DNA of 57,306 nucleotides from Lachnospiraceae bacterium (lineage in GTDB: Bacteria > Bacillota > Clostridia > Lachnospirales > Lachnospiraceae), in contig JAILJC010000083.1 in NCBI GenBank assembly GCA_024694965.1, positions 1 to 57,306 of the forward strand, in the 5' to 3' direction. The position numbers and the translations under genes were made by a program. Position 1 is the first letter of the stretch. Each line of letters starts with the position of its first letter. Below, piece after piece: positions 1 to 57,306 of this stretch. The notes under the pieces were generated by a model. The model worked only from the letters and a program-made list of their open reading frames with translations, made no database searches and had not been told where the DNA came from.

Positions 1-1
1 C

Positions 2-541
2 AAGGATGCGGTCATCCTTACACACAATATAGACCAGCCCTTCGTTCAGCAGCTTGAGAGCAAGAACGAGGATGTTAAGTTCATGCGTATCGATGCCGAC
101 ATCACCGACGACTTCAAGGAAGAGGTGAGCGAGGACGACAAAAAGGCGATCGAGGAGCAGACCACCGCACTGTCCGAGCTGTTTAAGAAGGTTCTCAATA
201 AGGAAAGCCTTGAAGTTAAGGTCGAAAAGCTCAAGAACGAGGCGACATCATCCATACTTACCGTATCCGAGGAAACAAGAAGGATGCAGGATATGATGAA
301 GATGTACGCAATGAACGGCATGGGCATGGGCCCGATGAGCGACATGGGCGAAACGCTCATTCTGAATTCGGGCAACAAACTTGTTAAATATATCCTTGAG
401 AACAAGGAAGGTGACAATACGCCTACGATCGTTAAGCAGTTGTATGATCTTGCACGTATTGCCAATCATCCCCTTGCGGCAGAGGAAATGTCCGAATTCG
501 TTGCAAGAAGCAATGAGATCATGGAGATCCTTATAAAATAG
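2..541 (+). CDS. htpG: Molecular chaperone HtpG (Hsp90), C-terminal fragment
   Basis: This is the last 179 codons of an open frame that runs in from the left edge, so the N-terminal ATPase and most of the middle domain are outside the window. The visible part matches the HtpG C-terminal dimerisation region: DFKEEVSEDDKK, a segment with EATSSILTVSEETRRMQDMM, the stretch ETLILNSGNKLVKYIL, and the late LYDLARIANHPLAAEEM. HtpG is a cytosolic ATP-dependent chaperone acting as a homodimer. The MNGMGMGPM low-complexity turn before the dimerisation part is common in clostridial homologues. The gene ends at a strong intrinsic terminator, so it is transcribed separately from the penicillin-binding protein downstream. 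Identification is firm; only the fragment state limits it. Confidence 0.9.
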   Translation, partial: KDAVILTHNIDQPFVQQLESKNEDVKFMRIDADITDDFKEEVSEDDKKAIEEQTTALSELFKKVLNKESLEVKVEKLKNEATSSILTVSEETRRMQDMMKMYAMNGMGMGPMSDMGETLILNSGNKLVKYILENKEGDNTPTIVKQLYDLARIANHPLAAEEMSEFVARSNEIMEILIK

Positions 542-558
542 GGTGGAGTGATGCTTTG

Positions 559-590
559 GCCCCGCGCTTTGCGCGGGGCTTTTCTTTATT
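559..590 (+). terminator. Rho-independent terminator after htpG
   Basis: A perfect 9-bp GC-rich stem (559-567 with 571-579, loop TTT) is followed by TTTTCTTTATTT. It lies 18 bases after the htpG stop codon. Confidence 0.93.
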
Positions 591-608
591 TGAAATATTT
601 GTTATAAT
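581..608 (+). promoter_or_regulatory. Probable promoter of the penicillin-binding protein gene
   Basis: A consensus TATAAT lies at 603-608, about 38 bases before the GTG start. The matching -35 position (about 581-586, TTTCTT) is poor and overlaps the htpG terminator tail, so only the -10 is convincing. Confidence 0.5.
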
Positions 609-645
609 ATATTGATTTTGTATGCACATATAACGGAGGCGTGTT

Positions 646-3315
646 GTGAACTACGGCAGGCGAGGAACCAGAAAAAGGCGTAAGGCCATCACATCGGTAA
701 TCCCCAAGTTCGGTAACTTCTTCGGAACGTTACTGTTTAAGTTCGTTGTGCTTGCGGCAGCATGCATGATGGCAGCAGGGCTTTGTGCGGGAGTCGGCCT
801 GTTCATGGGCGTTATAGATACGGCTCCGGATGTATCAGGTATTGATGTTTCACCGGCCGGCTATTCCACGACCGTATATGATTCAAAAGGAAATAAGACA
901 GTTAAGCTCGTTGCCGAGAATTCAAACAGGATATATGTAACGATAGATAAGATCCCCGAGCATCTGCAGAATGCGTTTATAGCGATAGAGGATGAGCGTT
1001 TCAGGACCCATAACGGAATTGATATAAAAGGTATCATGCGTGCCGGCGTAAAGGCCCTGACTTCGGGTGATCTGTCACAGGGTGCTTCCACGATCACGCA
1101 GCAGCTGCTTAAGAACAACGTATTTACTTCGTGGACTTCCGAGTCGAGCAAGATCGAGAAGTTCAGGCGAAAGTTCCAGGAGCAGTACTGTGCGGTACAG
1201 CTTGAAAAGATAATGGATAAGGACAGTATCCTTGAAAATTACCTGAATACCATAAACTTGGGACAGGGAACACTGGGAGTACAGGCGGCTTCAAACCGCT
1301 ACTTCGGTAAGCCCGCATCCGAGCTTACGATATCCGAATCGGCTGTAATAGCGGCCATCACTCAGAATCCTACCAAGTGGAACCCCATATCCCATCCCGA
1401 AAACAATGCGGAACGCCGTGAGGAAGTTCTTCGTAAGATGCGGGATCAGGGTTACATAACACCGGCCGAATATGACGATGCGATAAATGATGATGTCTAT
1501 TCCAGGATCAAGATAGTGGATGAAACGGTCGAGAAGGAATCGATATATACCTACTTCGTGGATGAGCTTACGGAGCAGGTCATTACAGACCTTCAGGAAA
1601 TAAAGGGATATTCATATACTCAGGCATATAATGCGCTGTATTCCGGCGGCCTCAGCATCTTTACGACGCAGGATCCCGACATACAGAGGATATGTGATGA
1701 GGAGTTTTTGAATGAGGCGAATTTCCCGGCAAATGTCAAGTGGTATCTTAAGTATGAGCTTACATTTGAGGATGCTGACGGTGAAAGGGTTAATTTCTCA
1801 ACACAGCAGTTTGAATCTTATTTCAAACAGGACAACAAGCGCTTCAACAGTATATTCGACTCGCAGGAGGCAGCCGAGGAGAAGATAGAAGAGTACAAGG
1901 CCGCCATGCAGAAGCCGGGATATAAGTTCGTTGCCGAGAATATCTCTTTAACACCGCAGCCGCAGGCATCGGTTGTTATAATGGATCACACAACGGGTGA
2001 GGTAAAGGCTGTTGTCGGAGGCCGTGGTACCAAAGCGGCCAGCCTTACGCTTAACAGGGCAACGGATACAAAACGTCAGCCCGGATCGTGCTTTAAGGTG
2101 CTTGCCGCATATGCTCCGGCGCTTGATTCTGCAGGATTTACCCTTGCATCCACGCAGGTGGACGAACCGTTTAATTACTCCAACGGACGTCCGGTTAAGA
2201 ACTGGTACAAGGGCTACAAGGGAACCTGTACGTTAAGGCTTGGTATCGAGCAGTCACTTAATATAGTTGCGGTCAAGACACTTACGGATATCACGCCGCA
2301 GCTCGGATACGATTATCTGTTAAACTTCGGATTCACCACTTTGGTAAGCAGGAGGACCGAGGCGGACGGAAGCGTTTCATCGGATATCACCCAGGCGCTT
2401 GCACTCGGCGGTGTTACGGACGGAGTAACAAACCTGGAACTTACGGCGGCTTATGCGACTATCGCAAACAAGGGCGTTTACAACAGGCCGGCGTTCTATA
2501 CAAAGATAATAGATCATGACGGCAACGTGCTCATAGACAATACTCCGAAGAGCCGTCAGGTATTAAAGGATACTACCGCGTGGCTGCTTACTTCAGCCAT
2601 GGAGGATGTTGTAAAGAAGGGAACCGGAGCCAAGGTTAACTTCGGCAACATGGCCATTGCCGGTAAGACCGGTACCACATCGAGCAACGTTGATGTATGG
2701 TTTGCCGGTTATACGCCGTATTATACATGCGCGGCATGGTCGGGTTATGATAATAACGTCCACATGGTCGGAAACGAGACAAGTACGGCCAAGCTGTTGT
2801 GGAAGTCGATAATGGGAAGGCTGCATGAGAACCTCGAATACAAGGATTTTGTCAAGCCTGAGGGCGTTGTCACGGCGACGATATGCCGTAAGTCGGGAAA
2901 GATGGCGGTTGCCGGGCTGTGTTCGGCCGACGGCAGTGCCGTTACAGAGTTCTTTGACGAGTCAAAGCTTCCCAAGGAATCGTGTGACTGCCATGTACTT
3001 GGCAAGGTATGTGCTGTGACGGGACTAAGGGCAGCGGATACCTGCCCGTATGCTACACCGGGAATAATAGTGGTATCCCCGGACGGCAATCAGAATGCAT
3101 CACTGCCATACTGCATACACAGTTATCTAAACGGTGTACCGCTGTATGACCCCACAAATCCCGTGAACGCTGCTTATCTTGCGAACCCGGATGCAGCGGC
3201 GGCAGCAGAAGCACAGGCTAAGGAGGCACAGGCGGCGGCAGCGGCGGCAGCAGCGGCTGCGGCACAGGCGGCACCGGCGCTTCCCGCACTCGGAGGAGCT
3301 GTGCCGGGGCAGTAA
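646..3315 (+). CDS. Class A penicillin-binding protein (PBP1A type, bifunctional transglycosylase/transpeptidase)
   Basis: Polymerises lipid II glycan strands and cross-links peptides outside the membrane. An N-terminal basic stretch precedes one membrane segment (about residues 30-55). The GT51 glycosyltransferase domain shows EDERFRTHNGID, QGASTITQQLLKN and LNTINLGQGTLGVQAA. The transpeptidase domain shows the SxxK serine in PGSCFK, the SLN motif and KTGTT. Residues about 850-885 are an Ala/Gln-rich tail encoded by gcg/gca repeats, a typical disordered end. The start is GTG 646, chosen because GGAGG at 635-639 is 6 bases upstream. At 889 residues the length is normal for the family. Followed after 73 bases by dapA, another cell-wall precursor gene. 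Confidence 0.93.
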   Translation: MNYGRRGTRKRRKAITSVIPKFGNFFGTLLFKFVVLAAACMMAAGLCAGVGLFMGVIDTAPDVSGIDVSPAGYSTTVYDSKGNKTVKLVAENSNRIYVTIDKIPEHLQNAFIAIEDERFRTHNGIDIKGIMRAGVKALTSGDLSQGASTITQQLLKNNVFTSWTSESSKIEKFRRKFQEQYCAVQLEKIMDKDSILENYLNTINLGQGTLGVQAASNRYFGKPASELTISESAVIAAITQNPTKWNPISHPENNAERREEVLRKMRDQGYITPAEYDDAINDDVYSRIKIVDETVEKESIYTYFVDELTEQVITDLQEIKGYSYTQAYNALYSGGLSIFTTQDPDIQRICDEEFLNEANFPANVKWYLKYELTFEDADGERVNFSTQQFESYFKQDNKRFNSIFDSQEAAEEKIEEYKAAMQKPGYKFVAENISLTPQPQASVVIMDHTTGEVKAVVGGRGTKAASLTLNRATDTKRQPGSCFKVLAAYAPALDSAGFTLASTQVDEPFNYSNGRPVKNWYKGYKGTCTLRLGIEQSLNIVAVKTLTDITPQLGYDYLLNFGFTTLVSRRTEADGSVSSDITQALALGGVTDGVTNLELTAAYATIANKGVYNRPAFYTKIIDHDGNVLIDNTPKSRQVLKDTTAWLLTSAMEDVVKKGTGAKVNFGNMAIAGKTGTTSSNVDVWFAGYTPYYTCAAWSGYDNNVHMVGNETSTAKLLWKSIMGRLHENLEYKDFVKPEGVVTATICRKSGKMAVAGLCSADGSAVTEFFDESKLPKESCDCHVLGKVCAVTGLRAADTCPYATPGIIVVSPDGNQNASLPYCIHSYLNGVPLYDPTNPVNAAYLANPDAAAAAEAQAKEAQAAAAAAAAAAAQAAPALPALGGAVPGQ

Positions 3316-3388
3316 CAGGGCAGTTGTCGGATATACGATGATCGGATGATAAGGTAAACGGAAGTGAATTTACTTAAGGAGGTATGAC

Positions 3389-4273
3389 ATGGCTATTTTC
3401 AAGGGAGCCGGTGTTGCGATCACAACACCTTTTAAAGCAAACGGAGATGTTGATTACGATACGTTCAGGGAACAGATCGAATACCAGATAGCAAACGGAA
3501 CGGATGCGATCATTGTCTGCGGCACAACGGGTGAGGCTTCATGTCTGTCGCATGAGGAACATCTTGAATGTATCAGGTTCTGTGCCGAGGTGGTAAACAA
3601 GCGTATCCCGGTGATAGCGGGTACGGGCTCCAACTGTACCGAGACGGCGATCTATCTGTCGACCGAGGCCGAGAAGTACGGAGTTGATGCGCTTTTGGTT
3701 GTAACACCTTACTATAATAAGGCTACACAGAAGGGTCTTATCGAACACTTTACGATGGTGGCCGACAGCGTTAAGCTTCCCATCATTCTTTACAATGTTC
3801 CGAGCAGGACCGGATGCAACATCCAGCCCGAAACGGCCGCGACTTTAGCCAAAACAGTTAAGAACATAGTAGCCATTAAGGAAGCGAGCGGTAACATTTC
3901 ACAGGTTGCGAAGCTGATGCAGCTTGCTGACGGTGCGATCGACCTTTATTCGGGAAATGATGACCAGATAGTTCCGATCCTCTCGCTCGGAGGTCTGGGA
4001 GTTATATCCGTTTTGTCGAATGTGGCTCCGAAGCAGACACATGATATAGTGGCAGCATTTCATGAAGGAGATGTCAAGAAGAGCTGCGAGCTGCAACTCA
4101 AGGCACTTCCCCTTTGCAACGCTTTATTCTGCGAGGTTAATCCCATTCCAGTTAAAAAGGGCGTTCAGCTCCAGGGAAGGGACGGCGGAGTCTTAAGGAG
4201 GCCTTTAGCCGAGATGGATCCCGAAAATGCAAAGAAGCTTGAAAAAGCAATGAAAGAATACGGGGTACTGTAA
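3389..4273 (+). CDS. dapA: 4-hydroxy-tetrahydrodipicolinate synthase
   Basis: Condenses pyruvate with aspartate semialdehyde, the first committed step of the diaminopimelate/lysine branch. The 294-residue length is typical. Visible family marks are the GTTGEA phosphate/pyruvate loop, the catalytic tyrosine in LYNVPSRTG and the Schiff-base lysine in VAIKEASG. AAGGAGG sits 6 bases before the ATG. The stop codon overlaps the dapB start (TAATG), indicating translational coupling. The upstream wall-synthesis gene and downstream dapB make a peptidoglycan-precursor context. Confidence 0.96.
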   Translation: MAIFKGAGVAITTPFKANGDVDYDTFREQIEYQIANGTDAIIVCGTTGEASCLSHEEHLECIRFCAEVVNKRIPVIAGTGSNCTETAIYLSTEAEKYGVDALLVVTPYYNKATQKGLIEHFTMVADSVKLPIILYNVPSRTGCNIQPETAATLAKTVKNIVAIKEASGNISQVAKLMQLADGAIDLYSGNDDQIVPILSLGGLGVISVLSNVAPKQTHDIVAAFHEGDVKKSCELQLKALPLCNALFCEVNPIPVKKGVQLQGRDGGVLRRPLAEMDPENAKKLEKAMKEYGVL

Positions 4274-5028
4274 TGGTTGACATAATATTGCATGGCTGCA
4301 ACGGCCGTATGGGACAGATGATAACGGGGATCGTTGCCGATGATGAGAATGCAAGGATAGTTGCGGGTATTGATGTGGCCGGCGGGCAGAAGAACGATTA
4401 TCCGGTATACGAATCCATCGATGACTGCGAGATCAAGGCGGATGCAGTGATCGATTTCGGTTTTTCGGGTGCTGTGGATCACCTGCTTGACTGGTGCGTG
4501 GATAAGCAGATACCCTGCGTGGAATGTACTACGGGCTTAAGCGAGGAGCAGCTTGCACATCTTGAAGAGTGTGCGGGAAAGGTCGCCATCCTTAAGTCAG
4601 CAAATATGTCGCTTGGGATAAACGTCCTCATGAAGCTTGTTGCCGAGGCGGCCGGAGTATTTGCAGATGCCGGATTTGATATAGAGATAGTCGAGAAGCA
4701 CCACAGGACCAAGCTTGATGCACCCAGCGGAACAGCCCTTGCTCTTGCCGATTCCATAAATGAGGCTCGTGACAATGAGTACGAGTATGTTTATGACAGG
4801 AGCCAGGTGAGGCGCGTAAGAGGTAAAAAGGAGCTTGGCATATCTGCCGTGCGCGGCGGGACGATCGTCGGAGATCACGACGTTATCTTCGCCGGTCAGG
4901 ATGAGGTCATAACGTTTTCGCATCAGGCTTTTTCACGCGCGGTATTCGCAAAGGGTGCCGTCCAGGCAGCCAAATACCTTAAGGGCAAGGGTGCGGGACA
5001 TTACACGATGAAAGATGTTATAGGATAA
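4273..5028 (+). CDS. dapB: 4-hydroxy-tetrahydrodipicolinate reductase
   Basis: NAD(P)H-dependent second step of the diaminopimelate pathway. The nucleotide-binding loop GCNGRMGQMI is at the extreme N-terminus and the substrate motif EKHHRTKLDAPSGTAL is intact, with the conserved AVRGGTIVGDH further on. The 251-residue length is usual. Its ATG shares one base with the dapA stop. A short 16-base gap separates it from hisA. Confidence 0.96.
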   Translation: MVDIILHGCNGRMGQMITGIVADDENARIVAGIDVAGGQKNDYPVYESIDDCEIKADAVIDFGFSGAVDHLLDWCVDKQIPCVECTTGLSEEQLAHLEECAGKVAILKSANMSLGINVLMKLVAEAAGVFADAGFDIEIVEKHHRTKLDAPSGTALALADSINEARDNEYEYVYDRSQVRRVRGKKELGISAVRGGTIVGDHDVIFAGQDEVITFSHQAFSRAVFAKGAVQAAKYLKGKGAGHYTMKDVIG

Positions 5029-5044
5029 GGAAACGGCTGAAATT

Positions 5045-5815
5045 ATGAAATTCAGGCCATGTATTGATATACATAACGGAAAAGTTAAACAGATAGTCGG
5101 CGGCAGTCTCAGCGACAGTAATGAGGGTACCGCCGAAAACTATGTATCCGATAAAGACGCGGCTTATTATGCCGCGCTTTATGCGACTATGGGGCTTGAT
5201 GGCGGACATATCGCCATGTTAAATGCCCGTGGTACGAAGGAAGCGGAAGATACGAAGGCTCAGGCACTTAAGGCACTTTTGGCATATCCCGGCGGCATGC
5301 AGATAGGCGGCGGCATAAACGCCGAAAATGCGTCTGAATATATTGAAGCTGGGGCATCCCATGTTATAGTCACGTCTTATGTGTTCAGGGACGGACATAT
5401 CGACTGGGACGCGCTTGAACTCCTTAAAAAAAGTGTGGGAAAGGACAGGATAGTCCTTGACTTAAGCAGCAGGTTTAAGGAGGACGGTTATTACATAGTT
5501 ACCGACCGGTGGCAGAAGTTTACCGGGCACAGGCTTGAAAAGGGTATCTTTGACGATCTTTCAGGGTACTGTGACGAGTTCCTTATACACGCGGTAGATG
5601 TGGAAGGAAAAAAGGCCGGGATAGATGAAAAAATCATTGCTATTTTGGCAGGGATTCCTTATACTATTACGTACGCAGGAGGAATATCGGCTCTTGACGA
5701 TATAAGGCTTATAAAAGAGGCAGGACGGGGCAGGATAGATATCACTGTAGGCAGCGCACTTAAGCTGTTTGGCGGTGATCTTGAGATTCAGGAGGTTATT
5801 GATTGTATTCGGTAA
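5045..5815 (+). CDS. hisA: Phosphoribosylformimino-AICAR-P isomerase, eukaryotic-type HisA
   Basis: Isomerises ProFAR to PRFAR in histidine synthesis, a TIM-barrel enzyme. The opening MKFRPCIDIHNGKVKQIVGG and the internal DLSSRFKEDGYYIVTDRWQK look like the fungal/plant HIS6 branch rather than ordinary bacterial HisA (which has the DL.GG..VRL pattern). MQIGGGIN and TYAGGIS are the two phosphate-gripping loops. It stands alone, with no other his gene in the window, between dapB and a signalling gene. The downstream gene begins inside its 3' end. Identity as a HisA-family isomerase is strong; the eukaryotic-type assignment is by recognition of the sequence. Confidence 0.87.
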   Translation: MKFRPCIDIHNGKVKQIVGGSLSDSNEGTAENYVSDKDAAYYAALYATMGLDGGHIAMLNARGTKEAEDTKAQALKALLAYPGGMQIGGGINAENASEYIEAGASHVIVTSYVFRDGHIDWDALELLKKSVGKDRIVLDLSSRFKEDGYYIVTDRWQKFTGHRLEKGIFDDLSGYCDEFLIHAVDVEGKKAGIDEKIIAILAGIPYTITYAGGISALDDIRLIKEAGRGRIDITVGSALKLFGGDLEIQEVIDCIR

Positions 5816-6942
5816 TGGTTTTGGACAACAATGAAGTCGAGCTTGTGATGATCCAGAAGGCATTGGAGAAGGATTACAATGTCATCGGGATGAACAATGC
5901 CAAGCAGACTCTGGCGAGGCTTAATAAGGCAAATATCATGCCGGACCTCCTTATAATGGATCTTATGCTCCAGGGTGTAAGCGGCCTTGAAGTGCTGACG
6001 AGGCTTATGACCTCCGACAAAACAAAGGGCATAAGGGTTATCATCATATCGGGTGATAAGGATGCATCCACGGAAATAGAGGCCTACAGGATGGGTGCGG
6101 CCGACTTTGTCAAGAAGCCCATAAATGCGCAGATACTTAAAAAACGTGTCGAGATGCAGACCGAGCTTCTTGAAAACAAGAAGCAGATGGGCACCTACAT
6201 GGGCCAGCTTAAGCAGTCTATGGCATCGGCCGACCAGAATACACTTAAGCTTGAGTATTTCATCATCGGAGTTATAACCGACCTTATCAAGGTTAAGGAT
6301 ACCTATGCCGGAATGAGTTCGCTTGCCGTATCAAGGTACATGGGACTCATCCTGCGTGAAATGCTCATGTCGGGCGTCAATTACGGGATACATCCCGCTG
6401 ATTTTGAACTTATCATACTGTCTTCCCAGCTGCATGACATGGGTAAGATAGGTATTCCCGATCATATACTGCAAAAGGTAGGAAAGTATACGGATGAGGA
6501 ATTTGAGCTGATGAAGAAGCATACCGTCCTGGCGGCGGACGCTATCCAGCGTTATTCCTATCTGATACCGAACAGCAAGTTCCTTAACTTCACATACCAG
6601 ATGGCCCGTTATCATCATGAAAGGTATGACGGCGGAGGATATCCCGATCATCTGATGGGTGTCAATATCCCGATACTTGCAAGGATATTGTCGGTTGCCG
6701 ATACATATGACGCGCTTGTTTCCACAAGGTCGTACAGGCAGGCGAAGACTCACGAGCAGGCATATAATATCATTACGCAGGCGGCGGGCCTGCAGTTTGA
6801 TCCCACCGTTGTGTCGGCCTTTCAGAGGGCACATATGGATATTTACGAGATGTCAAGGCAGCTGGAAGCACTTGAGATGCAGCACAGGCAGCAGCAGGCA
6901 AGTGTTCAGTCAATGACACAGATGCCGCCTTCGGGAGCCTGA
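5803..6942 (+). CDS. Response regulator with HD-GYP-type output domain
   Basis: Residues 1-120 form a receiver domain with phosphoacceptor D53 in LLIMDLML and the K-P pair DFVKKP; the acidic pocket reads D-N-N rather than the usual D-D. A short helical linker leads to an HD-GYP domain with LHDMGKIG, HHERYDGGGYP and VADTYDALV. Such domains hydrolyse cyclic di-GMP or related dinucleotides; the GYP residues are present. The C-terminus is Gln/Met rich. The frame can start at TTG 5803 (GGAGG 7 bases upstream) or at ATG 5815, which would overlap the hisA stop as TAATG; the ribosome site favours TTG. No histidine kinase is adjacent. Confidence 0.88.
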   Translation: MYSVMVLDNNEVELVMIQKALEKDYNVIGMNNAKQTLARLNKANIMPDLLIMDLMLQGVSGLEVLTRLMTSDKTKGIRVIIISGDKDASTEIEAYRMGAADFVKKPINAQILKKRVEMQTELLENKKQMGTYMGQLKQSMASADQNTLKLEYFIIGVITDLIKVKDTYAGMSSLAVSRYMGLILREMLMSGVNYGIHPADFELIILSSQLHDMGKIGIPDHILQKVGKYTDEEFELMKKHTVLAADAIQRYSYLIPNSKFLNFTYQMARYHHERYDGGGYPDHLMGVNIPILARILSVADTYDALVSTRSYRQAKTHEQAYNIITQAAGLQFDPTVVSAFQRAHMDIYEMSRQLEALEMQHRQQQASVQSMTQMPPSGA

Positions 6943-6960
6943 CAGCTCATAAATTCTTTA

Positions 6961-6989
6961 TTTACAACATGCATCAAGTATGATATTAT
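6961..6989 (+). promoter_or_regulatory. Promoter of the cold-shock gene
   Basis: TTTACA at 6961-6966 and TATTAT at 6984-6989 are 17 bases apart. The predicted transcript has a leader of roughly 50 bases before the cold-shock ATG. Confidence 0.6.
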
Positions 6990-7045
6990 CAAACCGATGT
7001 TATGTGCATCAATCTATCAATACATTTTTATTTGGAGGTACTACA

Positions 7046-7243
7046 ATGAAGGGTACGGTAAAGTGGTTCAACAACCAGAAGGGATACGGCTTTATCTCTG
7101 ATGAGCAGGGTCAGGACGTGTTCGTTCACTATTCAGGACTTAACATGGAAGGCTTTAAGTCTCTTGACGAAGGCGCAGCTGTTGAGTTCGATGTAGTTCA
7201 GGGTGAAAAGGGACCTCAGGCAACCAACGTAACAAAGTTATAA
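7046..7243 (+). CDS. Cold-shock protein (CspA family)
   Basis: A 65-residue single OB-fold protein that binds single-stranded nucleic acid. The RNP1 motif KGYGFIS and RNP2 motif DVFVHYS are both intact, with the family opening MKGTVKWFN. The start is ATG 7046, preceded by GGAGG at 7034-7038; an upstream in-frame extension to 6980 would run through the promoter and leader and is rejected. It is monocistronic, bounded by its own promoter and a palindromic terminator. Confidence 0.96.
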
Positions 7244-7290
7244 TTTAAAATAAATTTTATTACTTTATAATTTATTACTTGTGCCTTAAA

Positions 7291-7320
7291 AGGAGATGCT
7301 TAAGCATCTCCTTTCTTTGT
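7291..7320 (+). terminator. Terminator after the cold-shock gene
   Basis: The 20-base perfect palindrome GGAGATGCTTAAGCATCTCC (7292-7311) is followed by TTTCTTTG, and preceded by A-rich bases. It may work in both directions. Confidence 0.82.
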
Positions 7321-7330
7321 GCGCGGATGC

Positions 7331-7359
7331 TTGAAAAAAGGCATGGTTTCATGTAAAAT
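7331..7359 (+). promoter_or_regulatory. Promoter of the GH25 muramidase gene
   Basis: TTGAAA (7331-7336), a 17-base spacer and TAAAAT (7354-7359). The expected transcription start, about 7365-7367, falls right at the GTG start codon, leaving no room for a ribosome site. Confidence 0.72.
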
Positions 7360-7367
7360 CATAAATT

Positions 7368-8447
7368 GTGAGAACGCTAAGTAACCGTACCAAACTATAT
7401 ATTACGCTGGGTGCGCTGGGGGCAGTGATCTTCCTTATAGGTGTCGTACTCGGCTATATGTTCGGAAGCCTCAGCCACAAAAAGGAAAAGACGGAAACCG
7501 TAGCGGAAACTGCAGTGGAAGCTCCTTCGGCGGCAACGGTCAACAAGCCGAGTGTCGTGGTTTCGGGGGATGTGGATAACAAGGTAGTAAACGTTTTTTT
7601 CCCCGAAAGGAAGCGGATACTCGGACAGATCCCGGTAAACTCATATAATACGGCTAATTTTTACTATGATGATGACGGCTTCATGGCTTACCATGATGAT
7701 GAGGGAAACACGATCTCACATCTGGGGGTCGACCTGTCCTATCATCAGGAGAATGTAAACTGGGATGAAGTAAAGGATTCGGGGATCGAGTTTGTAATGC
7801 TTCGCTGCGGATACAGGGGCTATTCCGAGGGTGCTCTTATCGAAGATGAGAAGTTCAGGGAGTATGCGAAGGCCTGCAATGACAGGGATATCCCTCTCGG
7901 CGTGTACTTTTTTACACAGGCTGTAAGCGTTGAGGAAGCAATAAGCGAGGCTGAATTTACGCTCGACCTTATAAAGGATTATAAGATAAGCTATCCGGTT
8001 GCAATAGATACCGAGTATATACCCGATAAAACGGCCCGTACGAATACGACCGAGATAGAGGATGAATTAAGGAGCAGCATGTGCTCCGCTTTTTGCGAAA
8101 GGATAAGCAGGGAAGGCTACTATCCCATGATATATGCCTCCGAGAACTGGATCCGCAGGGACCTTGAATATGAGTCTCTTCAGGCCTATGATTTCTGGGC
8201 TGCCCAGTACCTGGAGGAGAATGATTTTCTATATGATTTTACGATATGGCAATACACTCCCGACGGATACATAAAGGGAGTGGATGAAAAGGTTGATCTT
8301 GACATAAGCATGGTTGATTACGCATCCTTTGTTCCGGCGCTTAGAGAGGCTTTCCTGACGGGCGGCACTATAAGCGGAGGCGACCGGGGCACTGTGAGCG
8401 GTGACACAAATACCGATGTCCCGGCAGGCGGCGATGCGGAGCAGTAA
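7368..8447 (+). CDS. Membrane-anchored GH25 family lysozyme (muramidase)
   Basis: Hydrolyses the MurNAc-GlcNAc bond of peptidoglycan outside the cell. An N-terminal membrane anchor (about residues 11-33) is followed by a linker of about 85 residues, then a GH25 domain: HLGVDLSYHQ, NWDEVKDSG, GVYFFTQA, and the catalytic DTEY on the strand PVAIDTEYIP, ending with the WQYTPDG pattern. The C-terminus is a Gly/Thr/Asp-rich tail. The GTG start lacks any ribosome site but is needed to keep the positively charged residues before the membrane segment. A short gap separates it from the GspF-like gene. Confidence 0.88.
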   Translation: MRTLSNRTKLYITLGALGAVIFLIGVVLGYMFGSLSHKKEKTETVAETAVEAPSAATVNKPSVVVSGDVDNKVVNVFFPERKRILGQIPVNSYNTANFYYDDDGFMAYHDDEGNTISHLGVDLSYHQENVNWDEVKDSGIEFVMLRCGYRGYSEGALIEDEKFREYAKACNDRDIPLGVYFFTQAVSVEEAISEAEFTLDLIKDYKISYPVAIDTEYIPDKTARTNTTEIEDELRSSMCSAFCERISREGYYPMIYASENWIRRDLEYESLQAYDFWAAQYLEENDFLYDFTIWQYTPDGYIKGVDEKVDLDISMVDYASFVPALREAFLTGGTISGGDRGTVSGDTNTDVPAGGDAEQ

Positions 8448-8461
8448 GTGTGGACTGAAGA

Positions 8462-10024
8462 ATGTATGACGAGTTTGAGCTAAACGAGATGCCTCAGGGG
8501 CAAAGGCTTTCGCCTGAAAGCTTTATGGAGCAGGGTTACAATGTACCCCTGCCTATTCCCATGCCCGAAGATAACATTGATGATGTTTTTGAAAGTGACC
8601 GGCCTTTTTCGGATGACGGGGAATTATCCGACGACAGCCTTACGTTTCTTGAACCGTCTGATATTGTGATAAAACAGCCGGAGGCCGAACCCGAATACGG
8701 CGGCAGGCGAAGGAAGAAAAAGTCCGGCCGAAAGGCAAAGGGCAGGGGCCGGAGCAGGCGTGATGAGGTTGTTGATGAAGCACCCACGGGCGACTGGAGC
8801 GAGTTTGCATCTGCAAGGGTTTCCGACAAAGAGGCCAAGGAAACCGCAGCCCGCGTGATCGCGCAGAAGGAAGACAAAGAAGAGCGTGATGACCGTCGTG
8901 CGTTCAATATAACCGATGCCTATACGATAACCGAAAAGGCCGAATACGAGAATATAGATATCTCAAGGGCGGAAGCAAGGGGTACCGTGCCTTATGAGGA
9001 TATGCGGGATATGTGCGCCCAGTTTGCCAAGATACATGAGGCGGGCGTAAGTGTTATAGATACGGTCAGGATACTTGTTGAGCAGACCCCCAATGATGAT
9101 CTGAGGGAAGCTCTTGAAAAGATATACAACGATCTTAAGGACGGATATGACCTTTCCGTGGCGATGGGTAACTGCGCGTGTTTTCCGTTTGCATTAACCA
9201 TTGCGGTCTCATCCGCCGAGAAAAATGACATGGTGGCGCTTGTCTTTAAGCGCTTTGCCGATATTTTCGAACAGGAAGTAAAGAGGAGCCGCATGAACAA
9301 AAGCTCTCTGTTTTATCCGGCACTTGTTACGGCATGTTCGTTTATCGTAATGATAGTCATGATGCTTGTAGTGTATCCGGGATTTGTCGATATGTTTACC
9401 GGGATCGATAACGAGCTCCCTGGACTTTCGAAGGCTTTACTTGCCATTGCCGATTCATTCAGGGCGATATGGTGGCTTCTTACCATACTTATCGTTCTTG
9501 TCTTTCTCGCCATCTTTCTGTACAGGAAGGCCAGCAGCGCCGATCTGCTGGGGCCGAAGCTGGGTGAAAAGTCTCTTCCCGCGGGATCATATAAGCGCAT
9601 GAACGTATACGCCAAGTTTGCACGATATATGAACGCACTACTTGAGGTAGGTGTTGCCACAAAGGATGCTCTTTTTGTGACAGCACATTCATTTACGGAA
9701 TATCCGTTCCTTACGTACCGGCTTCTTGATGCTGCCAATGCTTCGGCAGCAGGCTCTACGCTCAGCAATGCCCTGTGCGTGTTTGACTTTTTCCCCATCA
9801 TGGTATTGCAGATGATATCGGTGGGTGAGGAGATGGGAGATACTCCCCGGATGCTGATGCACGTTGCCGAGTATTACGAGGAAGAGGCTAAGAAGGACGC
9901 CGAGAAGAGGATGGCCAGAAGGGAACCTGTGTCCATCGTTATCATGGCTGTTATCGTACTGTTCCTGCTCCTGTCAATGCTGCAGCCTGTGCTGCGTTTC
10001 TATGATCTGGTGAAGGGCTTATGA
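8462..10024 (+). CDS. GspF/PilC-type type II secretion system membrane protein
   Basis: The first about 170 residues are charged and probably disordered, with a basic patch (GGRRRKKKSGRKAKGRGRSRR). Then come two T2SSF domains with the usual membrane segments: FAKIHEAGVSVIDTV begins the first, a membrane hairpin lies around residues 280-355, and FARYMNALLEVGVATKDAL begins the second, with a final membrane segment near the C-terminus. GspF/PilC proteins form the inner-membrane platform of type II secretion and type IV pilus machines. No GspE/PilB ATPase, prepilin or prepilin peptidase is present in the window, so its partner machine is unknown. Its stop overlaps the next start (ATGA). Confidence 0.82.
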   Translation: MYDEFELNEMPQGQRLSPESFMEQGYNVPLPIPMPEDNIDDVFESDRPFSDDGELSDDSLTFLEPSDIVIKQPEAEPEYGGRRRKKKSGRKAKGRGRSRRDEVVDEAPTGDWSEFASARVSDKEAKETAARVIAQKEDKEERDDRRAFNITDAYTITEKAEYENIDISRAEARGTVPYEDMRDMCAQFAKIHEAGVSVIDTVRILVEQTPNDDLREALEKIYNDLKDGYDLSVAMGNCACFPFALTIAVSSAEKNDMVALVFKRFADIFEQEVKRSRMNKSSLFYPALVTACSFIVMIVMMLVVYPGFVDMFTGIDNELPGLSKALLAIADSFRAIWWLLTILIVLVFLAIFLYRKASSADLLGPKLGEKSLPAGSYKRMNVYAKFARYMNALLEVGVATKDALFVTAHSFTEYPFLTYRLLDAANASAAGSTLSNALCVFDFFPIMVLQMISVGEEMGDTPRMLMHVAEYYEEEAKKDAEKRMARREPVSIVIMAVIVLFLLLSMLQPVLRFYDLVKGL

Positions 10025-11379
10025 ATTCACAACACAAACAAGCCGTAGTCGCATTGTTTCTGCTTGGCATAACTGCCATGACAGTGGTGTTTGTGTATGC
10101 CGAAACGGTTAACATAAGTAAGATACTTATCGAAAAACGTACGGGAGTACGTGTAGAGAATCAACTCGATGAGGCGGTAAAAGTCCTTGAAGAGGGAGTT
10201 ACTGCCGACTGTCAGCGCATTTCCGATGATGTTTATTCCCTTATGCTGTTAAAGCTTAAAAATGAGGAAGGTTCAACGGTCGAAGCACTCAATACCGGAA
10301 AGAAGGCTGCATTTTACAAGCAGTATATTGAGCGCTTAAGGTCTGTTTATGACGTTTCGGGAGAGGGGATAGCCGCAGTGCTTGACCCGATGCTTCCCAA
10401 GGAATCGGGGGCATCGATCCGTGTCGCACCGGATCCCGGTCCCGAGTTTTTTATTGATTATAATGAAGCAAGCGGTGAGATAAAACAGTGCGTATTAAGG
10501 GATGTTGTACTGCAGTACTTAATAGGCGAGGTTGTTGTCGGCGAAAAGGCCTGCACGATCAATATCGGGAACGCCGATGTTGCCTTCAGTGACGAGAGCG
10601 TCAATTTCTACGATTACAGCCTCGTTGCGATGAAGGGCATATATATCACGGGTGCGACATCCTCCTTTGTAGGCAGCATGTATGCCGGAACGCACGAGTT
10701 TGAGGAGGGCAGGGAAGCCGAAGTCATTTACGGGGAGAAGGATCCCTACGGCGGCATCAACTTCCTGACCACTCAGGCGGCCGTATTCGGTGACAGCATC
10801 ATTACCACCGGCGATATAAACATAAAGGGAGCCTTTGTCGTGTTCGGCAGTGAAGATGACAAGATATCCATATATGCGAATACCATAAACGATATAGAAA
10901 ACTATCCCTCAAAGACCGAATATACGGTAAACGGCGACAAGTTCCTGCGGGACGGCTCAACTGAGTTTACGAACGAGGAACACTACGAGGAGATGATAAG
11001 GCTCATAAACAGCACTTCGGGAATGGTAAACGGTATCTCATCCTATTATTCAAGTATCGAGGATCCTTCATATACCGGCAGCTATGCCAAGATAATATCC
11101 AATGAGGACGTTACATTAACGTCTGATTTCAGCGGCGTCATAATAACATCCAAGAATGTGATAATCGAGGACGGATGCAATGTTGAGGGACTCATAATCG
11201 CCGGGGACAGGATATATGTATACGGCAACAACAATATTGTCTCCGGAAGGGATATAGTGCATGCACTTGTTGATGAAGAGTCAAAAAGCGTTTCTGCCAC
11301 ATCTGTAAGCGAAAACAGCATTAAAGTTTCGGACTATATTGAAGCGCTTCCGGACCGCGGCATCATTATCTTACAGTAA
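10021..11379 (+). CDS. Uncharacterised membrane-anchored protein with predicted beta-rich C-terminus
   Basis: I do not recognise the family. One N-terminal membrane segment (about residues 8-27) is followed by a helical region, then a long extracytoplasmic part. Residues about 360-430 contain short regular strands (EDVTLTSDFSGVIITSKN, then VIIEDGCNVEGLIIAGDR) resembling the stacked turns of bactofilin-like or polymer-forming beta-helices. It overlaps the upstream GspF-like gene by four bases (ATGA), so the two are very probably made together and may act together at the membrane. Promoter and regulator lie immediately downstream, so it ends the operon. Confidence 0.65.
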   Translation: MNSQHKQAVVALFLLGITAMTVVFVYAETVNISKILIEKRTGVRVENQLDEAVKVLEEGVTADCQRISDDVYSLMLLKLKNEEGSTVEALNTGKKAAFYKQYIERLRSVYDVSGEGIAAVLDPMLPKESGASIRVAPDPGPEFFIDYNEASGEIKQCVLRDVVLQYLIGEVVVGEKACTINIGNADVAFSDESVNFYDYSLVAMKGIYITGATSSFVGSMYAGTHEFEEGREAEVIYGEKDPYGGINFLTTQAAVFGDSIITTGDINIKGAFVVFGSEDDKISIYANTINDIENYPSKTEYTVNGDKFLRDGSTEFTNEEHYEEMIRLINSTSGMVNGISSYYSSIEDPSYTGSYAKIISNEDVTLTSDFSGVIITSKNVIIEDGCNVEGLIIAGDRIYVYGNNNIVSGRDIVHALVDEESKSVSATSVSENSIKVSDYIEALPDRGIIILQ

Positions 11380-11417
11380 TATTTTTCCACAAAACCATTA
11401 AAAAACATAAAAAAGGC

Positions 11418-11446
11418 TTGAATTTTCAATCACCAAGTGATAGTAT
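11418..11446 (+). promoter_or_regulatory. Promoter of the SARP-like regulator gene
   Basis: TTGAAT (11418-11423), 17-base spacer, TAGTAT (11441-11446). The downstream ATG at 11492 has CGGAGG before it. Confidence 0.65.
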
Positions 11447-11491
11447 CATAATTGGATTGATTTGTGACAATTATTACTATCGGAGGTTGAT

Positions 11492-12622
11492 ATGGCATCT
11501 AATGTAAGGATAACGTTATTTGGTAAATTTGCGATCTACAGGGACGACAAGCCGATACTGGAAAATCTTTCAAATACAAGAAAGACGAAACTGTTTTTGT
11601 GCTACCTTCTCCTTAATAAGGATAAGCCCATTTCGCATAAGGAACTGTTTGAACTGTTATGGTCCGGCGAGGATTATGCCAACCCGGGAACAGCACTTCG
11701 TACGCTTTTGTACAGGTACAGGGCGATGATCGAGTCATCGGATATCGCCGCGCTTGATAATTCCATCATAAGCAGAAGGGGTGCATATCAGTGGAATCCC
11801 GATCTTAATGTTTCCATCGATATCTATGATTTCGAGGAAGCTTCGGAAGCGGCACTCAACAGCATTGAAAGCGATGAAAAGAGGGAGAAGGCGCTCAAGG
11901 AGGCAATGGAACTTTATACCGGAAACCTTCTGCCCGATTCCAATGCCGAGCACTGGGTAGTGCCGAAGGCAGTAAGGTTAAGGGATCTCTACATTCGTGT
12001 GGCATTTGAATATATCCAGATGCTTAAGAGCAGGAATGAATACAATGCCGTTATCGATGTATGCAACAAGGTGCATGAGTATATCCCGGTATCGCTCGAG
12101 ATCGAGAATGAAATGTCCATCGCAATGCAGAAGGGCCTTGAGAGCGAGGAGATGCGCGACCAGTATCATATGTTCCGCTCGGCTGTAAAGGATATGGACA
12201 GGATAATCGGCGGCGTAAGGGAGGAAATGGAAACCGACTCTTCCGAGAATACCGCATTTGTATGTGAATATGAGATGTTCCGTGAGGTATACAGGCTTCA
12301 GAGAAGGCTTCTTATGCGTACGGGCGAGACCATGTTCCTTACAATGGTGACTCTGCGTTCCAAGCTTGCCGACAGGCATGATCCGCTAAAGAATGAACGC
12401 GCAATGTCGGCACTTCTTGAGTGCTGCAAGCATGAGCTGAGGATGGGAGACAGTATCTGCCGCTATTCCGAGGATCAGTATGCGATAATGTTCCCCGTTG
12501 ATTCTTATGAAAATGCGGTCAAGGTAATGGAACGTGTACGCATGAGTTTTTATCGTAAGTCAAATCTTAATGAATACATGATGGTATATAAGATCTGCCC
12601 TCTTAAAAATTCAAAGGAGTAA
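11492..12622 (+). CDS. SARP-like transcriptional regulator with degenerate GGDEF-like C-terminus
   Basis: Residues 1-100 form an OmpR-type winged helix (VRITLFGKFAIYRDDKP, KTKLFLCYLLLNKDKPISHKELFELLW), followed by a bacterial transcriptional activator (BTAD) helical repeat region to about residue 240. The last about 130 residues resemble a GGDEF domain in layout (LRMGDSICRYSEDQYAIMFP, then VKVMERVRMSFYR) but the GGDEF signature itself is absent, so cyclase activity is unlikely. A strong CGGAGG precedes the ATG. The following sensor gene begins 3 bases after the stop, so the two are translationally linked. The reading of the C-terminus is my inference from spacing and residue pattern. Confidence 0.75.
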   Translation: MASNVRITLFGKFAIYRDDKPILENLSNTRKTKLFLCYLLLNKDKPISHKELFELLWSGEDYANPGTALRTLLYRYRAMIESSDIAALDNSIISRRGAYQWNPDLNVSIDIYDFEEASEAALNSIESDEKREKALKEAMELYTGNLLPDSNAEHWVVPKAVRLRDLYIRVAFEYIQMLKSRNEYNAVIDVCNKVHEYIPVSLEIENEMSIAMQKGLESEEMRDQYHMFRSAVKDMDRIIGGVREEMETDSSENTAFVCEYEMFREVYRLQRRLLMRTGETMFLTMVTLRSKLADRHDPLKNERAMSALLECCKHELRMGDSICRYSEDQYAIMFPVDSYENAVKVMERVRMSFYRKSNLNEYMMVYKICPLKNSKE

Positions 12623-12625
12623 TAT

Positions 12626-14416
12626 ATGATAAGCAGACGGAAGCGGATAGGGGTGCTCATGGGCAGCGCTATCGCACCTTACATGAAGAGGGTTTTAAGG
12701 GGTATGGCCCAGGCGGCAAATGACCTGGGAGTCGATCTTGTTGTGCTGGCAGGGGCACAGCTGGCATACAATTTCATGGACGGCGGGCAGCTTGACAATA
12801 ATCCGGCTATAATGAACGCCATAATAAGGGAGCATGTAAGAAGGAATGCTCTCGACGGCATAGTGATAATTTACGGAGCTCATACGGTCCTTATGTCCAA
12901 GGAGGAAAAGGCAAGGTTCCTTGACAGCTACAGGGATGTTCCCTGTATCATCCTTGAGGAATTTTCGGACCGGGCCAATACCGGTTATATCGTAAATGAT
13001 AATTACAACAGCATGCGTAAGGTTGTCGAGCATCTGGTGAGTTATCACGGATATACCAAATTCCTGTTTGTGGGAGGGTGGCCCGAGAACAGGGAGTCCA
13101 TCGAGAGGCAGAGAGCCTTTGAGGATGTACTCATAGAAAACAACATCCTGTTTGAAGAGAAGATGATGACATACGGCCGCTTCAGCGAGGAGTGCGAGAG
13201 CGATATCGAGGAGCTCCTTGACAGGAACGAGCATCCCGAAGCCATTGTATGCGCAAATGACTTCATGGCATATGCGGCATACAGGGTGCTTAAACGCAGG
13301 GGCTTTACCATCGGAAATCCGCATGTAAACAAGAATGCGGTGGCCGTTACCGGATATGATGATGATGTACGCGCTATATCAAGCGATCCTCCGCTTACCA
13401 CCGTGATGCAGGACTTTTATTATGAAGGCTACATGGCTGTCGAAAACATACTTACTCTGCTCAGGGACGGTATCATCGACGGAGGCATCATCCCTACGGT
13501 ACTGCAGAAGCGTGCTTCGTGCGGATGCAGCTTCGGTGCCCAGCACAGGTATCTGCCGATGAACGAGAACGAGCGCCTGCAGCCCGAGTTTTATGCGATC
13601 AAGGTCGCTGAGCTGATGCGTGAGGATATCCTCATTTCAAATGTTATCGATGAAGTCAGCGATAAGATATATGATCTTTTGTACGAGGCGATCTTCAAGG
13701 ATACCCTGATCGCAGGCGGTTATATAAAGGATACATTAAACGGCGATGTTATAGTGGATCAGCTCCGGAAGATAATCAGCTCTCCGTACAGCAGGTACAT
13801 TTCGCCGTATGCCCTTATGAGCGCATTTTCCGATTATATGTCGGCGCTCATACATGCATCGGAAGACCATAATACGATGGTGGGCTTATCGGACATGATG
13901 GTCGAGGGTATGAAATACCTGCAGAATCACATATTAAATCTTGCCGATGTCCAAACGATAAGGCATGAAACCGAAGCGCTCCAGCTGCTGCTTATCGCAA
14001 GGAACATGAGCTTTCAGGATGATGAGCAGGAGATGTTCAGGGTTGCGCTTGAGAAGATGGATTTCTCCGATAAATCGGATATCTATATCTTCCTCTATGA
14101 TGAGCCTGTAAGCATGAAGGATGGAGTCGAAGGGATAAAGAAGACCGGGATGCGGCTCGCGGCACGTAAGACATCAAAGGATGGTGTTGTAACGTATCCG
14201 AAGGATTCAAGGCCGGTTGTCGAAGGGGACCTTACCGAGCTGTCGTTTGCTTCGGAATATGAGGATGACAAGAGCAGCAGGTACTGCATAACCGATATCC
14301 ATCATGAGGATAAGATATACGGTATAGCGGTAAGCCACATGGAAGATTTCGATGTCATGTACCTTACGCTTCTTGCATTGCAGGTTGCGCTGATCCTTTC
14401 GATAAAGAATGATTAG
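12626..14416 (+). CDS. LacI-type substrate-binding sensor protein without DNA-binding domain
   Basis: Residues about 5-300 form a periplasmic-binding-protein-like type I domain as in LacI/GalR regulators: RKRIGVLMGSAIAPYMKRVL, ALDGIVIIYG, YNSMRKVVEHLV, EAIVCANDFMAYAAY, AVTGYDDD. The usual N-terminal helix-turn-helix is missing, and there is no signal peptide, so it should sense a ligand in the cytoplasm. The C-terminal 290 residues are an unassigned helical and then alpha/beta region. Because it starts 3 bases after the SARP-like gene, it probably supplies ligand sensing to that DNA-binding partner. Its stop overlaps that of the convergent antiporter gene. Confidence 0.72.
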   Translation: MISRRKRIGVLMGSAIAPYMKRVLRGMAQAANDLGVDLVVLAGAQLAYNFMDGGQLDNNPAIMNAIIREHVRRNALDGIVIIYGAHTVLMSKEEKARFLDSYRDVPCIILEEFSDRANTGYIVNDNYNSMRKVVEHLVSYHGYTKFLFVGGWPENRESIERQRAFEDVLIENNILFEEKMMTYGRFSEECESDIEELLDRNEHPEAIVCANDFMAYAAYRVLKRRGFTIGNPHVNKNAVAVTGYDDDVRAISSDPPLTTVMQDFYYEGYMAVENILTLLRDGIIDGGIIPTVLQKRASCGCSFGAQHRYLPMNENERLQPEFYAIKVAELMREDILISNVIDEVSDKIYDLLYEAIFKDTLIAGGYIKDTLNGDVIVDQLRKIISSPYSRYISPYALMSAFSDYMSALIHASEDHNTMVGLSDMMVEGMKYLQNHILNLADVQTIRHETEALQLLLIARNMSFQDDEQEMFRVALEKMDFSDKSDIYIFLYDEPVSMKDGVEGIKKTGMRLAARKTSKDGVVTYPKDSRPVVEGDLTELSFASEYEDDKSSRYCITDIHHEDKIYGIAVSHMEDFDVMYLTLLALQVALILSIKND

Positions 14417-15600
14417 GCGGCTGCCTTTTTGGAATGATCATGATTAAACAGGAACTTAAGTACTATGGGCGTGGCTATTGATGAAACTATTATCAGTAAT
14501 ATGACGCTCGTAAAAAATACCGGTTTCAGGATGCCGACCGACAGTCCCTTCTGAGAGACGATAAGGGCGACTTCACCCCTGGTCATCATACCGACGCCGA
14601 TCTTTAAACTATCGCTTGTGTTGAACCTGCATATCTTTGCAACGGCTCCGCAGGCGATAATTTTTGTAATAAGGGCAACGATCACGAAGGCTACCGAGAA
14701 CCAAAGTATGTTCATTGAAAAATCCGCAATATCGGTCTTTAATCCTATACTTGCAAAGAATATCGGGCCGAAGAGCATATATGAATTGATATCCATCTTT
14801 TCCGCAATATAGTCAGAGTCCTTAATGGAGCACAGGATTATGCCGGCAAAGTAAGCACCGGTGATATCCGCAATGCCAAAGATATGCTCGGCGATATAGG
14901 CAAAGGCGAAACAGTAGGCAAGTCCTGCTATCGGTATGCGCCTGGTATGCGGCCAGCGCTTGTCGATCCACTTAAATGCATGATAGGACAGGATGCCGAT
15001 TATTATCGAAAATACAAAGAAAAGAAGTGTTTTAAGAACGACACGTCCCATGCTCGAATCGGGTGTTCTCATTCCTATCACGAAGGTCAATACGATGATA
15101 CCGATTATATCGTCTATGATGGCGGCCGCCAGCACGGTGGTACCTACCCGGCTCTTTAAGTAGCCGAGTTCCTTTAGCGTTTCCACCGTTATGCTTACCG
15201 AGGTGGCGGTCATGATAACGCCTATGAAAAGGGAAGTCACAAATCCGGGATCGCCGATCGGATTGAATCCGTAGAAGCACATATGCAGCAGGCATCCGCC
15301 AAACAGCGGGACAAATACGCCTGCACATGCGATAAGAAAGGCGATCGGTCCGGTTTTTAACAGTTCCTTAAGGTCGGTTTCAAGACCGGCTGAAAACATT
15401 AACAGAACCACGCCGATCTCGGCCATCTGGGCAAGAAATGTTGTGGGCTCGACAAGGTGGAGTATGCTGGGACCGACAATGAGTCCCGCGATTATCTCGC
15501 CGACAACCTGGGGAGCCTTTAACTTTCTTGCGGCAATGCCGCATACCTTGGCAAATATGATTATTATGGCTAAGTTTCTGAATATGGTATATGTTTCCAT
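14413..15600 (-). CDS. Cation/proton antiporter, CPA2 (Kef/NapA) family
   Basis: A 395-residue integral membrane protein with about 12 hydrophobic segments and no C-terminal RCK/TrkA domain. Family marks include APQVVGEIIAGLIVGPSIL near the N-terminus, MFSAGLETDL, and the transport-site region AAAIIDDIIGIIVLTFV with the paired acidic residues typical of electrogenic Na+/H+ exchangers. It exchanges monovalent cations for protons across the membrane. Only gene on the minus strand in this stretch; its stop codon overlaps the convergent sensor gene by three bases. A TATAAT on the minus strand at 15630-15625 and tandem repeats upstream mark its promoter. Confidence 0.88.
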   Translation of the reverse strand: METYTIFRNLAIIIIFAKVCGIAARKLKAPQVVGEIIAGLIVGPSILHLVEPTTFLAQMAEIGVVLLMFSAGLETDLKELLKTGPIAFLIACAGVFVPLFGGCLLHMCFYGFNPIGDPGFVTSLFIGVIMTATSVSITVETLKELGYLKSRVGTTVLAAAIIDDIIGIIVLTFVIGMRTPDSSMGRVVLKTLLFFVFSIIIGILSYHAFKWIDKRWPHTRRIPIAGLAYCFAFAYIAEHIFGIADITGAYFAGIILCSIKDSDYIAEKMDINSYMLFGPIFFASIGLKTDIADFSMNILWFSVAFVIVALITKIIACGAVAKICRFNTSDSLKIGVGMMTRGEVALIVSQKGLSVGILKPVFFTSVILLIIVSSIATPIVLKFLFNHDHSKKAAA

Positions 15601-15624
15601 CGATAAGGTCCTGTGATCCTTCTT

Positions 15625-15666
15625 ATTATAGTAGGTATAGTAGGTATTGTAGACTAGTATAGTAGT
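15625..15666 (-). repeat. Tandem 9-base repeats at the antiporter promoter
   Basis: On the + strand TATAGTAGG occurs exactly at 15627-15635 and 15636-15644, with weaker copies TATTGTAGA (15645-15653) and TATAGTAGT (15658-15666). On the minus strand they partly overlap and lie just upstream of a TATAAT (15630-15625) placed 25 bases before the antiporter ATG, so they cover the promoter spacer and -35 region. Likely regulator-binding repeats. Confidence 0.6.
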
Positions 15667-15851
15667 TATCGGCTGTTGTTACAATGGATGAATTGACGAT
15701 TTTTGCGGATACATAAATGCTTTTTTGTGCGTTTTTTCGGTGAGATCACGGAGGGCCCTGAAAAGCCCGCGATATTGACAAACCGCCGTATGGAATTTAG
15801 AATTTGTATTCAGATGGGGCATGTTTTTACCCGTCAAACGGGAGGTTTACA

Positions 15852-16628
15852 ATGAATGATGATTACACTCAGGGAAAAGTCCTTATAATAAGCGGTACGG
15901 AAAGCTTTCTTGCGAACAGCCTTGTATCAAAGCTTGAAGACAGCGGGCTGCCCGCGGTGCTTTCGCACGGTAAGATAAAAGAGATCGACCAATACAGAAC
16001 CAATACGGAGCTTATCATTCTTTTCTTAAGCGAGGAGATGGAGGACCTGACCGAGACCCTGGTCTATCTTAAGGATATGGCGGGGGATCTTGATATAAAG
16101 ATCATCCTTATAGGAGATGAAGATGAGCATAAGCAGGCAATAAGCGTGATCCCGGAAACCCTGATCCTTGAGTGGTTCAGGCGGCCTCTTAAAATGGATG
16201 ACCTTTTAAAGGGCATAAAAAAATACATGGAGGATAATACGGGGGAGAATCGCAAGCGCACCGTCCTTATCGTAGATGATGATATTACCTATATGCGTAC
16301 GGTTTATGAGTGGTTAAAGGACAGCTATCACGTCGGAATGGCATCAAGCGGCGTACAGGCCATTACCTATCTTGCCAGGAACAAGGCGGATCTTATACTG
16401 CTTGATTACGAAATGCCGATAGCAAGCGGACCCCAGGTCCTTGAGATGTTAAACAGCGATTCCGGTACCGACAGGATCCCAGTTATGTTCCTGACGGGCC
16501 GCGGAGATGCAAAGAGCGTGCTGTCTGTTGTGAGCCTGTGTCCGGCAGACTATCTCCTTAAGACGATCGACAAGGCGGCACTGCTTAAGAAGCTTGATGA
16601 TTTCTTTAAAAAAACAGGAGGTCCGTAA
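15852..16628 (+). CDS. Response regulator with one degenerate and one intact receiver domain
   Basis: A 258-residue protein. Residues about 8-125 fold like a receiver (KVLIISGTESFLANSLV, then IKIILIGDEDEHKQAI) but lack the phosphoacceptor aspartate pattern. Residues about 135-255 are an intact receiver: RTVLIVDDDITYMRTV, phosphoacceptor in LILLDYEMP, and the Thr strand PVMFLTGRGD; the usual KP near the end reads LLKT. No output domain is present, so it probably acts by protein contact. ATG 15852 follows GGAGG at 15841-15845; an upstream extension is rejected. The ABC exporter pair begins 5 bases downstream. Confidence 0.82.
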   Translation: MNDDYTQGKVLIISGTESFLANSLVSKLEDSGLPAVLSHGKIKEIDQYRTNTELIILFLSEEMEDLTETLVYLKDMAGDLDIKIILIGDEDEHKQAISVIPETLILEWFRRPLKMDDLLKGIKKYMEDNTGENRKRTVLIVDDDITYMRTVYEWLKDSYHVGMASSGVQAITYLARNKADLILLDYEMPIASGPQVLEMLNSDSGTDRIPVMFLTGRGDAKSVLSVVSLCPADYLLKTIDKAALLKKLDDFFKKTGGP

Positions 16629-16633
16629 GTAGC

Positions 16634-18466
16634 GTGGCCAAGGCGGATAAAGAAAAACTTGCACTTAACGTAACGATAAAGAATGCATGGTATGCCATGA
16701 CTCTTGCTTCAAAGATATGTCCCGGCATCATCATACATTCTTTTTTCCTGTGGCTTATTGGGCACGGCGAGTGGGTATTTTTTGACGGTGTGTTCATGAG
16801 GGTGATAGTCAACGCCCTGGATCAGGATCTTGGTTTTGAGCATATCATGAATTTCATTTTGATAAGCGGAGCGGTGTTTGCCGTATGCGCCGTTTATACG
16901 TCGTATGTAGAAAACGTGGTGTATCCTCTTGATACCAACAGGCTGTTTGGCGGGATATACAGGAAGATGTATGAAAAGGCCCGCAACGTAGAGCTTAGGT
17001 GTTATGAGGATCCCGATTTTTACAACAGATATACCATGGCAATGGACGGCGCCGAGGAGAAGATAACGGCGATCATCAGGGGGATACTGGGCTCCACCAT
17101 AGGAGCAGTTGCCGCCGGAGTGGTGTTTTATCTTATGTATGAGATAGATCACTATGCAATGCTGTTCATCATCCTTCCCCTTATAGGTAATTTTGTATTC
17201 GGAAACCTTAAGAATAAATATGAATTCAAACGTTATCAGGAGCAGGCACCGAACGAGAAGGTGATCAACTATGTGGGCAGGATGATGTATCTTCCCGACG
17301 GGGCCAAGGAGATCAGGCTTTCCGAAGTCTTTGAGCTTATGCGCAGGCAGTACAGGGAAGCTACCGAAAAGAATGTCAGGGTTGCGATAAAGTACGCTTT
17401 TGCCAACTGTAGTTTAAGTTTCCTGCGCTTAACCTTTACCTTTACCGCGATCTTTGAAGGCGTGCTGCTGTATGCGATCTATCGTAACAGGGTCTCGGGT
17501 ACCGTTACGCTTCCCGAACTTACCATTATGACAAGCCTTATGGTCGCCATGGCATGGATACTCATCCGTGTATTTGAAAATGTCATGGAAGTTCTTAAGA
17601 ACGGAATGTTCATAAACAACCTGAAGAGCTTTCTTGAATATAAGGAGGTAATTCCCGAGGATCAGGACGGCATCATGCCGGACCCCGTTTTTAAAACTCT
17701 CGAATTTAAAAATGTCTCCTTCTCGTACGGAGATAAGGAAACGATACATGATCTTTCGTTTAAGATAACCGACGGCGAGACGGCTGCGCTTGTAGGACAT
17801 AACGGGGCGGGCAAGACAACGATAATAAAGCTCATGCTGCGCCTGTATGATCCGGATAGCGGAGTGATCCTATACAACGGGATCGATATACGTAAGTACA
17901 ACCTGCGTGCCTATCGTGACATCTTTGCGACTACCTTCCAGGACTTCATGCTCTTCGGAATGACGGTTAAGGAGAACATCCTTATGGGAAGGCATTATGA
18001 GGATGAGGGATCGGTTGTTGCCGATGCTCTCAAAAAGGCCGGAGTTTACGATAAGATAATGACTCTTGAAAACGGTATGGACACGATGATGACGAAGGAG
18101 TTCGATGATAAGGGCACTGTGCTTTCAGGCGGGGAGAGTCAGAAGATCGCGGTGGCAAGGACGTTTGTCAAGGATGCGCCAATGAAGATATTTGATGAGC
18201 CTTCAAGTGCACTCGATCCGATAGCCGAATATGAACTTTTCAAAAATATCTTAAGGGAAGCGAAGGACCATACTATGCTCTTCATTTCCCACAGGCTTTC
18301 ATCGGTCAAGGACTGCGACAGGGTGCTGATGCTTGAGAAGGGTACACTCATCGAGGAGGGTACTCACAAGCAGCTTATAGCTCTCGGTGAGAAATATGCC
18401 CAGATGTATAAGAAGCAGGCCATGAATTACCTTGCTTTGGAGAAGGAAGAGGAGGTGGTACTGTGA
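16634..18466 (+). CDS. ABC exporter half-transporter (membrane domain plus ATPase), subunit 1
   Basis: Residues 1-330 hold a six-helix exporter membrane domain; residues about 350-600 form the ATPase with Walker A GHNGAGKTT, signature LSGGESQK, Walker B MKIFDEPSSALDP and the switch histidine in FISHRLSS. The start is GTG 16634 with AGGAGG upstream. It overlaps the second half-transporter by 4 bases (GTGA), so the two very likely form a heterodimer. I found no bacteriocin precursor, peptidase domain or immunity gene nearby, so the substrate cannot be named. Preceded by an output-less response regulator. Confidence 0.86.
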   Translation: MAKADKEKLALNVTIKNAWYAMTLASKICPGIIIHSFFLWLIGHGEWVFFDGVFMRVIVNALDQDLGFEHIMNFILISGAVFAVCAVYTSYVENVVYPLDTNRLFGGIYRKMYEKARNVELRCYEDPDFYNRYTMAMDGAEEKITAIIRGILGSTIGAVAAGVVFYLMYEIDHYAMLFIILPLIGNFVFGNLKNKYEFKRYQEQAPNEKVINYVGRMMYLPDGAKEIRLSEVFELMRRQYREATEKNVRVAIKYAFANCSLSFLRLTFTFTAIFEGVLLYAIYRNRVSGTVTLPELTIMTSLMVAMAWILIRVFENVMEVLKNGMFINNLKSFLEYKEVIPEDQDGIMPDPVFKTLEFKNVSFSYGDKETIHDLSFKITDGETAALVGHNGAGKTTIIKLMLRLYDPDSGVILYNGIDIRKYNLRAYRDIFATTFQDFMLFGMTVKENILMGRHYEDEGSVVADALKKAGVYDKIMTLENGMDTMMTKEFDDKGTVLSGGESQKIAVARTFVKDAPMKIFDEPSSALDPIAEYELFKNILREAKDHTMLFISHRLSSVKDCDRVLMLEKGTLIEEGTHKQLIALGEKYAQMYKKQAMNYLALEKEEEVVL

Positions 18467-20280
18467 ACGAAAAAGAAAAGACCAAACAGAGTGCCGCTTT
18501 GGTATTCTCAAATAACTTCTTCTTCCTTAAGATGATGTTTAAGGCATCGCCCAAGTTTGTCATCTTTCAGTCGGTGGATTCTGTCAGGAATCAGATATCC
18601 ATATTCTTTGAGCATACCGTGCTCATAGGTTATGTGCTCGAAGCTGCTGAATTTGACTATTCTTTCTCATCGGTCGCATTAAACATACTGGTGCTTGCGG
18701 GCCTCATTACACTGGGAATGGTATATACCGTGATCTCGCAGGACTATATAACGGAGAAAGAGCGCCCGAAAGTAAAGCAGAAGATAAGGATGCTGCTGTA
18801 TGAGAAGGCAAGGAAGGTCGATCTTTCATGCTACGATGATCCCGAATTTTACAACGAACAGGTCCTTGCCATATCCGAAGTGGATAAGCAGATAGAAAAA
18901 GTCCTTGAATTTGTCAAAAATGTACTCGGAGGCATCACCGCCTTCATTTTTACCGGCGTGTTCTTCTTAATGAAGGATAAGGTGTCGATCATATTTGCCA
19001 CCGCGTCGTTTGTGCTTACGATAGTCTTCGAGCAGATATACAACAAACAGAATTATCTTGTTAAGGTCGAGGGCATGCCATATACGAGGAAGAGGGATTA
19101 TATCAAGCGTATCTTTTATCTTAGCGATTACGCCAAGGAGATAAGGCTTAATCCTGATGTTTCGGGTGTCCTGTTTGAGGAGTTTGAGGAGGCAAACGGC
19201 GAAGTATTCAAGATCGAGAAAAAGTATGCCTTCAAAAAGTGGATCCTCGGATTTGTAAAGAGCTATCTGTGTGATGACCTTTTCTATTCGGTCATTTTCA
19301 TCGGTTATCTTGTTTACCAGGCGGCGGTCCTTCACAGGCTGTCATTCTCTACGGTTGCCATCCTTTACGGATCCTTCGGAAGGATGAGGCAGAGCATGAG
19401 GGTATTTTCAGAATCATATCCGCATGCGTGCGAGAGCAGCCTTTACATAGGCAGGATAAGGAAGTTCCTTTCATATGAGCCCAAGATAGTATCCGACGAA
19501 AACCTTGTTCCTGATAAGAATGCCAAGGAGATCGAACTTAAGGATGTTTCGTTTGCATACGGCAGCAGTACCGATATGCTTCTTAAGAAGCTTAACCTAT
19601 ATATTAAGCCGGGTGAGAAGATAGCACTCGTCGGATATAACGGCGCAGGCAAGACAACGCTTGTAAAGCTCCTTATGAGGCTTTATGACGTGTGCTCCGG
19701 ACAGATACTTGCGGATAAAACCGATATAATGAAGTACGACCTTGAAGCATACAGGGACACGGTAGGCACGGTATTCCAGGATTTTAAGATTTTTGCCGGA
19801 AACGTGACCGAAAATGTTATACTGGATGTTGAGGAGAAAGCGGATAATGACAAGGTGCGCAGGGCTCTTGCCGACAGCGGGCTCATAGACAGGATAGACA
19901 GGTTTAAAAACGGACTTAAGACAGAGCTTACAAATGAATTCTCCAAAGAGGGGGTAAACCTGTCCGGCGGTGAGAATCAAAAGCTTGCGATCGCGAGGGT
20001 ATTTTATAAGGATGCCGGGCTGATGATCCTTGATGAACCTTCGAGCGCGCTCGATCCCATAGCGGAGTATCAGCTTAACCATGCTATGCTTTCGGCAACG
20101 GGAGACAAGACGGTGATCTTTATCTCCCACAGGCTTTCGACAACGCGCAACGCAGACAGGATAATCATGCTTGAGGACGGTAATATAGTCGAGCAGGGAA
20201 GCCATGAGGAACTGCTTAAGGCGGATGGTAAGTACGCGAGGATGTGGAAGGTCCAGGCAGGAGCATATATCAATGTTTAG
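18463..20280 (+). CDS. ABC exporter half-transporter (membrane domain plus ATPase), subunit 2
   Basis: Same architecture as the gene it overlaps: membrane domain, then ATPase with Walker A GYNGAGKTT, signature LSGGENQK, Walker B LMILDEPSSALDP and FISHRLSTT. Both ATPase sites look complete, unlike many asymmetric heterodimers in which one site is degenerate. Shared phrases with subunit 1 (ATFQDF/TVFQDF, SSALDPIAEY) point to an old duplication. The GTG start lies within the last codons of subunit 1. Confidence 0.86.
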   Translation: MNEKEKTKQSAALVFSNNFFFLKMMFKASPKFVIFQSVDSVRNQISIFFEHTVLIGYVLEAAEFDYSFSSVALNILVLAGLITLGMVYTVISQDYITEKERPKVKQKIRMLLYEKARKVDLSCYDDPEFYNEQVLAISEVDKQIEKVLEFVKNVLGGITAFIFTGVFFLMKDKVSIIFATASFVLTIVFEQIYNKQNYLVKVEGMPYTRKRDYIKRIFYLSDYAKEIRLNPDVSGVLFEEFEEANGEVFKIEKKYAFKKWILGFVKSYLCDDLFYSVIFIGYLVYQAAVLHRLSFSTVAILYGSFGRMRQSMRVFSESYPHACESSLYIGRIRKFLSYEPKIVSDENLVPDKNAKEIELKDVSFAYGSSTDMLLKKLNLYIKPGEKIALVGYNGAGKTTLVKLLMRLYDVCSGQILADKTDIMKYDLEAYRDTVGTVFQDFKIFAGNVTENVILDVEEKADNDKVRRALADSGLIDRIDRFKNGLKTELTNEFSKEGVNLSGGENQKLAIARVFYKDAGLMILDEPSSALDPIAEYQLNHAMLSATGDKTVIFISHRLSTTRNADRIIMLEDGNIVEQGSHEELLKADGKYARMWKVQAGAYINV

Positions 20281-20300
20281 ATACGGAAAGGAGAGGAAAA

Positions 20301-21344
20301 ATGGCGTTTGAGACCGACGAAGAAATTCAGGCTTTGATAGACAGATACACCGCTCTTGAAAGCATCGTGGATGAACGGATGCACAGGATCCTTATAAAAG
20401 ACGGTAATCCGTTAATGCTTATAACCCATCGTATCAAAACTATGGATTCCATAAAGGAAAAGCTTAAAAGAAAACAGGACCACTACAGCTCTGTTTATGA
20501 AATGCGCGATATCCTGGGGTTCCGTGTTATATGCTACTTATCAGGCGATGTCGATATGATAGCCGGACTGCTGGCCGAAAACTTCCGTGTCAACTGGAGC
20601 AAGACCAAGGATAAGAGGAAAATGATAGAGGCGGACGCCTTCGGTTATCTTTCCCTTCATTATATCTGTGCACTTCCCGAGGCGGAAGGGGATTTAAGCG
20701 ATCTGTGGTTTGAAGTCCAGATAAGGACGATCTTACAGCACAGCTGGGCCGAGATCGAGCACGACCTTGGCTATAAGGCGGCGATCGAGGTGCCGAGGGA
20801 TATAAGGAGAAGGTTTTCAAGGGCCGCAAGCCTGCTTGAGACAACTGATGAGATCTTTGCCGATATAAAGATACGGCTTGATAAATACAAATGCGAGGTT
20901 CAGGAAAACATCAAAAACGAAAGCATTGATGACCTGTCCTTCGACCTTATAACCCTGACCGAGTTTACGGCGCATAACAGCATATATCTTGATCTGCTCA
21001 GTGAAATAGCGGCCATTACAAATGCGCATATCACGGAGGGTATCCTTGAAAACCAGCTTGTCCTTATTGATTTTCTGGGTATAAGGACGCTGCGTGACAT
21101 GACTGAACTTATCCGAAAAAGGCGTGAACTTACGTTAAGACTTGCTAAAGAGTCACTTCAGGATTCTGAGCTTGATGAGCTGTCGTCAACCGTGGCGTAT
21201 TATTATCTTTTCAGGGCGGAACTTATCGAGGGTGGATACAGCAGGGAGCGGGTGCGTGAATATTTCATGCTGACATCTAAAAATGAAAAGATCATTTCAA
21301 ATAATACGGAAAAGATCATGGCGGAACGGGAAAAGCTTAAGTAA
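20301..21344 (+). CDS. RelA/SpoT-domain alarmone synthetase (small-type (p)ppGpp synthetase)
   Basis: Residues about 45-190 match the (p)ppGpp synthetase domain: RIKTMDSIKEKL, MRDILGFRVICYL, ADAFGYLSLHYIC and LWFEVQIRTILQHSWAEIEHDLGYK. There is no HD hydrolase domain before it and no TGS/ACT domain after it, so it resembles small alarmone synthetases, but the 347-residue length is about 100 longer than RelQ/RelP because of an unassigned helical C-terminus. ATG 20301 follows AAAGGAGAGG; an earlier in-frame start inside the exporter gene is rejected. It may be co-transcribed with the exporter. Confidence 0.85.
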   Translation: MAFETDEEIQALIDRYTALESIVDERMHRILIKDGNPLMLITHRIKTMDSIKEKLKRKQDHYSSVYEMRDILGFRVICYLSGDVDMIAGLLAENFRVNWSKTKDKRKMIEADAFGYLSLHYICALPEAEGDLSDLWFEVQIRTILQHSWAEIEHDLGYKAAIEVPRDIRRRFSRAASLLETTDEIFADIKIRLDKYKCEVQENIKNESIDDLSFDLITLTEFTAHNSIYLDLLSEIAAITNAHITEGILENQLVLIDFLGIRTLRDMTELIRKRRELTLRLAKESLQDSELDELSSTVAYYYLFRAELIEGGYSRERVREYFMLTSKNEKIISNNTEKIMAEREKLK

Positions 21345-21358
21345 ATCAACCGGGGATA

Positions 21359-21367
21359 TGATATAAT
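21359..21367 (+). promoter_or_regulatory. Extended -10 promoter element before the first metY
   Basis: TGATATAAT (TG at 21359-21360, TATAAT at 21362-21367) is an extended -10 with no recognisable -35, 34 bases before the start codon. Confidence 0.55.
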
Positions 21368-21400
21368 CTCTCCAAAGCATGAAAGGAAAGGAATAAAGAT

Positions 21401-22681
21401 ATGAGTACAAGAATTGAAACAAAATGTCTTCACGAAGGTTACGAACCGGGCAACGGTGATCCCAGGCAGCTTCCGATATGGCAGAGCACGACATGGAAGT
21501 ATGCAACCAGCGATGATATGGGTGCGCTTTTTGACCTTGAGGCCGAAGGATATTTTTACACTAGGCTCCAGAACCCGACCAATGATATGGCGGCAAAGAA
21601 GCTGACCGCACTTGAAGGAGGGTATGCCGGGATGCTTACATCCTCGGGACAGGCGGCAAATTTCTTTGCGATATTCAATATCTGTGAAGCGGGGGATCAT
21701 TTCATCGCATCATCGGCTATATACGGCGGTACTTACAATCTTTTCCTTGTAACAATGGCAAAGATGGGGATCGAGTGTACTTTTGTTGACCAGAACCTGT
21801 CGGAGGAGGAGCTTTCAAAGTATTTTAAGCCAAACACCAAAGCCGTGTTCGGTGAGACGATAACAAATCCCACCTGTTCCGTACTTGATATAGAAAAGTT
21901 CGCACGTCTTGCACACAGTCACGGGGTTCCGCTTATCGTGGACAACACGTTTGCCACTCCCGTAAACTGCAGGCCTATTGAATGGGGTGCCGATATAGTT
22001 ACGCATTCGACGACAAAGTACATTGACGGACATGCGATAAGCGTCGGGGGAGCTATTATAGACAGCGGTAATTTTGACTGGCTTGCACATGCGGATGTTT
22101 TCCCGGGCCTTACCACTCCCGACGAGAGCTATCACGGCATCGTATATGCCGAAAAGTTCGGCAAGGGCGCATATATAACAAAGGCGACCGCACAGCTTAT
22201 GAGGGATTTTGGCTGCATCCAGTCACCGCAGAATGCTTTCTACGTAAATACAGGGCTTGAATCACTCCATGTGCGAGTACAGAGACATTGCGAAAATGCG
22301 CTTAAGGTTGCGCAGTTCCTTCATGATAACGATAAGATCGCATGGGTTCATTACGCAGGCCTGCCCGATGATGAGTATCATGAGCTTGCAAAGAAGTATC
22401 TTCCGAACGGTACATGCGGAGTTTTGTGTTTCGCACTTAAGGGCGGCCGTGAGAAATCCATTGCGTTCATGGACAGCTTAAAGCTTGCCACGATAGCAAC
22501 ACATGTCGCAGACGCAAGGACCTGTCTTCTTCATCCGGCCAGCCATACGCACAGGCAGCTGTCCGAGGAGCAGCTTATAGAAGCAGGGATATCTCCGGAT
22601 CTTATCCGTTATTCCGTAGGACTCGAGAATGCGGATGACCTTATAGATGATCTTAAGCAGGCGCTGGATCAGGTTGGCTGA
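21401..22681 (+). CDS. metY: O-acetylhomoserine sulfhydrylase-like PLP enzyme (first of three)
   Basis: A 426-residue Cys/Met-metabolism PLP enzyme. The family opening is followed by the tyrosine/arginine phosphate site YTRLQNPTND, SSGQAA, YGGTYNLF, LIVDNTFATP and the PLP lysine in THSTTKYIDGH. The long form with the TLHE-like start and insertions around residues 250-270 fits O-acetylhomoserine sulfhydrylases (MetY), which make homocysteine from O-acetylhomoserine and sulfide or a protein thiocarboxylate. It has its own promoter, and lies 9 kb before the sulfur island. Substrate choice cannot be settled from sequence alone. Its 3' end overlaps the convergent thiT by 13 bases. Confidence 0.83.
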   Translation: MSTRIETKCLHEGYEPGNGDPRQLPIWQSTTWKYATSDDMGALFDLEAEGYFYTRLQNPTNDMAAKKLTALEGGYAGMLTSSGQAANFFAIFNICEAGDHFIASSAIYGGTYNLFLVTMAKMGIECTFVDQNLSEEELSKYFKPNTKAVFGETITNPTCSVLDIEKFARLAHSHGVPLIVDNTFATPVNCRPIEWGADIVTHSTTKYIDGHAISVGGAIIDSGNFDWLAHADVFPGLTTPDESYHGIVYAEKFGKGAYITKATAQLMRDFGCIQSPQNAFYVNTGLESLHVRVQRHCENALKVAQFLHDNDKIAWVHYAGLPDDEYHELAKKYLPNGTCGVLCFALKGGREKSIAFMDSLKLATIATHVADARTCLLHPASHTHRQLSEEQLIEAGISPDLIRYSVGLENADDLIDDLKQALDQVG

Positions 22682-23382
22682 TCCACAGGTGTCGCAACGG
22701 TAACCGTGTTTTTTATACGCTCGATAGATTTCCTGACTGCCGGAATGCTTAAAACGATCAGTGTAATGATCATTTCGGACAGGATATAGCTGTAATTATA
22801 TGCTATTGAGTATACGTTCCTAAACGATTGCGGGAACCAATCGGGCATGTAGTCCATCCAGTAAATATATCCGCCGATCGTATGAAAGACCCCGCGGATG
22901 AGAGCAGCAGCTATGTATCCTTTAACCAGGCCGTTCTTTTTGTTATACCAGAAGCCGGCTATGCCGAGTGCCGTGAATGCGAAGAAATAATCACAGCATA
23001 CCTGGAAGGGGGACAAAAAATAGGTGCTGCCTGTCTGGATGAATTGGAGGAGGCTGTAGGCAAATGCCGTTGTAAAGCCTACCTTTATACCGAAAGCATA
23101 ACCCACAAAACATATAAAGAACATTGAGAAAAGCGTGATCGAACCGCCCATGGGCAGTTCGAATTTTATATATGATGTTACGAATGCAAGTGCAAGGGAT
23201 ATGCCGGCACAGGTAAGCTTTTTGGCGTTAAACCTGCCGGTATCCTGTTTCTTTCCCGTCATAAAGGCTGCGATACCTATCACAAGTATCATAAGGATCA
23301 CGATCGCGATGTATCCGGCCTTTGTCAGTTCGTAGTAGGATCCCCACTCGGGATCGTTCACATAGTTGATAAAGTAAGACAT
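22669..23382 (-). CDS. thiT: Thiamine ECF transporter substrate-binding subunit
   Basis: A 237-residue membrane protein with about six hydrophobic segments. It matches ThiT (YuaJ): FELPMGGSITLFSMFFICF, YSLLQFIQTGSTYFLSPFQ and GVFHTIGGYIYWMDYMP are characteristic of thiamine-binding S components, which share a separately encoded energising module. The assignment is confirmed by the TPP riboswitch in its leader. The ribosome site GGGAGG lies in the terminator stem and only six U residues separate it from the AUG. Confidence 0.93.
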   Translation of the reverse strand: MSYFINYVNDPEWGSYYELTKAGYIAIVILMILVIGIAAFMTGKKQDTGRFNAKKLTCAGISLALAFVTSYIKFELPMGGSITLFSMFFICFVGYAFGIKVGFTTAFAYSLLQFIQTGSTYFLSPFQVCCDYFFAFTALGIAGFWYNKKNGLVKGYIAAALIRGVFHTIGGYIYWMDYMPDWFPQSFRNVYSIAYNYSYILSEMIITLIVLSIPAVRKSIERIKNTVTVATPVDQPT

Positions 23383-23388
23383 AAAAAA

Positions 23389-23411
23389 CCTCCCGCATTT
23401 TGTGCCGGAGG
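23389..23411 (-). terminator. Riboswitch-controlled terminator that also hides the thiT ribosome site
   Basis: In the minus-strand RNA CCUCC pairs with GGAGG and GCA with UGC around a CAAAA loop, followed by six U residues that run into the thiT AUG. The 3' arm is the thiT Shine-Dalgarno sequence. Confidence 0.85.
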
Positions 23412-23449
23412 AGATAATGACATATCCCGCATGGATATCCCATATGACT

Positions 23450-23527
23450 GCTTCCTTACGCCGGTATTATCCGGTTCAAGTAATGAGGGTTAGGACAAAC
23501 GTCCGTCTCAGCAAATGCACCCCTAGC
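23450..23527 (-). ncRNA. TPP riboswitch (THI element)
   Basis: The minus-strand RNA carries the conserved THI elements in order: CUAGGGGUGC, GCUGAGA, ACCC, UUGAACC, GGAUAAUACCGGCGUAAGGAAGC (written here as separate conserved blocks GGAUAAU and CCGGCGUAAGGAAG). They bind the pyrimidine and pyrophosphate of thiamine pyrophosphate. The downstream gene is thiT and the expression platform is the terminator/ribosome-site hairpin at 23389-23411, so high TPP should lower transporter synthesis. Confidence 0.95.
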
Positions 23528-23540
23528 ACATATTAATCAT

Positions 23541-23569
23541 ATTTTATTCATTTACTGTGTCTATGTCAA
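23541..23569 (-). promoter_or_regulatory. Promoter of the thiT riboswitch transcript
   Basis: On the minus strand a consensus TTGACA (23569-23564), exact 17-base spacer and TAAAAT (23546-23541) lie just upstream of the aptamer. Confidence 0.85.
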
Positions 23570-23602
23570 GATATAAATCCATCTGCCCGGTACCGGTAAA
23601 AG

Positions 23603-23631
23603 TTGAAAACATTCCGGGCTGCATATATAAT
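23603..23631 (+). promoter_or_regulatory. Promoter of the MoxR/DUF58/transglutaminase operon
   Basis: TTGAAA (23603-23608), 17-base spacer, TATAAT (23626-23631), divergent from the thiT promoter about 35 bases away. Confidence 0.82.
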
Positions 23632-23698
23632 AAAATATACATAAAGACTCATTTAAACACACTGAAAATGCGTTTTGCATATGTTGACAGGAGCAAAA

Positions 23699-24640
23699 AT
23701 GGATACAAAAGTATCAAATGATAATATAGCACTGTTAAGATCAAATATGGAGAAGAGGATAGTCGGTAAGAGCGGGCTTATCGACAGGCTTATCATAGCC
23801 CTGATCAGCGAGGGGCATGTGCTCCTTGAGGATGTACCCGGTGTCGGCAAGACATCCCTTGCAAAGGCTCTTGCCGATTCGCTTTCGTTGTCTTTTTCAA
23901 GGATCCAGTGCACTCCCGATACAATGCCTTCCGATATAACAGGCGTATCTGTCTATAACAGTAAATCCGGCAGCTTCGAGGTTGTTCCGGGGCCTGTTGT
24001 CAATAACATCGTGCTTGCGGATGAGCTTAACAGGACTACGCCCAAAACGCAGTCGGCTCTTCTTGAAGCAATGGAGGAAAATAAAGTTACGATCGACGGG
24101 AAGGATCTGGCCCTGCCGGAACCATTCATGGTGATAGGGACGCAGAACCCCCTTGAAACGGCGGGAACATATCCGCTTCCCGAGGCCCAGCTTGACAGGT
24201 TCATGATGAAGCTTTCGGTGGGTTATCCGGGTACGGAAGATGCGCTTGATATGGCCGGACGTTTTCTTGAGGGATCATTGCATGAGGAGACCAAGGCAGT
24301 TCTTAAGGGCGAGGATATACTTAAGATGCGTTCGGATGTCAGGGAAGTTAAGATAAATGATAAGCTTATCGACTATGCCGTCACCATAGTGGAATCAACG
24401 AGGTCCGTTCCGGAAATATCGTGCGGTGCTTCGCCGAGGGCATTATTGTCGATGCTTCGCTGTGCACAGGCTTATGCGTTATTTAGCGCAAGGGATTACT
24501 GTGTTCCGGAGGATATCTTAAACGCCGCGGAGCTGACTCTGCCACACAGGCTCATTCTTACGGCCCAGGCCAGGATGAACCACGTATCACAGGCGCAGGT
24601 TTTAAAGACCCTTACCAATCATATCAAGGTCCCGTCATGA
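23699..24640 (+). CDS. MoxR-family AAA+ ATPase
   Basis: A 313-residue AAA+ protein with Walker A EDVPGVGKTSLAKAL, Walker B VLADELNRTTPKTQSALLEAM, sensor 1 MVIGTQNP and the arginine-containing LPEAQLDRFMMKL. MoxR ATPases act as chaperones for metal or complex assembly, usually beside DUF58 and transglutaminase-like genes, exactly the order seen here. ATG 23699 has AGGAG at 23689-23693; an earlier in-frame ATG at 23675 lacks a ribosome site. Its stop overlaps the DUF58 start. Confidence 0.93.
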   Translation: MDTKVSNDNIALLRSNMEKRIVGKSGLIDRLIIALISEGHVLLEDVPGVGKTSLAKALADSLSLSFSRIQCTPDTMPSDITGVSVYNSKSGSFEVVPGPVVNNIVLADELNRTTPKTQSALLEAMEENKVTIDGKDLALPEPFMVIGTQNPLETAGTYPLPEAQLDRFMMKLSVGYPGTEDALDMAGRFLEGSLHEETKAVLKGEDILKMRSDVREVKINDKLIDYAVTIVESTRSVPEISCGASPRALLSMLRCAQAYALFSARDYCVPEDILNAAELTLPHRLILTAQARMNHVSQAQVLKTLTNHIKVPS

Positions 24641-25707
24641 GCATACGTTTTAATTTAAAAAACAGTGTTGTCTACCTGTTTATACTTACGGGATGTATTG
24701 TTTTTGCAAGCTTCTACGGAGGCTTGCTTCCTTTTGTCCTTTTATACGGAACCCTTCTGTTTATCCCGGTTTCCTTTGTATTTATAATGCTCAATTACCA
24801 TTTCCTGTCCGTATTTCAGGAACTTGATGTACACAGAGTGGTAAAGGGTGAGAAGCATAAGCTTTACATTTCGTTTGAAAACAGAGGGATATTTACGATC
24901 CATGACATGGTGCTTTTACTCCACTTCGACAGGTGCGATTTTACAGGGGTAGAAGACGGGGAGAGGATCGTTTTAGAGCCTCGCAGCAAGATACAGTTTG
25001 AAGTGGGTACCGTATGTATATACGGCGGTACCTACGAGATAGGTCTTAAGAGCCTTAAGTTTACGGATCCTTTCGGGATAATTTCCGTATTGTTTAAGGT
25101 TCCTTATTCTTTCAGGGCAATAGTCAGCCCCAAGATCACCGATACGGCAAATGAATATCTTGATATCGAAAATATCCTAAACAGCATCGGCAGCAAGAGT
25201 GAGATAAGGACAGAGGAGATACCCGGAAATGAAATGCGGGAGTATCGTCCGGGAGATCCTGTTTCAACAATAAACTGGAAGGTTTCCGCGAGGCTTTCAA
25301 AGCTTACAGTCCGTGTGCCCGACAAGCTTGATACGAGAACGGTCACACTGATCATGGAGCCGTCGAACGTGCCTGAGAGGATGCAGGATACTGATTATCT
25401 TAAACGCAGGGATCATTTCCTTGAATTCTGTGTATCCGCGGTCTGGTATTTTGCAAGGAGAGGAGTTCCCGTTCTTGTAATATATCCGGCCGGAAAGATC
25501 ACCGAGCTTCAGGTTGATTCCTATGATTCTTTCCCACGGTTCTATAACGATATCTCGGGCGGATTGTCATACAGATCCGACGATGAAAAGGAAAGGATGC
25601 ACAAACTGGTACAGGAAAGGAGGCAGGCGGGATTTGGAAACGAAACAAGAGTCATTGTCGTTGAAGACGAATGGCCCGGCGAAGATTTTTGCATCGTTGC
25701 CGACTGA
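24637..25707 (+). CDS. DUF58 domain membrane protein
   Basis: Two membrane segments (about residues 10-50) precede a cytosolic or extracytosolic beta-rich part and a DUF58 domain with the signature EYRPGDPVSTINWKVSARL near residue 210. DUF58 proteins partner with MoxR ATPases; no biochemical role is firmly established. It overlaps moxR by 4 bases (ATGA), and the next gene starts well inside its 3' end. Confidence 0.9.
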   Translation: MSIRFNLKNSVVYLFILTGCIVFASFYGGLLPFVLLYGTLLFIPVSFVFIMLNYHFLSVFQELDVHRVVKGEKHKLYISFENRGIFTIHDMVLLLHFDRCDFTGVEDGERIVLEPRSKIQFEVGTVCIYGGTYEIGLKSLKFTDPFGIISVLFKVPYSFRAIVSPKITDTANEYLDIENILNSIGSKSEIRTEEIPGNEMREYRPGDPVSTINWKVSARLSKLTVRVPDKLDTRTVTLIMEPSNVPERMQDTDYLKRRDHFLEFCVSAVWYFARRGVPVLVIYPAGKITELQVDSYDSFPRFYNDISGGLSYRSDDEKERMHKLVQERRQAGFGNETRVIVVEDEWPGEDFCIVAD

Positions 25708-27967
25708 ACTTAAGCATGTCCTGACGGTACTTGTGTTCCTGGCGTCCTGTATGGAGGCATACCATGCATTTTTCGAAAGGATCCCGGTTTCATATGCTCT
25801 TTCGGGTGTATGGTGGGCAGTGGGACTGTCTCTTTTATACACCGTGTTTAAGTATGTGTTCTCCTTATTTGCGGGTAAAAAAACTTCGGTGCTGGCGGTC
25901 CTGGCGCCTGTCCTGCTGCTTGCATTTCTGTTTAGGAACAGGGCGCTTGAGAGTGCGGATGAGATTACGGGGCATATCATCTCGGTAGGTATGATCGCCG
26001 TGATCACATATCTTTTATGGCTGCTGCTCCAGTTTGTTTCGGAAAAGCCTTATCCGGGGATATTGCTGTGTGTTTTATCCGACGTGGTGATGATCTTTGT
26101 TTACTTTAACGGCGGAGGGATATTCGGTGAAACATTTACCGGCAGGATAGTATTTGCCGCCCTGCTTGTGTTAAGCTTATCCCTTTTGCGGCCGGCCTAT
26201 CCCTTTGCCTGTTTTTTTGGCCTGTTCGTATGCATTGTACTCATACCCGTAAGAAAGGAACCTATAGACTGGAACCCTGTAATAAATGCGGCCAACAGGG
26301 TGGTTGACAAAACAATGGAGGCTGCAAACTCATTTACCTATTATCTGTCGGACCTTAAGATAGGTTCCACGTATCAGACGGGATACAGTTCGCTTGCGCA
26401 GTCCGGGATCTCGATAAGAAATTCCGACAGGATCGAACTTAACTTAAAGTCCGTGGACAATACAACCTATAAATATACCGATGAAGAAACCGGAAAGGAA
26501 ATGATGAGGCGCCGTACCGTATATCTTACGGGCGGAAAAGATGCGGATAAAGATCAGCTTCTTGATATAATGTTCGCACTTTACGGTCATGATGTTGATA
26601 TTTCGGAGGCAAACCTGTTTTTGCGCAGAGCGAGGCTTGATATTTCATATGTTTATTTAAAAACCGGGGATGAGATACTGCCCGTATGTGCGCTTAAGGC
26701 CGTTGACGAGAGGGGAAAACCGCTCGATGGTACCGGGAAGAAAAAACACAGGAAGGGCTATTCATACCGTACCGAATTCATCGATCTTGATTACGGCAGC
26801 AGTTACCTTACGGACATCATGAGGTCACCGGGATCACTGCCGCCAAAGGACAGCGTAAACTATCGTATGCTGTCGCTATATTCCTACAATACATACGGGT
26901 TAAACCTTAAAGAGCTCGTAAGCGAAGAACAGTATAATAAGTGGCAGGGAAGAAGCGGACCCGGGGAAGAATATCTTGACATAAGCGGAGCTACCGGACG
27001 CATGAAGGAGCTTGCGCCAAAGATCACGCAGGGCTGTGATAACGACTATGATAAAACCAGAGCGATCGAGGCGTATTTAAGGCAGTATGCCTACAGTACT
27101 GATACGGGTGCATGGGGAAGCGGAGACACGGGAAGTCCCGAAGGGATGAGCAGGATGGCCGACAGTTTTCTGTTTGAGCACGGACAGGGGTATTGTGTTC
27201 ACTATGCCTCGGCCATGGTCATGCTGCTTAGGCTTAACGGTATCCCCGCAAGGTATGAGAACGGCTACAGATATGTTTTCCCTTTTGACAGGCAGGATGT
27301 GTATGAAGTAAGTGCCGGCTGTGCACATGCGTGGCCTTCGGCATATATAGAAGGTTTCGGCTGGGTGGGCTTTGAACCTACATCCGTCTATTCAACGGCT
27401 TTGGAAAGGACATGGCACCGAAAACCCGCGGAAAGCGTATATGCTAAAGAGGCCCCGGATACTTCGGTTAACGTTAAGGCCCCGTATCCTGCGCCTGCAG
27501 TGACGGTGACGGACACGGCGGATGAAAATGGGAAGCCTGATAAGGCGGGAATAAGGGAAGCGGCAAGGATAGCTGCCCTGATAATCGCAGCGGTTTTATT
27601 GATGGCAGGACTGCTTATCTGGGGCACGCTCATGTTTAAGGCTGTCCGGTACAGAAGGGCCGGTCCTGACAGGAGACTCATCATGGATGTATCCGATATG
27701 ACCGCGCTTATACGGCTAAGATCTGCAATGCCCCTGGAAGACAGGGGACTTATGTCCGATTACGAGCCCTATATTCCTGAGAAATACAGGGATGCCCTTA
27801 AGGATGCTTTTGATGTATACTACAGGATAAGATACTCTTGTGCATCTAAAGGGGAAGAGGGAATAACGGTTTCCCCCGAAGAAGAAAAGAAAGCCAGGGA
27901 TTTAAGGAACGCAATGTTTAACGATATCGGAGGTAAAAAATGGATATTAAGATTATTATTGAAATGA
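25634..27967 (+). CDS. Transglutaminase-like membrane protein
   Basis: About six N-terminal membrane segments are followed by a large extracytoplasmic region with a transglutaminase-like core: catalytic Cys in GQGYCVHYASAMVMLLR, His in GCAHAWPSAYIEGFGWVGF; the third position reads FEPT rather than the common FDPT. A last membrane segment (about residues 650-675) precedes a cytosolic tail. I chose TTG 25634 because AAAGGAGG lies at 25616-25623; it still overlaps DUF58 by 74 bases. An ATG at 25584 or the frame opening at 25514 lacks a ribosome site. Likely a protein- or peptide-processing partner of MoxR/DUF58. Confidence 0.86.
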   Translation: METKQESLSLKTNGPAKIFASLPTELKHVLTVLVFLASCMEAYHAFFERIPVSYALSGVWWAVGLSLLYTVFKYVFSLFAGKKTSVLAVLAPVLLLAFLFRNRALESADEITGHIISVGMIAVITYLLWLLLQFVSEKPYPGILLCVLSDVVMIFVYFNGGGIFGETFTGRIVFAALLVLSLSLLRPAYPFACFFGLFVCIVLIPVRKEPIDWNPVINAANRVVDKTMEAANSFTYYLSDLKIGSTYQTGYSSLAQSGISIRNSDRIELNLKSVDNTTYKYTDEETGKEMMRRRTVYLTGGKDADKDQLLDIMFALYGHDVDISEANLFLRRARLDISYVYLKTGDEILPVCALKAVDERGKPLDGTGKKKHRKGYSYRTEFIDLDYGSSYLTDIMRSPGSLPPKDSVNYRMLSLYSYNTYGLNLKELVSEEQYNKWQGRSGPGEEYLDISGATGRMKELAPKITQGCDNDYDKTRAIEAYLRQYAYSTDTGAWGSGDTGSPEGMSRMADSFLFEHGQGYCVHYASAMVMLLRLNGIPARYENGYRYVFPFDRQDVYEVSAGCAHAWPSAYIEGFGWVGFEPTSVYSTALERTWHRKPAESVYAKEAPDTSVNVKAPYPAPAVTVTDTADENGKPDKAGIREAARIAALIIAAVLLMAGLLIWGTLMFKAVRYRRAGPDRRLIMDVSDMTALIRLRSAMPLEDRGLMSDYEPYIPEKYRDALKDAFDVYYRIRYSCASKGEEGITVSPEEEKKARDLRNAMFNDIGGKKWILRLLLK

Positions 27968-28560
27968 TAGGTTATTTAGGCTCCGCGCTGGTGCTTGTAT
28001 CGATGCTTATGACCTCTGTTGTAAGGCTTAGGTTTATAAACCTTACCGGAAGCATCATCTTTGCGGGATATGCTCTTGCCATAAGGTCTTATCCGACAGC
28101 CATCATGAACATATGCCTGGCCGGTATAAATATCTACCATCTGATACGCATATTCAGGGAGGAAAGGATATATACCGCGGTTGAAACAAAGCAGGATGAC
28201 GGCTATTTTTCATATCTGCTAAACAGTAACTATGAAGATATCCGTCACTGGTTTCCCGAGTTTTCTATTAAGGATACGGCAAGTGATATTTCCTATCTTA
28301 TCTGCTGCGAGTCAAATCCCGCGTGCCTGTTTTTGGGAAAAGAAATAACTCCGGGTACGGTTGAAGTGATCCTTGATTATGCAACGCCCGTTTACAGGGA
28401 TACATCCGTCGGAAAGTTCCTGTATGAATATATGGCGGGCAAAGGGTATAAGTCGCTTGTATTTAAGCAGGAAGCAAAGGAACATATTCCTTACCTTATG
28501 AAGATAGGTTATAAGATCAATGAAGATAATGCTTATGAGCTCGATCTTACGAAACTGTGA
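27940..28560 (+). CDS. YgjV-like membrane protein with C-terminal acyltransferase-like region
   Basis: Residues 1-75 contain three short membrane segments (MIGYLGSALVLVSMLMTSVVRLRFIN, shown here only in part: YLGSALVLVSMLMT and AIMNICLAGINIYHL) resembling the YgjV/PnuC-like fold. Residues about 90-206 read like a GNAT-type domain core (LVFKQEAKEHIPYLMKIGYK resembles its final strand) but without a clear acetyl-CoA loop. It overlaps the transglutaminase gene by 28 bases. Function unknown; the two-part layout is inference. Confidence 0.6.
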   Translation: MDIKIIIEMIGYLGSALVLVSMLMTSVVRLRFINLTGSIIFAGYALAIRSYPTAIMNICLAGINIYHLIRIFREERIYTAVETKQDDGYFSYLLNSNYEDIRHWFPEFSIKDTASDISYLICCESNPACLFLGKEITPGTVEVILDYATPVYRDTSVGKFLYEYMAGKGYKSLVFKQEAKEHIPYLMKIGYKINEDNAYELDLTKL

Positions 28561-28629
28561 GATCTGTATTAAACGTTGACTTTGGTTACTGCTTAAACAG
28601 GTAAAGGAGAGCGGGAGGCAGCAGGCAGC

Positions 28630-29517
28630 ATGCATTTTGTGGATGCAAAAGGGATACTCACCGGGAGCGGCGGGCATATAGGAATGAACATTTACAGGGG
28701 ATGTTCCCACGGGTGCATTTACTGTGACAGCAGGAGTAAATGCTATCAGTTTACCCATCCGTTCGAAGATATCGAGGTTAAGCAGAACGCCCCAAAGCTT
28801 TTGGAGGCGGCACTTAAGTCAAAAAGAAAGAAGTGCATGATAGGTACAGGTTCGATGTCCGATCCTTACATGCATTGCGAGGAAGAACTTAAGCTTACGA
28901 GAAGCTGTCTTGAGATAATACTGCAGTATGGATTTGGTGTGGCGATCCAGACAAAATCAGACCTTATCCTGCGTGATGCCGATATTCTTAAGGCAATTAA
29001 CGAAGAATCAAAATGCGTGGTGCAGATGACTCTTACCACATATGACGATGAACTGTGCCGGGTGATAGAACCCAATGTATGTAATACGAAACGGCGCATT
29101 GAGGTGCTTAAGGAATTTAAGGAAAGGGGAATCCCCACCATCGTGTGGCTTACCCCCATACTTCCCTTTATAAACGACACGCGGGAGAATATTGAGGCAA
29201 TACTTAACGAATGTACAAAGGCGGGAGTAAAGGGTATAATCTGTTATGATATGGGACTTACGCTAAGGGAGGGCGACAGGGAGTATTATTACGCTGCCCT
29301 TGATAAGCATTTTCCGGGACTGACACAGGAATATATCAAACGGTACGGAAATGCATATGAAGTGCCAAGCCCTGATTCTAAGGAGCTTATGTCTTTGTTC
29401 CACAGCATATGCAGGGACAATGGGATCATGTACCGCCCGGATGACTGTTTTAACTATATGTTTGAGTTTCCGGAAAAATATAAGCAGATGAGCCTGTTTG
29501 ATATTTCGGCAGATTAA
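28630..29517 (+). CDS. Radical SAM protein, SPL-like family
   Basis: A 295-residue radical SAM enzyme. The cluster-binding motif is CSHGCIYC near residue 25 (CxxxCxxC), followed by CMIGTGSMSDPYMHCEEEL and the strand TIVWLTPILPFINDTREN, as in the spore photoproduct lyase-like group of small radical SAM proteins. True SplB repairs spore photoproduct and carries a conserved Cys near its C-terminus; this protein is shorter and does not show it clearly, so the substrate is unknown. GGGAGG lies 11 bases before the ATG. Confidence 0.8.
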   Translation: MHFVDAKGILTGSGGHIGMNIYRGCSHGCIYCDSRSKCYQFTHPFEDIEVKQNAPKLLEAALKSKRKKCMIGTGSMSDPYMHCEEELKLTRSCLEIILQYGFGVAIQTKSDLILRDADILKAINEESKCVVQMTLTTYDDELCRVIEPNVCNTKRRIEVLKEFKERGIPTIVWLTPILPFINDTRENIEAILNECTKAGVKGIICYDMGLTLREGDREYYYAALDKHFPGLTQEYIKRYGNAYEVPSPDSKELMSLFHSICRDNGIMYRPDDCFNYMFEFPEKYKQMSLFDISAD

Positions 29518-29527
29518 GGAGGGCAGG

Positions 29528-30562
29528 ATGAAGAAGGTAACACTCGGAAGAACAGGTATAAGTGTTGTGCAGAACGGCTTCGGCGCGCTTCCCCTGCAAA
29601 GGGTAGGTATGGATGAAGCTGTAGGTATCTTAAGGAAAGCGTACGAAGGCGGAATGCGGTTTTTCGATACGGCCAGGGCTTACAGCGACAGTGAGGAAAA
29701 GCTCGGCATGGCGTTCGGCAACGGCTATTTAGACCGTAAGGATATCATCATCGCCACCAAAACGCCCGCCAAAACGCCGGAGGATTTCTGGAAGGATCTG
29801 GACACTTCGCTTAATAAGCTTAAGACAGACTATATAGACATATATCAGTTCCACCTTATGGGTGAGTGCTGGCGCCCCGGACAGGATAACGGCATGTATG
29901 AATGCATGGTCCGCGCCAAGGAGCAGGGCAGGATCCGCCACATAGGAGGAACCGCGCACAAGCTCGGGGTCGCACGTGAAATAGCAGAGTCGGGACTGTA
30001 TGAAACGCTTCAGTATCCGATAAGCTATCTTGCCGATGATAAGGAAAAGGAGCTTATTGAAATATGTAATAAGAATAACGTCGGACTCATATGCATGAAG
30101 GCTCTTGCGGGTGGGCTTATCACCAATTCCAGGGCAGCTATGGCCTTCATGGACCAGTATGAGGGACTTATACCGATATGGGGCATTCAAAGGGAGTCGG
30201 AACTTGATGAATGGCTTTCATATATGAAGGACACTCCCGTAATGGATGACGAGATAACCGGGTTTATAAAGGCGGAGCAGGAGGAACTTAAGGGTGAATT
30301 CTGCAGGGGCTGCGGTTATTGCATGCCGTGTACCGTGGGGATACAGATAAACCAGTGCAACCGTATGGCTCTTATGTTAAGGCGTGCGCCCGGTGCGGCA
30401 TGGCTTAACGAATACTGGCAGGGCGAGATGGAAAAGGTAAAAGACTGTATTGAATGCGGAGCCTGTCTCCCCAAGTGCCCGTACGGACTTGACATACCGG
30501 CATTGCTTAAGAAAAATTATGAGGATTATAAGGAAGTACTTAAAGGCAACCGCGGAGTATGA
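29528..30562 (+). CDS. Aldo/keto reductase with C-terminal ferredoxin-like clusters
   Basis: The TIM-barrel part (residues about 1-260) carries the family opening LGRTGISVVQNGFG, the catalytic tyrosine/aspartate region FFDTARAYSDSE, lysine in ATKTPAK and HLMGEC. Residues about 265-325 hold two Cys clusters, CRGCGYCMPCTVGI and CIECGACLPKCPYG, which should bind 4Fe-4S centres. This composite form is common in strict anaerobes, where electrons may come from ferredoxin. The start is ATG 29528 with GGAGGG 7 bases upstream; the upstream frame extension overlaps the radical SAM gene. Confidence 0.9.
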   Translation: MKKVTLGRTGISVVQNGFGALPLQRVGMDEAVGILRKAYEGGMRFFDTARAYSDSEEKLGMAFGNGYLDRKDIIIATKTPAKTPEDFWKDLDTSLNKLKTDYIDIYQFHLMGECWRPGQDNGMYECMVRAKEQGRIRHIGGTAHKLGVAREIAESGLYETLQYPISYLADDKEKELIEICNKNNVGLICMKALAGGLITNSRAAMAFMDQYEGLIPIWGIQRESELDEWLSYMKDTPVMDDEITGFIKAEQEELKGEFCRGCGYCMPCTVGIQINQCNRMALMLRRAPGAAWLNEYWQGEMEKVKDCIECGACLPKCPYGLDIPALLKKNYEDYKEVLKGNRGV

Positions 30563-30587
30563 TACGGGACAAAGACAGGAGGCATAA

Positions 30588-31520
30588 ATGAGCATTACCG
30601 TGGTGATCCAGCAGATGACGATGATCGTTCTTCTTATAGCGCTGGGTTTCTATTCTTATAAAAAATCAATACTGACCGACGAGACGACCAAGGGTATCTC
30701 CGCACTTATCGTGAATATCACCAATCCCTGTCTTATGGTTTATTCAATGTTAAGCACGGGGGAGCGATTAAGCGGAAAGCTCATTGTTCTGGGCCTTATA
30801 TCGGTGATAGTTACGGATGCGATCCTTATAGTGATGGCGGAGCTTATACCCAGGCTCCTTAAGGTTAAGGATACCGAAAGGTATTGCTACTGGATGCTGG
30901 GCGTTTTCGGGAATGTGGGTTTTATCGGCATACCGCTAACAAACGCGGTCCTCGGCCCCGATGCCCTTGTATATGTGGCTTTTCACAACCTGATCTTCAA
31001 TCTCCTTATATATACCGTCGGGATAAATAAGATACGGACGGCAGCAGGGGAGGAAAAGAGCGGTTTTTCGTTTGATATGTTAAAGAGCTGTATTAATTCG
31101 GGAACTGTCTCGGTCCTTATCGGCCTTATACTGTATGTGGCAGGCATATCCCTGCCGGGACTTATTATGTCAACCATTGATTACGCCGGCCGGGCCACAA
31201 CCTTCCTTTCAATGATGATCCTGGGTTCGGCTGTTGCAAGGATGTCGATAAGGCAGGTAATTACAGATGCAAGGCTGTTGATATTCTCGCTGATAAGGCT
31301 CATACTCATTCCCGGACTCGTACTTATCATACTTAAGCTGTTTATAAAGGATGACCTTATTATATATACATCGGCTCTTATGCTCGCAGTGCCTGCGGGG
31401 AATATGCCCCTTATAATGGCCACAGGGCATGGTCTTAAGGCAGACAAGATCTCGGACGGAATAGTTCTTACCACTGTATTGTCACTTATCACGATCCCGA
31501 TAGTTACGTTATTTGTATAG
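30588..31520 (+). CDS. AEC (auxin efflux carrier) family transporter
   Basis: A 310-residue membrane protein with ten predicted helices. The N-terminal half has LIVNITNPCLMVYSMLS and GNVGFIGIPLTNAVLGP, the hinge motifs of the AEC family; bacterial members export or import small carboxylates such as malate. AGGAGG precedes the ATG. It is the last gene of the operon, ending at a UUCG-capped terminator. Confidence 0.88.
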   Translation: MSITVVIQQMTMIVLLIALGFYSYKKSILTDETTKGISALIVNITNPCLMVYSMLSTGERLSGKLIVLGLISVIVTDAILIVMAELIPRLLKVKDTERYCYWMLGVFGNVGFIGIPLTNAVLGPDALVYVAFHNLIFNLLIYTVGINKIRTAAGEEKSGFSFDMLKSCINSGTVSVLIGLILYVAGISLPGLIMSTIDYAGRATTFLSMMILGSAVARMSIRQVITDARLLIFSLIRLILIPGLVLIILKLFIKDDLIIYTSALMLAVPAGNMPLIMATGHGLKADKISDGIVLTTVLSLITIPIVTLFV

Positions 31521-31525
31521 TATGG

Positions 31526-31551
31526 CAGGCCTCTTCGGAGGCTTGTTTTTT
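31526..31551 (+). terminator. Terminator after the AEC transporter
   Basis: An 8-bp stem (31526-31533 with 31538-31545, one G-U pair) capped by a UUCG tetraloop, followed by seven T residues. Confidence 0.93.
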
Positions 31552-31593
31552 GCCTTATTTACGGACTTTTTGAAAAAAAAGTAAAAAAATACC

Positions 31594-31631
31594 AAAAACC
31601 TATTGACATAGTAGGTTAATTATGTTAGATT
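31594..31631 (+). promoter_or_regulatory. Promoter and putative Rrf2-family operator of the metY-cysK operon
   Basis: TTGACA (31603-31608), 17-base spacer, TAGATT (31626-31631). The -35 is embedded in AACCTATTGACATAGTAGGTT, whose ends AACCTA and TAGGTT form a 6-bp inverted repeat. Nearly the same bases surround the -35 of the iscS operon at 34697-34716. The Rrf2-family regulator encoded between the two operons is the natural candidate to bind them. Confidence 0.8.
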
Positions 31632-31661
31632 ATACCCATCGAAACCAAAAGGAGGCACGAA

Positions 31662-31787
31662 ATGCATAACTTCACAGTAAGCAGATGGATAAATACAATG
31701 TGTTGTCGAATGCGGGACACCCGGGCAGATCATATGACCGGAGCTTTCGGCTGCTCATATCCGCATCCTGATATCATGCGATGTTGA
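31662..31787 (+). CDS. Leader peptide with tandem Cys codons (attenuator control peptide)
   Basis: A 41-codon frame starting at ATG 31662, 6 bases after a strong AAAAGGAGG, ending TGA 31785-31787. It begins MHNFTVSRWINTMCCRMRDT and has Cys at codons 14, 15, 31 and 41; codons 14-15 are TGT TGT at 31701-31706. No known domain. The frame overlaps RNA arms able to pair with the terminator region downstream, and it precedes O-acetylhomoserine and O-acetylserine sulfhydrylase genes. I infer that the ribosome's progress over the Cys codons reports charged tRNA-Cys supply. The long tail after the Cys pair is unusual for a minimal leader. Confidence 0.72.
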   Translation: MHNFTVSRWINTMCCRMRDTRADHMTGAFGCSYPHPDIMRC

Positions 31788-31851
31788 AGCAGTAAAGCGC
31801 AGGAGTCATTTGCCCGGGTGCTGATCATACAGCAGCCGTTTTTTTATGGCT
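31718..31851 (+). promoter_or_regulatory. Putative cysteine-responsive transcription attenuator
   Basis: CACCCGGGCA (31718-31727) is fully complementary to TGCCCGGGTG (31811-31820), with ATGAC (31734-31738)/GTCAT (31805-31809) extending the pairing. The latter arm overlaps the 5' side of an intrinsic terminator: GG-TGCTG (31817-31823) pairs with CAGCA-G-CC (31830-31837, one bulge), loop ATCATA, then seven T residues (31839-31845). The two structures exclude each other. A second possible pairing, CGGCTGCT (31748-31755) with AGCAGCCG (31831-31838), also uses the terminator arm. Confidence 0.72.
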
Positions 31852-31918
31852 TTTTTATCATAAACGTAACTTATTGATCATTTGAAATACATAAACAGAT
31901 AAAACAGGAGGAAACAAA

Positions 31919-33202
31919 ATGAGCAACTATAAATTCGAAACATTACAGTTACATGTAGGACAGGAACAGGCGGATCCCGCAACCGATTCACGTGCGGTAC
32001 CTATTTATCAGACAACATCATATGTTTTTCATAACAGCAAGCATGCTGCCGACAGGTTTGGACTTGCGGATCCCGGAAATATTTACGGAAGGCTCACGAA
32101 TTCCACGCAGGATGTGCTCGAGCGCAGGGTAGCAGCCCTTGAAGGAGGAAGCGCAGCACTGGCTGTTTCTTCGGGTGCGGCGGCTATAAGCTATGCGATC
32201 GAAGCACTTGCGGCAAACGGAGGACATATCGTTGCCCAGAAAACCATCTACGGCGGAACCTTCAACCTTCTTGCACATACACTTCCCCAGTACGGTATAA
32301 AGACAACTTTCGTCAATATCCATGACCTTAAGGAAGTGGAAGAGGCCATTACGGATGATACCAGGGCGATCTTCCTTGAAACCCTCGGCAATCCAAACAG
32401 TGATATACCCGATATCGATGCTGTGGCTGAGCTTGCACATGGGAAGGGTATCCCGGTTGTTATTGATAACACATTCGGAACACCTTACCTCATCCGTCCC
32501 ATCGAGCATGGCGCAGACATCGTTGTGCATTCGGCAACCAAGTTCTTAGGTGGACACGGCACGACACTTGGCGGTATCATAGTAGAGTCAGGCAAGTTTA
32601 ACTGGAAGGCAAGCGGCAAGTATCCTAACATAGCCGCTCCCAATCCCAGTTACCATGGCGTATCGTTCTATGATGTGGTAGGCCCTGCGGCATTCGTAAC
32701 ATATATCCGTGCGATACTTTTGCGTGACACGGGAGCCGCGATCTCACCGTTTAATGCATTCCTGCTCATTCAGGGTGTTGAAACGCTTTCGCTGAGGCTT
32801 GAAAGGCACGCCGAGAATACGAAGAAGGTCGTTGAATTCTTAAGCAAACATGCAAAGGTTGAAAAGGTTAACCATCCTTCGCTTCCCGAGCATCCGGACC
32901 ATGCTTTGTATGAAAAGTACTTTAAGGACGGCGGCGGTTCGATATTCACATTTGACATTAAGGGCGGTAAAGAAGAGGCATGGAAGTTCATCGATAACCT
33001 TGAGATATTCTCTCTTCTTGCAAACGTAGCCGATGTTAAGAGCCTTGTGATCCATCCGGCATCGACAACTCATTCTCAGCTGTCCGAGGAGGAGCTTCTG
33101 GATCAGGGCATTAAGCAGAATACTATCAGGCTCTCGATAGGAACGGAACACATTGACGATATCATCGCCGATCTTGAAAAGGGATTTGCAGCTATAGGTT
33201 AA
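31919..33202 (+). CDS. metY: O-acetylhomoserine sulfhydrylase (second MetY-like enzyme)
   Basis: A 427-residue PLP enzyme making homocysteine from O-acetylhomoserine and a sulfur donor. Motifs: YGRLTNSTQDVLERRVAALEGG, written in two parts as YGRLTNSTQD and ALEGGSAAL; SSGAAAISYA; YGGTFNLL; VVIDNTFGTPYL; PLP lysine in HSATKFLGGHGTT. Of the three copies in the window it is closest to textbook MetY. It is the first structural gene after the Cys leader and attenuator, so its expression should rise when cysteine is short. AGGAGG precedes the ATG; cysK follows after 45 bases. Confidence 0.9.
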   Translation: MSNYKFETLQLHVGQEQADPATDSRAVPIYQTTSYVFHNSKHAADRFGLADPGNIYGRLTNSTQDVLERRVAALEGGSAALAVSSGAAAISYAIEALAANGGHIVAQKTIYGGTFNLLAHTLPQYGIKTTFVNIHDLKEVEEAITDDTRAIFLETLGNPNSDIPDIDAVAELAHGKGIPVVIDNTFGTPYLIRPIEHGADIVVHSATKFLGGHGTTLGGIIVESGKFNWKASGKYPNIAAPNPSYHGVSFYDVVGPAAFVTYIRAILLRDTGAAISPFNAFLLIQGVETLSLRLERHAENTKKVVEFLSKHAKVEKVNHPSLPEHPDHALYEKYFKDGGGSIFTFDIKGGKEEAWKFIDNLEIFSLLANVADVKSLVIHPASTTHSQLSEEELLDQGIKQNTIRLSIGTEHIDDIIADLEKGFAAIG

Positions 33203-33247
33203 TAACAGAAAAAATGACAGGATATACAGAATAAGGAGGAGATCATT

Positions 33248-34183
33248 ATGTCAAACATTTATAAAGGTACACTCGGACTTGTAGGAAACACACCTTTAGT
33301 TGAGGTAGTAAATATAGAGAAGGATCTTGCGCTTGAGGCAACCGTCCTTGTAAAACTTGAATACTTTAATCCGGCCGGAAGCGTTAAGGACCGTATCGCA
33401 AAGGCCATGATCGAGGATGCGGAGCAGAAGGGCCTTCTTAAGAAAGGATCCGTTATCATCGAGCCTACGAGCGGAAATACCGGTATAGGACTTGCGGCGA
33501 TCGCAGCATCCAAGGGTTATCGCGTGATCCTTACAATGCCTGAGACCATGAGCGTTGAGCGCAGGAGCATACTTAAGAGCTACGGTGCCGAGATCGTATT
33601 AACGGAGGGGCCCAAGGGCATGAAGGGAGCCATTGAGAAGGCAGATGAGCTGGCTAAGGAGATCCCCAACAGCTTCATCCCCGGACAGTTTGTAAATCCT
33701 GCAAATCCGGCGATCCATAAGGCAACGACCGGTCCCGAGATCTGGAAGGATACGGACGGCAAAGTTGATATCTTCATCGCAGGCGTAGGCACGGGAGGTA
33801 CCGTAACCGGTACGGGTGAGTACCTTAAGGAGCAGAATCCGAATATCAAGGTAGTTGCCCTTGAACCCGAGGATTCACCGGTGCTTTCGGAGGGAAGGGC
33901 AGGTGCCCATAAGATACAGGGTATCGGAGCCGGATTTGTTCCCGATGTGCTTAACACGAAGATATATGACGAGGTATTCAAGGCTTCGAATAATGATGCA
34001 TTTGAAACAGCAAAGCTTCTTGCAAGGAAGGAAGGCATTTCCGTAGGTATTTCCTCGGGAGCCGCACTCTTTGGAGCTCTTGAGTACGCTAAGAAGCCCG
34101 AAAACAAAGGTAAGGTTATAGTGGCACTTCTTCCCGACAGCGGCGACAGATATTATTCGACGGCATTGTTCACTGAGGGATGA
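33248..34183 (+). CDS. cysK: Cysteine synthase (O-acetylserine sulfhydrylase)
   Basis: Makes cysteine from O-acetylserine and sulfide. The 311-residue protein shows the PLP lysine in NPAGSVKDRIAKAMIEDAE (K in GSVKDR), the substrate loop EPTSGNTGIGLA, ILTMPETMSVERR, and the PLP-phosphate loop GVGTGGTVTGTG. All are intact. AAGGAGGAG precedes the ATG. The following gene is a CymR-like regulator; in Bacillus subtilis CysK binds CymR to sense cysteine precursors, which makes this adjacency meaningful. The matching serine acetyltransferase gene lies 9 kb downstream in the same island. Confidence 0.95.
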   Translation: MSNIYKGTLGLVGNTPLVEVVNIEKDLALEATVLVKLEYFNPAGSVKDRIAKAMIEDAEQKGLLKKGSVIIEPTSGNTGIGLAAIAASKGYRVILTMPETMSVERRSILKSYGAEIVLTEGPKGMKGAIEKADELAKEIPNSFIPGQFVNPANPAIHKATTGPEIWKDTDGKVDIFIAGVGTGGTVTGTGEYLKEQNPNIKVVALEPEDSPVLSEGRAGAHKIQGIGAGFVPDVLNTKIYDEVFKASNNDAFETAKLLARKEGISVGISSGAALFGALEYAKKPENKGKVIVALLPDSGDRYYSTALFTEG

Positions 34184-34210
34184 TAGCCGGATCGTAAGGA
34201 GTTTTATTCT

Positions 34211-34654
34211 ATGAGAGTTTCTACAAGGGTTGAATACGGACTTCTGGCACTTGCGGATATCGCGCTTTATTCTGAAAACGGGGCCTCTGTCTCGGCCCCG
34301 GAGATATCCCAGCGGGAAGGAATATCAAAAAAATACCTTGAGCAGATACTGCCGCTATTAAGACAGGCAGGACTTATAAGGGCTCAGAAAGGTTTAAGGG
34401 GCGGGTATTCCCTGTCCCGCAGCGCAGATACCATGAAGATGTCGGAAGTCTTAAACGCCCTGGATAACACCATCCTTGAGGAAATGGATCATCCGGGAGG
34501 CGGAACACAGGGCCTTCGCAGTGCCGTCGATGAATGCTTCTGGGGAAAGTTAAACAATGTCCTTACGGGATTTGCCGAGGGCAGCAGCTTTTCGGATTTT
34601 GTAAAGGACTGCCGGGACAGGATGGCACCCGGCTGGGATATGTACGTAATATAG
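34211..34654 (+). CDS. Rrf2-family transcriptional regulator, CymR-like
   Basis: A 147-residue winged-helix repressor of the Rrf2 family: MRVSTRVEYGLLALADIALY, then EGISKKYLEQILPLLRQAGL (recognition region) and GLRGGYSLSR (wing). IscR-type members bind an Fe-S cluster with three closely spaced Cys; here only Cys109 and Cys133 occur, so a CymR-like, clusterless sensor is more likely. It directly follows cysK, whose product is the known CymR partner in Bacillus. The two flanking promoters share a probable operator. The symbol cymR is plausible but not proven. Confidence 0.87.
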   Translation: MRVSTRVEYGLLALADIALYSENGASVSAPEISQREGISKKYLEQILPLLRQAGLIRAQKGLRGGYSLSRSADTMKMSEVLNALDNTILEEMDHPGGGTQGLRSAVDECFWGKLNNVLTGFAEGSSFSDFVKDCRDRMAPGWDMYVI

Positions 34655-34666
34655 TAAACAGATAAC

Positions 34667-34690
34667 AGCCCTATCGGGGCTATATATTTT
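34667..34690 (+). terminator. Weak terminator after the Rrf2 regulator
   Basis: AGCCC (34667-34671) pairs with GGGCT (34677-34681) around a five-base loop, followed by ATATATTTT. Short stem and interrupted T tract, so read-through into the iscS operon is possible. Confidence 0.5.
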
Positions 34691-34694
34691 AAAC

Positions 34695-34732
34695 CAAAAC
34701 CCATTGACATAGTAGGCAGATGTCGCTATAAT
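34695..34732 (+). promoter_or_regulatory. Promoter and putative Rrf2-family operator of the iscS operon
   Basis: TTGACA (34704-34709), 17-base spacer, TATAAT (34727-34732). The bases around the -35, AAACCCATTGACATAGTAGG, match those at the metY-cysK promoter except for one base over about 20. The left arm here is CCC rather than CCT, so the inverted repeat is weaker than in the first site. Confidence 0.8.
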
Positions 34733-34761
34733 CTTTATATTTCTCATAAAGGAGTGATCGG

Positions 34762-35946
34762 GTGATATACGCAGATAATGCCGCAACCACAAAGATGAGT
34801 GAGACGGCTGTAAAGACAATGGTATCGGTGATCAATGATGACTACGGTAATCCGTCAAGCCTGTACGGTTTCGGACAGAGGGCGAAGGAAGTCCTTGAAA
34901 GCGCAAGGGATGATATCGCTGGAATAATAGGAGCCGATCCGAGGGAGATCATATTTACTTCCGGAGGAAGCGAAGCGGACAATCAGGCGATACTGTCGGC
35001 CGCGCAGCTTGGGAAGAAGAACGGTAAGATGCATATCGTTTCATCGGCTTTTGAACATCATGCCGTGCTGCATACCCTGGATAAACTTAAAAAGGAAGGG
35101 TTTGATATAACCCTCGTTGACGTGCATGAGAACGGGCTTGTTATTCCCACCGAAATTGAAAAAGCAATACGGAAAGACACCTGTCTTGTAACGATAATGT
35201 TTGCAAACAACGAGATAGGAACGATACAGCCGATCCGTGAAATAGGCAGGATCTGCAGGGATAAGAAGGTGCTTTTCCACACCGATGCAGTCCAGGCTAT
35301 AGGACATATCCCGGTAAACGTTAACGATGACAATATCGATCTTTTGTCTGCTTCAGCCCACAAGTTCCATGGCCCGAAGGGTGTCGGATTCCTGTATGCA
35401 AAGAAGGGTATAAAGTTAAGCAGCCTTATCGCCGGCGGAGCACAGGAACGGGGGCTTAGGGCAGGCACCGAAAATGTCCCCGGCATAGCGGCAATGGCAG
35501 CGGCACTTAAGGAAGCCGCACCGAGGATAAATGAAACCGCAGCGTATCTTGCAAAAAAACGGGACAGGCTGATAGCGGGACTTAAAGAAATACCCCATTG
35601 TGCGGTAAACGGAGATGAAAAAAACCGCCTTCCGTCAAATGTCAATTTCTGCTTTGAAGGAATAGAGGGAGAGTCACTGCTTTTGCTCCTTGATGATAAG
35701 GGCATCCAGGCATCGTCGGGAAGCGCATGTACATCCGGTTCGCTCGATCCGAGTCACGTACTGCTGGCCATAGGAAGGGTGCATGATGTCGCGCACGGAT
35801 CGCTGCGCTTGAGCATAGGTGAAGATATAAGTGATGAAGATGTTGAATACATCATAAGCTCGGTTAAAGAGGTTGTTACATATTTAAGGAGCTTTTCGCC
35901 CATATGGCGTGACCTTGAGGCCGGTCTTAAGGAACATATTCTATAA
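34762..35946 (+). CDS. iscS: Cysteine desulfurase, group I (IscS/NifS type)
   Basis: PLP enzyme that removes sulfur from cysteine and carries it as a persulfide. The 394-residue protein opens IYADNAATTKMSE; PLP lysine lies in SASAHKFHGPKGVGF; the active-site Cys is in SSGSACTSGSLDPSHVL, the long flexible loop of group I enzymes. The start is GTG 34762 with AAAGGAG upstream. The adjacent iscU scaffold suggests Fe-S cluster assembly, while the rest of the operon also suggests supply of sulfur to thiocarboxylate carriers. Controlled by the shared Rrf2-type operator. Confidence 0.94.
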   Translation: MIYADNAATTKMSETAVKTMVSVINDDYGNPSSLYGFGQRAKEVLESARDDIAGIIGADPREIIFTSGGSEADNQAILSAAQLGKKNGKMHIVSSAFEHHAVLHTLDKLKKEGFDITLVDVHENGLVIPTEIEKAIRKDTCLVTIMFANNEIGTIQPIREIGRICRDKKVLFHTDAVQAIGHIPVNVNDDNIDLLSASAHKFHGPKGVGFLYAKKGIKLSSLIAGGAQERGLRAGTENVPGIAAMAAALKEAAPRINETAAYLAKKRDRLIAGLKEIPHCAVNGDEKNRLPSNVNFCFEGIEGESLLLLLDDKGIQASSGSACTSGSLDPSHVLLAIGRVHDVAHGSLRLSIGEDISDEDVEYIISSVKEVVTYLRSFSPIWRDLEAGLKEHIL

Positions 35947-35969
35947 AGCTTTCTTTGGAGGGATAACAA

Positions 35970-36350
35970 ATGGCTCTGTACAGTGAAAAAGTGATGGATC
36001 ATTTCCGTAATCCGAGGAATGTAGGCGTTATCGAGGATGCGGACGGAATAGGCGAGGTCGGGAATGCAAAATGCGGCGACATCATGAAGATGTATTTAAA
36101 GATCGATGATGACGTCATCACGGACGTCAAGTTTGAGACTTTCGGGTGCGGAAGCGCAATAGCATCTAGTTCCATGGCAACAGAGCTTATAAAGGGTCAA
36201 CCGGTTAGTGAAGCGATGAAGCTTACCAATAAGGCAGTCGCGGAAGCACTGGACGGACTTCCCGATTATAAGATGCATTGCTCGGTACTGGCCGAGGAGG
36301 CAATACAGTCGGCTCTTGAAGACTACGAGAAAAGAAAAGCGGATAAATAA
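35970..36350 (+). CDS. iscU: Fe-S cluster assembly scaffold IscU/NifU-like
   Basis: A 126-residue scaffold with the three ligand cysteines C35 (GNAKCGD), C60 (FGCGSA) and C103 (MHCSVL), plus Asp37. It receives sulfur from the desulfurase encoded 23 bases upstream and assembles a transient cluster. No hscA, hscB, iscA or fdx follows, which is usual for the minimal two-gene Isc system of Clostridia. Confidence 0.94.
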   Translation: MALYSEKVMDHFRNPRNVGVIEDADGIGEVGNAKCGDIMKMYLKIDDDVITDVKFETFGCGSAIASSSMATELIKGQPVSEAMKLTNKAVAEALDGLPDYKMHCSVLAEEAIQSALEDYEKRKADK

Positions 36351-36361
36351 AGGTATCGGAT

Positions 36362-37594
36362 ATGCAGTTTAATACCCAACTGTTACACGGAAAAACTTCA
36401 AAGGGTTACGCATTAAAGGAGATGCTTCCGCCAATATCTCAGGTAAGTGCTTTCAGATACGAGAGTATGGAAGAGCTTGAGAAGGTCTTTGAACATAAAA
36501 GCATGGGATACGCTTATACAAGGATAGGAAATCCCACGATAGCCGCTTTTGAGCAGCGGATAAACGAGCTTGAGGGCGGAATGGGAGCAATATGCTGCAG
36601 CAGCGGCATGTCGGCCATCGCATCGGCACTTCTTGCCGTATGTGAAAGCGGTGATGAGATCATAGCCTGCAGCGGACTTTACGGAGGGACCATAGGGCTG
36701 CTTCATGATCTTGAGAAGCTGGGTATCCATACAGTATTTACGGATGACATGACCGAAGCTTCGCTGAAGCCGCTTATCACCGAAAAGACAAAGGTGATAT
36801 ATGCGGAACTCATATCAAATCCATCGCTTAAGGTCCTTGAAGTTGCAGGGGCCGCGAAGGCTGCACATGAGTCGGGCATCCCTCTTTTTGTGGATTCTAC
36901 AACGGCCACTCCTTTCATTGTACGGCCGTTATCACTCGGAGCCGACATAGTCATCCATTCTACTTCCAAGTATTTAAACGGAGGAGGCAATTCGATCGGC
37001 GGGATCATTGTCGACGGAGGAAAATTCAAGTGGGATACCGGAAAGCATACGGCGCTTAAGGAGTATAAAAAATATGGTCCCATGGCGTTTTCGGTAAGGC
37101 TTCGTACCGATATATGGGAGAACTTCGGAGGGTGTATGGCACCCGCGAATGCTTTTCTGAATTTCATAGGAACGGATACTCTGGGCCTTCGTATGGAGAG
37201 GATATGCGATAACGCCGATAAACTGGCGCATGCACTTGACGGGCTTAAAGGCATAAATGCAAATTATCTGACTCTGCCATCACATCCTTACCACAGATAT
37301 GTTGAAGAAGAACTAAATGGTTTCGGAGGGGGCATATTAAGCTTCAGGGCCGGCTCCAAAGAGAGGGCGTTTAAGATAATAAACTCATTAAAGTACGCAA
37401 TGATAGCAAGCAATATAGGTGATCTCAGGACACTTGTGATTCATCCCGCTTCTACGCTTTATCTGCAGGCCTCCGGACAGGAAACGGAGGCAGCCGGGGT
37501 ATATGAAGATACGGTAAGGGTAAGCGTCGGCATAGAAGATGTGAATGATCTTATAGAAGATTTTACGGAGGCTGTAAAGGGTGCTGTTGAGTGA
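36362..37594 (+). CDS. Cys/Met-metabolism PLP enzyme (third MetY/MetB-like copy)
   Basis: A 410-residue PLP enzyme of the cystathionine synthase/lyase and O-acetylhomoserine sulfhydrylase superfamily: YAYTRIGNPTIAAFEQRI, CCSSGMSAIASAL, YGGTIGLLHDL, LFVDSTTATPFI and PLP lysine in IHSTSKYLNGGGNS. It is distinct from the other two copies, so it may have another role: homocysteine synthesis from a protein thiocarboxylate, or cysteine/homocysteine lysis. The JAMM protease gene overlaps its 3' end by 14 bases, an arrangement that fits a thiocarboxylate-dependent sulfhydrylase. Substrate cannot be settled by eye. Confidence 0.75.
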   Translation: MQFNTQLLHGKTSKGYALKEMLPPISQVSAFRYESMEELEKVFEHKSMGYAYTRIGNPTIAAFEQRINELEGGMGAICCSSGMSAIASALLAVCESGDEIIACSGLYGGTIGLLHDLEKLGIHTVFTDDMTEASLKPLITEKTKVIYAELISNPSLKVLEVAGAAKAAHESGIPLFVDSTTATPFIVRPLSLGADIVIHSTSKYLNGGGNSIGGIIVDGGKFKWDTGKHTALKEYKKYGPMAFSVRLRTDIWENFGGCMAPANAFLNFIGTDTLGLRMERICDNADKLAHALDGLKGINANYLTLPSHPYHRYVEEELNGFGGGILSFRAGSKERAFKIINSLKYAMIASNIGDLRTLVIHPASTLYLQASGQETEAAGVYEDTVRVSVGIEDVNDLIEDFTEAVKGAVE

Positions 37595-38006
37595 AAAGGC
37601 ATACCGGCTTATAAATGAGCACATAACAGGCGCATATCCTTATGAAGCGTGCGGCGTACTGCTCACAAGTACCGATGATGAGCGGATTGACTGCATTAGT
37701 CAGGCGAGTAACGAAATAAGTGCACATAAAGCTAAAGAGCGGTTTTTTATCGATCCCGTATGGTTTTACGGGATTGAGCGGGAGGCGGAAATAAGCGCAA
37801 AAAAAGTACTTGGATTTTACCATTCCCATCCGGACAAACCGCCTGTTTTATCTAAAAAGGATGAGGAATATATGATACCGGGGATGATATATATCATCGC
37901 ATCGGTAACAGGACTTAAGTGCAAGGAAATAAGGGGATATTTAAAGAAGGGAGCAGACGATCCTGCCCTGGAGATTGAAATTGTAAGGGAGGCGGCCTTG
38001 ATTTGA
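37581..38006 (+). CDS. JAMM/MPN+ metalloprotease (Mec/HcyD-like), first copy
   Basis: A 141-residue zinc protease of the JAB1/MPN/Mov34 family. The JAMM residues are complete: E22 (YEACGV), H81-x-H83 (FYHSHPDKPP), S91 and D94. Bacterial relatives such as Mec of mycobacteria, QbsD and HcyD process the C-terminus of ubiquitin-like sulfur carriers, either trimming residues after Gly-Gly or releasing the amino acid attached to them. The GTG start is inside the upstream PLP gene and the stop overlaps the fusion gene that carries a ubiquitin-like domain, strongly suggesting that domain as its substrate. Confidence 0.87.
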   Translation: MLLSEKAYRLINEHITGAYPYEACGVLLTSTDDERIDCISQASNEISAHKAKERFFIDPVWFYGIEREAEISAKKVLGFYHSHPDKPPVLSKKDEEYMIPGMIYIIASVTGLKCKEIRGYLKKGADDPALEIEIVREAALI

Positions 38007-39460
38007 AGGTTTATATATCGGCAACATTACGGAATTTCTTCGGAAGGAACAGTGTTATAGATGCTTCGGGGAGCACAATAAAGGATATCCTGGGATTCTT
38101 AACAGATGAATACCCGGATTCAAAGGAGATCCTTTATGATGCATCGGGAAAGTTAAGGAGCTTCATACAGATTTATGTGGGAAGCGAAAACCGGACGGAG
38201 ACTGATAAATGGTATAAGGAGTTAAAGGAGGATGATGAAGTGCTCCTGCTTCCGGCGATCGCGGGAGGGGCACCCAATGAAAGCATCATTTCGGATGAAA
38301 GGAGAAAGGAAATATCCTTTGATGATAAGGAAATCGAGCGCTTCGGCAAGCATCTTCTTCTAAGGGAGATAGGAGTCAAGGGCCAGAAGCGCATAAAAGC
38401 GGCAAGGGTAGTCGTTATCGGAGCGGGAGCCCTTGGTTCACCGGTTATCCAGTACCTTGCGGCAGCCGGAGTCGGAACGATAAAGGTGGTTGACTTTGAC
38501 GAGGTTTCGCTTGAAAACCTGCAGAGCCAGGTCATCCACACAAGCCGGGACGTTAAGCGTCCAAAGGTGGCATCAGCCAAAGATAAAGTAAGGAATATAG
38601 ACAGGAGCATAGTTTTCGAAGACGAAAACAGCAAAATAGATACGGAAAACATAGAAGAAATAATTGACGGATATGATCTTGTTATAGATTGTACGGACAA
38701 TTATAAGGCAAGATATCTGATAAATGATGCATGCGCATTGCTTGGTATACCGCTTGTGTTCGGTGCTATTTACCAGTACGAAGGACAGGTCGGTATCTTT
38801 AACCTGAACTCAGGTCCGTGCTACAGGTGCCTGTTCCCCACTCCTCCTGAGCCCGGACTGGTTCCCACCTGTGCGGAGGGCGGTGCCATAAGCCCTCTGC
38901 CGGGTATAGTTGGCAGCATCCAGGCCAATGAGGCATTAAAGCTGATCATTGGGATAGGAAAGCACCTTGACGGAAAGCTTCTTACGATAGACAGCCTGTA
39001 TCTTAATTCAAGAATACTTAAGGTGGGCAAGAATCATAAGTGTCCGATATGTGGGACAGAACCTTCTATATTTAAGGTTGAAGATTTCGATTATGAAGAG
39101 TTCTGCGGCCTGAAGGAGCAGGAAAACGAGATCCCGGTTGAAGGATTTACTCCCGAGGAGCTCGCAAAGAAAATAGAAAATGATGAACCGATCACAATAA
39201 TTGATGTACGCGAACCGCATGAGCGGGCAATCCGAAGATTCCCCAACGCGATCGCTATCCCTATAGGACAGCTTGCACGAAGGAAGGATGAGCTTGATCC
39301 GGATAAAGATACGATATTTATCTGTAAGGAAGGAAAACGCAGCATACTTGCGATCAATACATTAAGGGAAGCGGGATATACAGGACCCATGTATAACTTA
39401 AAGGGCGGATTCGATGCAATGAAGGACATCGTATTCTCGCATGAGGGAGCATGGTTGTAG
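38003..39460 (+). CDS. Ubiquitin-like sulfur carrier / E1 adenylyltransferase / rhodanese triple fusion
   Basis: A 485-residue protein in three parts. Residues 1-89: a MoaD/CysO-like beta-grasp domain ending in AIAGG (Gly88-Gly89) but continuing with APNES instead of stopping. Residues about 107-355: a MoeB/ThiF E1 domain with GAGALGSP, LENLQSQVIHT, zinc pairs C273/C276 and C347/C350, and Cys290. Residues about 380-485: a rhodanese domain with active-site loop CKEGKRS (Cys441). E1 enzymes adenylate the carrier's C-terminal Gly, and a rhodanese can deliver persulfide sulfur to make the thiocarboxylate. The overlapping upstream JAMM gene could cut after Gly89 to free the carrier. Confidence 0.88.
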   Translation: MKVYISATLRNFFGRNSVIDASGSTIKDILGFLTDEYPDSKEILYDASGKLRSFIQIYVGSENRTETDKWYKELKEDDEVLLLPAIAGGAPNESIISDERRKEISFDDKEIERFGKHLLLREIGVKGQKRIKAARVVVIGAGALGSPVIQYLAAAGVGTIKVVDFDEVSLENLQSQVIHTSRDVKRPKVASAKDKVRNIDRSIVFEDENSKIDTENIEEIIDGYDLVIDCTDNYKARYLINDACALLGIPLVFGAIYQYEGQVGIFNLNSGPCYRCLFPTPPEPGLVPTCAEGGAISPLPGIVGSIQANEALKLIIGIGKHLDGKLLTIDSLYLNSRILKVGKNHKCPICGTEPSIFKVEDFDYEEFCGLKEQENEIPVEGFTPEELAKKIENDEPITIIDVREPHERAIRRFPNAIAIPIGQLARRKDELDPDKDTIFICKEGKRSILAINTLREAGYTGPMYNLKGGFDAMKDIVFSHEGAWL

Positions 39461-39462
39461 GA

Positions 39463-39566
39463 GCTGCCATTCTGCGAAGCAGAATACAGGATGGCAGCGA
39501 CGATTGGCCGCCGACGAAGGAGGGGGCATTACCTTTACGATGAATACGCCTGATAAGGAGCAGGCG
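39463..39566 (+). other. Intergenic RNA hairpins before the encapsulin gene
   Basis: The 149-base gap holds a long hairpin: 8-bp outer stem 39463-39470/39491-39498, a seven-base bulge and a 5-bp inner stem 39471-39475/39479-39483 closed by GAA. A second hairpin pairs CGCCTG (39547-39552) with CAGGCG (39561-39566). Neither has a T tract. No convincing promoter was seen in the gap, so the encapsulin gene is probably read from upstream and the hairpins may process or stabilise the message. Confidence 0.5.
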
Positions 39567-39609
39567 ATTTCATAGACATTTAATTATTTACTACACAGGA
39601 GGAACCACT

Positions 39610-40566
39610 ATGGCAAACGACAAAGAAGTTAAAGAGGGCATAAACGCCCTGGGGGCGCAGGCGGCGTATAATCTTGCGAATATCACCAAGACCAAGCCTC
39701 AGTTTGGAGCACTTACACCCAAGTGGCTGACCAAATTCCTTGAGTTCAAGGGACTTGAGACCGGCATCTACAGGGTAAACAAGGTTGTTGAAGGAGATAC
39801 ACCTCTCGATGTACTCTGCAGCCAGACCAAGAAATCGGATATCATTCCGCAGGGTTATGTTGAATATGAGACAAAGCCCCGTGAATATGTCCTTAATTCG
39901 ATCTCAACGATCATTAACGTAAACACGGCGGTTGAGGATGTTTACAGTGTACCTTACGATCAGGTACAGGAGCAGCTCGGCCTTGCTATCGAGTCGTTAA
40001 GGGAGCGTCAGGAGAGCCAGCTTATTAACAACGATGATTACGGTCTGCTTAAGAACGTGGCTGATTCTCAGAGGATTCAGACACGTAACGGAGCCCCGAC
40101 ACCGGACGACCTTGATGAGCTCATCACCAAGGTATGGAAGGAGCCATCATTCTTCCTTGCACATCCGAGGGCAATAGCCGCATTTGAGAGAGAGTGCACA
40201 AAGCGCGGGGTACCGCCCGTAGTTGTAAACATTGCGGGAGGAACCTTCTTAACATGGAGGGGTATACCCATCATACCTACCGACAAGCTTTTGGTTGACG
40301 GACTTAAGAATCCCAAGTCACAGAGCGGAAAGACAAATATCCTTCTTATCCGTACAGGTGAAGCAAAGAGGGGCGTTATAGGTCTGTTCCAGGCGGGACT
40401 TAAGAATGAGCATTCAAGGGGCCTGTCCGTACGTTTCAGAGGAATCGATGATAAGGGAGTTGCATCTTATCTATTATCACTGTACTGCTCGGTTGCAATA
40501 CTTGCGGATGACGCTATCGCGGTACTTGAGGATGTAGAAGTAGGTGAATATTATGACTACGATTGA
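39610..40566 (+). CDS. Family 2A encapsulin shell protein
   Basis: A 318-residue HK97-fold shell protein of the family 2A (SrpI-like) encapsulins, recognisable from ALTPKWLTKFLEFKGLETG, YRVNKV, EYETKPREYVL, a central LRERQESQLINNDDYGLL, FLAHPRAIAAFERECTKRG, and the late GLFQAGLKNEHSRGLSVRF. Such shells self-assemble into about 60-subunit compartments and, in the studied members, enclose a cysteine desulfurase. The next gene is exactly such a desulfurase and overlaps this one by 14 bases. AGGAGG precedes the ATG. It probably builds a cytosolic sulfur-handling nanocompartment. Confidence 0.9.
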   Translation: MANDKEVKEGINALGAQAAYNLANITKTKPQFGALTPKWLTKFLEFKGLETGIYRVNKVVEGDTPLDVLCSQTKKSDIIPQGYVEYETKPREYVLNSISTIINVNTAVEDVYSVPYDQVQEQLGLAIESLRERQESQLINNDDYGLLKNVADSQRIQTRNGAPTPDDLDELITKVWKEPSFFLAHPRAIAAFERECTKRGVPPVVVNIAGGTFLTWRGIPIIPTDKLLVDGLKNPKSQSGKTNILLIRTGEAKRGVIGLFQAGLKNEHSRGLSVRFRGIDDKGVASYLLSLYCSVAILADDAIAVLEDVEVGEYYDYD

Positions 40567-42226
40567 GAACCTTGCCGGCGTTCCGGATGCAGGTGAACTC
40601 ACAATACTTGCCAACGAATTGTTTCCGGATCTTACGGAAGGCGTATACGGTATTCCCGAGACGGATATACCCGTTGCATCAGTTCCCGAAGTCAATGCTT
40701 CTTTGGCTGATCCTGCTGTTAAAAGTGATGCTTTCGACTGGGATCATCCCTTCGCATACGGGGGAGGCTACAGTGATCCGTATTTGCAGACGGTGGAAGC
40801 TGTAAGCGCTCCGGAAGCTGAGTTTATACCGGGTGCAGGAGATGTGCCGGTCCTTACGGGAAACGAAAGTTTGAGTTATGCTCCTTCAGTTATGTCGCAG
40901 GAACAGGCTAAGGAAAATGACCGTAAGATCGATGCTCCGACATCACTCGGGGGAGATGCGGTTGTAAGCGGCAGCAAGGCGGCCCCGTCTTCATCAAGGA
41001 ACGATTCCATAAGGATAGGCAGCAAATCGCTTGCCCAGATAAGGGATGATTTTCCGATCCTTAAGCAGCAGATCAACGGGCATCCTCTCGTATGGCTTGA
41101 TAACGGAGCGACAACACAGCGTCCTAAGGTCGTTATAGACAGGCTGTCCCATTACTACGAGAATGAGAATTCCAACGTTCACAGGGGCGCACATACACTT
41201 GCCGCAAGATCAACGGATGCGTATGAGAACGCAAGGGATATAGTACGTGATTTTATAGGAGCCCCTTCATCGGAGGAGATAGTTTTCGTCCGCGGTACGA
41301 CCGAGGGTATAAACCTTGTAGCGAACGCTTATGTTAAGCCTCTGCTGCAGCCGGGCGATGAGATCATCGTTTCGATACTCGAGCATCATGCAAACATAGT
41401 TCCGTGGCAGCTCGTTGCTCAGGCCACGGGTGCGGTGATAAAGGTTATTCCCTGCGACGAAACCGGACAGCTGATTATTCATGAGTACGAGAAGCTGTTT
41501 ACGAAAAGGACTAAATTCGTGGCGGTCACACATGTTTCAAACGTGCTCGGAACAGTGACTCCGGTTGAGGAACTGATAGCGATAGCTCACAGGCACGGCG
41601 TGCGTATTCTTATAGACGGAGCGCAGTCCGTAGCGCATATACCGGTAAACGTATCGGCCCTTGATGCTGATTTCTTCGTATTCTCCGGGCATAAGATCTT
41701 TGCACCTACCGGAATAGGAGCCGTATACGGCAAGAAGGAGCTGCTTGAAGCGGCGCAGCCTTATCACGGCGGCGGAAACATGATAGCGGACGTGACTTTT
41801 GAACGCACCATATACAATCCCGCACCTAATAAATTCGAAGCAGGTACGGGAAGCATAGCTGATGCCGTGGGACTCGGAGCTGCTCTTACCTATCTTTCCG
41901 AGATCGGTATGCCCTGTGTATACCGCTGGGAGCACGAGCTTCTGCAGTACGCTCTTAAGGAAATGAAATCGGTAAAGGGCATACATCTTGTGGGAACCGC
42001 ACTTAACAAGGCATCGGCACTGGCGTTTAAACTTGACGGCTATTCTGATGAGGAAGTGGGAAAGAGGCTTGATGCATACGGCATAGCGGTACGTACGGGA
42101 CATCACTGCGCACAGCCCGTGCTCAGGCGTTTCGGTTACGAGAGTACCGTAAGACCGACGATAGCGCTTTACAATTCACCCGATGACATTGATGCGCTGG
42201 TTAAGGTATTAAAAACATTTGCATAA
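40553..42226 (+). CDS. Encapsulin cargo cysteine desulfurase, group II (SufS-like) with N-terminal targeting extension
   Basis: A 557-residue protein. Residues 1 to about 155 are acidic, Pro/Ala/Ser-rich and probably disordered, with hydrophobic islands such as LTILANELFPDL and FDWDHPFAYGGGYSDPYL. Residues 160-557 are a complete SufS-type desulfurase: QIRDDFPILKQ, LDNGATTQRP, ILEHHANIVPWQ, PLP lysine in FSGHKIFAPTGIGA, and catalytic Cys in RTGHHCAQPVL. Related encapsulated desulfurases use a disordered N-terminus to enter the shell. I chose ATG 40553 with AGGTGA 5 bases upstream; GTG 40544 is also possible. Product should be persulfide or sulfane sulfur made inside the shell. Confidence 0.9.
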   Translation: MTTIENLAGVPDAGELTILANELFPDLTEGVYGIPETDIPVASVPEVNASLADPAVKSDAFDWDHPFAYGGGYSDPYLQTVEAVSAPEAEFIPGAGDVPVLTGNESLSYAPSVMSQEQAKENDRKIDAPTSLGGDAVVSGSKAAPSSSRNDSIRIGSKSLAQIRDDFPILKQQINGHPLVWLDNGATTQRPKVVIDRLSHYYENENSNVHRGAHTLAARSTDAYENARDIVRDFIGAPSSEEIVFVRGTTEGINLVANAYVKPLLQPGDEIIVSILEHHANIVPWQLVAQATGAVIKVIPCDETGQLIIHEYEKLFTKRTKFVAVTHVSNVLGTVTPVEELIAIAHRHGVRILIDGAQSVAHIPVNVSALDADFFVFSGHKIFAPTGIGAVYGKKELLEAAQPYHGGGNMIADVTFERTIYNPAPNKFEAGTGSIADAVGLGAALTYLSEIGMPCVYRWEHELLQYALKEMKSVKGIHLVGTALNKASALAFKLDGYSDEEVGKRLDAYGIAVRTGHHCAQPVLRRFGYESTVRPTIALYNSPDDIDALVKVLKTFA

Positions 42227-42240
42227 TTGGGCATTTATCT

Positions 42241-42265
42241 GCTGCGGAGCTAACTGCTCCGCAGC
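42241..42265 (+). other. Strong hairpin between cargo desulfurase and cysE
   Basis: GCTGCGGAGC (42241-42250) pairs perfectly with GCTCCGCAGC (42256-42265) around TAACT. No T tract follows (GGGTAAATG), so it is not a normal terminator; it may mark an RNA processing or stability point that separates shell/cargo output from downstream genes. Confidence 0.65.
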
Positions 42266-42293
42266 GGGTAAATGATAAGGGGAATAAAACACA

Positions 42294-43253
42294 GTGAATG
42301 AAATAATCAGAGAAGAAGAAGTCGATCATATAGTCAAGACTATCTTCGCCGATTTTGAAGGCGGAAAGAACATTGACGAGATCAATATATACAATAAACC
42401 GGATAAAAACGAGGTCCATGAACTTATTAAAAATCTTTTCAGGATCATATATCCCGGATATTTCAGGGACCGTTCGTATAAGATATATAACCCTAAGAAC
42501 AGCTTTGCCGTGATAATTGAAGATATCTTTTATCATCTGAGCAAACAGGTTTATCTTGCGCTTGATTATTGCCGTAAAAGAGGAACACTTACGGATGCGC
42601 AGAGGAAGAAAGAAAGCTATAGGATCTGTAAAGCCTTTTTTGACAGGATACCCAGGATACGCGAGTATATCGAGACCGATCTTCTGGCGGCATATGACGG
42701 TGATCCCGCCGCCGGATGCTTCGAAGAGATAATACTTGCATACCCGGGACTGATGGCGATAACGGTATACAGGATGGCTCATGAGCTTTATCTTGAACAG
42801 GTACCTGTATTACCGAGGCTCATGACCGAGTATGCACACAGTAAAACGGGAATCGATATCCACCCGGGAGCAACGATAGACAAGTATTTCTTCATCGATC
42901 ACGGTACGGGCATCGTTGTCGGTGAGACGGCAGTGATAGGTAAGAATGTAAAGATATATCAGGGCGTTACGATAGGTGCCCTTTCAACCAGAGGCGGGCA
43001 GAAGCTTTCGGGAAAGAAGCGCCATCCTACCATATGCGACAACGTTACGATCTATGCCGGAGCTTCAATACTGGGCGGTGATACCGTAATAGGTGAGAAT
43101 GCAGTTATAGGCGGCAATGCGTTTATAACCCGGTCCATAGAAGCCAACACAAGGGTAAGCATGAAGAACCTGGAGATGGAATACAGGACCGAAGGCAACG
43201 AATGCAAGCGGGAAGAGTTAACACAGAGTGAGGATTGGTATTACGTAATATAG
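42294..43253 (+). CDS. cysE: Serine O-acetyltransferase, long form
   Basis: Acetylates serine to O-acetylserine, the substrate of CysK. The N-terminal about 170 residues are the helical domain of long-form SAT; then comes the left-handed beta-helix with hexapeptide repeats: GIDIHPGATIDKYFFIDHG, GIVVGETAVIGKNVKIYQG, VTIGALS and NVTIYAGASILGGDTVIG. The active His-Asp region is intact. At 319 residues it is longer than enteric CysE. GTG start, with AAGGGG upstream. Placed between the encapsulated desulfurase and the sulfur-carrier genes, it supplies the carbon skeleton for cysteine. Confidence 0.93.
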   Translation: MNEIIREEEVDHIVKTIFADFEGGKNIDEINIYNKPDKNEVHELIKNLFRIIYPGYFRDRSYKIYNPKNSFAVIIEDIFYHLSKQVYLALDYCRKRGTLTDAQRKKESYRICKAFFDRIPRIREYIETDLLAAYDGDPAAGCFEEIILAYPGLMAITVYRMAHELYLEQVPVLPRLMTEYAHSKTGIDIHPGATIDKYFFIDHGTGIVVGETAVIGKNVKIYQGVTIGALSTRGGQKLSGKKRHPTICDNVTIYAGASILGGDTVIGENAVIGGNAFITRSIEANTRVSMKNLEMEYRTEGNECKREELTQSEDWYYVI

Positions 43254-43264
43254 GAGGTTTGATT

Positions 43265-43474
43265 ATGAAGATAACAGTTGGCGGAGAAAAAAAGGAAGTA
43301 GCGGACGGACTTACGGTTGCTGCCCTTATTGAGCAGGAGAATGTAGAGACTCCCGAATATGTTACGGTATCCGTAAATGAGGAGTTCATCGACAAGGATG
43401 CTTTTGCCGGCCATGTTTTAAAAGAGGGTGACGAGGTCGAATTCTTATACTTTATGGGAGGAGGAGCGCTGTAA
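43265..43474 (+). CDS. Ubiquitin-like sulfur carrier protein (ThiS/MoaD/HcyS-like)
   Basis: A 69-residue beta-grasp protein: MKITVGGEKKEVADGLTVAA opening, VTVSVNEEFI, LKEGDEVEFLYFMGGGAL end. The Gly-Gly needed for thiocarboxylate formation (residues 66-67) is followed by Ala-Leu, so two residues must be removed first. The JAMM protease gene 0.8 kb downstream could do this. The E1 gene starts on its stop codon (TAATG). The ATG is 43265 with AGGAGG upstream. Its neighbours favour sulfur transfer to homocysteine or cysteine rather than thiamine or molybdopterin; no thi or moa gene is nearby. Confidence 0.88.
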   Translation: MKITVGGEKKEVADGLTVAALIEQENVETPEYVTVSVNEEFIDKDAFAGHVLKEGDEVEFLYFMGGGAL

Positions 43475-44283
43475 TGGCTTTTACCAACGAACAGCTGGAG
43501 CGTTATTCCAGACACATAATCTTAAAGGAAGTAGGTGTTAAGGGGCAGAAGAAGCTGCTTAATGCGAAGGTGCTCATAATCGGCGCAGGCGGCCTGGGTG
43601 CACCCGCAGCACTGTACCTTGCGGCGGCAGGCGTAGGCACGATCGGCATTGCCGATGCCGATGTCGTTGACCTTTCAAACCTTCAGAGACAGGTAATCCA
43701 TACAACGGACGATATCGGAAAGAAAAAGGTTGAATCCGCAGCCGAGACGATGAGACAGATCAATCCCGATATTACAGTCAATACATATTATCAGTTCGTC
43801 AACAGTTCAAACATACTTGACCTGATAAAGGATTATGACTTTATCCTTGACGGGACCGATAATTTTCCGGCCAAATTCCTAATAAACGATGCATGCGTGA
43901 TGGCGAAGAAGCCGCTGTCCCATGCCGGCATCATAAGGTTCAAGGGACAGCTTACCACGATAATCCCCGGAGAAGGCCCGTGCTACAGATGTATATTTAA
44001 GAATCCCCCGCCGAAGGATGCCGTACCCACCTGTAAACAGGCAGGCGTTATAGGTGCGATGGGCGGTGTCATAGGATCGTTGCAGGCAATGGAAGCGGTT
44101 AAGTATATTACGGGTGCAGGGGATCTGCTCGTAGGATATCTACTCACATATGATGCACTTAAGATGGAATTCCATAAGATAAAGCTTCCGCCCAGGGGCA
44201 AGGGATGTGCGGTATGTTCCGATACACCGAGCATCACGGAACTTGTTGATTATGAGCAGGCGGAGTGTGAACTTAAACATTAA
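43474..44283 (+). CDS. E1-like adenylyltransferase (ThiF/MoeB/HesA family)
   Basis: A 269-residue enzyme that adenylates the C-terminal glycine of a ubiquitin-like carrier. It shows the nucleotide loop GAGGLGAP (about residues 37-44), DLSNLQRQVIHT, zinc ligands C170/C173 and C245/C248, and Cys187 in VPTCKQAG. It overlaps the carrier gene by one base, so the pair is translated together. It is clearly related to the E1 part of the triple fusion (shared PCYRC, VPTC, VGVKGQK patterns) but is a stand-alone version without rhodanese. Confidence 0.92.
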   Translation: MAFTNEQLERYSRHIILKEVGVKGQKKLLNAKVLIIGAGGLGAPAALYLAAAGVGTIGIADADVVDLSNLQRQVIHTTDDIGKKKVESAAETMRQINPDITVNTYYQFVNSSNILDLIKDYDFILDGTDNFPAKFLINDACVMAKKPLSHAGIIRFKGQLTTIIPGEGPCYRCIFKNPPPKDAVPTCKQAGVIGAMGGVIGSLQAMEAVKYITGAGDLLVGYLLTYDALKMEFHKIKLPPRGKGCAVCSDTPSITELVDYEQAECELKH

Positions 44284-44295
44284 ACGGAGCGGCAT

Positions 44296-44727
44296 ATGCG
44301 TATTACGATAAAACAAAACGACTTTGACAGGATATATGAGCATGCGCTGAATGAGCGTCCCGATGAAGCCTGCGGGCTTATAGCAGGAGATGACCGTGAG
44401 GACGGGGTAAGGGAGATAAAAAAGGTCTATATCCTTACAAACACCGACCATACGAATGAGCATTTCACGATCGACCCGAAGGAGCAGCTCATGGCGATAA
44501 AGGATATGCGTTCAAACGGATTAAAGCCACTCGGCAACTGGCATTCACATCCGGAATCGCCGTCCAGACCGTCGGAAGAAGATAAGAGGCTTGCAAATGA
44601 CAGTAAGGCAAGTTACCTTATACTTTCTCTCATGGAGGAAGGCAAGCCCGTTTTAAATGCATTCCATATAGAGAATGTTGAAGGGGAAAAATCTGTCCGC
44701 AGGGAAGAGCTTGAAATAGTAAAGTAA
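44296..44727 (+). CDS. JAMM/MPN+ metalloprotease (Mec/HcyD-like), second copy
   Basis: A 143-residue zinc protease with complete JAMM residues: E24 (DEACGL), H83-x-H85 (NWHSHPESPS), S93 and D96. It is a paralogue of the protease at 37.6 kb. Encoded directly after the carrier (GGGAL end) and its E1, it is well placed to remove Ala-Leu from the carrier precursor or to release the product attached to the carrier. Similar three-part sets are known from Wolinella homocysteine synthesis and mycobacterial cysteine synthesis. Confidence 0.88.
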   Translation: MRITIKQNDFDRIYEHALNERPDEACGLIAGDDREDGVREIKKVYILTNTDHTNEHFTIDPKEQLMAIKDMRSNGLKPLGNWHSHPESPSRPSEEDKRLANDSKASYLILSLMEEGKPVLNAFHIENVEGEKSVRREELEIVK

Positions 44728-44745
44728 CCAGGGAAGGAGAACAAA

Positions 44746-44997
44746 ATGGCTGAACTTGATTTTAATGTTGATGATAAGGTGGATATCACTGATGTGAACT
44801 GCCCGGTCACCTTCGTAAAGACGAAGGTTGCTCTTGAGGAGCTTGATGACGGACAGATACTTCAGGTGCATTTAAACGACGGCGAGCCCGTACAGAATGT
44901 ACCGAGGAGCATTAAGGAAGAAGGTCATGAGGTACTGAAGCTTGAGGATAACGGCGACGGTACATACGAGCTATACATCAAAAAGGTGGGCGATTAG
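44746..44997 (+). CDS. TusA/SirA-family sulfur transfer protein
   Basis: An 83-residue protein with the TusA layout; the active Cys19 lies in DVNCPVTFVKTKVALEEL. The common CPxP motif reads CPVT, so the second proline is replaced. TusA-like proteins pass persulfide sulfur between enzymes. As last gene of the sulfur island it may link the desulfurases or rhodanese to the carriers. GGAGAAC precedes the ATG. Confidence 0.83.
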   Translation: MAELDFNVDDKVDITDVNCPVTFVKTKVALEELDDGQILQVHLNDGEPVQNVPRSIKEEGHEVLKLEDNGDGTYELYIKKVGD

Positions 44998-45019
44998 GCC
45001 GCTTAAAACCCCGCGGCCT
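44996..45019. terminator. Hairpin between convergent genes, possible terminator
   Basis: AGGCCGC (44996-45002) pairs with GCGGCCT (45013-45019) around a 10-base loop, overlapping both gene ends. There is no clear T tract on either strand, so termination activity is uncertain. Confidence 0.35.
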
Positions 45020-45329
45020 CGGGCAGCATAGCCCTGTCGTCTATATAGTAATCACAGGTGATCTTCCTGGAATTGTTGCCGTATTTTTCAACGATCTCGG
45101 GAAGATTATCGTTTATCGCATCAAATGTAAGGTCCTGCTCATGGCACCATGATACCGCGAGGTCAAGTGCCTCACCCGCGCGGCAGGTCCACAGGATCAG
45201 TTTATTTCCTTCGTTTTTTAACCTTTTAAGCGATTCGATGAGCGGCACGTTGGGCTCACCCACATCGGGCCAGTTGCTGTAGCAGAGTGTACCGTCGAAA
45301 TCAACTGCGATGATCTTGGTTTCTGTCAT
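45003..45329 (-). CDS. Small HAD-superfamily hydrolase
   Basis: A 108-residue cap-less HAD-like protein: IIAVDFDGTLCYSNWP (motif I DxDGT), LILWTCRAGE (motif II region, Thr) and a late DYYIDDRA (motif IV). Similar to small phage/bacterial HAD proteins such as BT0820-like phosphatases. No motif III lysine is obvious. Start ATG 45329, preceded on the minus strand by AAGGAGGGG. Convergent to the sulfur island and transcribed alone; substrate unknown. Confidence 0.8.
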   Translation of the reverse strand: MTETKIIAVDFDGTLCYSNWPDVGEPNVPLIESLKRLKNEGNKLILWTCRAGEALDLAVSWCHEQDLTFDAINDNLPEIVEKYGNNSRKITCDYYIDDRAMLPEAAGF

Positions 45330-45456
45330 AACAACCCCTCCTTGCAGAACAAAATTTCGGAACATTTGTTTGATTCCATAATAGAACAATTATTCGATAA
45401 ATGCAACCGCCAGATATAGATTTTTAAATATGCCAATATACAATATGTGCATAAAC

Positions 45457-45498
45457 GGGCATTTATATATCGACAAAACCATCATATGGGCATATAAT
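45457..45498 (+). promoter_or_regulatory. Promoter and candidate metal-regulator sites of the metal uptake cluster
   Basis: TCGACA (45470-45475), 17-base spacer, TATAAT (45493-45498). Two direct repeats, GGGCATTTATA (45457-45467) and GGGCATATAAT (45488-45498), lie 31 bases apart, three helical turns, one upstream of the -35 and one overlapping the -10. A further reversed half, ATATGCC, is near 45428. I found no adjacent regulator gene. Confidence 0.6.
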
Positions 45499-45535
45499 TC
45501 GATAAGTAGTATCAACGGATCAAAGGGCAGCGGCT

Positions 45536-45847
45536 ATGCAAGAACATGTAATGACAAGTCAAAAAAAGATAGCCTCGGGCATCATTAGTATAATGGTGCT
45601 CGTTGTTGTGCTGTTTTCATCTGTCTATATCGCAAAAGAATCGGATCATGTATGTCATGATGAGGATTGTCCTGTATGCGCCTGCCTGCATCAGTGTGAG
45701 GATATGCTGCATCAGCTGAGCAGCGGCTTTACCGGCCTTATCATGGTTGCGGTGGCTTTTGCGGTCTTTGCGGTGCCGGTACTTATCCCGGCTTTTGATC
45801 TTTTATATGAAACCCCTGTTTCAAGGAAAGTCCGTCTTAATGATTGA
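45536..45847 (+). CDS. Small membrane protein with Cys/His cluster, unknown function
   Basis: A 103-residue protein with two membrane segments (about residues 13-33 and 63-88) separated by an extracytoplasmic loop HVCHDEDCPVCACLHQC that could bind a metal. Not a family I can name. It is the first gene of the metal uptake cluster, starting 38 bases after the -10 and followed 48 bases later by the binding protein gene, so a role in metal sensing or transfer is a reasonable guess. Confidence 0.68.
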   Translation: MQEHVMTSQKKIASGIISIMVLVVVLFSSVYIAKESDHVCHDEDCPVCACLHQCEDMLHQLSSGFTGLIMVAVAFAVFAVPVLIPAFDLLYETPVSRKVRLND

Positions 45848-45895
45848 AATGCTGCTTTGGTTAAGCAGGCAAAGGATCATTTTACGGAGGTTATT

Positions 45896-46885
45896 ATGAA
45901 GAAAAATATTCTGATCATATTTGCTGCCATCCTTATGGCGGCTTGTCTGAGTGCATGCGGCACGAAAACTGAGGCCGCTGCGGATAATTCAAATAAGATA
46001 AGTATAGTTACGACCATTTTTCCCGAATATGACTGGGTAATGAACATCCTGGGAGATAATCCGGCAGGAGCCGAAGTTACAATGCTCCTTGATAACGGAG
46101 TCGATCTTCACAGCTATCAGCCGACTGCAGAAGATATCATGAAGATATCCACTTGCGATCTGTTCATCTATGTCGGAGGCGAATCGGATGAATGGGTCGA
46201 GGATGCATTAAAGAACACAGGGAATAATAACATAACCGCGATAAACCTTCTTGATGTGCTGGGTGAAAAGGTTAAGGAAGAAGAGATAGTCGAAGGCATG
46301 GAAGGCGAGGAAGAAGAGGAAGGCGGGGAAGAGGAAGAAGAAGGCCCCGAATACGATGAGCACGTATGGCTTTCGCTTAGAAATGCTTCAGTCCTTGCAG
46401 GAGCCATTTCAGATGCCATTCAGAAGATAGATGCACCAAATGCCGAAACTTACAGGAAGAATGCGGAGGCTTATAAAGAAAAGCTTGATGCGCTTGATAA
46501 AGAATATGAGGCTGCGGTATCGGGTGCTTCCGTAAATACACTTCTGTTCGGAGACCGCTTCCCGTTCAGATATCTTACTGATGATTATAACCTTAACTAT
46601 TATGCGGCTTTTGTCGGCTGTTCGGCCGAGAGCGAAGCTAGCTTTGAGACGATCACCTTCCTTGCGGGAAAGGTTGATGAATTATCCCTTTCAAGCGTTA
46701 TGACCATTGAAGGCGCTGACCACAAGATTGCAGATACCATAGTCCGGAATACGCAGAGTAAGGGCCAGAAGATCCTGACTATGGATTCCATGCAGTCAAC
46801 CACTTCCAAAGATGTTGAGAACGGAGTAAGCTACTTATCCGTTATGGAAGGAAATCTTGAGGTGCTGAAAGAAGCACTTAAATAG
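45896..46885 (+). CDS. ZnuA-like metal-binding lipoprotein
   Basis: A 329-residue cluster-9 ABC binding protein. Signal peptide with lipobox LSAC (Cys21). Metal-site residues: H72 in DLHSYQPT and H156 in DEHVWLSLR. The position where ZnuA usually has a third His reads FGDRFPFRYL, as in a clostridial variant group. The mobile loop that is normally His-rich is instead Glu-rich (residues about 128-150, runs of 5 Glu). Start ATG 45896 with CGGAGG upstream; the longer frame is rejected. Zinc is most likely but manganese is not excluded. Confidence 0.86.
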   Translation: MKKNILIIFAAILMAACLSACGTKTEAAADNSNKISIVTTIFPEYDWVMNILGDNPAGAEVTMLLDNGVDLHSYQPTAEDIMKISTCDLFIYVGGESDEWVEDALKNTGNNNITAINLLDVLGEKVKEEEIVEGMEGEEEEEGGEEEEEGPEYDEHVWLSLRNASVLAGAISDAIQKIDAPNAETYRKNAEAYKEKLDALDKEYEAAVSGASVNTLLFGDRFPFRYLTDDYNLNYYAAFVGCSAESEASFETITFLAGKVDELSLSSVMTIEGADHKIADTIVRNTQSKGQKILTMDSMQSTTSKDVENGVSYLSVMEGNLEVLKEALK

Positions 46886-46895
46886 GAGGCGTGAG

Positions 46896-47738
46896 ATGGT
46901 CGATAAGCTTGGGATGTATCTGGCACACCCCTTAGTCAGGCGTGCCCTTGTGGTTGGTGTTCTTATAGCTCTGTGTTCCTCACTTCTTGGAGTGACCCTT
47001 GTACTTAAGCGATACTCCTTTATAGGAGACGGGTTGTCACACGTTGCCTTCGGGACAATGTGCGTGGCTGCGGTTGCGGGCCTGTCAAATGAGATAATGC
47101 TTGTTCTTCCGGTCACGATAATAAGTGCGATCCTTCTGCTTCGTACGGGACAGAATACGAAGGTCAAGGGGGATGCGGCGCTTGCCATGATAAGTGTTGC
47201 ATCACTGGCTTTCGGCTATCTTATAATGAATATTTTTTCTGTATCATCGAATCTTTCGGGTGATGTTTGCAGCACCCTTTTTGGATCGATGTCAATACTT
47301 ACACTGTCAAAACGGGAAGTATGGCTTTGTGTCGTGCTTTCCGTTTTGGTGGTTTTATTCTTTGTATTGTTTTATAACAGGATATTTGCCATAACCTTTG
47401 ATGAAGGTTTTGCCAGGGCTACGGGCACCCATGCCGAAAAATACAGCTTTATTGTATCGGTCCTTATCGCGGTGATAATAGTCCTTGCAATGAATCTCGT
47501 AGGATCGCTCCTTATATCGGCACTTGTGATCTTTCCGGCACTTTCTGCCATGCGGCTGTTTAAAAGCTTTAAACAGGTGACGGTATGTTCCGCTGTGCTG
47601 TCGGTAATATGCGCCCTGCTTGGCATTTTTATTTCAATCCTTGCCGGAACTCCGGTCGGTTCGACGATAGTCGCCGTTGATGCAGCTGCCTTTGGACTAT
47701 GCTGTCTGGCAGGTAAAATGGGAGGTGTTCACAGTTGA
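46896..47738 (+). CDS. ZnuB-like metal ABC transporter permease
   Basis: A 280-residue permease of the ABC-3 family with about eight membrane helices; RALVVGVLIALCSSLLGV, GDGLSHVAFG and the conserved MNLVGSLLISALVIFPALSA are typical. AGGAGG precedes the ATG, 10 bases after the binding protein stop. In most clusters the ATPase gene znuC lies between or beside these genes; none is present here. Overlaps the next lipoprotein gene by 4 bases. Confidence 0.9.
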   Translation: MVDKLGMYLAHPLVRRALVVGVLIALCSSLLGVTLVLKRYSFIGDGLSHVAFGTMCVAAVAGLSNEIMLVLPVTIISAILLLRTGQNTKVKGDAALAMISVASLAFGYLIMNIFSVSSNLSGDVCSTLFGSMSILTLSKREVWLCVVLSVLVVLFFVLFYNRIFAITFDEGFARATGTHAEKYSFIVSVLIAVIIVLAMNLVGSLLISALVIFPALSAMRLFKSFKQVTVCSAVLSVICALLGIFISILAGTPVGSTIVAVDAAAFGLCCLAGKMGGVHS

Positions 47739-48220
47739 AAACAGGAAGAGTCATATGCGTGATACTGCTGCTTATAATATGTTCGGGGCTCAGCGCCTGC
47801 TCGGGAAATGAAGAGGGTAAGAGTCAGAGTCAGGTTGTTGAGGAAGTGCCAAAAACTTCAGGGGAGAGTATTGACCTTGATCTTACAACCATGTCGAGTA
47901 CGATGGTTTATGCGGAAGTATATAATATGATGTCTGTACCTGAAAACTATATAGGTAAGACTGTCAGGATGAAAGGCCTGTATTCCGCATATCATGACGA
48001 TGTAACCGGAAACGATTATTTTGCATGCATAGTTCAGGATGCTACCGCATGCTGTGCCCAGGGTATCGAATTTGAGCTGGCAGATGAATATAAATATCCC
48101 GATGATTATCCGAATGAAGGCGCAGAAGTTACCGTGGTAGGCGTATTTGATACCTATACCGAAGGCGAAGGCAAATACTGCACATTAAGGAATGCACATC
48201 TTGTGGGGGATCCCTCATAA
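47735..48220 (+). CDS. Lipoprotein of the metal uptake cluster, unknown function
   Basis: A 161-residue lipoprotein with lipobox LSAC (Cys22). The mature part has an OB-fold-like pattern (NYIGKTVRMKGLYSAYHD, then GAEVTVVGVFDTY) and a CC pair in DATACCAQGI. Comparable lipoproteins accompany zinc permeases in Clostridia. It overlaps the permease gene by four bases. A role in metal delivery at the outer face of the membrane is inference. Confidence 0.68.
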   Translation: MKTGRVICVILLLIICSGLSACSGNEEGKSQSQVVEEVPKTSGESIDLDLTTMSSTMVYAEVYNMMSVPENYIGKTVRMKGLYSAYHDDVTGNDYFACIVQDATACCAQGIEFELADEYKYPDDYPNEGAEVTVVGVFDTYTEGEGKYCTLRNAHLVGDPS

Positions 48221-48239
48221 AGTCAGAGCTTGGCAGGTC

Positions 48240-48268
48240 TTGCAAACCGGTCCGATTATTGCTACGAT
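48240..48268 (+). promoter_or_regulatory. Possible malQ promoter
   Basis: TTGCAA (48240-48245), 17-base spacer, TACGAT (48263-48268), followed by a leader of about 55 bases to the malQ ATG. Confidence 0.5.
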
Positions 48269-48330
48269 TTATATAGTCCATCTATTTCGGGAAATGATTG
48301 GAGTATGATCGGTTTAGGGAGAAGATTATC

Positions 48331-49860
48331 ATGAAGAATGCAAGAAAGAGCGGGGTTTTGATGCCGGTGGCATCGCTCCCCGGTAAATACGGAATAGGAA
48401 CATTCGGAAAGGAAGGCTATAACTTTGTCGATATGCTTGCACAGGCAGGGCAGAGTTACTGGCAGATACTGCCGCTTGGGCCGACGAGCTACGGTGATTC
48501 ACCTTACCAGTCTTTTTCCACATTTGCAGGAAATCCCTATTTTATAGATCCGGAGATACTTATAGAAGAAGGGCTGCTGACTAAGGAGGAAGCGGATTCG
48601 TATGATTTTGGACGCAATCCAGTTAAGATCGATTACGGCAAGATATATTATTCGCGCTTCAAGATGCTTAAGAAGGCGTTTGAACGGGCGGACCTTAAGA
48701 AGGATAAGGCGTATGCAAGGTTTTGCGCGTCAAACAGGTTCTGGCTTGATGACTATGCGCTTTATATGGCAGTCAAGAATTCATTCGGCGGCGTGAGCTT
48801 CATCGAATGGGACGAGCCCATAAGGAAGCGTGAAAAAAAGGCCCTTGAAGAATACAGGAACAAATACGCGCAGGAAGTTGAGTTTTATAAGTTCTTACAG
48901 TACAAGTTCATCGTGCAGTGGAAGGCGCTTAAGAAGTACGCCAATAAAAAGGGGATTAAGATAATCGGGGATATCCCGATCTATGTGGCCTTTGACAGTG
49001 CCGATACCTGGGCGTCCCCCAAGCTTTTTCAGTTTGATGCAAAAGGATTTCCGACGGCTGTCGCGGGCTGTCCTCCCGATGCTTTTTCCGCTACCGGACA
49101 GTTGTGGGGCAATCCCCTTTATGACTGGGAATATCATGAGAAGACCGGGTACAAATGGTGGATACGCCGCATAAAGCACTGCTATGAATTATATGATGTT
49201 GTAAGAGTCGATCACTTCAGGGCTTTCGATGCCTATTATGCAATCCCCTACGGTGATCCGACTGCCGAGTTCGGAAAGTGGGTGAAGGGTCCCGGTTTCG
49301 GGCTTTTCAAGGCGATAAGGGAAAACCTCGGAGATCTGGATATGATTGCGGAAGATTTAGGATACCTTACGGATTCGGTGCTGCGCCTTGTTAAGCGCAC
49401 GGGATGCCCGGGAATGAAGGTCCTTCAGTTTGCGTTTAACGCAAAGGAGGAGTCGGATTATCTTCCTCATAATCATATGTACAACACGGTATGTTATACA
49501 GGGACGCATGATAATGAGACCACGGTGGGATGGTTTAGGGGACTTAAGAAGGCCGACCGCAAGATGGCGATGGATTATCTTAACAGGACGGAGTTTTCAT
49601 CGGACAAGGATATCGCCATGTCATTCATAAAACTTGCGATGGCTTCGGTATCAAGGCTCTGTGTGATCCCGATGCAGGATTACTTGGGGCTCGGAGACGA
49701 AGCAAGGATAAATACCCCTTCAACGCTTGGAGGCAACTGGGTATGGAGGATGAAGAAGGGAGCGTTTACAAAGAAGCTTGCAAAGGAAATGTATGACGTT
49801 ACAAAACTTTATGCAAGACTCCGGATAGACAAAACCGGCCAAAAGGCATATAATTCGTAA
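48331..49860 (+). CDS. malQ: 4-alpha-glucanotransferase (amylomaltase, GH77)
   Basis: Transfers alpha-1,4-glucan segments between maltodextrins in the cytosol. The 509-residue protein shows PLGPTSYGDSPYQ, the nucleophile Asp in VRVDHFRAFDAYY, the acid Glu in IAEDLGYL and the third Asp in YTGTHDNETT, and ends with LGGNWVWRM. ATG 48331 is chosen because GGGAGAAG lies upstream; a TTG at 48298 is in frame but without a ribosome site. Followed by a cytosolic GH5 enzyme. Confidence 0.95.
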   Translation: MKNARKSGVLMPVASLPGKYGIGTFGKEGYNFVDMLAQAGQSYWQILPLGPTSYGDSPYQSFSTFAGNPYFIDPEILIEEGLLTKEEADSYDFGRNPVKIDYGKIYYSRFKMLKKAFERADLKKDKAYARFCASNRFWLDDYALYMAVKNSFGGVSFIEWDEPIRKREKKALEEYRNKYAQEVEFYKFLQYKFIVQWKALKKYANKKGIKIIGDIPIYVAFDSADTWASPKLFQFDAKGFPTAVAGCPPDAFSATGQLWGNPLYDWEYHEKTGYKWWIRRIKHCYELYDVVRVDHFRAFDAYYAIPYGDPTAEFGKWVKGPGFGLFKAIRENLGDLDMIAEDLGYLTDSVLRLVKRTGCPGMKVLQFAFNAKEESDYLPHNHMYNTVCYTGTHDNETTVGWFRGLKKADRKMAMDYLNRTEFSSDKDIAMSFIKLAMASVSRLCVIPMQDYLGLGDEARINTPSTLGGNWVWRMKKGAFTKKLAKEMYDVTKLYARLRIDKTGQKAYNS

Positions 49861-49903
49861 GTATCGGGGTATTAAGAAACAAAGACTGAAGGAATTTATA
49901 TTT

Positions 49904-50833
49904 ATGACGAAATATGATAAATACGGAGCGCTCCATGTTAACGCCAAGGGAAAGCTCGTCGACAGAAACGGCGTGACCGTGACTCTGCACGGGTTTTCAA
50001 CCCACGGACTGTCCTGGTACCCGCAGTATGTAAACAGGGACTTTTTCAGCTTCATGAGCGAAAAATGGCATGTCGATGTAATAAGGCTTGCGTTGTATAC
50101 TGCAGAGAAGGACGGATACTGTGTGGGCGATGAGGCAAATAAAGAGCGCCTGCTTGAGGTAATAGACCGCGGTGTGAAGGCAGCCACCGAGGTCGGTTTA
50201 TATGTGGTTATCGACTGGCACATTCTTTCGGATTCAAATCCGCTCATTTATAAAGACGAAGCCGTTAAGTTTTTTGACCTGATGGCTTCTAAGTACCATG
50301 CTTACGGCAACGTTTTTTACGAGATATGCAATGAGCCCAACAAGGACTGCACGTGGAAGGATATAAAGTCCTATGCCGAGGAGGTTATCCCGGTCATAAG
50401 GAAGCACGATAAGTATGCTGTCATCCTCTGCGGCACCCCCAAATGGTCTCAGGAAGTCGATCAGGCTGCAGCGGATCCCATAACGATCGATGACAACCTT
50501 ATGTATGTGCTGCATTTTTATGCCGATTCCCATCGTGACAAGTTAAGGAACAAGTTTGAGGAGGCCGCAAAAGGCGGACTTCCGCTGTTCATCACCGAGT
50601 TTGGCTGCTGTGATGCGGGCGGTGACCTTGCCAATAATTTTGAGCAGGCAGGATCATGGATCGAGCTTGCCGACAAATATGATGTAAGCTACATCATGTG
50701 GAACATAGCAAACCGTGATGAGAGCAGCGCATCGTTCGTGCCTCATTGCGATAAAACGACGGATTTCACCGATGAGGACCTTAACGAGGCGTGCAGGTGG
50801 TATCTTAAGGTATTAAAGGATCACGCTTCTTAA
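49904..50833 (+). CDS. Glycoside hydrolase family 5 (cellulase-type), apparently cytosolic
   Basis: A 309-residue TIM-barrel retaining glycosidase: GFSTHGLSWYPQY, VIRLALYTAE, VIDWHIL, acid/base Glu in FYEICNEPN and nucleophile Glu in FITEFGCC, then YIMWNIANRDESS. No signal peptide, membrane anchor or carbohydrate-binding module is present, unlike most endoglucanases, so it probably acts on imported beta-glucan oligosaccharides or a related intracellular substrate. AAGGA precedes the ATG. Probably co-transcribed with malQ, 43 bases upstream. Confidence 0.9.
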   Translation: MTKYDKYGALHVNAKGKLVDRNGVTVTLHGFSTHGLSWYPQYVNRDFFSFMSEKWHVDVIRLALYTAEKDGYCVGDEANKERLLEVIDRGVKAATEVGLYVVIDWHILSDSNPLIYKDEAVKFFDLMASKYHAYGNVFYEICNEPNKDCTWKDIKSYAEEVIPVIRKHDKYAVILCGTPKWSQEVDQAAADPITIDDNLMYVLHFYADSHRDKLRNKFEEAAKGGLPLFITEFGCCDAGGDLANNFEQAGSWIELADKYDVSYIMWNIANRDESSASFVPHCDKTTDFTDEDLNEACRWYLKVLKDHAS

Positions 50834-50915
50834 GCCCGGTTGTTCTTTACAGGGCATTGCTTGAGAGTCAAAAATATGTTACACTGAAGTATACATTTTC
50901 GAAAGAGGAATACGA

Positions 50916-51533
50916 ATGGGTACTTATGAAGGCTATAGCGATATGCAGATAGATGTGCTTAAGGAAATAGGCAACATCGGTTCGGGTAATGCCTGTACCG
51001 CGCTGGCTATGCTTCTTAACACATTTGTTGATATGTCGGTTCCGAGCGTGCGGCTGCTCGATATTGACTCTGTAAAGGAATTTCTGGGCGGAGAGCAAAG
51101 TGAGGTCCTTGGTATTAAGATAGGTGTCAAGGAGGATCTTACCGGCTTGATGATGCACATAGTCAAGAAGCCGTTTGCCGAAAAGATAATCAATACATTC
51201 TATCCCAAGGAGCTTACAACACTGGCGGATCTTGGGGATATGGATCTTTCAGTATTATCCGAAATGGGTAATATCACTTCGGGCGCTTATGCCAATGCAC
51301 TTGCTTCGCTGTCGGGCATGAAGGTTGATATCATGACTCCGCAGTATCATGTGAGCACTGTCGGTGAAATATTAAAGATACCGTTCAGCGAATGTGCCGA
51401 GGTCGGTGATAAGATACTGGTCATAGATGAGCAGTTCATCATGGGCGAGGAGAAGATGACAAGCAATATGCTCCTTATACTTGATGCACCGTCACTCAGC
51501 AAGCTCTTTACCCGGCTGGGTATTACTACCTAG
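50916..51533 (+). CDS. cheC: CheC-type chemotaxis phosphatase
   Basis: A 205-residue CheC/CheX/FliY family protein with two active-site patterns, LKEIGNIGSGNA (about residue 15) and LSEMGNITSGAY (about residue 110), each with the E-x-x-N pair that attacks CheY-phosphate. CheC works with CheD in other Firmicutes; no cheD, cheY or receptor gene is adjacent. AGAGGA precedes the ATG. The next gene follows 14 bases later. Confidence 0.88.
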   Translation: MGTYEGYSDMQIDVLKEIGNIGSGNACTALAMLLNTFVDMSVPSVRLLDIDSVKEFLGGEQSEVLGIKIGVKEDLTGLMMHIVKKPFAEKIINTFYPKELTTLADLGDMDLSVLSEMGNITSGAYANALASLSGMKVDIMTPQYHVSTVGEILKIPFSECAEVGDKILVIDEQFIMGEEKMTSNMLLILDAPSLSKLFTRLGITT

Positions 51534-51547
51534 GAGGAATTTACCTT

Positions 51548-51847
51548 ATGAATCCCAAAATAAGGACTGAAGCGGTGGATTATCTTCTTGATGCGATCCT
51601 TGAGCTTCAAGACAGGGAAGAAGCTTATATCTTCTTTGAGGATATCTGTACGATAAATGAGATAATGTCATTATCCCAGCGTTTTGAGGTTGCGGCTATG
51701 TTAAGGGATAAGAAGACATATCTTGAGATCGCCGAGAAGACCGGAGCATCAACTGCGACGATAAGCCGCGTGAACCGCTCATTAAATTACGGTAACGGCG
51801 GATATGACATGCTGTTTGAAAGGCTTAACGATCAGGACGGAGCATGA
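51548..51847 (+). CDS. TrpR/YerC/YecD-family DNA-binding protein
   Basis: A 99-residue protein with the TrpR-like helix-turn-helix: EIMSLSQRFEVAAMLRDKKT, then YLEIAEKTGASTATISRVNR. YerC/YecD members lie in front of pcrA in many Firmicutes, as here. Its targets are unknown. Strong AGGAGG before the ATG; pcrA starts one base after its stop. Confidence 0.88.
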   Translation: MNPKIRTEAVDYLLDAILELQDREEAYIFFEDICTINEIMSLSQRFEVAAMLRDKKTYLEIAEKTGASTATISRVNRSLNYGNGGYDMLFERLNDQDGA

Positions 51848-51848
51848 T

Positions 51849-54116
51849 ATGAGTAATGTAATAGATATGTTAAATGATAAGCAGAAGGAGGCGGCCCTTC
51901 ATACCGAAGGACCGCTTCTTATATTAGCGGGCGCAGGTTCGGGCAAGACAAGGGTAATTACCAACCGTATCGCCTATATGATAGATGAGTGCGGCGTGAA
52001 TCCGTGGAACATCCTTGCCATAACCTTTACCAATAAGGCAGCAGGTGAGATGCGCTCACGTGTCGATGATATGGTGGGCTTCGGCGCAGACAGCATATGG
52101 GTAGCCACCTTTCACAGCACCTGCGTGAGGATACTGCGGCGCTATATCGACAAGATCGGATATGACACGAACTTCACCATATACGATACGGACGATACCA
52201 AGGCGGTCATGAAGGGCATATGCAAGCGGCTTAAGGTAGACACGAAGCAGATGCCCGAGAGGGCATTCCTGTCGGCGATCTCGCACGCAAAGGATGAAAT
52301 GATAACGCCATCCGACTATGCGCTTGACGCAGCGGGGAGCTACGGCGCGGAGCAGGTGGCTAAGGTTTATGCCGAATATGAGAAGGAACTTAAGAAAAGC
52401 AACGCTCTTGATTTTGACGATCTGCTGCTTAAGACCGTTGAGCTGTTTAAGGCATGGCCTGATATCCTTGATTCTTACCAGGAACGGTTTAGATACATAA
52501 TGGTCGATGAGTACCAGGACACAAATACGGTCCAGTTTGAGTTCGTTAAGCTGCTCGCGGCCAAGTACCGCAACATTTGTGTTGTGGGTGACGATGACCA
52601 GTCCATTTACAAATTCAGGGGCGCAAACATAAGGAACATACTTGATTTCGAAAAGGTATATCCCGATGCGATGGTAGTAAAGCTCGAGCAGAATTACCGC
52701 TCCACGCAGAACATACTTGATGCGGCCAATGCGGTGATCGGCAACAATAAGGGAAGAAAGGACAAGGCGCTGTGGACCGATAAGGGTGAAGGCGGACTTA
52801 TACATTTCAGGCAGTGTGATTCTGCCTATGATGAAGCGGAATACGTAGCCGATTCGATAGCGGCAAACAAGCGCGACGGTAAGTACGATTACAGGGATTG
52901 TGCCATTCTTTACCGTACCAACGCGCAGGCGCGCCTGCTTGAGGAGAAGCTTATCTTTGAGGGTATACCGTACGATGTGGTCGGCGGCGTGAATTTCTAT
53001 GCAAGGCGCGAGATAAAGGATATTCTTGCCTACCTTAAGACAATAGACAATGCAAGGGATGATATCGCGGTCAAGCGGATCATAAATGTCCCGAGGCGCG
53101 GTATTGGCGCTACTACGATAAATAAGGTGCAGGATTATGCAAATGCAAATGATATATCGTTTTATGATGCGCTGAAAAAGGCGGACGAAATACCTTCGAT
53201 CGGTCGAAGTTCTGATAAGCTTAAGCCGTTTGTCAACATGATACAGGTATTTCGGAGTAAGCTTCCGCATATCACACTGGAGGAGCTTGTTAACGATATA
53301 CTTGAAACAACGGCGTATATCGAAAACTTGGAGGCCGATGATAAAGAGGATGAAGAATCACGCATCGAGAACATCGAGGAGTTCATAAACAAGGTTGTGG
53401 CTTATGAGGAGGAGCAGGAGGACGAACCGACGCTTTCGGGCTTCCTTGAGGAGGTTGCACTGGTAGCCGATATCGACAATGTGAACACCGACAGCAACAA
53501 GGTGCTGCTTATGACTCTCCATAGCGCCAAGGGCCTTGAGTTCCCGCATGTTTATCTTACAGGACTCGAGGAAGGCCTGTTCCCGAGCTATATGAACATA
53601 GTAAGCGACGATCCGTCCGAGCTTGAGGAGGAGAGGCGGCTGTGCTATGTCGGGATAACAAGGGCAATGGACGAGCTGACGATAACCAGCGCAAGGCAGA
53701 GGATGGTGCGCGGTGAAACACAGTATAATGCACCTTCACGCTTTGTTAAGGAGATACCCTCCGCGCTGTTTGACCTTAAGGTACCGGGCAACCGCATCCG
53801 TTTAAGTGACGGGAATGTACCGGTTAAGGCCAAGCCTTATGCCATGCCCGCCCATGAAAGGAATGCAAAGGCAAGGCCGTATATTGCCTCCGCAAGCAAG
53901 GCAATGGCCGCACCGTCAATCCTTACGGGTAAGGACATAGGATCATCCGGAAGCCTTGATTATGGCGAGGGCGACACCGTAAGGCATATCAAGTTCGGTG
54001 AGGGTGTTGTCTTAAAGATCGAAAAGGGGACAAGGGATTACGAGGTCACCGTTGACTTTAAGGGTTACGGAGTCAAAAAAATGTTCGCGGGATTTGCCAA
54101 GCTTAAGAAAATATAG
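51849..54116 (+). CDS. pcrA: ATP-dependent DNA helicase PcrA (UvrD family)
   Basis: A 755-residue superfamily 1A 3'-5' helicase for repair and replication-transcription conflict. Motifs in order: QKEAALHTEGPLLILAGAGS (Q motif and Walker A, continuing GKT), ITFTNKAAGEM, VDEYQDTNTVQF, VVGDDDQSIYKFRGA, LEQNYRST, TLHSAKGLEF and YVGITRAMDEL. The C-terminal RNA-polymerase-binding Tudor-like part follows (VRHIKFGEGVVLKIE). Start ATG 51849 with GGAG upstream; an extension overlapping the previous gene is rejected. Confidence 0.96.
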   Translation: MSNVIDMLNDKQKEAALHTEGPLLILAGAGSGKTRVITNRIAYMIDECGVNPWNILAITFTNKAAGEMRSRVDDMVGFGADSIWVATFHSTCVRILRRYIDKIGYDTNFTIYDTDDTKAVMKGICKRLKVDTKQMPERAFLSAISHAKDEMITPSDYALDAAGSYGAEQVAKVYAEYEKELKKSNALDFDDLLLKTVELFKAWPDILDSYQERFRYIMVDEYQDTNTVQFEFVKLLAAKYRNICVVGDDDQSIYKFRGANIRNILDFEKVYPDAMVVKLEQNYRSTQNILDAANAVIGNNKGRKDKALWTDKGEGGLIHFRQCDSAYDEAEYVADSIAANKRDGKYDYRDCAILYRTNAQARLLEEKLIFEGIPYDVVGGVNFYARREIKDILAYLKTIDNARDDIAVKRIINVPRRGIGATTINKVQDYANANDISFYDALKKADEIPSIGRSSDKLKPFVNMIQVFRSKLPHITLEELVNDILETTAYIENLEADDKEDEESRIENIEEFINKVVAYEEEQEDEPTLSGFLEEVALVADIDNVNTDSNKVLLMTLHSAKGLEFPHVYLTGLEEGLFPSYMNIVSDDPSELEEERRLCYVGITRAMDELTITSARQRMVRGETQYNAPSRFVKEIPSALFDLKVPGNRIRLSDGNVPVKAKPYAMPAHERNAKARPYIASASKAMAAPSILTGKDIGSSGSLDYGEGDTVRHIKFGEGVVLKIEKGTRDYEVTVDFKGYGVKKMFAGFAKLKKI

Positions 54117-54154
54117 TATACTCAAGCTGTCTATTTCTATTCGGAGGTTGGGGT

Positions 54155-54385
54155 ATGGATGTAATGATGAATGAAATCCTTAAGATGAAAGAGGAAGAGG
54201 AGAAGAAGACCAACGTCGTGCTCATAGTATGCACGATACTGGTTGCCGCAGTTGCCATTGCCGCTATCATCTACGGATTGTACTGTTATTTCACACCGGA
54301 TTATCTTGATGATTTTGATGATGATTATGAAGATGAATTCGATGATGATTTTGATGACGACTTTTTTGAGAATGAGGACGAATAA
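54155..54385 (+). CDS. Small membrane protein with acidic tail (DUF4366-like)
   Basis: A 76-residue protein: a charged N-terminal helix (EEEEKK), one membrane segment (about residues 22-45) and a C-terminal tail of about 28 residues that is nearly all Asp, Glu and Phe. Such proteins commonly follow pcrA in Lachnospiraceae; no function is known. GGAGG precedes the ATG. Confidence 0.72.
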   Translation: MDVMMNEILKMKEEEEKKTNVVLIVCTILVAAVAIAAIIYGLYCYFTPDYLDDFDDDYEDEFDDDFDDDFFENEDE

Positions 54386-54396
54386 ACCTGCTTAAT

Positions 54397-55194
54397 TCAG
54401 TTAGTCCGGGAGCAGATGAGCCATACAACGGCGTAACAGACCGGCTGGTGTATTATGTAAACCAACAGGCTTTTTGTCCCTAGTTTTGAAAGCAGGGGAA
54501 TGCGTTTTTTAAGCCGCTTTAGTATGCTTGGGCAGGTGGAGATGATCTTTCCGGCGTGATAACCGGTAAGGTACATAAACAGCCACGGTATCAGCGGGAA
54601 GTAATCCGCCGATGTAAATCCGTGTGCGGGAAGCCCAAACGGTGTAAGGAACGGATATGCGTACAGTGAATCCGGGAGGGATACGAGCCGGTGGTACCTC
54701 GTTCCGATGTAGCCGCCCGAAATATGTTTTGTAAGGGCAAACAGTAACAAACATATAATGATGTGGATCAGTTCGGTAAGGACAGGGTTGTTCTTACCGG
54801 ATTTTTGGTTAAGGGAAAACAGCTTATCGAGCGGTATCATGAACAGGGTCGCAAATCCCATAAAGGTCAGTATGCCGTAATATATAGCCTGGCTTGGCAT
54901 AAATACGGTAGTGACCAGAGAGATGACCGTACCGAGCGCCAGGAGTATAAGACCGCGCTTAAGTGCGTGCTTTTGCCCCAATGTCCAGACAAGCCCGGAT
55001 ACTAAGATGAATGAAATGCATATGGACTGCTGCCACAGGAAAGCTCCCCTGCCTGCGATCCACTGAGGGTTTATCCCGAAGGCGGAAAAGTAGTCGTAGC
55101 AGGCGTGATAAAGCACCATGCTGATCATTGTGATCCCACGGTATGCATCGATAAGGCATAAGCGATTTGTTGCAGCGGTTTGTTTTGTATCCAT
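54397..55194 (-). CDS. DUF1624 (heparan-alpha-glucosaminide N-acetyltransferase-like) membrane protein
   Basis: A 265-residue membrane protein with about seven helices. The opening RLCLIDAYRGITMISMVLYH carries the family's conserved D-x-x-R-G and histidine. Bacterial DUF1624 proteins are thought to acetylate cell-surface or wall sugars; no substrate can be named here. It ends 12 bases from the pcrA-linked gene and is divergent from the RNA methyltransferase. No clear ribosome site precedes the ATG. Confidence 0.83.
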   Translation of the reverse strand: MDTKQTAATNRLCLIDAYRGITMISMVLYHACYDYFSAFGINPQWIAGRGAFLWQQSICISFILVSGLVWTLGQKHALKRGLILLALGTVISLVTTVFMPSQAIYYGILTFMGFATLFMIPLDKLFSLNQKSGKNNPVLTELIHIIICLLLFALTKHISGGYIGTRYHRLVSLPDSLYAYPFLTPFGLPAHGFTSADYFPLIPWLFMYLTGYHAGKIISTCPSILKRLKKRIPLLSKLGTKSLLVYIIHQPVCYAVVWLICSRTN

Positions 55195-55252
55195 ACCGAG
55201 AAGTTTAATATATAAATATATCCCAAGTCAACAAAGTACGAGGTGTCAGCGT

Positions 55253-56971
55253 ATGAAAAAAGGCCAAACATACACGGGAAAAGTAGTAAGAGTCAACTTT
55301 CCCAACAAAGGTATCGTAAAGGTCGATCCGTATTTAGACGGAAGCGGTAATACCGTAAATGAACAGGGCAGTGAGACTTGCGTTGTAAAAAACGTCGTTT
55401 CGGGCCAGCGGGTTTCTTTTGTCGTAAACAAAAAGAAGGGCGGAAGATGCGAGGGGCGTCTTGAAGAAGTCATCGAAAGGTCGTCGGATGAAATCACTCC
55501 TTCCTGCAAACATTTTGGTATCTGCGGAGGATGTACATATCTTAACCTGCCGTATGAAAAGCAGCTTGAGTTAAAGGAGAGGCAGGTAAGGTCACTCCTT
55601 TCACCGGTCATTCCGGATCTTGAAGATATCTTTGAGGGTATAAAGGCAAGCCCCGTTCAGTTTGGGTACAGGAATAAGATGGAGTTTTCATTTGGGGACT
55701 CTTGTAAGGATGGAGACCTCGAGCTTGGTTTACATAAAAGAGGAAGCTTCTATGATATCCTGTCCGTTAAGGACTGTAAGATAGTGGATGAGGACTACAG
55801 GCTGATACTTAAGGAAACCCTTGCCTATTTCAGGGGTAAGGATACACCGTATTATCATAAGCTCAGGCATACAGGCTATTTGAGGCACCTGCTCATACGT
55901 AAGGCAGTAAAGACGGGAGAGATACTTGTCGATCTTGTGACAACAACACAGGAACCTGCACCTACGATATGTACCGAGGTATCCCTGATAGATGACTGGA
56001 AAGATGTTATGTTAACTATAGAGAGTGAAGGGAAGCTTAAAGGACATTTCGCGGGTATACTTCATACATTTAATGATTCCATGTCCGATACGATAGTGAA
56101 TGATAAAACGGATATATTATACGGACAGGATTTCTTTTATGAGGAGCTGCTTTCACTTAAGTTTAAGATATCTCCGTTTTCATTTTTCCAGACCAATTCG
56201 CTCTCGGCAGAGGTGTTGTATGATACGGCCAGGGAGTATATTCTTTCATGTCTGAGGGGAAAGGTCGTATATGATCTGTACAGCGGTACCGGAACCATAG
56301 CACAGCTCCTTGCACCCGTGGCCGATAAGGTGATAGGTGTTGAGATAGTTGAAGAAGCGGTCATTGCTGCAAGAGAAAACGCAGAATTAAATGGTTTACA
56401 TAACTGCGAATTCATCGCAGGCGATGTACTTAAGGTTCTTGACGGGATACAGGACAAGCCGGATCTTATAGTACTCGATCCGCCCCGTGACGGAGTAAAT
56501 CCCAAGGCTCTTAAGAAGATAATAAATTACGGGGTTGATAATATCCTGTATATTTCCTGTAAGCCGACTTCGCTTGCAAGAGACCTTGAGATGTTAACAG
56601 CCTGCGGCTATAAACCGGTGAGGATATGCGCGCTGGATCAGTTCCCCGGGACCGTGCATGTTGAGACAGTTGTCTTGCTTTCCAAGGGCGAGATACCCAG
56701 TAAGAAGGTTAAGGTTGAGTTCTCATTAGAGGGTATGGATACTGATGGTTTCAAGGACGGAGCTACCTACGATGAGATAAGAGATTGGGTACAGGAGAAA
56801 TATGATTTACATGTTACGAATCTTAATATAGCTCAGGTAAAGAGAAAGAATGGCATTATTGAGAGGGAGAATTATAATAAGCCGAAGTCCGAAGATAGCA
56901 GACAGCCGGGAACAACACCAGAAAAGGAGAAGGCTATTACTGAGGCGCTAAAACATTTTAATATGATATGA
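55253..56971 (+). CDS. 23S rRNA (uracil-5-)-methyltransferase, RlmD/TrmA family, with C-terminal extension
   Basis: A 572-residue SAM-dependent enzyme. N-terminal TRAM domain (GKVVRVNFPNKGIVKVD), a 4Fe-4S cluster motif CKHFGICGGC, central beta-rich domain, and the methyltransferase core with LYSGTGTIAQLLAP, LIVLDPPRDGVNPKAL and catalytic Cys in ISCKPTSLARDL. After the usual end (HVETVVLL) the protein continues for about 95 residues: ATYDEIRDWVQEKYDLHV and a basic KRKNGIIERENYNKPKSEDS, a tail seen in many clostridial relatives. The start ATG 55253 is chosen because the upstream frame would run through the divergent promoter region. Confidence 0.9.
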   Translation: MKKGQTYTGKVVRVNFPNKGIVKVDPYLDGSGNTVNEQGSETCVVKNVVSGQRVSFVVNKKKGGRCEGRLEEVIERSSDEITPSCKHFGICGGCTYLNLPYEKQLELKERQVRSLLSPVIPDLEDIFEGIKASPVQFGYRNKMEFSFGDSCKDGDLELGLHKRGSFYDILSVKDCKIVDEDYRLILKETLAYFRGKDTPYYHKLRHTGYLRHLLIRKAVKTGEILVDLVTTTQEPAPTICTEVSLIDDWKDVMLTIESEGKLKGHFAGILHTFNDSMSDTIVNDKTDILYGQDFFYEELLSLKFKISPFSFFQTNSLSAEVLYDTAREYILSCLRGKVVYDLYSGTGTIAQLLAPVADKVIGVEIVEEAVIAARENAELNGLHNCEFIAGDVLKVLDGIQDKPDLIVLDPPRDGVNPKALKKIINYGVDNILYISCKPTSLARDLEMLTACGYKPVRICALDQFPGTVHVETVVLLSKGEIPSKKVKVEFSLEGMDTDGFKDGATYDEIRDWVQEKYDLHVTNLNIAQVKRKNGIIERENYNKPKSEDSRQPGTTPEKEKAITEALKHFNMI

Positions 56972-56978
56972 GTAATAG

Positions 56979-57010
56979 GAGGCATTCACAAAATGGATGC
57001 CTCTTTTTTT
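56979..57010 (+). terminator. Terminator after the RNA methyltransferase
   Basis: GAGGCAT (56979-56985) pairs with ATGCCTC (56997-57003) around an 11-base loop, followed by seven T residues (57004-57010). Confidence 0.92.
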
Positions 57011-57306
57011 ATTGCGAGAAAGAGTTTAGTTGTCTGCAAAAATTCATTTTGGGCTTGCATCAAAAATCTTTTGGTGATAGCATAGTTTTTGTCAATAAAA
57101 AAGAAAGAGCGTTAATCGCATAGGTGAAGGAATGATTATTAGATAATTTAGCTTGAGTGAACACTGTCAGTAATGACAATGCTGCCAAGGCAGCTATTTT
57201 GTGTACGCTTAAACTGGATTATCATACATTCTTAGCCTATTTTATTTCTATATACTTATAGTAGGTCTATTTGTGTGAGTCTATTTTGCGTATGCGGAAT
57301 AGGCTT
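57011..57306. other. AT-rich gene-free end of the window
   Basis: No gene can be supported. The region is visibly richer in A and T than the genes around it. It contains a short GCTGC/GCAGC hairpin (57181-57194), the octamer ATAGTAGG (57258-57265), direct copies of GTCTATTT at 57265 and 57279, and an inverted pair AGCCTATT (57234-57241)/AATAGGCT (57298-57305) at the window edge. Confidence 0.5.

Follow-up and report, generated by a model that had tools for sequence, protein, structure and literature searches.

Amino-acid genes of Firmicutes are usually controlled by T-boxes and riboswitches, and in the trp and his attenuators of Enterobacteria the position of the ribosome on regulatory codons determines whether an antiterminator or a terminator is formed. 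The same two alternatives are proposed here for a leader of Clostridia, found upstream of metY and cysK in the draft genome (2.76 Mb) of a Lachnospiraceae bacterium; the whole stretch of DNA analysed, a contig of 57,306 nt (C62), is hereafter referred to as the window. The Clostridia leader would differ from the trp and his attenuators in its response to cysteine, in a conserved antiterminator of three helices (P1, P2, and P3), and in constituting one RNA family present at many loci, and its putative protector hairpin is less firm than theirs. Short Cys-coding leader ORFs at the head of cys operons in mycobacteria and other actinobacteria were reportedly the subject of work by Canestrari in 2020.

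Leader-peptide attenuation in Firmicutes has been described for the his leader peptides located before hisS and hisZ in Bacilli (PMC2965389), which concern histidine and paralogous hisS genes, whereas the Clostridia leader concerns cysteine and several kinds of targets. That 2010 paper states that, before these his leaders, its authors were aware of leader-peptide systems only in Proteobacteria and Actinobacteria, the atypical ermC aside. According to PMC1262725, the cys operons of mycobacteria and other actinobacteria likewise have a Cys-rich short ORF before sulfur genes, presumed to be cysteine-responsive, with Cys runs near the stop codon and, in Mycobacterium, without a conserved terminator hairpin. 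By contrast, the Clostridia leader has a terminator and an antiterminator, an ORF led by a Shine-Dalgarno site, and a Cys pair that precedes P1 with constant spacing.

The motif uORFC-8-2 of Rhodobacterales, as presented in PMC8632094, is likewise a short uORF. Its tandem Cys codons mostly occupy positions 14 and 15, the same as in the window leader, and it has a 3' U-run fitting an intrinsic terminator; ribosome-mediated attenuation is presumed for it, as for the Clostridia leader. However, that text places uORFC-8-2 in Alphaproteobacteria, exclusively before cysS, and gives it two stems and a rare third one without covariation, whereas the Clostridia leader precedes mainly metY, related PLP enzymes, cysK, and transporters, and combines covarying P1 and P2 with a predicted P3. 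Neither inspection by eye nor Pfam revealed a cysS in the 16 clusters of genes downstream of 189 leaders, and the description of uORFC-8-2 (before cysS, in Rhodobacterales) sets the leader apart from that motif. A search of the open-licence PMC subset found no description of the present element.

We consider that the Clostridia element is very probably a cysteine-responsive, ribosome-mediated transcription attenuator. The first-pass annotation of the window had proposed such a mechanism for a single operon; judged from the comparisons below, the finding is larger, in that the leader represents one conserved RNA family at many loci, a family of cysteine attenuators of Clostridia that would work like classical attenuation. 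It would place a cysteine attenuator of the terminator type before several kinds of sulfur genes in many Clostridia, including rumen and gut bacteria. The leader is easily recognised and would constitute a new RNA family for annotation, predicting cysteine-responsive enzymes and transporters, and could serve as a compact system for studying the control of gene expression by the position of the ribosome and perhaps by tRNA thiolation.

The leader in the window

All the elements of the leader lie on the forward strand. A -35 box (TTGACA, 31603–31608) and, after a 17-nt spacer, a -10 box (TAGATT, 31626–31631) are followed by a Shine-Dalgarno site (AGGAGG, 31650–31655) and by a leader ORF of 41 codons, MHNFTVSRWINTMCCRMRDTRADHMTGAFGCSYPHPDIMRC (31662–31787; ATG at 31662, TGA at 31785–31787). 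The tandem Cys codons proposed to be regulatory (TGT TGT, 31701–31706) occupy codons -5 and -4 relative to P1 and precede CGA ATG (31707–31712), which is near-invariant at this position and possibly forms the 5' strand of a protector hairpin. A further in-frame Cys codon (TGC, codon 31) is found at 31752–31754, and the leader peptide ends with CGA TGT TGA (Arg-Cys-stop, 31779–31787), its last codon being Cys (31782–31784). The 5' arm of the antiterminator helix P1, CACCCGGGCA (31718–31727), forms a perfect 10-bp pairing with the 3' arm, TGCCCGGGTG (31811–31820), and P2, with arms ATGAC (31734–31738) and GTCAT (31805–31809), is nested in P1. The P1 3' arm overlaps the 5' arm of an intrinsic terminator (31815–31845), which consists of a hairpin (31815–31838; predicted fold -13.5 kcal/mol) followed by seven T residues (31839–31845).

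The first-pass annotation had described the 41-codon frame with its strong ribosome site, the Cys pair, and the stop at 31787 as they are found here, and its suggestion that the 10-bp pairing captures the terminator 5' arm agrees with the overlap of the two arms at 31815–31820; the terminator itself, given as 31817–31845, lies close to that claim. The window leader (211 nt) folds only moderately better than its shuffled versions (z -1.92; 4 of 200 shuffles equally good), so the single sequence would be no proof, which comes instead from the comparison below.

The two genes that follow had been named metY and cysK, and both names hold: metY (O-acetylhomoserine/O-acetylserine sulfhydrylase, 31919–33202, forward) and cysK (cysteine synthase A, 33248–34183, forward) score above the cut-offs of TIGR01326 and TIGR01139, respectively. 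They are followed by a gene for an Rrf2-family regulator (34211–34654, forward; TIGR00738), matched below their cut-offs by the IscR and CymR models, and then by genes for a class V aminotransferase (iscS-like), a NifU_N protein (iscU-like), and a second Cys/Met PLP enzyme. A palindrome, CCTATTGACATAGTAGG, of the form CC(T/C)ATTGACATAGTAGG, lies over the -35 box (31599–31615, forward), and a near-identical copy is found before iscS (34700–34716), near the Rrf2 gene; from its sequence and location it is a possible operator of the Rrf2 family. A search with a loose pattern and without shuffled controls located an operator-like CCTATTGACAnAGTAGG within 260 nt upstream of 140 of the 202 leaders compared below. 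These promoters may thus also be under the control of an Rrf2-type repressor. Two known RNA elements occur elsewhere in the window, a TPP riboswitch (RF00059, 23436–23534, reverse strand) and a GA-cis RNA (RF02987, 39456–39537, forward strand).

At the leader itself, no Rfam 15 family was found at the gathering threshold, and only chance matches far below cut-off appeared up to an E value of 10, the single riboswitch among them being a fluoride riboswitch on the other strand (10.1 bits, against a cut-off of 34). A SAM riboswitch was rejected for lack of an Rfam match at the leader. A T-box, in which uncharged tRNA-Cys would bind the leader directly, would follow the same logic (charging of tRNA-Cys) and is known from the same kinds of genes in this phylum, but searches at gathering returned no T-box either for the window or for 15 loci carrying the leader, and none appeared at the leader itself when the limit was relaxed to E 10; we regard this explanation as having a next to negligible chance.

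Comparison of homologous leaders

Two models of the element were used: R1, comprising P1 and P2 and built from 12 leaders, and R2, built from 87 matches (alignment A2, 87 rows). Both were partly built from leaders counted later, and neither includes the Shine-Dalgarno site or the start codon. The first 86 distinct leaders, all analysed by script, came from 26 matches in the genus and 63 in the family, with 3 in common. In the pooled set, 211 aligned matches were reduced to 202 by removing those identical over their first 100 nt, with five order and class matches as well as L139 and L142 left out, and 201 leaders had enough upstream sequence for the frame test. A hold-out of 45 matches gave 36 new leaders after the same redundancy removal and upstream rule.

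A start codon preceded by a Shine-Dalgarno site and open to P1 was found in the Cys frame in 182 of the 201 non-redundant leaders, compared with 7 and 5 in the other frames, and in the hold-out in 32 of 36, compared with 4 and 0. The commonest distance from the start to P1 is 56 nt (81 leaders), and the ORF stops ahead of the P1 3' arm in 181 of 182 leaders (hold-out, 32 of 32). Among the first 86 leaders, 8 fail the start rule, but 6 of these show by eye an in-frame ATG with a weaker ribosome site. Cys is encoded at codon -4 in 170 of 201 leaders (TGC in 9) and at codon -5 in 164 (TGC in 11), and a 10-codon window of the first 86 leaders contains 2.66 Cys codons in frame as against 0.13 and 1.49 in the other two frames; no dominant residue is found at codons -9 and beyond upstream (201 leaders). 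The CGA codon is present at -3 in 186 of 201 leaders, and the ATG next to it in 194 of 201. The hexamer CGATGT recurs in the stretch matching 31779–31787 in 89 of 202 leaders, with about 3 expected from mononucleotide shuffles. By these comparisons, the leader ORF is real.

These data bear on a metabolite-binding riboswitch, in which P1–P2–P3 would bind a sulfur compound as an aptamer, the ORF being incidental. The conservation and covariation of P1 and P2, the P3 predicted in 169 of 189 leaders, and a conservation of the CGAATG nucleotides beyond codon needs would all suit an aptamer. Nevertheless, 182 of 201 leaders preserve the Shine-Dalgarno site, the start, and a single open frame, although these lie outside the models, the Cys codons vary synonymously, the leader has no Rfam riboswitch match, and L108 and L109 lack the P3/P4 region but retain the ORF, the Cys codons, and P1 (the terminator rule failed in both). 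We therefore consider a riboswitch very unlikely. Nascent-peptide arrest, with a Cys-Cys-Arg-Met peptide stalling the ribosome that makes it under the control of a small molecule instead of tRNA-Cys charging, also appears highly improbable, at slightly lower odds still. The motif is conserved as a peptide, and short arrest motifs such as Arg-Leu-Arg are reported for other leaders in PMC8632094. However, the number and order of the Cys codons vary (CC, CMC, CWC, CCW, CCMCMCC) at a constant spacing to P1, and Arg is almost always encoded by CGA (186 of 201), which a peptide constraint does not require. Met codons are frequent among the Cys codons (117 of 201 at -6), so an input from Met is possible for the attenuator.

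The antiterminator covaries strongly. In A2, which was fitted to the model, 93.2% of the cells of the modelled helices are paired; 13 of the 15 modelled pairs have changed on both sides, a number reached in none of 500 shuffles, and 88 cells have changed on both sides, compared with 17 in shuffles. Sliding the partner by 1–3 columns lowered pairing to 17–53%, and RNAalifold alone predicted seven P1 pairs from the same alignment. Changes from G-C to A-U coincide in the P1 5' arm, the P1 3' arm, and partly the terminator 3' arm. With 199 of the 202 rows, own arms paired better than swapped arms both for P1 (-19.9 vs. -18.3, sd 0.07) and for the terminator (-13.8 vs. -13.0, sd 0.08), as they did for P2 (-6.29 vs. 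-5.00, sd 0.08), although the statistics of these swap controls, like those of the shuffles, ignore shared ancestry. The terminator, too, clearly covaries. An intrinsic terminator is present in 192 of the 199 leaders examined, and the terminator rule used on a set of 86 leaders was satisfied by 82, the exceptions being L050, L105, L108, and L109. A P3-like hairpin directly inside P2 was predicted in 169 of 189 leaders, with about 67 expected from mononucleotide shuffles. When folding began at the P1 5' arm and ended before the terminator 3' arm, the P1 arms were predicted to pair with each other in 190 of 197 leaders (short or cut-off leaders were excluded from the stalled and at-stop folds). 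Comparison shows P1 and the terminator as mutually exclusive structures that would compete for one common arm.

The first-pass annotation had made its reading depend on conservation in relatives: the Cys pair, the start codon, and both helices are conserved in many genera, with compensatory changes, and comparison across genera supports the proposed ribosome-mediated cysteine attenuation. Comparison establishes the reading frame with its Cys codons, P1 and the terminator as alternatives, a stop codon ahead of the terminator, and the kind of downstream genes, whereas ribosome stalling, a response to tRNA-Cys charging, a protector hairpin, and the geometry that follows are inferred. The ribosome would start on the leader ORF and, with Cys-tRNA-Cys scarce, would stall on the Cys codons with its front edge just before the P1 5' arm, covering CGA-AUG and leaving P1, P2, and P3 free to fold; P1 would then take the terminator 5' arm, and RNA polymerase would read on into metY and cysK. 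When the A site holds the last Cys codon, P1 starts 14 nt downstream, and a ribosome covers about 12–13 nt beyond this position, so the stalled ribosome would stop just short of P1. With plentiful cysteine, the ribosome would reach the stop codon, some 60 nt beyond the point where P1 begins, and behind it the CGA-AUG segment and the P1 5' arm could fold into the protector hairpin, so that the terminator forms. Our best reading is a conserved, structured P1–P2–P3 antiterminator with a possible protector hairpin.

Distribution and downstream genes

Homologues of metY were found in 94 of 99 related genomes, and many metY loci of the same genus have a homologous leader and others do not. The homologous leaders share the Cys codons, CGAATG, CTCCCGGGC, GGCYGGGGC, CGATGTTG, GCCCGGGAG, and the terminator. 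R1 gave 26 matches in 15 of the 37 genomes of the genus, the 22 genomes without a match including several incomplete ones. In the larger samples, which overlap and include the genome of the window, R1 matched at least 49 of 397 genomes of the family sample (45 of 334 genera) and R2 at least 26 of 392 genomes in the order sample, 13 of 391 in the class sample, and 5 of 398 in the phylum sample, these counts being lower bounds because of stricter filters and the scoring of 8 candidates per genome. The leader family thus reaches genomes of other orders of the class Clostridia. A strict 26-nt DNA pattern, under which loci have Cys codons by construction, was found at 120 or more loci in genome contigs, with 0.23 expected by chance. 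Among the pattern matches listed, 120 of 120 (80 of 80 and 40 of 40) also match R2, L205 and L234 being cut off by the end of the locus, and the hosts include Lachnospiraceae XBB2008 and AC2029, Clostridium porci, Ruminococcaceae KHP2, and Saccharofermentans MAGs.

The genome of the window has three copies of the leader, one upstream of metY, another upstream of a cysK paralogue (C53), and the third upstream of the gene for a transporter binding protein (C145). A downstream gene was assigned for 189 of the 202 leaders, 13 having none by the rule used. The first gene encodes a Cys_Met_Meta_PP enzyme in 106 of 189 cases (89 metY-like, 10 of a second type by motif, and 7 others, some of them also metY-like) and belongs to a binding-protein cluster of the SBP_bac_3/NlpA kind in 54 of 189. 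The remaining targets include permeases, cysK, ABC ATPases (a NIL domain was found in the one tested), a GST-like protein, and isolated cases, some of them without an evident link to sulfur. The conserved elements stand mostly before Cys/Met genes; judged by their family type, the transporters would carry cystine or methionine.

Several individual loci depart from the common arrangement. One contig (G043:C36, L028) has two leaders within about 2 kb, before metY and before a second Cys/Met PLP gene. At L042, a weak second match (1821–1912, reverse strand; 27 bits) with CCCGGG repeats lies just upstream of a full leader and is possibly the remnant of a duplication. L108 and L109 have minimal leaders, with ORFs of 22 and 23 codons and no P3/P4 part. 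The leaders of L016 and L022, in which a short ORF ends in Trp-Cys-stop or Trp-Met-stop without an evident P1, have apparently decayed. A leader followed by metY was also found in two MAGs labelled Gammaproteobacteria (Succinivibrio, L237) and Actinobacteria (Eggerthellaceae, L207), and horizontal transfer or mis-binning may account for both. An Rfam search of 18 metY loci without an intact leader, a set including two loci (L025 and L031) whose leader status was not assessable, L031 being cut at a contig end, revealed no T-box or SAM element and only a Clostridiales-1 RNA (L013); replacement of the leader by a T-box in these relatives was accordingly rejected.

Possible protector hairpin and CGA codons

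The first-pass annotation had the ribosome running over the P1 5' arm when cysteine is sufficient; we suggest that a protector hairpin, rather than ribosome cover of that arm alone, may set the off state. In L143, L144, and L194, the stretch from the Cys codons through CGAATG to P1 forms one long hairpin with GGGGCGTTCG. Pairing of CGAATG with positions +20 to +48 has a mean probability of 0.59, compared with 0.32 when the 3' part is shuffled (mononucleotide), and six contiguous CGAATG pairs, with G-U allowed, are possible in 75 of 197 leaders, compared with 14% in dinucleotide shuffles. The hairpin is modestly more stable with its own than with swapped strands (-7.16 vs. -6.72, sd 0.13). Several results speak against it. 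The P1 5' arm itself is locally paired with a probability of 0.62, little above the 0.49 of mononucleotide shuffles. Folding with the ribosome at the stop codon left half of the P1 5' arm locally paired in 191 of 197 leaders, a count of little weight, since shuffles already reach 0.49. The inner helix of the protector is mostly uncompensated in leaders with CCCAGG in the P1 5' arm, the matching base being absent, and in this region the leader of the window adopts a different and weaker fold. A protector hairpin of the Cys-CGA-ATG segment with the P1 5' arm thus has moderate support at best from these predicted folds. A separate candidate, a stand-alone helix between the P1 5' arm and GGCYGGGG, showed no convincing covariation (own -9.53, swapped -9.38, sd 0.07) and was rejected.

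Conservation of the CGA and ATG codons (186 and 194 of 201) exceeds that of the Cys codons (170 and 164), a pattern not expected from codon sensing alone. In the window, CGA is rare, accounting for 11 of the 643 Arg codons (1.7%) of the 37 long ORFs that alone served as the reference for codon usage. Arg codons directly before the later Cys codons are CGA in 81 of 90 cases, compared with 31 of 196 for the other Arg codons of the same stretch. Pairing may explain CGA at -3, but it does not obviously explain CGA before the later Cys codons. One reading, which we consider unlikely, is that the leader perceives two sulfur signals, the charging of tRNA-Cys and the thiolation of tRNA-Arg(ICG), the latter sensed by CGA. 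According to PMC5372741, E. coli tRNA-Arg(ICG) modified with s2C32 cannot wobble-read CGA. With ample sulfur, the ribosome would then be held up on CGA, where it overlies the edge of P1 and promotes termination; with sulfur in short supply, the pause would fall on Cys and P1 would stay accessible. This two-signal reading is favoured by the CGA counts given above and weakened by the fact that CGA at -3 may simply be base-paired.

In favour of the two-signal reading, ARAGORN identified Arg tRNAs ACG, TCT, CCG, and CCT, and no TCG, at 57 tRNA places of the leader-bearing isolate AC2029, and the Arg ACG tRNAs carry C32; against it, the 36 tRNA places of the draft genome of the window yielded no Arg tRNA of either type, ACG or TCG. 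Also in its favour, TtcA-like genes are present in 33 of the 37 genomes of the genus, and in the genome of the window one of them is the second gene after the leader-cysK unit; against it, none reaches the family cut-off, and they do not separate genomes with the leader from those without it. This second leader of the genome (L321, G000:C53; 658–4189) precedes cysK (851–1783), and the next gene (1954–3015) looks by eye like a rhodanese/TusA/DsrE fusion. It is followed by the gene for the TtcA-like protein (3050–4189), for which the best NCBIfam match, NF007972, is below cut-off. This gene set possibly constitutes a sulfur relay to tRNA thiolation.
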